Positions 1-32,216 of a DNA stretch of 32,216 nucleotides are shown here, piece after piece (within the stretch, counting starts at the first letter, position 1; the number at the start of each line of letters is the position of its first letter). Origin of the DNA: an uncultured Methylophilus sp. (GTDB taxonomy: Bacteria; Pseudomonadota; Gammaproteobacteria; Burkholderiales; Methylophilaceae); the NCBI GenBank assembly GCA_936943315.1, contig CAKZJM010000322.1, positions 1 to 32,216 of the forward strand. The letters are read 5' to 3'. The translations under genes and the position numbers were made by a program. The notes beneath the pieces were generated by a model. It was not told the DNA's origin and did not search any database. It saw only the letters and a list, made by a program, of their open reading frames with translations.

Positions 1-123
1 TACTCCGTTCTGTTTTAGACATTATGATTTGTCTAGCAGAGCGGGTGAAGTCCAAAGCTTCAAATTATTCAAGATATTAGTCAGTTAAAAGCTAAGGTTC
101 CTGACTTTTTTAAAGTCCCTTTC

Positions 124-579
124 GTGCTTTCAAAAAAAGACTTTACTAAATTGTTAGCTCGTCTACTAAGCGATATCGGCTTTAGCCTTGTAAAAATCGA
201 AAAAGATCTAAGGGCTATTGTATTTTCTAAACCTTTACCAAAATCTTTGGGATTTATCTCATTATGCTTTGATAATAAACAATGGACACAACAACATCGA
301 TGGGATATTACCGTCGCGATCTCTCAGCAACCAGTCACAAAATGGTTTACATGGCGTGGCTATCCGAGTATGCCTATCGCCTTTGACTTAAGTTTATTCT
401 CTCCGGGATGGCATGATGTTAGCTATTTCTTAGATTTTGAGTCTCGCCAAGATTATCAAGGAGTTTGGCATCCTGTAAGGAGTGAAATTGATGATGATAA
501 GAATAAATATGCAGCTCTTTTTATGAGAGATGCAATTAAGAATTTAGACAGTTTGATTTCTGAATCTATAGCTGGATAA
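124..579 (+). CDS. Hypothetical protein; the reading frame is open back to about nt 49 with no ATG, so the 5' end is uncertain
   Basis: ORF track (GTG start); AT-rich; followed directly by a terminator-like hairpin; no family recognised. Confidence 0.5.
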   Translation: MLSKKDFTKLLARLLSDIGFSLVKIEKDLRAIVFSKPLPKSLGFISLCFDNKQWTQQHRWDITVAISQQPVTKWFTWRGYPSMPIAFDLSLFSPGWHDVSYFLDFESRQDYQGVWHPVRSEIDDDKNKYAALFMRDAIKNLDSLISESIAG

Positions 580-601
580 AAAGCTCTAAAAGTGAGCTTT
601 T
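579..601 (+). terminator. Rho-independent-like terminator after the 124-579 ORF
   Basis: AAAAGCTC-TAAAAGT-GAGCTTTT inverted repeat with A/T tails, overlapping the stop codon. Confidence 0.6.
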
Positions 602-783
602 ACGCGTCTGTCGCGTAATATGGCATTTCAATCGTGCCTATTCTGCAAAGCCACTTTTTAAAGTTTATCGTTCAGTGTAGAAAGGCGAGATATCTGGAGG
701 TAAATTGCCAGCGACTTGTAGTTTTAATAGCTATCTAACCGTTAGTGCAAAGCGCGTCGTATCGCTGCCATTCTAATGGTAGG

Positions 784-1206
784 TCAGGAATTACTTAAGT
801 CCTGAAACTGGAGATACACTCGCCAACCGCCAAAATTTGATATATCAGTAGCACTTTCACTCGCATAAGCTTCACATAAAAACCCAGCGACTTGTTCACC
901 ATTTTGCAGCGTGAGTGTGCCGAAGCCGAGAGGGGCCGGGACGCTGGCGACCAGTTTGCCGTAATTCTCCAGGGGCAGTTGCCAGACTTCCAGGGCGATT
1001 TGGCTGCCGCCTGTATTGACTCTGACCAGGCCGGGCCGGGGTGGGTTAAAGCCTGCCAGGTGATAGAGTTTGTAGTCGGCCGAGGTGTGGTCGGCGCGTA
1101 CAAAGGTCGCTTGCAGCGCCAGGAGTTGCGGGTTGAGGGGTAGGCCTTGCATATGGGCGCCGCAGACGGCGACCTCTATCATGGTCATGGTGTTTCCTTC
1201 CGGCAT
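784..1206 (-). CDS. Allophanate hydrolase C-terminal (AtzF-C, gamma-glutamylcyclotransferase-like) domain as a separate ORF; likely start ATG at 1188
   Basis: Translation 'IEVAVCGAHMQGLPLNPQL...' resembles the C-terminal domain of AtzF; GGAAGG seven nt before the ATG at 1188. Confidence 0.75.
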   Translation of the reverse strand: MPEGNTMTMIEVAVCGAHMQGLPLNPQLLALQATFVRADHTSADYKLYHLAGFNPPRPGLVRVNTGGSQIALEVWQLPLENYGKLVASVPAPLGFGTLTLQNGEQVAGFLCEAYASESATDISNFGGWRVYLQFQDLSNS

Positions 1207-1215
1207 GTCATTGTA

Positions 1216-2544
1216 TTAACGGCCTAGTTGTTTGGCGAGATCAATCAGCATGTCATCGTGAAACGCAGGTGCGCACAGGGTGATGCCAAATGGCAGGCCG
1301 TTTTGTTGAAAACCGGCCGGGATGGCGATGGCGCATAAGTCGAGCAGGTTCATAAAATTGGTGTAGTAACCGAGGTTGCTATTGGTTTGAATAGGGTCGC
1401 GTTCTACTTCGTCAATGGTATAAATGGTGCCCGCGGTGGGGGTGACAATCAGGTCGATGTCTGCCCAGGTTTTTTGCGCTTGCGCCTGGTTGGCCTTGAG
1501 TTGGTAGAGGGTGTGATAGGCGTCGGCCGCACTGAATTTGCTGGCTCCCTGAATAATATTGCGGGTGACGGGATACATCGCCTCTGCTTGTGATTCGATA
1601 AATGGCCGGATGGCGGCATAGCGTTCTGCCACAATCGCGCCTTCGTAAAGAAGCCGGGCGGTGTTCAGGAAGACCGAAAAATCAATATCGACCCGCTGAC
1701 CGCCCATGGCCACCAGCTCTTGAATGGCGTTATTAAACAGGCCAGGCGTTTCTGGATTGCCAAAAAATTGAAGTTGTTCCGCATAGGGCACACCAAAACG
1801 GAATTCAGGCTTGAGCGCTGGTGTTGTGTGGTTGGGCGAGGGGCGTGAATATGGGTCGGCTGCGTCTTCGCCTTGGGCAATCGCCAGCACTTGTTCGGCA
1901 TCTTCAGTGTTGCGGGCAAAAATGGAGACGCAATCAAGCGAGCGGCAGGCGGGCACCACGCCGTGGGTGCTCAACAGCCCGCAACTCGGTTTGATGCCGA
2001 CCAGATTGTTGAACGCGGCAGGCACGCGGCCTGAACCTGCGGTGTCTGTGCCCAGGCTGAAGCTCGCCATGCCGAGCGCGACTGCGACGGCAGAACCGGA
2101 GCTGGAGCCACCTGAGATATAAGCCGGGTCGATACTGTTTTTGCAGGCGCCATAGGGAGACCTCACGCCGACTAATCCTGTGGCAAATTGGTCTAGATTG
2201 GTTTTACCTACCGGAATGGCACCCGCGGCAATGAGTTTTTTAACCACGGTGGCATGTTGATCCGCTGTGTACGCATAGGCCGGGCAAGCGGCCGTTGTGG
2301 GGAAGCCAGCCAGGTCTATGTTGTCTTTAATCGCAAACGGGATGCCGTATAAGGGGAGTTTTAACGGATCCATGGTTTCGAGTTGGCGGGCATGCCCCAG
2401 CATTTCTGTGAGGGCTAGGCGTGTTATCCACACATGGTGGCTATCCTCACCATGAATGGTGCTAGCGAGCTGTTCCACCAGTTGGCTGGGCCTGAGTGAG
2501 CCATCCAGATAGGCTTTTCTTAAATGGGTGATGCTGAGATTCAT
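1216..2544 (-). CDS. atzF: Allophanate hydrolase amidase domain (AtzF-N)
   Basis: Amidase-signature features: AIKDNID (Lys), SGGSSSGSAVAVA and GTDTAGSGRVPAA; followed by the AtzF-C domain. Confidence 0.8.
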   Translation of the reverse strand: MNLSITHLRKAYLDGSLRPSQLVEQLASTIHGEDSHHVWITRLALTEMLGHARQLETMDPLKLPLYGIPFAIKDNIDLAGFPTTAACPAYAYTADQHATVVKKLIAAGAIPVGKTNLDQFATGLVGVRSPYGACKNSIDPAYISGGSSSGSAVAVALGMASFSLGTDTAGSGRVPAAFNNLVGIKPSCGLLSTHGVVPACRSLDCVSIFARNTEDAEQVLAIAQGEDAADPYSRPSPNHTTPALKPEFRFGVPYAEQLQFFGNPETPGLFNNAIQELVAMGGQRVDIDFSVFLNTARLLYEGAIVAERYAAIRPFIESQAEAMYPVTRNIIQGASKFSAADAYHTLYQLKANQAQAQKTWADIDLIVTPTAGTIYTIDEVERDPIQTNSNLGYYTNFMNLLDLCAIAIPAGFQQNGLPFGITLCAPAFHDDMLIDLAKQLGR

Positions 2545-2578
2545 GCGGAATCGTGCTCCATACTGACTGGGCTATGGC

Positions 2579-4141
2579 TCAATGTGCGCTGGCAGGGCTG
2601 GCGGTCATGGGATGAAAGCGGGCATATTGGCTGCTCAACCCGAGTAATAGCGACACGGCGAGATAGCTGGCCGCAATCGGCAGAGATTGAGCAATGCCGA
2701 TCGCTTCGCCATGCATGAGGCCAAAAAACGTGAATATGGCGGCGGTCAGTGCAAAAGTGGCCGCCTGGATCAGCTTGCGGTCTATGACGAGGGCGGCAAT
2801 CGCACCCAGCATCAAGCCGCCCAGAATGGCACCGCCGCCCAGCACTTCCAGCCCGTGGTACAGCACACCCACCTGGCCGAGTTTATCCAACCCCAGCGTG
2901 GCGGCATTGGTGCCTGCCACTGCTAGCACATTGTCAATTTGCAGTTTTCCCCAGGCGGCGACATGCGGTAGAAACGCCAGGATAATCGCCGGGGCATGAC
3001 TTTTTGGGGTTTCCTGAAATGCTTGTGCCCCGATCAGCATGCCAATATAGAGCAGGATAGGGGAAATGGCGACCACCGGGATCAGCGAGGCCATGAGCGC
3101 AATGATGCCTAACCAGGAAAGCAACAGCACCATGATGCCGGTGGCAGCTGAGTAACCGATGCGCCCGCCCATGGCTTTCCAGCCGGGGTGGCCGATATAC
3201 ACAGCATTGATGAACGGGTTACCCATCAGGCAGCCCACCAGGCTGATCACGCCATCTGCAGACAATACCCGCGTTGTCGGAAAACTGTCGCCGCCCGCCG
3301 CGGCACTTTCCACGTTGTCCATGGCTTCGACCAGGTCATAAATCCCGAATGGAATGGCGGTGACCAGAATCACGCCCAAGAACTCAAATCCTGAAAAGAC
3401 GTGGCCGAATGCAGGCAACGGTAATGAAAAGCCAAAGTTCGCCAACGCGCCAGTGACATTGTCCATGCTCATATGCGCATAGTTGAGGCCAAACAGGTTT
3501 GAACCCCAGGCAACCAGGGTGCCAGCCGCTATCGCCACCAACCCTGCCGGAACGCCCTTGAAGTAGCGCACGCCGCCGAACCAGCTGGCCAATATGATGG
3601 CAAAACACACAACGCCAACCATGGGGGTCATGAACATTTCGAGGGCCGGGCGCAAGCTGATAAACGCCACTGACACGCCTGCCAAGGTGCCCAGTAACGC
3701 CGCACGCGGTGTGATCTTGCGGATGACGGGCGCAATCAGGCCACCCAGCATCAGGACAAAACTCTGGATAAACACCCAGGCCAGCCCTGCCTCCCAGCCC
3801 TTGACCGGGTCTCCGCTGCTCAGCGAGATCGGCAGCATGATGACAAACACCACCACAAACATATGTGGCACGCTGACGCCCGAGGGTAAGGCGCAGACGT
3901 CATTGCGGCCAGTCTCGCGGGCCAGCTTGAGCGCCAGCCAGGCGTAATACATGGTGCTTAAAAACAGCATGAGGCCGGTGGCAGGCAAGATTCTCCCAAA
4001 CACCATGTCATCCGGCATTTTGAGCACAAACCGCAGCAAGCCGGTGAGCACCAGCAGGTTGACGAGAATATTGGTGCCAAAGCCGAAAAAAGCGTTCCAG
4101 TCACCGGGTGACCAGAGTTTGATGCCTGAAGCCGTTGTCAT
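2579..4141 (-). CDS. Polytopic membrane permease, NCS2-like (xanthine/uracil permease superfamily)
   Basis: About 12 hydrophobic segments; 'GIYDLVEAMDNVESAAAGGDSFPTTRVLSADG' resembles NCS2-type transporters; GAGGAG ribosome-binding site; in operon with amide hydrolases. Confidence 0.65.
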   Translation of the reverse strand: MTTASGIKLWSPGDWNAFFGFGTNILVNLLVLTGLLRFVLKMPDDMVFGRILPATGLMLFLSTMYYAWLALKLARETGRNDVCALPSGVSVPHMFVVVFVIMLPISLSSGDPVKGWEAGLAWVFIQSFVLMLGGLIAPVIRKITPRAALLGTLAGVSVAFISLRPALEMFMTPMVGVVCFAIILASWFGGVRYFKGVPAGLVAIAAGTLVAWGSNLFGLNYAHMSMDNVTGALANFGFSLPLPAFGHVFSGFEFLGVILVTAIPFGIYDLVEAMDNVESAAAGGDSFPTTRVLSADGVISLVGCLMGNPFINAVYIGHPGWKAMGGRIGYSAATGIMVLLLSWLGIIALMASLIPVVAISPILLYIGMLIGAQAFQETPKSHAPAIILAFLPHVAAWGKLQIDNVLAVAGTNAATLGLDKLGQVGVLYHGLEVLGGGAILGGLMLGAIAALVIDRKLIQAATFALTAAIFTFFGLMHGEAIGIAQSLPIAASYLAVSLLLGLSSQYARFHPMTASPASAH

Positions 4142-4173
4142 AGATGGATTCTCCTCAAAAGGCGTGTGCCTGA

Positions 4174-4869
4174 TTAATGTTGTAATGCGTTCACCACTTG
4201 ATGGCTTTCGGTCACCCAGCCAAAAATGGCGCTTTGAGCAGCAAACATGCGCAGGCTCACAGCGTGAAATTCGCGGTTATATGAAGCACAGCAATCGCCT
4301 GGGATCAGGCATCTGAAGCCGCGGTCATTTGCCTCGCGCACGGTGGTGTGTACGCAGACTTCGGTGGTCACCCCGCCCACAATCAGGGTGCTAATCTTGC
4401 GATTGCGTAAAATCAACTCCAGGTCGGTGGCATAAAATGAGCCTTTGCCTGGCTTGTCTATGACGGGCTCTCCCGGCAGGGGATACAGATCTGGAATAAT
4501 GTCGTGCCCGGCCTCGCCACGAATCAGAATGCGGCCCATCGGCCCGGCATCGCCGATGCGTACTTTGGGGGAGCCGCGGTGCACTTTGGCCTCGAACGCA
4601 TCGTGCATGTCAGCCCGGTGACCTTCACGCGTGTGTATCACCAGCATGCCTTGTGCCCTGGCGGCTTTGAGGAGCGCCTGGCAGGGCGCAATGGCTGCTT
4701 TAAGCAAGCTAACATCATTGCCCAGGCTTTGCCCGAAGCCGCCTTCCTCTATAAAGTCGCGCTGCATGTCTATGATCAGAACAGCCGTCTGTTGCGGGTC
4801 AAAAGTGAAGGGTTCCGGCAAGGCAGGCACGGTACAGGTTTTCATAGGGGCTTTTTCTTCATCTAACAC
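4174..4869 (-). CDS. Isochorismatase-like cysteine hydrolase, biuret/triuret hydrolase-like; likely start ATG at 4845
   Basis: 'AVLIIDMQRDF', 'HTREGHRADM', 'GRILIRGEAGHDIIPDLYPLPGEPVIDKPGKGSFYATDLELIL', 'GGVTTEVCVHTTVREANDRGFRCLI' match the BiuH/TrtA-type pattern, including catalytic D, K and C positions. Confidence 0.75.
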   Translation of the reverse strand: MLDEEKAPMKTCTVPALPEPFTFDPQQTAVLIIDMQRDFIEEGGFGQSLGNDVSLLKAAIAPCQALLKAARAQGMLVIHTREGHRADMHDAFEAKVHRGSPKVRIGDAGPMGRILIRGEAGHDIIPDLYPLPGEPVIDKPGKGSFYATDLELILRNRKISTLIVGGVTTEVCVHTTVREANDRGFRCLIPGDCCASYNREFHAVSLRMFAAQSAIFGWVTESHQVVNALQH

Positions 4870-4876
4870 TATTCTG

Positions 4877-4886
4877 ATGTATACAA
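4877..4886. promoter_or_regulatory. Candidate GntR/FCD operator ATGTATACAA over the predicted +1 of the biuH-like gene
   Basis: Near-palindrome sharing 9/10 bases with TTGTATACAA at 7060-7069; FCD-type GntR regulator encoded in the cluster. Confidence 0.55.
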
Positions 4887-4889
4887 CAA

Positions 4890-4905
4890 AGCAAATCGTA
4901 TGCCT
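4890..4905 (-). promoter_or_regulatory. Candidate sigma54 promoter: AGGCATACGATTTGCT on the minus strand
   Basis: Compared with TGGCACG-N4-TTGCW: GG and GC elements at the correct spacing, TTGCT complete; predicted +1 about 4879. Confidence 0.55.
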
Positions 4906-5001
4906 GCGCGCATGTGAGCCAGACTCTGAAAAAAGTTGTTTTAAAACAGTCTTTAACGCGCTGGTTAACGCAGGGGGGATAGACTTAAACAGTCATTGAA
5001 T

Positions 5002-5018
5002 GGCAACAAAATGGTGCG
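5002..5018. promoter_or_regulatory. Candidate NtrC site A: GGCAACAAAATGGTGCG
   Basis: 11/14 informative positions match TGCACCA-N3-TGGTGCA. Confidence 0.5.
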
Positions 5019-5021
5019 GAT

Positions 5022-5038
5022 TGCACCATACTTGTACA
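5022..5038. promoter_or_regulatory. Candidate NtrC site B: TGCACCATACTTGTACA
   Basis: 12/14 informative positions match TGCACCA-N3-TGGTGCA; centre 20 bp from site A. Confidence 0.55.
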
Positions 5039-5080
5039 ACAGAGCGGGTACATTAGGACCTGTAAATCAGTACTTGCCTA

Positions 5081-5449
5081 TCAGGCATTGAGGAAAGACA
5101 CATGGGCGGCGGCGATTTTCCAGCCTTGTGCCGTACGTATCCAGCTTTGACTCTGACGGCCATGGATATCTCCGCGCTTGAATTCGGTGCTGGCGTTGGC
5201 ATAGTCTGTACCATAGGTCGTGATCACCGTATTCAAAAGTATGCGTGCCGCGGGGGCGGGGCGCTGTTTCCTGAAGTTGGCAATTTGCTCCCAGCCATAC
5301 AGATTTTCTGTCGCGCCATAACGCACGGCATGCGGACTTTGCCAGAAAAAATCAATCAGGGCTGTCACGTCATTACTGGTTAGCGCCCGCTCATACGCGG
5401 CAAACACCGCTTCTACTTCAGCCAATATTACGGGGTCGTTGATTTGCAT
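5081..5449 (-). CDS. AtzH/HpxZ-like (DUF3225, NTF2-fold) protein
   Basis: 'EVEAVFAAYERALTSNDVTALIDFFW...AVRYGATENLYGWEQIANFR...' plus position next to an AtzE-like amidase. Confidence 0.7.
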   Translation of the reverse strand: MQINDPVILAEVEAVFAAYERALTSNDVTALIDFFWQSPHAVRYGATENLYGWEQIANFRKQRPAPAARILLNTVITTYGTDYANASTEFKRGDIHGRQSQSWIRTAQGWKIAAAHVSFLNA

Positions 5450-5464
5450 GGAGACCTCAATCTT

Positions 5465-6817
5465 TTAGTGTCTGACCACAGGAGCCTGGCAGACCGATTG
5501 TTGTTGTAACCAGTGAGCCACTGCCAGCAACCTGGATTCCTGGTGAGGGGCGCCAATCAGTTGCACCGCAATCGGTAACTGGCCGGGCACATGCACAGGC
5601 ACGGCCACCACGGGCAAGCCGATGAATGAAATGGGCTGGGTAAACATGCCCATGTTAGGACGTAACGGCATGCGCTGGCCCTGGATCACCATTTCCTCCT
5701 GGCCCAACGGTTGCGCACAACAAGGGGTGGCGGGCGCAATCAGAATGTCATGGTGTGCAAACAGTTGCATGGCCTGCTCAAAAAACCAGCGGCGCAAGCG
5801 CTGTGCCTGGAGATACCAGGTGGCGGGTACGATAGTCCCTGCCGCCAACCTTGGCATCACCAGCGGATCAAACTCGTTGGCTTGCGTGCGCAGTCTTTCC
5901 AGGTGGCGGTTGCCGCCTTCGCTGGCGGTGATCAAATAGGCGGCTGAGCGGGCACGCGCGACCTCAGGCAACTCCACCGTCTTGCTGGCTTGCAGCGCGT
6001 CACATACCGCAGTCACCGCTGCCTGCGCTTGTGCATCGCCTTGCTCAAAATAGCCGCCTAAGCGGGCCACCCGGTTTGAGAGGGGATCGGTTGGCGCCAG
6101 CGGCTGGCTGTCTAACACTTCAAAGCAGGCAGACAGGTCGGCGGCTGAGCGTGCAAACAGTCCGGCGTGGTCAAAACTGTGCACAAACGGAAACATGCCT
6201 TGCAGAGACAACCGGCCGTAGGTAGGTTTGAGTCCAAACAGTCCGCACATTGAAGAGGGCACCCGCACCGACCCATTGGTATCCGAACCGAGTGTGAGCG
6301 GCACAAAGCCAGCCGCCACAGCAGCTGCCGAGCCGCCTGATGACCCACCAGCACTGCGGCTGGGGTCGTGCGGATTGCGGCTGGCACCATAGTGATGATT
6401 TTCCGTGGTGAAGCCGTAGGCATATTCGTCCATATTGAGGGCGCCCAGCAGAACTGCGCCTGCTTGCTGCATTAAATGAACCAACTGTGCATCTGCCGTG
6501 GCTGGAGGATGACGCTGGTTGATTTTGGAACCCGCTAACGTCGAAAGCCCGGCAATATCAAACAGATTTTTGACGGCGTATGGCACGCCCGCCAAGGGCG
6601 GCAATGTCTCACCCCGTTTCCGGGCGGCATCAATCGCAGCCGCTTCTTGCAAGGCGCGGCTAGCGGTCACCGTGGTAAAACTGTTATACCGCCCGTCATG
6701 TTGGGCAATCTCTGCCAGGGCCTGTTCGGTGACACTCACGGCGCTGACCTCTCCTTGACGGATTGCTGCCGCGATTGCCAGGGCTTCATCGCGCCCACTC
6801 ATCAGCGGCGCCTTCAT
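5465..6817 (-). CDS. atzE: AtzE-family amidase (1-carboxybiuret hydrolase-like; HpxY-like alternative)
   Basis: 'GALNMDEYAYGFTTENHHYGASRNPHDPSRSAGGSSGGSAAAVAAG' and 'GSDTNGSVRVPSSMCGLFGLKPTYGRLSLQG'; 4-nt overlap with the AtzG-like ORF. Confidence 0.75.
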   Translation of the reverse strand: MKAPLMSGRDEALAIAAAIRQGEVSAVSVTEQALAEIAQHDGRYNSFTTVTASRALQEAAAIDAARKRGETLPPLAGVPYAVKNLFDIAGLSTLAGSKINQRHPPATADAQLVHLMQQAGAVLLGALNMDEYAYGFTTENHHYGASRNPHDPSRSAGGSSGGSAAAVAAGFVPLTLGSDTNGSVRVPSSMCGLFGLKPTYGRLSLQGMFPFVHSFDHAGLFARSAADLSACFEVLDSQPLAPTDPLSNRVARLGGYFEQGDAQAQAAVTAVCDALQASKTVELPEVARARSAAYLITASEGGNRHLERLRTQANEFDPLVMPRLAAGTIVPATWYLQAQRLRRWFFEQAMQLFAHHDILIAPATPCCAQPLGQEEMVIQGQRMPLRPNMGMFTQPISFIGLPVVAVPVHVPGQLPIAVQLIGAPHQESRLLAVAHWLQQQSVCQAPVVRH

Positions 6818-7032
6818 TGGCCGCTCCTTTCATCACCGGGGCGAAATTCTGGTGCCGGTTCAATATGCTCAGCCAATGGCCAGCCCATCACGCGCTCGGC
6901 ATGGCTGAGCAACAGGGAGTAATGACGCGCGGTGTGTAACAGGTCTTCGGGCTGGAGGGTGATGCCATGCAGTGCTAATTGGCGCGAGATAAATACTAAA
7001 GTGTCAGCATCTTGCTGCGGGGTGTCGGACAA
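6814..7032 (-). CDS. atzG: AtzG-like small subunit (DUF4089; HpxX-like); TTG start
   Basis: 72 aa directly upstream of and overlapping the AtzE-like gene; AGGAG six nt before the TTG. Confidence 0.65.
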   Translation of the reverse strand: MSDTPQQDADTLVFISRQLALHGITLQPEDLLHTARHYSLLLSHAERVMGWPLAEHIEPAPEFRPGDERSGQ

Positions 7033-7059
7033 AACAGGCTCCTGGATCAGTCTGGGTTA

Positions 7060-7069
7060 TTGTATACAA
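7060..7069. promoter_or_regulatory. Candidate GntR/FCD operator TTGTATACAA (perfect palindrome) over the predicted +1 of atzG
   Basis: Perfect 10-bp palindrome between the regulator and atzG; near-copy at 4877-4886. Confidence 0.65.
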
Positions 7070-7073
7070 CAGA

Positions 7074-7089
7074 TGCCAAGCAAGTGCCA
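7074..7089 (-). promoter_or_regulatory. Candidate sigma54 promoter: TGGCACTTGCTTGGCA on the minus strand
   Basis: TGGCAC complete; GG/GC at correct spacing; 10/12 positions match TGGCACG-N4-TTGCW; predicted +1 about 7063. Confidence 0.65.
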
Positions 7090-7122
7090 TACCAATGCTG
7101 CTGAAGCGTCGCGGAGAGGGGG

Positions 7123-7878
7123 TTATTTTGTCACTTGCGGGAGCGGCTTTTTTCTTGCCAGGGCTGTGAGTGTCAAGGTTTTTGCAAATTCACGGCTACG
7201 CTGGATATGCCGTTTCATGGCGAGTTTGGCTTTGCCCTTATCCCGCTCTTTAATCAGCTGCAAAATCTCAAAATGCTCATTATAGGTGCGTTGACTGCGA
7301 TTATCGGAGTTAAGGTCGAGGCGGCGGATCACGCGGATGCGGTGATTGATGTTTTTTAATATCGCAGCCAATACCGGTTTGTCGCTGGCAATGGCCAGGC
7401 CGACATGAAAGGCCTCATCTTTACCGCCCAGGTCTACGCCGTCAGAGAGCTCCTGGTCATGCCTCTCTGGGTGCCAAGCGGCCATCATCCCTTCTATTTG
7501 CTTGTCGCTCATGGCATTGACTGCGGATTCCACGATCAGTAATTCGATGGCAATCCTCGCTTCATAATATTCCATCAGTTCATTGACATCCAGCTCGCGG
7601 ATAAAACAGCCCTGCTTGGGGCGTATGCTGACAAAGCCCTCTATTTCAAGGCGTTGCAGCGCCTGGCGGATAGGGGTGCGGCTGACATTAAACATTTCCG
7701 CCAGCACTTGCTCGGTGACACGTGACCCCGGATACAACTCAAAAGAAATGATTTTTTGCTTGAGTTGCGTATAAAGGGTATCGACGGTCGAGGGTTTGTC
7801 GGGTGCTTGTTTTCTGGACATACGTACAATTTGCCGGGAGAGACACTTTAAGATACTTGGATAACAGGCTTTCGGCAA
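7123..7878 (-). CDS. GntR-family transcriptional regulator with FCD-type C-terminal domain; likely start ATG at 7821
   Basis: 'TLYTQLKQKIISFELYPGSRVTEQVLAEMFNVSRTPIRQALQRLEIEGFVSIRPKQGCFIREL' GntR winged helix followed by an all-alpha FCD-like region. Confidence 0.85.
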   Translation of the reverse strand: MPKACYPSILKCLSRQIVRMSRKQAPDKPSTVDTLYTQLKQKIISFELYPGSRVTEQVLAEMFNVSRTPIRQALQRLEIEGFVSIRPKQGCFIRELDVNELMEYYEARIAIELLIVESAVNAMSDKQIEGMMAAWHPERHDQELSDGVDLGGKDEAFHVGLAIASDKPVLAAILKNINHRIRVIRRLDLNSDNRSQRTYNEHFEILQLIKERDKGKAKLAMKRHIQRSREFAKTLTLTALARKKPLPQVTK

Positions 7879-7960
7879 CCGTTCGCCTTTTTAAAAGCGG
7901 TCTTTGTTGCGTTTGCTCAAGTGAACACGGGCGATTAACCAATCTGAAAATTTCAATCCC

Positions 7961-8668
7961 TTAGCATTTTTCTGCCTGGCCTGAGTCCGCAGAAACAGGA
8001 TCGGCTGGTGAGGAGGTGACTGGCCACAGGTATTGACCATTGGTGACGCAAATAAAGTTTCCGGGTGTGTTTTCCATCACATAACCGCCAGTAAAGTCAC
8101 CAAACGATGGCAGCAATGTCATCTGCGGCTGGTGGTGAAAGCAAGGCAAGGTCAGGCGCTGCCTGCCTTTACCCTGTAGGCGGAAAGTCGGGTGAACATG
8201 ACCGGCCAGGACATGATGTGTGGGATGGGGTGCGGGCGTGTGCTGCAGGGCAAAGTTGCCCATGAGGTAAGGCTCGTCTACCGTTAGGATGTTTAAATTT
8301 GCGGGTGGATCCCCTGCGTGCTTGTCATGATTGCCGCGCACGAGAATGCATTGCAGCTGTGCATGTTGCGCCCGCCAGTGACTGAGTGCGGCGAGGGTGG
8401 CAGGCGCGTGCGATTTGGGTGCGTGCAAAAAATCACCTAAAAAAATCAGTTGTTGTGCGGGGTAGTGAGACAACAGCATGTTGAGGCGCTGCAGGTTGTG
8501 GCTGGTGGTGCCCTGGGGGACAGGCTGGCCCAGGGCGCGGTAGGCCGCTGCTTTGCCAAAATGAGCATCTGCAATCAGCAGCGCCTGTTGTTCTGGCCAG
8601 TAAATGGCTTTGTCGGCCAGTAGCAGTAACGTGCTGCTACCAATATGCAAAGGGTATTCGTTTCTCAT
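7961..8668 (-). CDS. pdeM: Ligase-associated metallophosphoesterase PdeM
   Basis: Calcineurin-like motifs LLIADAHFGK, FLGDFLHA, VRGNHDKH, LAGHVHP; clustered with ligase, helicase and exonuclease. Confidence 0.85.
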   Translation of the reverse strand: MRNEYPLHIGSSTLLLLADKAIYWPEQQALLIADAHFGKAAAYRALGQPVPQGTTSHNLQRLNMLLSHYPAQQLIFLGDFLHAPKSHAPATLAALSHWRAQHAQLQCILVRGNHDKHAGDPPANLNILTVDEPYLMGNFALQHTPAPHPTHHVLAGHVHPTFRLQGKGRQRLTLPCFHHQPQMTLLPSFGDFTGGYVMENTPGNFICVTNGQYLWPVTSSPADPVSADSGQAEKC

Positions 8669-8760
8669 GCAATGATTAAATCAACAATCTCTAATTCAGT
8701 TTCATTCGTCATACTGGCCTGCAGCCGATGTGGCTGGCCCATCGACAACTCAAAATCCAT
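8665..8760 (-). CDS. Possible 31-aa ORF overlapping the helicase 3' end and the pdeM start
   Basis: [31 protein letters not shown]; ends with an ATGA overlap with the pdeM start codon; may only be a translational coupler. Confidence 0.25.
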
Positions 8761-11500
8761 GTCTAGCCTTGGGCGGAATGATGCTGGTCCGGCGTCGTTT
8801 TGTCTTTGCCCCATGTTGAGGGTCTGTTTCCATGGGTAAGCCCGTTTTACGTACACGTTCCCGCTTTGTATACACTTTTTCCTGCACATTGAATTTCGCC
8901 TGCGCAGTCACGGTTTCTGGGGGCGTATAGCCACCTTCGCCTGCTGCTTTTTCCAGATCTGCCACCATGCGCGCAATGCGGTCGGCGAGTTTTTCTGAGC
9001 TGCTGCTTTCGCGGAAGCGCTCTACCAGTAAGGGGAAGGCAAACGGTGTGGGCCTCTTGATTTGCATCAGTTGTAATTGCTTACTTTGCAGATGCTGCAA
9101 GGTGGCCGACAGGCGCTCGATGTCCAGCTCCTGTTGCAGTACTTCCTCCTGCGCCTGGGTCAGCAGTAAATTGTGGGGGTCATATTGACGGAATACATCA
9201 AAAAACAGGCTGGACGAGGCCTGCACTTGTCTGGCGCTTTTATGTGCGCCAGGGAATCCGGCAAAAACCAGCCCCGAAATCCGAGCGATTTCCCGGAAGC
9301 GTCTTTGTGCCAGTTCACCGGCATTCAGGCTGCCAATGACATCGGCCAATAGCTCTTCGGTGCTGAACATATCCTGTGTTAACAGGGCTTCCCAATCCAC
9401 CGGCGTGGCTGAAAGCAGTTCCAGGCCATAGTCATTCACCGCGATGGAAAAAGTGTTGGGCTGATGCTTGCCTGCCCGCCACGCAATCAAGCTGGCCAGG
9501 CCCAGGTGCACGCTACGCCCGGCATAAGGATAGAGAAACAGGTGCCAGCCTTCGCGCGATTGCATGGACTCTGCCAGCAGGTTGGTGTTGGTGGGCAGGG
9601 CGGACCAATCACTTTGCACTGTTAGCAAAGGTTTGATCATCTGCATTTCCGGCCCGTCAAAATGCCCATGGGCGGCGGCATCCATGCGCGCCACCATGGC
9701 ATTGGCCAGCTCGGTTGAGAGCGGCAGGCGGCCACCGTTCCAGCGCGGGACAGCGGCTTTTTTACTGGTGGCTTTACGGACAAAGGCTGTCATTTCATGC
9801 ACCCGCACCAGCTCGAGCAGGCGTCCGCCAAACAGGAAATGGTCGCCGGGTTTGAGCCGGGCAATAAAGTTTTCTTCTACCGAGCCCAGGCTTTTACCCG
9901 AGGCGCCTTTGCTCCAGAATTTCACCACCATGCTGGAGTCGCTCACAATAGTGCCCACGCTCATTCGATGGCGGCGCGCGAGGTGGGCATCCGGCACATG
10001 CCAGACACCGTGTTCATCGGGGATGGCGCGGCGGTAATCCGGGTAGGCTGTGAGCGACTCCCCGCCATGCCGCACAAACGCCAGTGCCCAGCGCCATTCG
10101 TCATCGGTTAAATGGCGGTAGGCATAACAGCTGCGCACTTCTGCCAGCAAGTCGTCTGCGGTAAACCCTCCGCCCAGCGCGATGGTCACCAGGTGCTGTA
10201 CCAGGACATCCAGCGGTTTTTGCGGGGATTCACGTGGCTCGACGTTGCGTGCCGCAATCGCATCCTGCGCCGCGACGGATTCGATCAGCTCCAGGCTGTG
10301 CGTGGGCACCACCGTCAGGCGTGAAGCGCGTCCGGGCGCATGGCCGGAACGGCCAGCACGTTGCATCAAGCGGGCGACGCCTTTGGGTGAGCCAATCTGC
10401 AATACCCGCTCCACCGGCAGAAAGTCGACGCCAAGATCCAGGCTGGAAGTACACACCACCGCCTTGAGTGTGCCTTCTTTGAGTCCATTTTCTACCCATT
10501 CACGCGCGTGTCTATCCAGCGAGCCATGATGCAGTGCAATCAACCCGGCCCAATCCGGGCGCGCTTCGAGCAAAGCCTGGTACCAGATCTCGCATTGCGA
10601 GCGGGTATTGGTGAAAATCAGGCTGTTCGGGCTGGCTTCGACTTCAGCAACCACTTGCGGCAGCATGCGTAAGCCCAGGTGACCTGCCCACGGGAAACGC
10701 TCTATGCCAGGCGGCAACAGGGTATCTATGATCAGGTGCTTTGCCAGCTTGCCTTGCACCAGTACCGCATTGGAGTTATTGGGAACCAGCACCTCCATAG
10801 CGTGGTGCAAATTACCCAGCGTGGCCGACAGGCCCCAGGTAATTAAGTCTGGCTGCCAGCGCCGTAGCCTTGCCAGCGCCAGTTGCAGCTGTACACCACG
10901 CTTGTTGCCTATCAGTTCGTGCCACTCATCGACCACCACCATTTTCAGGCTGGCAAACGTGTCGGCGGCATCTGGCCTGGTCAGCAACAGCGTCAGGCTT
11001 TCCGGCGTGGTGATGAGCGTGGTTGGCAATCGTTTCGATTGCCGGGTGCGCTCAGCACTATTGGTATCCCCGGTACGTAATCCGATGCTCCAATTAAGAT
11101 TGAGTTCATTGACGGGGGCATGGAGGGCGCGTTCAGTATCAGCGGCCAGGGCGCGCATGGGCGTAATCCATAACACCGTCAGTGCTTGCGTCACCGGCTT
11201 GCGCCTGGCAGAGCTTACCTCAGCTGTTTTTTTAGCCGCGACCGATGAGGGTTTTTTTAAGGCAAACCGTTCTATGGCGGCCATCCATACGGCATAGGTT
11301 TTACCGGCGCCGGTCGTGGCATGCAGCATGCCGGACTGGCCGCGTGCGACCGCCTGCCAGACCTGTAGCTGGAATGGGAAAGGCTGCCATTGATGCGCAG
11401 CAAACCACTGGCGGCTTAAAGAGAACTCCTCACTGGCTGAGGAGGTGGCCGCGTCCGTGGGTAGCGTAGAGTCGGATGATATTTGCAAGTCCATGGTCAT
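8750..11500 (-). CDS. Ligase-associated DEXH-box (Lhr-like) ATP-dependent helicase
   Basis: Walker A '[11 protein letters not shown]', 'VVVDEWHEL', 'SATLGN', '[11 protein letters not shown]'; 4-nt overlap with the ligase. Confidence 0.9.
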
Positions 11501-13206
11501 GCTGCATCCTTGCTATCCGCGCGGGAAGCTTGTGGTAATAATGCCTGCAAGGTTTGCAAGGTGTCAGCCTCAGCCACAGGCTTGTCTTGCCGCCAGCGCA
11601 ACATGCGCGGAAAGCGCACAGCAATGCCGCTTTTATGGCGACTGCTCAGTGCAATCCCTTCAAAACCTAACTCAAACACCATGGTCGGTGTCACGCTGCG
11701 CACCGGGCCAAATTTCTCTATGGTCGTTTTGCGGATAATCGCATCCACTTCGCGCATTTCAGCGTCGGTTAAGCCTGAGTAAGCCTTGGCGAAAGGCACC
11801 AGTTTGCGCTCCGGGTTGTCTTCGGGGCTATCCCATACTGCAAATGTGTAATCGGTATACAAGCTGGCGCGACGGCCATGGCCGGTCTGGGCGTAAATGA
11901 GCACGGCATCGGCGGTATATGGGTCTATTTTCCATTTCCACCAGACGCCGACATCTTTGGTGCGGCCAACGCCATAGTGCGCGTCCTTGCGCTTGAGCAT
12001 AAAGCCTTCCACGCCCAGACTGCGCGAAGCTTCGCGCTGCTTATCCAGGTCTTGCCAGCTGGCACCTGTGAGCAGCGGGGAGAGTTGCAACTGGGATTGA
12101 CCACAAGCCTCCACCACTTTTTCCAGCTGTGCGCGCCTTGCAGATTGAGGTTGCGTACGCCAGTCTGCGCCTTGCCACTCCAGCAGGTCGTAGGCCAGGA
12201 TCACCACTGGCAGGCTTTGCAGAATTTTGGGCGTAAGGGTTTTGCGGCCGATGCGCTGTTGCAGCAAGGCAAATGGCTGAACTTGTCCTTGTGTGCTTTG
12301 AGGCCTGATCTCAGCGTCTGACGCAGGTTTCCACACCACCAGCTCGCCATCAAGCACGGTGCCATCCGGCAAGCTGTCAGTGAGTACCTGTAGTTCAGGA
12401 AAACGGTCAGTGACCAGTTCTTCGCCGCGTGACCACACCCACAACTGGCCATCACGCTTGACCAGTTGCGCGCGTATGCCGTCCCACTTCCATTCTACCT
12501 GCCATCGCTCGGGGCTGCCGATGGTCGCTTCGAATGCATCAGTTGCCAGCTGTAAAGGATGCGCCAGGAAAAACGGGTAGGGCTGGCCTTCGCTACGTTC
12601 ATCGCCTTCTTCACTCACCGGGGCCACCAGTTGCTGGTAGTGCGCCGCGGTGGGCCGGGCCGAGAGGTCGGTATAGCCGACCAGGCGCTGCGCAATGCGT
12701 TTTGCATCGACGCCCGCGACTGCAGCCAGCGCACGTGTGACCAGCAAGCGCGACACGCCGACGCGGAAACTGCCGGTAATCAGTTTGATACACACCAGTT
12801 TGCTCCGTTGATCCAGTTGCTGTAACAACGGGGTGAGTTGCTGCGCCAAGGCTTCAGGGGGCAAGCCTCGCAGGGGTAACAGTTTGTGTTCTACCCAGGT
12901 GCTGAGCCCTTCCTGCGAAGTGTGCGCCGAGGTGGGCAGCAGCAAGGCCATGGTTTCGGCCAGGTCACCCACCGCATGGTAGCTTTCTTCAAACAACCAT
13001 TCGGGCAGGCCTGCGAGCGTCAATGTCAATTCGCGTAACGATTTGGTGGGCACCAGTTGGCGCGGGCGGCCACCGGCCAGAAAATAAACGGCCCAGGCCG
13101 CATCTTCGGCCGGACTCACCAAAAAGTAATCGCGCAATGCCGCCAGCTTGGCATTACTGCTGGTGGTGGCATCCAGTTGGTGATACAGGTCGGCAAAGGC
13201 TTTCAA
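11497..13206 (-). CDS. ATP-dependent DNA ligase
   Basis: Nucleotidyltransferase motif '[12 protein letters not shown]', 'DGELVVW', '[15 protein letters not shown]', '[19 protein letters not shown]'. Confidence 0.93.
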
Positions 13207-14309
13207 ACCGTCCCCTTTGCCATGGGTACATGCGGACTGCCTTCGGCGTCTGGGGGCAAGGTAGCCTCGGCTGGCAGCGCAGTGTCTGGAGGGGATTCAG
13301 AGGCTAGGTCAGTTTCCGCCTCGGCAGCTTCTTCACCATATTCAGTGACAAACGCTTGCGCATCCAGGCCTTGTTCACTTAACCAGCGCACCATGGGGTG
13401 CACCTGACCATGGGTGACAAATACGCGCTGCGCACCACTGGCCTCGATGGCGGTTTGCAGGCCGGGCCAGTCGGCATGGTCAGACAGGATAAAGCCGCGG
13501 TCCACCCCTCGGCGCCTGCGCGTGCCGCGTAACTGCATCCAGCCGCTGGCAAACGCGTCCGAGTAATCACCAAAGCGTTTTATCCACGGCGTGCCCTGCG
13601 CCGAAGGCGGTGCCAGCACAAGGCTTTTGGCTATCAATGATTTATCCTGTATTTCACTGACCATTTGCGTGGGCGGCAGCTTCACGCCTGCTTCGCGATA
13701 CACCTTGTTTAAAGGCTCGACTGCACCATGAACCAGGATAGGGCCAATGGTCGGGTTGAGCCCTGATAAGATGCGCTGTGCTTTGCCAAAGGCATAGCAA
13801 AAGAGCACGCTGGCGCGATGATTGTCGGCATTGCTTTGCCACCAGCGGTTGATGTCGGCAAAAATCTCATCTTGCGGCTGCCACTGGTAAATGGGCAGGC
13901 CAAACGTAGACTCAGTAATAAAGGTATGGCAGCGCACGCTTTCAAACGGTGCGCAGGTGCCGTCAGGCTCCACTTTGTAATCACCCGATGCCACCCATAC
14001 TTCACCTTTGTATTCCAGGCGCACCTGGGCAGACCCAAGCACATGCCCGGCCGGGTGCAGGCTCAATGTCACACCATGATGATTGATGCGTTCGCCATAC
14101 TCCAGTGTTTGCAGGGGGATGTCTGCGCCCAGCCGTTTGCGCAAAATACCTTCACCGGGGGCGGCAGCCAGGTAATGCTGATGACCTGTTCGCGCGTGGT
14201 CGCCATGCCCATGTGTGATCACGGCGCGATCCACCTGCCGCCACGGGTCTATATAAAAATCGCCAGGGGGACAATAAAGGCCCTCCGGGCGCGCGACGAC
14301 GAGTTCCAT
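13203..14309 (-). CDS. Ligase-associated DNA exonuclease (metallo-beta-lactamase/beta-CASP fold)
   Basis: 'HGHGDHARTGHQHYL', 'PAGHVLGSAQVRLEYKGEVWVASGDYK', 'FILSDHADWPGL'; 4-nt overlap with the ligase. Confidence 0.9.
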   Translation of the reverse strand: MELVVARPEGLYCPPGDFYIDPWRQVDRAVITHGHGDHARTGHQHYLAAAPGEGILRKRLGADIPLQTLEYGERINHHGVTLSLHPAGHVLGSAQVRLEYKGEVWVASGDYKVEPDGTCAPFESVRCHTFITESTFGLPIYQWQPQDEIFADINRWWQSNADNHRASVLFCYAFGKAQRILSGLNPTIGPILVHGAVEPLNKVYREAGVKLPPTQMVSEIQDKSLIAKSLVLAPPSAQGTPWIKRFGDYSDAFASGWMQLRGTRRRRGVDRGFILSDHADWPGLQTAIEASGAQRVFVTHGQVHPMVRWLSEQGLDAQAFVTEYGEEAAEAETDLASESPPDTALPAEATLPPDAEGSPHVPMAKGTV

Positions 14310-14524
14310 GCGTTAAATCCAAATTGATGATTAAGCCTGTCGTTGTGACATTGAAAACAGAATTTCATTCTGTGCCTGACATAAAAAGTAGCAACGACCC
14401 GGCTGTAGGCGCGAATCGGGGAACTCAAGTGGCGCAGGCAATGTGTCCTGTGTCTGTCTGATTGGTATTGTTAGCAGGGCCCCGGCAATATTTTTAGCGC
14501 ACCTGACTAAAGTACTGCCTGTGT

Positions 14525-14553
14525 TTGACGAAATTAAGGTCAAGGTTTAAAAA
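14525..14553 (+). promoter_or_regulatory. Candidate sigma70 promoter TTGACG-N17-TAAAAA upstream of the formate dehydrogenase gene
   Basis: 5/6 match at -35, 4/6 at -10, 17-bp spacer. Confidence 0.4.
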
Positions 14554-14577
14554 CTGGTGCAACGTCAAGCATCCATC

Positions 14578-14607
14578 CGCATCAATGCTAGGGTTGATGC
14601 GTTTTTT
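14578..14607 (+). terminator. Terminator-like hairpin in the leader of the formate dehydrogenase gene (possible attenuator)
   Basis: CGCATCAA-TGCTAGGG-TTGATGCG followed by TTTTTT; no plus-strand gene lies upstream that it could terminate. Confidence 0.55.
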
Positions 14608-14752
14608 GCGGGCAACTGTACCCTAAAAATTCAGCGTTTCTGTATCTGGTTTCCTTTTGTTAACTTGCCTACCATGGCATTCATCATGATTCCGCATTCC
14701 GTTGGCGGGGCGTTTGCCAAGCCTGCCAACCGAGTGCTCACCAGTAGGATAT

Positions 14753-17077
14753 ATGTCGCAACCAAAAGCTTCTATTAAGCCATACCATCACCCGGCCGCA
14801 GGTTGGGGTGCATTAAAACAAGTCGCGGCGCAACTCGCGTTGCAAAAAATACCCGTGAAAGGGGTGATGACCCTGCTGGCACAAAACCAGCCCGATGGCT
14901 TTGACTGCCCGGGCTGCGCCTGGCCGGATAAAGAGCACACCTCTACCTTTGAGTTTTGTGAAAACGGCGTCAAGGCGGTGGCGGCAGAAGCCACGGCCAA
15001 ACGCGTGCCGCCCGCCTTTTTTGCCAAGCACACCGTCACCGAGTTGATGAGCTGGGGTGACTTCGAGCTGGAAAATGAAGGCCGCCTGACACATCCGATG
15101 CGCTATAACGCCGCCACGGATAAATATGAAGAAGTTTCCTGGGAGGATGCGTTTGCCTTGATCGCCTCTCACCTGAATGCATTGGCTGACCCTAATGAAG
15201 CGGTTTTTTATACCTCAGGCCGGGCGGGTAACGAGGCGGCGTTCCTCTACCAATTGTTTGTGCGCGAGTTTGGTACCAACAACTTCCCCGATTGTTCCAA
15301 CCTGTGTCACGAATCGACCAGTATTGCCTTGCCTGCTACGGTGGGCATCGGTAAAGGCTCAGTCACACTGCACGATTTTGAGCATGCCGACACCATCCTG
15401 ATTTTTGGCCAGAACCCGGCCACCAACCACCCGCGCATGTTGGGTGAGTTGCGTGAAGCTGCCAAACGCGGTGCGCGTATTGTGGCGATTAACCCGTTAA
15501 AAGAGCGCGGCCTGGAGCGTTTTGCTGACCCGCAAAGCCCGTTTGATATGTTGTCGTTCAAGGGCAGCAAGATCAGTGACCTGTTTATCCAGCCAAAACT
15601 GGGTGGCGATTTGGCCCTGATCAAGGGCATGATCAAATTCGTGATCCAGTGGGATGACGAAGCAGTCAAGCATGGCACAGAGCGGGTGGTCGACCTCGAG
15701 TTTATCCAGCAACATACCCACAATTTTGAGGCGATTGCCGAAGATGCACGCCAGGAAAGCTGGGCGGTGATCGTGGAAGAGTCTGGCGTCCCCTTGGCGC
15801 AGATTGAAGAAATTGCCCGCATTTACGCCACGGGTGATCGCGTGATCTCGACCTGGGGCATGGGCATTACCCAGCACAAGCATGGTGTGGCCACGATCAA
15901 AACGTTAGTGAATTTAATGTTGTTACGCGGCAATATCGGCAAAGAAGGCGCTGGCCTGTGCCCGGTGCGCGGCCACAGCAACGTGCAGGGTAACCGCACG
16001 GTAGGCATTTACGAAAAAATGCCCACAGAATTCCTCGAAAGTCTGGAGCGCGTGTTTGATATCAAGGTACCCAGAACGCCAGGCTATGATGCGGTCGGCG
16101 CTATCCAGGCCATGATAGACGGCAAAGCGAAAGTGTTTTTTGGCCTGGGCGGTAACTTCTCGATTGCCACGCCAGACACTGACCGCACCTGGTCAGGCAT
16201 GCGCAACTGCGATTTGACTGCGCACGTCACCACCAAATTGAACCGTAGCCACCTCGTGCATGGTAAGGACGCACTGATTCTGCCTTGCCTGGGCCGAACT
16301 GAAATCGATACCCAAGAAAGCGGCCCGCAAGGGGTGACCGTGGAAGACTCCATGAGCATGGTGCATATCTCTTACGGCATGAACAAGCCCGCGTCGCCGC
16401 ATCTGCTCTCCGAGCCAGCGATTGTGGCGCGACTGGCCCATGCTACGCTCAAGCACAGCAAAACGCCGTGGCTGGAATTGATCAAGGATTACAGCAAGAT
16501 TCGTGATGCCATTGAGCAGACCATGCCGGTAGCGTTCAAAAACTACAACGAACGTATCAAGATTCCTGGCGGGTTCCGTATGCCGGTGCCTTCCAGCGAG
16601 CGTATCTGGAATACCCCGTCTGGCAAAGCCGAGTTTACTGTGCAGGCTATCCCGCAAAATTCCCCGATCCACCAGGCACGTGAGCAATATGGCGACCAGT
16701 TGTTTGTGCTCATGACCACGCGTTCGCATGACCAGTACAACACCACCATTTATGGCATGGATGACCGTTACCGTGGCGTATTCGGCCAGCGCCGTGTGGT
16801 GTTTATGAACCCAGCCGATATTGAGCGCATGGGTTTGCAGGCGGGCGATTGGGTTAACCTGGTGAGTGTCTGGCAAGATGGTATCACCCGCCGTGCGGAT
16901 CGCTTCCTGGTGGTGTCTTACGATATCCCGCAAGGTTGCCTGAGTGGCTATTACCCTGAAACCAATAATCTGGTGCCTTTAGAGAGCGTAGCGGACCAGT
17001 CTCGTACGCCTACGTCTAAATCCATCCCTGTGATTATCGAGAAAACGACACCAGCCGAGGCCGCCAATGCTGCGTGA
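14753..17077 (+). CDS. FdhF/YdeP-type molybdopterin oxidoreductase alpha subunit, probable formate dehydrogenase (FDH4 alpha type)
   Basis: 'FDCPGCAWPD', 'YTSGRAGNEAAFLYQLFVREFGTNNFPDCSNLCHE', 'LFVLMTTRSHDQYNTTIYGMDDRYRGV'; AGTAGGAT upstream of the ATG at 14753 (ORF track starts at a TTG at 14702). Confidence 0.85.
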   Translation: MSQPKASIKPYHHPAAGWGALKQVAAQLALQKIPVKGVMTLLAQNQPDGFDCPGCAWPDKEHTSTFEFCENGVKAVAAEATAKRVPPAFFAKHTVTELMSWGDFELENEGRLTHPMRYNAATDKYEEVSWEDAFALIASHLNALADPNEAVFYTSGRAGNEAAFLYQLFVREFGTNNFPDCSNLCHESTSIALPATVGIGKGSVTLHDFEHADTILIFGQNPATNHPRMLGELREAAKRGARIVAINPLKERGLERFADPQSPFDMLSFKGSKISDLFIQPKLGGDLALIKGMIKFVIQWDDEAVKHGTERVVDLEFIQQHTHNFEAIAEDARQESWAVIVEESGVPLAQIEEIARIYATGDRVISTWGMGITQHKHGVATIKTLVNLMLLRGNIGKEGAGLCPVRGHSNVQGNRTVGIYEKMPTEFLESLERVFDIKVPRTPGYDAVGAIQAMIDGKAKVFFGLGGNFSIATPDTDRTWSGMRNCDLTAHVTTKLNRSHLVHGKDALILPCLGRTEIDTQESGPQGVTVEDSMSMVHISYGMNKPASPHLLSEPAIVARLAHATLKHSKTPWLELIKDYSKIRDAIEQTMPVAFKNYNERIKIPGGFRMPVPSSERIWNTPSGKAEFTVQAIPQNSPIHQAREQYGDQLFVLMTTRSHDQYNTTIYGMDDRYRGVFGQRRVVFMNPADIERMGLQAGDWVNLVSVWQDGITRRADRFLVVSYDIPQGCLSGYYPETNNLVPLESVADQSRTPTSKSIPVIIEKTTPAEAANAA

Positions 17078-17423
17078 GTTCGATGATGTCCCTGAGTACG
17101 TGGAAACCGCGCTAGATCAAGCCCCGCTAGATCAAGCCAGGGTAGAAGAAGGCTTTCTTTCTGACTATGTGCCGCTGGACCAGAGCACGGTGTTGATGCT
17201 GGGCATTCTGGAGTTATTGCATGCCGAACATGTGCAGGGCAGGGCTGTGGTCTCGCTCGCGGTGATCTGCAAACGGCTGGGCATACGCATGAGTACTTTG
17301 CAGCGCTTGATGACCGCCTTAAGTGAGCAGGCCTTGGTCGAAGTGGTCACGCAAAAAGACCGCCTGGTGGCCAGCCTGACCAAAAACGGTGAGGAAGTCT
17401 CACTGGCGCTACAGGCAGCTTAA
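17067..17423 (+). CDS. Small winged-helix-like protein, possible Fdh4B-like partner
   Basis: 11-nt overlap with the preceding dehydrogenase gene; helix-turn-helix-like 'AVICKRLGIRMSTLQRLMTALSEQALVEV'. Confidence 0.55.
   Translation: MLREFDDVPEYVETALDQAPLDQARVEEGFLSDYVPLDQSTVLMLGILELLHAEHVQGRAVVSLAVICKRLGIRMSTLQRLMTALSEQALVEVVTQKDRLVASLTKNGEEVSLALQAA
17111..17138 (+). repeat. Tandem duplication inside the small ORF (period 15 bp)
   Basis: GCTAGATCAAGCC at 17111-17123 and 17126-17138, encoding LDQA-P-LDQA. Confidence 0.85.
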
Positions 17424-17477
17424 CCTACCACAGGCCGTTTAATCCTGGCCTAGTGAACCCCCAGTATAGTGAAACGT

Positions 17478-17495
17478 CAGCCATGGCAATGGCTG
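17478..17495. promoter_or_regulatory. Candidate operator CAGCCAT-GGCA-ATGGCTG next to TATAAT (17499-17504)
   Basis: Perfect 7-bp inverted repeat immediately upstream of a consensus -10 element and the MocR gene. Confidence 0.45.
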
Positions 17496-17535
17496 GAGTA
17501 TAATCAGGCAATCCCATTCCCGCCTGTTCGCCTTC

Positions 17536-18990
17536 ATGAAGCTTTATGTCTCGTTCGCCGCTCGCATCCGCGCCATGATAGATGAAGGCGTGCTACGGCC
17601 AGGCGACAGGATATTCTCGGTGCGCCAGGCCAGCCAGAAATACGAGCTGAGTATCAGCACCGTCTTGCGTGCCTACCTGTTGCTTGAGCAGGAAGGTGTG
17701 ATCAGCAGCCATCCGCAATCCGGTTATTACGTCACGCCGCGCAAACGTTTGCAGCAACGGCAAACTTCGCCGCTGGCCAAGGATATTAATTTATCCGAGA
17801 TTGATGCCAGCAAACTGGTGCTGACCACGCTTAAATCTATCCGTGAATTTGGCACGGTGCCGCTGGGTTCGCCGTTTCCCGATCCGCAACTGTTTCCACT
17901 GAAACGCATTCACCAATACGAAAAAGCCCTCACCGATGACGAAGGCGAATGGGGGGTGCTCAGTGATTTGCCACCCGGCAACGAATTGCTGCGCCAGCAG
18001 ATTGCGCGCCGCTACCTGGCGAATGGCATGGATGTCTCGCCAGATGATATTGTCATTACGCATGGTGCGACCGAAGCGATCACGCTGTGCTTGCAAGCCG
18101 TGGCCAAGGCCGGGGATACCATTGCACTGGAATCACCTGGCTATTACGCGCTGGCGCACACCGTGGAACGCCTGGGCATGAAGGTGGCAGAAATCCGCAC
18201 TGACCCCGCCTCTGGCATAGATCTGGATGCGTTGCGTGCGGTCACCGACAATGTGCGGATTGCGGCCGTGATTCTCACCACCAACTTCCAGAATCCGCTG
18301 GGTTTTGTCATGCCTGCGGACAAGAAACAGGCGCTGGTGGCGTTTCTCTCCGAGCAGAATATCCCGCTGATTGAAGACGATGTGTATAGCGAACTGTATT
18401 TCAGTGAGGCGCCACCGTTACCGGCCAAGGCGTTTGACCACACTGGCATGGTGTTGCATTGCTCTTCGTTTTCAAAATCCTTGGCGCCGGGATACCGCGT
18501 GGGCTGGACCACGCCAGGCCGTTACCGCCAGGAGGTGGAGCGCTTGATGTTCCTCAATAGCTTGTCGCTCACGTCGGCGCCGCAGATTGCGATTGCCAAG
18601 TTTATGCAGCGCGATGGTTTTGAGCAGCACCTGAAACAGTTGCGGCATACGCTGCGCTCCAATTATGTGTTGATGCGCAATGTGATTGAGCAGGCTTTTC
18701 CGGCCGGGACACAGCTTTCGGTGCCCCAAGGCGGCTATGTGATCTGGGTCAAGCTACCCCCGGCGCTGGATGCGCTCGCACTTTACCGGGCCGCCATCGA
18801 CAATGGGATTACCGTTGCCCCCGGCACCATTTTCTCGCGCAAAAAAGAGTTGACCCATTATATCCGCCTGAACTTCAGCCACCTGTGGACGCTAGCCATT
18901 GAGCAGGCAGTCCGTGATGTGGGCGCACTGGCGTGCGACATGCTGGCAGCCGATAAAGTGGATAAGCCGGACCCGTTGAAGGGCACCTAA
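17536..18990 (+). CDS. MocR-type regulator (GntR winged helix plus class I aminotransferase domain)
   Basis: N-terminal 'GDRIFSVRQASQKYELSISTVLRAYLLLEQEGVISSHPQSGYYV'; C-terminal aminotransferase with 'LHCSSFSKSLAPGYRVGW' lysine motif. Confidence 0.9.
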   Translation: MKLYVSFAARIRAMIDEGVLRPGDRIFSVRQASQKYELSISTVLRAYLLLEQEGVISSHPQSGYYVTPRKRLQQRQTSPLAKDINLSEIDASKLVLTTLKSIREFGTVPLGSPFPDPQLFPLKRIHQYEKALTDDEGEWGVLSDLPPGNELLRQQIARRYLANGMDVSPDDIVITHGATEAITLCLQAVAKAGDTIALESPGYYALAHTVERLGMKVAEIRTDPASGIDLDALRAVTDNVRIAAVILTTNFQNPLGFVMPADKKQALVAFLSEQNIPLIEDDVYSELYFSEAPPLPAKAFDHTGMVLHCSSFSKSLAPGYRVGWTTPGRYRQEVERLMFLNSLSLTSAPQIAIAKFMQRDGFEQHLKQLRHTLRSNYVLMRNVIEQAFPAGTQLSVPQGGYVIWVKLPPALDALALYRAAIDNGITVAPGTIFSRKKELTHYIRLNFSHLWTLAIEQAVRDVGALACDMLAADKVDKPDPLKGT

Positions 18991-19017
18991 CTGGAGTGCG
19001 ATGAAAGCGGCTTTGGC

Positions 19018-19557
19018 TTAGCCGCGACGGGCCGCTTCAATGGTCGCAATATCAATCTTTTTCATGGTCATCATGGCTTCAAAGGCCCGTCTGGCCGCGG
19101 CCGGGTCGCTGTCCGTGATGGCGTTCGTCAAGGCCACGGGGGTGATCTGCCAGAAAATACCCCATTTATCCCTGCACCAGCCGCACTCGCTTTCCTCGCC
19201 ACCGTTGCTGACAATCGCTTGCCAGTAGCGGTCGGTTTCGTCCTGATCTAAGGTCGCAACCTGAAACGAAAACGCCCAGTTGTGCTCGACGCCGGGGCCG
19301 CCGTTGAGCCCCAGGCAGGGAATGCCCATGACGGTGAACGCGACGGTTAACACATCGCCCGCTTTCCCGGCAGGGTAGTCTGCGGGCGCACGGTAGACAG
19401 CGTCCACCGAAGCGTTGGGAAAAGTCTCGGCATAAAATCGGGCGGCCTGTTCGGCGCAGCCATCGTACCAAAGACACACTGTATTTTTAGAACCTGTTGC
19501 CATATCAATGCTCCGTTGGATTGCAAAAGAGAGACGTCTTGCCGCTGTGACAGACAA
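19018..19557 (-). CDS. VOC/PhnB-like family protein; likely start ATG at 19503
   Basis: 'CLWYDGCAEQAARFYAETFPNASV...', 'FTVMGIPCLGLNGGP', 'CGWCRDKWGIFWQITP' pattern. Confidence 0.85.
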   Translation of the reverse strand: MSVTAARRLSFAIQRSIDMATGSKNTVCLWYDGCAEQAARFYAETFPNASVDAVYRAPADYPAGKAGDVLTVAFTVMGIPCLGLNGGPGVEHNWAFSFQVATLDQDETDRYWQAIVSNGGEESECGWCRDKWGIFWQITPVALTNAITDSDPAAARRAFEAMMTMKKIDIATIEAARRG

Positions 19558-19776
19558 GCAGAATGTGCTCTAGCCCTGCGCCAGATAAGGGTGCCAGCGG
19601 GGTTGTTGATGTCTTATGCACAGGCAGGCTGACCGTGGCGCTTATCGTGTAAATTAATTACTATAAATACTCTTAGCGTCTTTGACAAAATTAGTATTTA
19701 ATAACCATTTCAAGGTGCACGCGGTAACTGATTGATCCTGGATGTTCAAACATAAAAGGGGCTGTCGTCATGCGAG

Positions 19777-22700
19777 TTGCAGGGGTTGGTTGTGAAGCCT
19801 AAAAACCAAGCGTTTTGGGCGCTGGAATCCGTGATCATTTATGGGTTCATCAGCTTTTTTGCGCTATTGGTGCTGCTGGGCATCACCAGCATGATTTATC
19901 TTGAGCGCTTTTCTGAAAATAGCCGCTGGGTCACCCATACCCATGCCGTGATTTCCACACTGGATCGCGGTTTGATCTTTTTTAACCAGCTGGAAGTTTC
20001 CCAGCGCGGTTTCCTGCTGACGAGCGATGATAGTTCGATCACCCGCCGCGATGCCGCCCTGGCCGACTTGCAAAAAGAGATTGCACAGCTGGCCGTGCTG
20101 ACCAAGGATAATAGTTTTCAGCAAAAGCAAGTCAACGAGCTCAGACGCCTTATCGACCGGCGGATTGTCTACTTCCATCAAATTAACGACATTGCGCGGA
20201 CAAGCTCTGTTGATCAATTGAAAGCGCTGCTGCGCAAAGACTTTATCCGCAGGGAAGATATGCTGGAAATTCGGGGCGTGTTCAATGCCATGTCGATGGA
20301 AGAACAGGGCTTGCTGAGCCAGCGTACCCAGTCAGAGCAGGAACATGCCAAAGACCTGCTGATCCTGTTTGCGGTGATGTCTATCGCCATCCTCATTTTC
20401 TTCCCATTGCTGATCTGGCGCATACAGCGCGATCTTAAAATCCGCAAACAAGCCCTGGTTGAACAAAAACGGCTGACAGATATTCTCGACACCTCCCCTG
20501 ATCTGATTGCCAATAAAACCCTGCAAGGCGAATATTTTTATCTGAATAGCGGGGGGCGCAAGCTGCTTGGCTTGGGCGAACATGAAGATATCACGTCCCA
20601 GCCGATTTCAAGAATGCGTCCCGCCTGGGCGAATGAGCTTATCCGTAATCAGGCCATCCCTACCGCACTGAGCGCGGGCGTCTGGCGGGGCGAGACGGCC
20701 TATATTACGCGGAGTGGCGTAGAAATCCCGGTGTCTCAAGTGGTGGTGGTACACCGCAATGCAGAGGGTGTACCTACCCATTTATCCACCGTGGCGCGCA
20801 ATGTGAGCGACTTCAAGCAGATTGAATATGACCTCACCAATGCGGCCGTTTACGATCAAACGCATAGCGAAGTGTTGCGTTTGTTTAATGCCAATTATGA
20901 CCGCGCCAATATCCTGGCCAACATGCTGGATATCTTGGCCAAAAACCATGCGTTCCCGGTCTCGGCCATTTATGGCTATGACGAATGGAGCGGGATTTAC
21001 CGTCTGGAAAGTGCACATGCTGCCCCGGTAGATATCCTCAATGAATTCAAGCTTGGCCATGGTGTGATTGGTGAGGCCATCCAGAACAACCAGACCTTGA
21101 TCCTCAGTGAGCTGGATGAATTACCTTCACTGACGATAGAAACCGGGCTGCACTCGTTTAAACCCAAAGACATCATTATTTGCCCGGTGAGTTACCAGGA
21201 GAAACGCCTGGCCGTATTGGTGCTGGCAGCCAGCAAGGCCATCACCGAGCGTGATCAAACTTTTATTGAACGCCTCTCGGCCCAGTTGGGGGTCGCTTTG
21301 CATAATATTCAGCAATACGGTGACCTGAAGCTGCTGGCCGAACAGCTGCGCCTGCGTAGCGAAGAAATCGGCTTGAAAAATGAGCAGTTACAGGAAGCAG
21401 ATCGCATGAAGTCTGAGTTTCTGGCCACCATGTCACACGAACTGCGCACGCCGCTCAATGCCATCATTGGCTTCTCCGAGATACTCAGGGATGGCATGGT
21501 TGGTGCGCTGGAGGATAAACAGAAAGGCTATGTCAGTGATATTTTTGAGAGCGGGCAACACCTGCTTTCACTGATTAACGATGTGCTGGATTTATCCAAG
21601 ATTGAAGCGGGCCGGATGGTGTTGGAGGTGGAGGCGGTCGAGGTGAAGGGCTTGCTGCAAAGCTGCCTTTCCATCATCAAGGAAAAAGCGGCAGCGCAAC
21701 GTGTGCAATTGCAGACTGAAGTCTCTGCAACGCTAGGCGCTGCCTGGCTGGATGCGCGCAAGGTGAAGCAGATCGTTTATAACCTGTTGTCGAATGCGGT
21801 TAAGTTCACGCCCGAAGGCGGGCAGATCACGTTGCAGGCGCAACTGGTAGAGCGCGACCAACTACTGGCCAATACCAGGAATATGGCGGGCAGCCATATC
21901 TCAGGTATAGGTAACGATGCGCAGTTTATTGAGATTGCCATCACGGATACCGGGATCGGTATTGATGCACAGGATATTCCGCGGTTGTTCCAGCCTTTTG
22001 TCCAGGTAGAAAGCACCTTGTCGCGCCGCTTTGAGGGCACGGGCCTGGGGTTGGCGCTGGTGCGCAAGCTGGCTGAAATGCACGGAGGCGCCGTGGCCGT
22101 GAGCAGCACGCCGGGCAAGGGCAGTACCTTTACTGTCTGGTTGCAATACAAGCCCAGCGTGCCCGAAACCGCGGCGAGCCCACTGGCAACGGCTGGCGGC
22201 ATGCGGCCACTGCAAACCAGCGAACCGCCGCATGTGCTGGTGCTGGAAGATGATGACCGCGCCGCCGACCTGATCAGGCTGCAGCTTGAGGCTGACCATT
22301 GCAAGGTGACGCGGGCCGCCACTGCCGAGATTGCCCTGGCGATTCTGGCCGATGGCCCCGCCCCAGATTTGATTACGCTGGATATTTTGCTGCCTGGCAT
22401 GGATGGCTGGGAGTTTTTGACCAAGCTCAAGGCAGACCGGCGGCTGGCACACGTGCCGGTGGTCATCCTGTCCATTGTGGCTGACAGCAACCGCGGCCTG
22501 TCGCTGGGCGCCGCACAAGTGTTGCAAAAACCAGTGTCGGCAGAAGATTTGCAAACGGCGCTGTGCAAGCTGGGCTTTGTGAAACCAGTCGATCAGCAGG
22601 CGGGATTGAACGTGCTGGTGGTGGACGATGACCCCAAGGCGGTTGAAATTATTTCCACTTATCTTGAGCATGCCAACCACACCGTGTTACGCGCTTATGG

Positions 22701-23031
22701 CGGCAGCGAAGCCATACACATTGCAAAATCACAAACGCCCGATCTGATTGTGCTGGATTTAATGATGCCTGAAATCAGCGGGTTTGAAGTGGTTGAAGAC
22801 TTGAAGCTGGATAAGCGCACGGCAAAAATACCCATCATCATCGTCACCTCCAAATTCCTCACGCCTGATGAACGCCATATGCTGAAAGGGCAGGTGCAGG
22901 CGGTGCTGGAAAAATCCGAATTCAATCATGGCAATTTCATCAGTGAAGTGCATCGTGCATTAGCGGGCAAGCGGGGCCGCCAGTTAGCACGCAAAAATAA
23001 AGGCAAGCATGGCAAGCATACTGATCATTGA
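19777..23031 (+). CDS. Hybrid sensor histidine kinase: CHASE3, PAS, GAF, HisKA, HATPase and two receiver domains; likely GTG start at 19792
   Basis: 'FLATMSHELRTPLNAIIGFSEIL', 'GTGLGLALVRKLAEMHGG', 'ITLDILLPGMDGW', 'IVLDLMMPEISGF'; AGGGG before GTG 19792. Confidence 0.9.
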   Translation: MQGLVVKPKNQAFWALESVIIYGFISFFALLVLLGITSMIYLERFSENSRWVTHTHAVISTLDRGLIFFNQLEVSQRGFLLTSDDSSITRRDAALADLQKEIAQLAVLTKDNSFQQKQVNELRRLIDRRIVYFHQINDIARTSSVDQLKALLRKDFIRREDMLEIRGVFNAMSMEEQGLLSQRTQSEQEHAKDLLILFAVMSIAILIFFPLLIWRIQRDLKIRKQALVEQKRLTDILDTSPDLIANKTLQGEYFYLNSGGRKLLGLGEHEDITSQPISRMRPAWANELIRNQAIPTALSAGVWRGETAYITRSGVEIPVSQVVVVHRNAEGVPTHLSTVARNVSDFKQIEYDLTNAAVYDQTHSEVLRLFNANYDRANILANMLDILAKNHAFPVSAIYGYDEWSGIYRLESAHAAPVDILNEFKLGHGVIGEAIQNNQTLILSELDELPSLTIETGLHSFKPKDIIICPVSYQEKRLAVLVLAASKAITERDQTFIERLSAQLGVALHNIQQYGDLKLLAEQLRLRSEEIGLKNEQLQEADRMKSEFLATMSHELRTPLNAIIGFSEILRDGMVGALEDKQKGYVSDIFESGQHLLSLINDVLDLSKIEAGRMVLEVEAVEVKGLLQSCLSIIKEKAAAQRVQLQTEVSATLGAAWLDARKVKQIVYNLLSNAVKFTPEGGQITLQAQLVERDQLLANTRNMAGSHISGIGNDAQFIEIAITDTGIGIDAQDIPRLFQPFVQVESTLSRRFEGTGLGLALVRKLAEMHGGAVAVSSTPGKGSTFTVWLQYKPSVPETAASPLATAGGMRPLQTSEPPHVLVLEDDDRAADLIRLQLEADHCKVTRAATAEIALAILADGPAPDLITLDILLPGMDGWEFLTKLKADRRLAHVPVVILSIVADSNRGLSLGAAQVLQKPVSAEDLQTALCKLGFVKPVDQQAGLNVLVVDDDPKAVEIISTYLEHANHTVLRAYGGSEAIHIAKSQTPDLIVLDLMMPEISGFEVVEDLKLDKRTAKIPIIIVTSKFLTPDERHMLKGQVQAVLEKSEFNHGNFISEVHRALAGKRGRQLARKNKGKHGKHTDH

Positions 23032-23368
23032 AGATAACCCCATGAATATGCGGCTGGCACAACTGATTCTCGAAACTGCGGGCCATGAAGTATTACAGGC
23101 GGTCAACGCGCAGGATGGATTGGAAATTGCCCGCAGCCAGTCTCCGGCGATGATACTCATGGACATCCAGCTGCCCGGCATGGATGGCCTGACTGCGACA
23201 CGGTTGCTCAAGCAAGACGTACAGACCCGGCATATCAAGATCATTGCGTTGACGGCTTTTGCCATGAAAGGGGATGAAGAAAAAATGCGTGCGGCGGGGT
23301 GTGATGACTACATCGCCAAACCGATTAGGTATAAAGAGTTTCTGGAAACCATAGGCGCCTTACTTTAA
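23009..23368 (+). CDS. Single-domain response regulator (receiver only)
   Basis: 'ILIIEDNPMNMRLAQLIL...ILMDIQLPGMDGL...ALTAFAMKGDEE...YIAKPI'; overlaps the kinase 3' end by 23 nt. Confidence 0.93.
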   Translation: MASILIIEDNPMNMRLAQLILETAGHEVLQAVNAQDGLEIARSQSPAMILMDIQLPGMDGLTATRLLKQDVQTRHIKIIALTAFAMKGDEEKMRAAGCDDYIAKPIRYKEFLETIGALL

Positions 23369-23402
23369 TCGAAACACATACGCTGGAAAGGGGGCACATA
23401 AA

Positions 23403-24479
23403 ATGGACATGAAAGTGACACGCAAGACCATTCTCATCGTAGACGATGAAGAAACCAATCGCACCTATCTTGAGACCTTGCTCGTCTCGGAAGGCTATGC
23501 CACCTTGCAGGCCCAGGACGGAAAAATGGCCTATGACATGATACTGGCCCACAGGCCCGACCTGATCTTGCTGGATGCGATGATGCCTGTGCTGGATGGG
23601 TTTGAGCTGGCGCAGCAACTCAAGAATAATGAAGTCACCAAGATTATTCCTATCATCATGCTCACTGCCCTGGTGGATAGAGCCTCCAAAATGCGGGCCT
23701 TGCAATGTGGGGTTGAAGAATTTGTCACCAAGCCGGTTGACCGGGCTGAGCTTTGGATCCGGGTACGCAACCTGTTGCGGCTCAAGGAATACAATGACTT
23801 TCTGACCGACTACAGCCACAACCTGGAAGAACAAGTGCAAGAGCGCACTTCACAATTGGTGGCCAGTTATTTTGACTCCATGTTCAGCATCATGCGTGCA
23901 GCCGAGTTCCGTGATGAAGAAACCGGTGCCCATATCCATCGCATTGCGTTTTTCTGCAAAGAGCTGGCGACTGATTTAGGCATGCCCGCACCCTTTGTGG
24001 ATACCATTTATCACGCCAGCCCGCTACATGATGTCGGCAAAATCGGCATTCCAGACCATATTCTGCTTAAACCCGGCCCACATACGGCTGAAGAGTGGGC
24101 CATCATGAAAACCCATTCGGCGCTGGGGGATAGCATCCTCGGTCACGGCAAGAGCAGCTCACCTTTCATGATGATGGGCGCCGAAATTGCCCTCAACCAT
24201 CATGAGCGCTGGGATGGCAGCGGTTATCCTCATGGCTTGAAAGGCGAGGAGATTCCGCTCTCTGCCCGCATCATGATGATGAGTGACGTCTATGATGCCC
24301 TGCGCAGCAAGCGCCCCTATAAGCCCGCATTCACACACGAGCAGGCCTTGAACATCATCCTCGAAGGCGATGGGCGCACCCAGCCTATCCATTTTGATCC
24401 CATGATATTCAACGCATTCAAAAAGCTGGCACATCGTTTCCGCGATATTTTTGAAGAGCATGCCGATACGCCAGAGTAA
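23403..24479 (+). CDS. Response regulator with HD-GYP domain (putative c-di-GMP phosphodiesterase)
   Basis: REC 'ILLDAMMPVLDGF', then 'HDVGKIGIPDHILLKPG' and 'NHHERWDGSGYPHGL'. Confidence 0.93.
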   Translation: MDMKVTRKTILIVDDEETNRTYLETLLVSEGYATLQAQDGKMAYDMILAHRPDLILLDAMMPVLDGFELAQQLKNNEVTKIIPIIMLTALVDRASKMRALQCGVEEFVTKPVDRAELWIRVRNLLRLKEYNDFLTDYSHNLEEQVQERTSQLVASYFDSMFSIMRAAEFRDEETGAHIHRIAFFCKELATDLGMPAPFVDTIYHASPLHDVGKIGIPDHILLKPGPHTAEEWAIMKTHSALGDSILGHGKSSSPFMMMGAEIALNHHERWDGSGYPHGLKGEEIPLSARIMMMSDVYDALRSKRPYKPAFTHEQALNIILEGDGRTQPIHFDPMIFNAFKKLAHRFRDIFEEHADTPE

Positions 24480-24716
24480 ATGGCAATCTTGCCATGTGCC
24501 GATGGTTGCTATCGTGTCTTTCTTGACTAAAGAGTCGATGCGGTGACCTGCGCTGGTCGCCACCTCATTTAGCGCTGTTTTCTGGGCGGTGATGGGGTGT
24601 TCACGGCGACGTTTCCTCTTGCGCCTGGTGACGTCAAGTACAGTAAAAATCCCCGCCTAAATCCTCTGCTTTTTTATTAGTCCGATTGGGCTATCTATAA
24701 AAACCGCTGCGGGTTC

Positions 24717-24722
24717 TATAAT
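24717..24722 (+). promoter_or_regulatory. Consensus -10 TATAAT upstream of the GGDEF-EAL gene (no good -35 seen)
   Basis: Exact TATAAT. Confidence 0.35.
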
Positions 24723-24755
24723 GCCCCGCATACATAAGGGTTTGTTTCATATAAA

Positions 24756-24862
24756 GAAGCTTGATGATTTTAAACAAAGCTTCCCTCTCTCACAAAAGGT
24801 CTCGGACATATCACCTGCGGTGATGTCTTCGGTCAGCCATGGTCTGCCGCACGGCATAGACC
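24756..24862 (+). other. Three consecutive hairpins in the presumed 5' leader of the 25063 GGDEF-EAL gene
   Basis: GAAGCTT/AAGCTTC (24756-24783); GACAT[AT]CACC-TGC-GGTGATGTC (24805-24827); GGTCTGCC-GCAC-GGC[AT]AGACC (24841-24862). Confidence 0.45.
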
Positions 24863-25062
24863 AGTCTTTATCAACGCCTGTTGATTTCAATCTTGCTCGC
24901 TTGAAAGCGCCAAAGTCAGGGCCACCATTTTTTAAACGGCGGATCAGACTGTTGCTGCGCAAAGCTCGGAGTTATTTTTTCGCGGAATTTTTCCGGAAAT
25001 GTTTTTTTTCAGTGATCACAATACGTGGTCACGCCATGGATGTTCAGAGACCCTTTTAAAAG

Positions 25063-26979
25063 ATGATCAGCATACGGTATTACCATTATTTCGACGAAGA
25101 CCTTCTCAGAGCCAGGTATTTCTCGCTCTTGCCTTATGTCCCCGTCGTGATTGTGGCGGCCGTGGTGGCCATGCTTACCCAGATTTCCGTATTTCATGCG
25201 ACTGAGCCATTGCTATGGTCCTTTGTCATCCCCGCGGGGTTGACGGTGGTGTCGGCAGGGGTATTTGTTTACTGGTTTTTTCACCGCAAAGAACAGCCGG
25301 AAAGTATCGTCGTCAGGCAGCGCTTGCAGTTTTTTGCCAGCCTGCTGATCATAGCCGGTGTCAGCACCATCGTCTGCGACCTGCATTTGTTGCAACATTC
25401 TGCCGGCTGTAGCCGCTACTTCCTCATTGTGCAAATGACCCTGTATGGCATCTGCTTTCCATTTTTGCTGGTGAGCCTGGGCCGCCCGGCTTATCTCTAC
25501 AACCTGATGCTGATTGCCACCACCGTGGTCTATCTGCTGTATGCCGATGTGGAGTACGCCCAGCCGTTTGCTTTTATGATTCTGGTGTTTGAGGCAGGCA
25601 TGCTCACGGCCATGAGCCGCCGCAACAAGAGCTTTGACTCGCTGGTTTTCAGCTCACTGCATGCCCAAAAACTGGCCAAGGAAAATGCACGCCTCGCCAA
25701 TGTGGATATCCTGACGGAGCTGCCCAACCGCCGCCAGTTTTTTGCCGCCATCCATGCGCAGTCGCTGGATCATCTCAAAGCAACCGGCTCACGCTTTGCC
25801 ATCGGCATCATAGATCTCGACAAATTCAAGCTGGTCAATGATTCGCATGGTCACCGCGTGGGCGATCTGGTGTTGGTAGAAATTGCCCGGCGGCTGAAAG
25901 AATGTAGCGAGTGCCAGCACCCCATTAGTTTCTATCGGCTGGGGGGCGATGAGTTTGCCTTTCACAAGCATTTTGCCGGAGATGTGGCCGCGCTTAACAC
26001 CCTGGGGCAATCACTGATTCAATCGATAGAACAGCCGGTGACAGTAGAGGGCTTGGTCTTTCACTTGAGTGCTTCTATCGGCATTGCCGTGTTCCCCGAT
26101 GTGGAAGAGTCGACAGAGAAACTGTACGAATATGCAGACTATGCGCTCTACCAGGCCAAGAATAGCGGACGTGGCCATCCCGAAGTGTTTTCTTCGCAGC
26201 ATCTGGGCAGTTTGCAAGCCAGGGTTCGGGTAGAGCGCGCATTACGCGGCGCCGATCTTCACCAGGAGTTTTTTGCCGCCTTTCAGCCAATTGTCAATAC
26301 GATGGTCAAGACGCCCGTCGCCTTTGAGTGTCTGGCACGCTGGCATCACCCCGAGATTGGCTTGGTTAAACCGAATGTCTTTATTCCCGTGGCAGAAAGC
26401 ATCGGCCTCATCTCCAGCATTACCCTGGTGTTGTTTGATAAAGCGATCCAGGCCATGCGTGACTGGCCGGAAGAGGTTGGCTTGTCTTTCAACCTGTCTG
26501 CCAACGACATCACCAATGACAAGGTCATTCATGCGCTGATCCAGAAAGTGGCCGACAGCGGGCTACGTGCACAACGGTTTACCTTTGAGCTGACCGAAAC
26601 GGCCTTGTTGCAAGACTTTGTGTCTACCCGCAAGCATATTGAGCTACTGCGTGAGGCAGGCGTGGCATTGGCGCTGGACGACTTTGGCACCGGTTATTCC
26701 AGCCTGAGCCATGTGCAGGGCCTGCCCTTGAATAAAATCAAGGTGGACAGGAGCTTTGTGCTCGACATAGAAACCAATCCCAAAAGCAGGATGATTGTCA
26801 GCTCTATCCTGAGCTTGTGCCAGGGCATCGGCATAGACTGTGTGGTTGAAGGCGCGGAGACGTCGAGCCAGATTGCGTTGCTACAGTCCATGGGCTGCCA
26901 GATTATTCAGGGCTTTTATTATGCGCAGCCCATGAGCGCCTATGCCATCTCCGACTTTCTGGCGGATACGGCTTCTTAA
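25063..26979 (+). CDS. Membrane GGDEF-EAL protein (638 aa), c-di-GMP turnover
   Basis: About six N-terminal TM segments; 'YRLGGDEFAF'; 'FECLARW', 'NLSAND', 'ELTETALL', 'DDFGTGYSSLSH', 'KVDRSFV', 'MGCQIIQGFYYAQPM'. Confidence 0.93.
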   Translation: MISIRYYHYFDEDLLRARYFSLLPYVPVVIVAAVVAMLTQISVFHATEPLLWSFVIPAGLTVVSAGVFVYWFFHRKEQPESIVVRQRLQFFASLLIIAGVSTIVCDLHLLQHSAGCSRYFLIVQMTLYGICFPFLLVSLGRPAYLYNLMLIATTVVYLLYADVEYAQPFAFMILVFEAGMLTAMSRRNKSFDSLVFSSLHAQKLAKENARLANVDILTELPNRRQFFAAIHAQSLDHLKATGSRFAIGIIDLDKFKLVNDSHGHRVGDLVLVEIARRLKECSECQHPISFYRLGGDEFAFHKHFAGDVAALNTLGQSLIQSIEQPVTVEGLVFHLSASIGIAVFPDVEESTEKLYEYADYALYQAKNSGRGHPEVFSSQHLGSLQARVRVERALRGADLHQEFFAAFQPIVNTMVKTPVAFECLARWHHPEIGLVKPNVFIPVAESIGLISSITLVLFDKAIQAMRDWPEEVGLSFNLSANDITNDKVIHALIQKVADSGLRAQRFTFELTETALLQDFVSTRKHIELLREAGVALALDDFGTGYSSLSHVQGLPLNKIKVDRSFVLDIETNPKSRMIVSSILSLCQGIGIDCVVEGAETSSQIALLQSMGCQIIQGFYYAQPMSAYAISDFLADTAS

Positions 26980-27038
26980 CCCCTCCGGCAGGCATCGGCT
27001 TTAAGCCAGTGGCACAGCCTTAAACGAGTGGGATTGTC

Positions 27039-28223
27039 TTAAAACTGGCGGTTCCAGTGTTGCAGCCAATGTACGGTGGCGGCTTGATCCATCGGCCGGG
27101 CAAAATAATAGCCTTGCCCATAGCGGCAACCCAGCTCGCGCAGGCCGATGGCGGCCATGGTGTTTTCTATGCCTGCGGCAATTGTCTCTATGTTCAGGCT
27201 CTCAGCCAGCTTGAGGGTAGAGGCCACCACTTTTCTTGATTTTGAAGAGATTTCCATGGTGGTGACCAACGACTTGTCTATTTTTAAGCTGGTAAAAGGC
27301 AGGTTTGACAGCCTGCTGACGGACGAATTATTGTTGCCAAAATCATCAATACTTAATTTAAAGCCTTCTTCCCTCAGTTTTGCGAGCGCGTGTTGCGCTT
27401 TATCCGGGTCTTCTGTGGTGGCGGTTTCGGTCAGCTCCAGCATCACCCGTTCTGGTGGCAGGTTGCTGGCCTGGCAGGCATTGACCAGCGTATTGGCGAA
27501 CGCCTGGTTTTGAATGCTCTTGGGCGAGATGTTCATAGAAAACGACAAGGCATTGCCCAGTGAGCGGATAAAATGAAATCCGGTTTCAATGACGATTTGC
27601 GTGAGCAAGTCAATGTGTCCGGTTTTCTCGGCAACCGGAATAAACAGTTCGGGCAGCTTGACGCCCATGACCGGATGGTGCCAGCGCAACAGGCCTTCAA
27701 AGCCAATCACCTTGCCATTCACCAGGTCAATTTGCGGCTGGTAATAGAGGGCAAACTCATGTTGGCGTATGGCCTCCTCTATGGTTTCGGCATCGACAAT
27801 CAAAGACTGCGTGCTGATGTCATGGCCGGTATGTGCATGCAGGTCTACCGACACCTGGTCGGAGAGCATGTTTCTGAGGATGTGCTGGTGGAAAGGGTGG
27901 TGCAGTATGCCGCGGATGTTCAACTGGTATTGGATGGCCGCCAGTTGCACCGCGGGCAGGGCAGCGGTGCCTATGCCACTGGTGAGGATGATGGCAGACT
28001 GGCACTGATGTTGCGCCAGGGTGTGCAGTAACTCCACGCCATGCACCCCAGGCATGAGAATATCAATCGCCAGATGGGAGGGCTCTTCTTCGAGAAAGGC
28101 CGCCAGAAACTGCTTGGCATCATCAAAGATCCTCACTTCGAATCCCAGGCTTTGCGCTTCAGTGGCGATGATGTGGGCGTCGTCCCCCTCATCATCCAGA
28201 ATTAAAAGAGTGTTTGCACGCAT
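27039..28223 (-). CDS. REC-EAL protein with degenerate receiver lysine and EAL loop 6
   Basis: REC 'LLILDDEGDD', 'LAIDILMPGVHG', 'ILTSG', 'ILHHPF'; EAL 'FEGLLRWHHP', 'ELTETATT', 'DDFGNNNSSVS', 'GCRYGQGYYFARPM'. Confidence 0.9.
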   Translation of the reverse strand: MRANTLLILDDEGDDAHIIATEAQSLGFEVRIFDDAKQFLAAFLEEEPSHLAIDILMPGVHGVELLHTLAQHQCQSAIILTSGIGTAALPAVQLAAIQYQLNIRGILHHPFHQHILRNMLSDQVSVDLHAHTGHDISTQSLIVDAETIEEAIRQHEFALYYQPQIDLVNGKVIGFEGLLRWHHPVMGVKLPELFIPVAEKTGHIDLLTQIVIETGFHFIRSLGNALSFSMNISPKSIQNQAFANTLVNACQASNLPPERVMLELTETATTEDPDKAQHALAKLREEGFKLSIDDFGNNNSSVSRLSNLPFTSLKIDKSLVTTMEISSKSRKVVASTLKLAESLNIETIAAGIENTMAAIGLRELGCRYGQGYYFARPMDQAATVHWLQHWNRQF

Positions 28224-28516
28224 ACAGCCATCTCCTCTGTTCGGTTTGTATGAAACGGATAGATGATTTCTTTTTATTTGCCAGTCCCTCCAGCAGCGCT
28301 AAATGGTCTGTATCTCAAGCCGCCCACTGAGAGAAATCGTGCTACTGAGCTAATAAATATTGATATTAATATATTTTTGCATCCATGAGTATAGTCTTAT
28401 CAAGTCGCTCAATGCGCACAGCGCTTAACGATGGAATGCACGGGTTAAAAATGCCAGGAGGCAAGCAGCGGGCTCAAGCAGATGAGGCGCATGTGAACTG
28501 GCGGGGCAGGGAGAAA

Positions 28517-30433
28517 CTACAGCGAGGAAAGTGCCCCGGTCTCTGCCTGTTGCAGATAGGCCTGAATTTGTTCTTTGGCCATGGGTTTGGCAAAGTAATA
28601 GCCCTGAATCCACTGGCAACCCATCGCTTGCAGAAAGCGGACCTGGCTTTCGGTCTCGGCGCCTTCGGCCACACATTCCATATGCATGCCCTGGCACAGC
28701 GCCAGGATAGAGCGGACGATGGTTTGGCTGGTGGTGTTGGTTTCAATGTCCCTGACAAAGCTGCGGTCTATTTTCAGTTTATCCAGCGGCAGGTGTTGCA
28801 CATGGCTTAGGCTGGAGTAGCCAGTGCCAAAGTCATCCAGCGCCACTTTGGCTCCTGCCTGCCTCAGCAAGCCGATATTTTGCCTGGCGGTTTCAAAGTC
28901 TTGCAGCAAAGCGGTTTCGGTGATTTCAAAAATGAACCTGGCGGGCCTTAGCTGGCTGGCCTGCATCATGCTGATCAGGTGCTTAATCACCGCCAGGTTG
29001 GTCACATCGTAGGCGGATAAATTGAAAGACAAACGCATGTGCTCGGGCCAGCTGGACATGGCATGGATGGAGTGGCTGAACATGAGTTTGGTGATGTCGG
29101 TGACTATGCCCAGGCCTTCTGCCACCGGGATAAACAGGGAAGGCGGCACCTCGCCCAGGGTTGGGCTGCGCCAGCGGGCCAGGCTTTCAAAGGCGCCGAC
29201 TTCGCCCACATCAATATCTATAATGGGCTGGAATACCGGATACAACTCGGCATGGATATTGGCCATGCGCAAGGCCTGGTCAATCCGGTTTAATTGCAGG
29301 CGTTCCTGCTCCAGTTCGTCAGAATAGATCTTGAGGTTGCCACGCTCAGTGCGTTTGACATGGTACAAGGCAAAGTCAGCGTGTTCGTATAAATCTTGCG
29401 CCGAGATGTGTTCATCGCAAACGATGCAGGCGCCCATCGACGCCTTGATCACAATCAGCAATCCATCAATGCTGATCGGTTGCGAAATCGACTGGTTGAT
29501 TTCGTAAGCGATTTGCTTGAGCGAGGTATGCTCATCATCGGTCACCAAGTGAAAAGCAAACTCATCGCCGCCCAGACGGTAAAACCGCACTTCTTCGGGC
29601 CTGACCTGCGCCAGCCGCTTGCCTACTTCAACCAGAACCAGATCGCCAATATGATGGCCATGCACGTCATTGACCGGTTTGAAATTATCCAGGTCCAGAA
29701 TGCCTACCGCAAAACACAGGTTAGTTTGCCGGGCCAGGATCAGCTCCTGCTCCACTTGCACAAAAAACTGCCGACGATTGGGCAGTTGGGTCAACACATC
29801 CTGGTTAGCCAGCCGCTGGTTGTCTTTTAATAAAGCCTGGGTTTCATACGTGGCGTTGACCCATTGGTCAAACACCGTACTGCTGGCATGCATGGCCAGC
29901 AGCATGCCAACTTCAAATACCATGATCAATAAAGCAACCAGGGTGGCATGCTCAATCTGGCCGATAAACACACAGGCAATGGCCGATGAAATCATCAATA
30001 TATTGTAGAGATAGGCCGCCGTGCCAATTTTTCTGAGGATAAAGGCGAAGCAAAAGCCATAGAGGGTGTTGTGAAAAATGAGGAAGTAATGCCCGAATTG
30101 ATCGGTGAGCGGGTAAATATACAGGCTGCGCGCAAACGTGATGACCCCGGCAAAAATAAAAATGGCAGAAGCGATATCGAGCCGCCGGTGTATGGCGTGG
30201 ATAGGCGGGTGTTCATTGCGATGCACAAACCAGTAAGCCAGCATCCCCGCACAAAAGAGCATTCTTAATACCGGCGCTGCAATCGCCAGTTTCCAATCCA
30301 CACTGTCTTTTAGCACAATGATTTGTATCGTCAGTGCGCTGATGGCCATGAAAATGGCGACAGGCACATCATTGAGCAGGCTGTTATAGCGCGCTCGCAG
30401 CAATTCATGACTGGTGGTTTTAAAAAATAGCAT
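28517..30433 (-). CDS. Membrane GGDEF-EAL protein (638 aa), paralog of 25063-26979
   Basis: 'YRLGGDEFAFH', 'FESLARW', 'DDFGTGYSSLSH', 'GYYFAKPM'; N-terminal region aligns with the 25063 product. Confidence 0.93.
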   Translation of the reverse strand: MLFFKTTSHELLRARYNSLLNDVPVAIFMAISALTIQIIVLKDSVDWKLAIAAPVLRMLFCAGMLAYWFVHRNEHPPIHAIHRRLDIASAIFIFAGVITFARSLYIYPLTDQFGHYFLIFHNTLYGFCFAFILRKIGTAAYLYNILMISSAIACVFIGQIEHATLVALLIMVFEVGMLLAMHASSTVFDQWVNATYETQALLKDNQRLANQDVLTQLPNRRQFFVQVEQELILARQTNLCFAVGILDLDNFKPVNDVHGHHIGDLVLVEVGKRLAQVRPEEVRFYRLGGDEFAFHLVTDDEHTSLKQIAYEINQSISQPISIDGLLIVIKASMGACIVCDEHISAQDLYEHADFALYHVKRTERGNLKIYSDELEQERLQLNRIDQALRMANIHAELYPVFQPIIDIDVGEVGAFESLARWRSPTLGEVPPSLFIPVAEGLGIVTDITKLMFSHSIHAMSSWPEHMRLSFNLSAYDVTNLAVIKHLISMMQASQLRPARFIFEITETALLQDFETARQNIGLLRQAGAKVALDDFGTGYSSLSHVQHLPLDKLKIDRSFVRDIETNTTSQTIVRSILALCQGMHMECVAEGAETESQVRFLQAMGCQWIQGYYFAKPMAKEQIQAYLQQAETGALSSL

Positions 30434-30734
30434 GGATACTTCAAGTCGTTATTATTTTTGGCTGTTTTATCATAAGCAGACCGGGTAGGTTTCTATTCGC
30501 TGAACAGCAAGCGATAAACTTTCCAATTACGGATTTGCGGCGGCTGAAAACGGGTTCGCGGGCTACCTTTGGTCTTTTATGCGCGCTCACCGGGTCTTTA
30601 GCCCTTGATGCTTAGTCAGGCGTGATTGTACGTTTTTTTAATTGTAAAAAATGGCTTATAGCAGCCAATTATTAAAAAAATGGTTGTAATGAGCCGGGTT
30701 AAAAAGCGAGTTGAAGGCTGTCTCATCTTTTTTT

Positions 30735-30753
30735 AATTGAGAATCAATCTCTT
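30735..30753. promoter_or_regulatory. Candidate Fur box AATTGAGAATCAATCTCTT
   Basis: Dyad GAGAAT/ATCTC resembling Fur boxes; upstream of a FecI-like sigma gene. Confidence 0.5.
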
Positions 30754-30823
30754 ATGCAATTTGTCCGTCATGGCACATGTTTTGCAACCAATACAATGAG
30801 AAATCAAAGTAGGGTGGTGGAAT

Positions 30824-31327
30824 ATGAGCAGCGAAACACTGGCTTGGTGCGGAATCGATTTAAAGTGGGCCTATACCGATGTATTGCGTCGGATTGGTCG
30901 CCGAACGGCTTGTGTGCAACGTGCCAAGGATATTCTGCATGACGCGCTGGTGTTTTTTGCAGTCTCCAGCCATCCGGCGCGGGAAGAATCCCCGCAAGCC
31001 TACCTCAATGGCATCGTTAACCACTTGCTGGTAGACGAGTTCCGCTACCGGACACGGTTTGTCGATGAAGAGCAAATGGACGAAACCGCGCTGATTCTGG
31101 AGTGCACGCCTGAGCAGTTGTATGAAACCCGCCAAAAACTGCATCACCTGCAACGCGTGGTCGATTTGTTGCCAGAAAAATGCCGCCAGGTATTCTGGCT
31201 CTACCATGTCGACGACATGAAGCAACGTGAAATTGCCGTGCAGCTTGATATCAGTGTCAATATGGTCGAAAAACACCTGATTCGCGCCATGCTTGATATC
31301 CGGGCGTTTCAGCAGGCCACGCATTAA
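30824..31327 (+). CDS. FecI-like ECF sigma factor
   Basis: 'SPQAYLNGIVNHLLVDEFRYRTRF' region 2 and 'LPEKCRQVFWLYHVDDMKQREIAVQLDISVNMVEKHLIRAMLDIR' region 4; followed by FecR. Confidence 0.88.
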   Translation: MSSETLAWCGIDLKWAYTDVLRRIGRRTACVQRAKDILHDALVFFAVSSHPAREESPQAYLNGIVNHLLVDEFRYRTRFVDEEQMDETALILECTPEQLYETRQKLHHLQRVVDLLPEKCRQVFWLYHVDDMKQREIAVQLDISVNMVEKHLIRAMLDIRAFQQATH

Positions 31328-31345
31328 CAGCGATGTCTAAGTCTT

Positions 31346-32216
31346 ATGTCTAATCCAAGGTCGATGACACTGAGTGAAATGGCCGCGCGCTGGTACCTGC
31401 GCATGCGCGAACACGCCCACAACCCGCGCGCCAGTGAACATCATGCCTTTGAGCAGTGGCTGGCCGATGATCCCCGCCATAGCGCCGAATATGACAGTAT
31501 CGCCCGCGCCATGCAGCAACTGGATTCTCCCGAAGGCCTCTCGAGACTGGCTGAAGCCGCCGAGCAGCAAGCTTTTTTGGCGAACGAAGCGCGCAGAAAA
31601 ACAAAACAGCGCCGCCTGGCGCAACTTATGGTGGTTTGCTTTATTTGCGTGGCCGGGTTCTTCTCACATCAGCAATACCAGGTCTGGCAGGCCAAGCCCA
31701 CCATGCAAATGGCTGCGCAAAACCCCGTCGGCCAAATTGTCACCAAAACGCTGGATGACGGCACCAAAGTCACCCTCAGTGCCAAGAGTGACATGGAAAT
31801 CACCTATTACCGCCATCAGCGCCATGTCTTGCTCAAAGAAGGCGAAGCCATTTTTGAGGTGACCAAAGACCCTGACCGACCCTTTGTGGTTGAGACCAAC
31901 ACCGCAAAAATCACCGTTCTGGGTACCCGCTTTGCTGTCAATCGGCTAGAAAATCTGGTGCGCGTCAGTGTCGACCATGGCCGCGTCAGAGTAGAGCCAA
32001 CCCTGGAGACTAGTGCTGAGGCCGACCATGCGCCTGATGCTGCAACGGCTGACAACCCGCTGATCACCTCCAGAGAAATCACCAACGGCCAGGTGGTAGA
32101 AGTGTATCCCAATCATGCAATGGTACTGGTCAACCGGCCAGCCTCTGACGCCTTTGCCTTCCTCAACGGCAGGCTGGTGTTCGACCGTGCCGATATCAAC
32201 GAGGGGGCTTATACGG
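31346..32216 (+). CDS. FecR-like anti-sigma/signal transducer, truncated by the window end
   Basis: Own translation from ATG 31346: MSNPRSMTLSEMAARWYLRMREHAHNPRASEHHAFEQWLADDPRHSAEYD..., then one TM and 'DGTKVTLSAKSDMEITYY...GEAIFEVTKDPDRPFVVETNTAKITVLGTRFAVN'. Confidence 0.88.
   Translation, partial: MSNPRSMTLSEMAARWYLRMREHAHNPRASEHHAFEQWLADDPRHSAEYDSIARAMQQLDSPEGLSRLAEAAEQQAFLANEARRKTKQRRLAQLMVVCFICVAGFFSHQQYQVWQAKPTMQMAAQNPVGQIVTKTLDDGTKVTLSAKSDMEITYYRHQRHVLLKEGEAIFEVTKDPDRPFVVETNTAKITVLGTRFAVNRLENLVRVSVDHGRVRVEPTLETSAEADHAPDAATADNPLITSREITNGQVVEVYPNHAMVLVNRPASDAFAFLNGRLVFDRADINEGAYT

Follow-up and report, generated by a model that had tools for sequence, protein, structure and literature searches.

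In enteric bacteria, NtrC enhancers of the glnA and glnK type consist of paired 17-bp dyads (TGCACC-N5-GGTGCA) located ~100-150 bp upstream of a sigma54 promoter, and at glnA the NtrC sites are spaced three helical turns apart. The regulator of atzDGEHF in Pseudomonas sp. ADP is the LysR-type AtzR system. The atzG-E-H pathway has been published, including atzDGEHF of Pseudomonas sp. ADP (PMC6219798), and the betaproteobacterial NtrC regulon has been predicted to include atzF (PMC5343134).

The window analysed here, a stretch of 32,216 nucleotides from a 2.96-Mb, 434-contig draft genome of Methylophilus sp., carries a cluster of related content in which two NtrC-like sites precede a biuH-like gene. 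The pair resembles the enteric enhancers in its type of dyad and in its distance from a sigma54 promoter, and the NtrC of Methylophilus has a near-identical reading helix; however, the sites at biuH are spaced by two helical turns (20-21 bp), and each has one weak half. With Pseudomonas sp. ADP, the cluster shares the atzG-atzE-atzH order and an allophanate hydrolase, but there is no atzD among the identified genes, a BiuH-like enzyme and a putative permease are present, and, in place of the LysR-type AtzR, there are two sigma54 promoters together with a GntR regulator. As in the betaproteobacterial regulon of PMC5343134, the main text of which does not include Methylophilus, an allophanate hydrolase comes under predicted NtrC control, although the promoter concerned here is internal to an atzG-E-H/biuH/atzF cluster, where it precedes biuH.

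Gene content of the cluster

On the minus strand, the genes are arranged in the order gntR, atzG-like, atzE, atzH/hpxZ, a 211-bp gap, biuH-like, a gene for a 520-aa membrane protein and a split allophanate hydrolase. The regulator (7123-7878) belongs to the GntR/FCD family (PF00392 and PF07729). It is followed by an atzG-like small subunit (6814-7032), recognized by its position before atzE and a match to PF13318 (E = 0.0013) that, at 19.5 bits, is below the cut-off of 24; by an atzE-like amidase (5465-6817; TIGR02715, 610.7 bits, over the cut-off); and by an atzH/hpxZ-like gene (5081-5449; PF11533, 2.5e-48; NF033625 HpxZ, 161.6 bits, over the cut-off). Beyond the gap, the biuH-like gene (4174-4869) encodes an isochorismatase-fold amidohydrolase (PF00857, 8.8e-46) that scores 271.8 bits against NF050097 BiuH, below the 370-bit cut-off; its ORF starts with GTG, with an alternative ATG at 4845. 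The 520-aa predicted membrane protein (2579-4141), a possible permease, is 78-92% identical in seven orthologous loci; it matched no Pfam or NCBIfam family, and its structure prediction was unusable (mean pLDDT 38.8). The allophanate hydrolase (784-2544) is split into an amidase ORF (1216-2544; TIGR02713, 617.7 bits, over the cut-off) and a separate ORF for the C-terminal domain (784-1206; PF21986, 6.2e-49).

Of 22 Methylophilus genomes searched, 6 carry the cluster, which also occurs in two species of a sister genus. In genome G019 (L104, G019:C19), its neighbourhood includes sequence resembling the urea transporter gene urtA, and the L104 stretch examined yielded no allophanate hydrolase.

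Paired NtrC-like sites upstream of a conserved sigma54 promoter

The gap between the AtzH-like and biuH-like ORFs spans 4870-5080 and, as the initial annotation had it, measures 211 bp. Both NtrC-like sites lie within it on the minus strand: site 1, distal to biuH, at 5022-5038 (TGCACCATACTTGTACA; in the direction of the gene, TGTACAAGTATGGTGCA), and site 2, proximal to biuH, at 5002-5018 (GGCAACAAAATGGTGCG; in the direction of the gene, CGCACCATTTTGTTGCC). Scored against the reference TGCACCANNNTGGTGCA, they match at 12/14 and 11/14 positions, respectively; the coordinates bear out these two matches as first described, together with the 20-bp separation of their centres (5010 and 5030). Each site combines one strong half with one degenerate half, and the inner half-sites together make a perfect inverted repeat, ATGGTGC-GGATT-GCACCAT (5011-5029). 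The neighbouring sequence TTGTACAA (5032-5039) was considered as a GntR operator and rejected: its TGTACA core is present in only two of the six Methylophilus and swapped for TGCGC in the others, and it was therefore assigned to site 1.

Downstream of the pair, the biuH unit has a predicted sigma54 -24/-12 promoter on the minus strand at 4890-4905 (AGGCATACGATTTGCT, with GG-N10-GC), with its start near 4879. The site centres are thus ~131 and ~151 bp upstream of the predicted start, a typical enhancer distance and in agreement with the ~130-150 bp estimated originally. The GGCA...TTGCT element, with its GG-N10-GC, is kept in all eight orthologs of the biuH promoter, and no sigma70 promoter was found in 4800-5500. 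The suggestion that the gap houses an internal promoter for the downstream half of the cluster is supported by this conserved sigma54 element.

Excess of the pair over chance

The two 17-bp sites upstream of biuH, which resemble TGCACC-N5-GGTGCA, exceed as a pair what is expected by chance. Single matches of the 11/14 type are common, with 186 positions in the 2.96-Mb genome having at most three mismatches and 85 in the reversed control, and no exact TGCACCA-N3..5-TGGTGCA occurs in the genome. When the 211-bp gap was shuffled preserving dinucleotides, a 12/14 site appeared in 0.1% of the shuffles and a pair equal to that at 5002-5038 in none of 5000.

No NtrC consensus was seen near the nlmA-glnK-amtB-type or urtA promoters, and the promoters of a second Amt gene and of an ATP-grasp gene were therefore used as positive controls; an independent 17-bp weight matrix was trained only on these two promoters of Methylophilaceae. 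With this matrix, sites 1 and 2 score 12.4 and 11.5 and rank second and third in the 32 kb. Across 400 kb of a congeneric genome, scores of at least 12.4 and at least 11.5 are reached at 6 and 8 positions, respectively, and no pair within 17-60 bp scores as high as the biuH sites. The initial annotation had asked whether weight-matrix scores would be any better than those of random intergenic sequence; the biuH sites beat this background, in which 2 of 41,544 positions reach 11.5, and both of these strong matches lie ~100-130 bp from sigma54-like sites.

Conservation of the pair and of its palindromic centre

The two best matrix matches upstream of biuH occupy the same place, with the exact 20-bp spacing, in all six Methylophilus, and the two species of the sister genus have related sites at a spacing of 21 bp (TGCACCATTAGCATGCC and TGCACACCCAGCGCGCA in G023), so that sites and spacing are conserved in the orthologous promoters of all eight genomes. 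The outer TGYRC and inner TGC of site 1 are likewise kept in 6/6 Methylophilus. G014 and G021 have lower absolute matrix scores, down to 3-6, as does G019 at site 1 with a smaller drop not included in that range. In a column-shuffle test, a pair this good arose in 0 of 20000 permutations, with the proviso that such P values are optimistic because the tests ignore the shared ancestry of the species. The 211-bp gap is otherwise poorly conserved, except for the GGCA...TTGCT element and the sequence GTTGTATACA at the biuH start, each present in 8/8. The retention of the pair in eight species indicates that it is very probably a real, if ordinary, nitrogen-control switch.

The inverted repeat at the centre of the pair invites two other interpretations. 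A single dyad, ATGGTGC-N5-GCACCAT (5011-5029), could be the operator of another regulator, the NtrC-like outer halves being accidental. The repeat is indeed a perfect 7+5+7 one, its GTGC-N5-GCAC core is kept in five of the six Methylophilus, and no second GGTGC-N5-GCACC occurs in 400 kb. However, the outer halves still match NtrC when the dyad is held fixed (P = 0.00015, optimistic for the same reason of shared ancestry), and sites of this type are found at further sigma54 promoters; moreover, the sister genus has an inner spacer longer by one base and its strong half on the outside, and there the palindrome is lost while the two 17-bp sites 21 bp apart stay. We consider a lone central operator very unlikely.

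Alternatively, the inverted repeat followed by TTTTG might act as an intrinsic terminator of the atzG-atzE-atzH transcript, possibly besides an enhancer role. Consistent with termination, a terminator-like scan match lies at 5029-5011 on the minus strand, 52 nt after atzH, and the hairpin predicted for the window sequence has -10.0 kcal/mol, with a related one predicted in G005 and G012. The hairpin is, however, weakly terminator-like: its U-tract is weak, shuffles yield 0.9 such matches per region, G021 and G019 have lost it, and the conserved outer halves would be left unexplained. Termination as the explanation of the repeat appears rather unlikely, although 5011-5029 possibly plays a dual enhancer/terminator role in the species of the window. 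As far as sequence comparison can tell, both the central dyad and the terminator fit the conservation less well than a paired NtrC enhancer.

NtrC as the candidate activator

An NtrC with a reading helix like the enteric one is encoded in the genome together with RpoN, and both are present in all eight cluster-bearing genomes (NtrC by TIGR01818, 706-716 bits over a cut-off of 558.6). The Methylophilus NtrC has a C-terminal match to 1NTC, the DNA-binding domain from Salmonella (E = 1e-12), and its reading helix, GMGRNTLTRK, resembles that of Salmonella NtrC. The helix residues read GAATLTAK in 1NTC and GRNTLTRK in Methylophilus, a difference that arises because 1NTC is a mutant with alanine substitutions at DNA-contacting residues.

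The promoter of the Amt ammonium transporter (L170-L177) combines closely related sites, GTGCAATGCAC, with a sigma54 promoter, a layout conserved in 8/8 genomes; it differs from the biuH promoter in that its register is 18 bp and an additional GGTGCA half-site is present. At the ATP-grasp promoter, site and sigma54 element are found in five Methylophilus and, more weakly, in two sister-genus genomes. In Methylophilus, the promoter of the nlmA-glnK-amtB type that precedes the first amtB (L208-L215) has a perfect sigma54 site; since it lacks a recognisable NtrC consensus, some doubt attaches to the preference of NtrC in this genus.

The same motif also precedes sigma54-like promoters at PEP-CTERM genes (L149:1501-1517 and L199:11784-11800), which hints at control of these genes by NtrC or a relative. 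With several other AAA+ activators encoded in the genome, it is conceivable that another activator shares the motif and that the sites at 5002-5038 serve a different member of the NtrC family, e.g., one for PEP-CTERM genes. This we hold to be highly improbable: among the subset of response-regulator-type activators compared, the GRNTLTRK helix is limited to NtrC and the others have different helices, the genome has no match above the cut-off for TIGR02915, the PrsR family, and the set of sites includes the Amt promoter.

The matrix scores, the conservation in 8/8 genomes, the sigma54 element, the presence of NtrC and RpoN, the reading helix and the Amt layout all favour the NtrC-enhancer reading put forward in the initial annotation. 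On these grounds, 5002-5038 is, with high likelihood, a paired NtrC enhancer for the sigma54 promoter of the downstream half of the cluster.

A second sigma54 promoter and a probable GntR operator

A further sigma54 promoter is predicted upstream of atzG on the minus strand (7079-7094, TGGTATGGCACTTGCT; 12/12 scored positions), with its start near 7068 and its TGGTA...TTGCT kept in 8/8 orthologs. The earlier statement that no comparable pair exists upstream of atzG holds literally, yet the best single site of the window is located there: CGCACCTATAATGAGCA (7274-7290, minus strand) has a matrix score of 15.0, the highest in the 32 kb, lies within the coding sequence of gntR and precedes the sigma54 promoter of atzG by 196 bp. 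This promoter with its NtrC-like site had been missed, as had the palindrome TTGTATACA at both predicted starts. Because 7274-7290 codes for RTYNEH, synonymous codon choice was tested. Per-species P values range from 0.02 to 0.11, and across six species an identical codon is used at three of the five invariant residues (CGC, GAG, CAT) vs 11 of 113 gene-wide (P = 0.006), a constraint that is suggestive, not proof, of an NtrC site within gntR.

The start of biuH carries the proposed GntR operator GTTGTATACA (4878-4887, minus strand), identical in all the orthologs and with two occurrences per 400 kb of background, and the start of atzG carries GTTGTATACAA (7060-7070, minus strand), where TGTATACAA is kept at 8/8 atzG promoters except for TGTATGCAA in one species. 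At both predicted starts, TTGTATACA or a close variant is present in 8/8 genomes, with five occurrences in 400 kb of background; a palindrome common to the promoters of the cluster and rare elsewhere is probably the operator of its GntR regulator. For gntR itself, no conserved upstream operator was seen.

These elements allow a combined scheme, which we regard as distinctly improbable, in which the 19-bp palindrome does double duty, as DNA providing the inner NtrC halves and as RNA the atzG-E-H terminator. NtrC occupancy could then couple termination of the first unit to activation of the second, and, with the site inside gntR, nitrogen would gate, and GntR repress, both halves of the cluster.

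Proposed mechanism and implications

For the paired NtrC enhancer, the comparison shows the sequences, their excess over chance, their conservation and spacing, and the presence of NtrC and RpoN, whereas binding, looping, the direction of control and GntR's role are inferred from established NtrC biology. Under nitrogen limitation, phosphorylated NtrC dimers would occupy the two sites, which share one face of the helix, and assemble into an active oligomer, which would loop ~110-130 bp to sigma54-RNA polymerase at 4890-4905. ATP hydrolysis by NtrC would drive open-complex formation, and transcription would proceed from biuH onward through the putative permease and the split allophanate hydrolase. 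By this looping, the biuH-permease-allophanate hydrolase half of the cluster would respond to nitrogen limitation. The GntR/FCD repressor encoded upstream probably adds control by substrate, binding TTGTATACA at the biuH and atzG starts, with its repression lifted by a ligand.

In the open-access literature searched, we found no report of NtrC in Methylophilus; the one paper that contains both words deals with predatory bacteria. The biuH enhancer of Methylophilus is a new, well-supported instance of NtrC control, of a kind already known, since atzF was previously predicted as a betaproteobacterial NtrC target (PMC5343134). A methylotroph cluster for biuret/ureide degradation is thereby predicted to be under nitrogen control. 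The layout, comprising an NtrC site, a sigma54 promoter and a proposed GntR operator at the start, is testable and occurs twice in one cluster, and the NtrC matrix for Methylophilaceae can now be used for mapping the regulon in this family.
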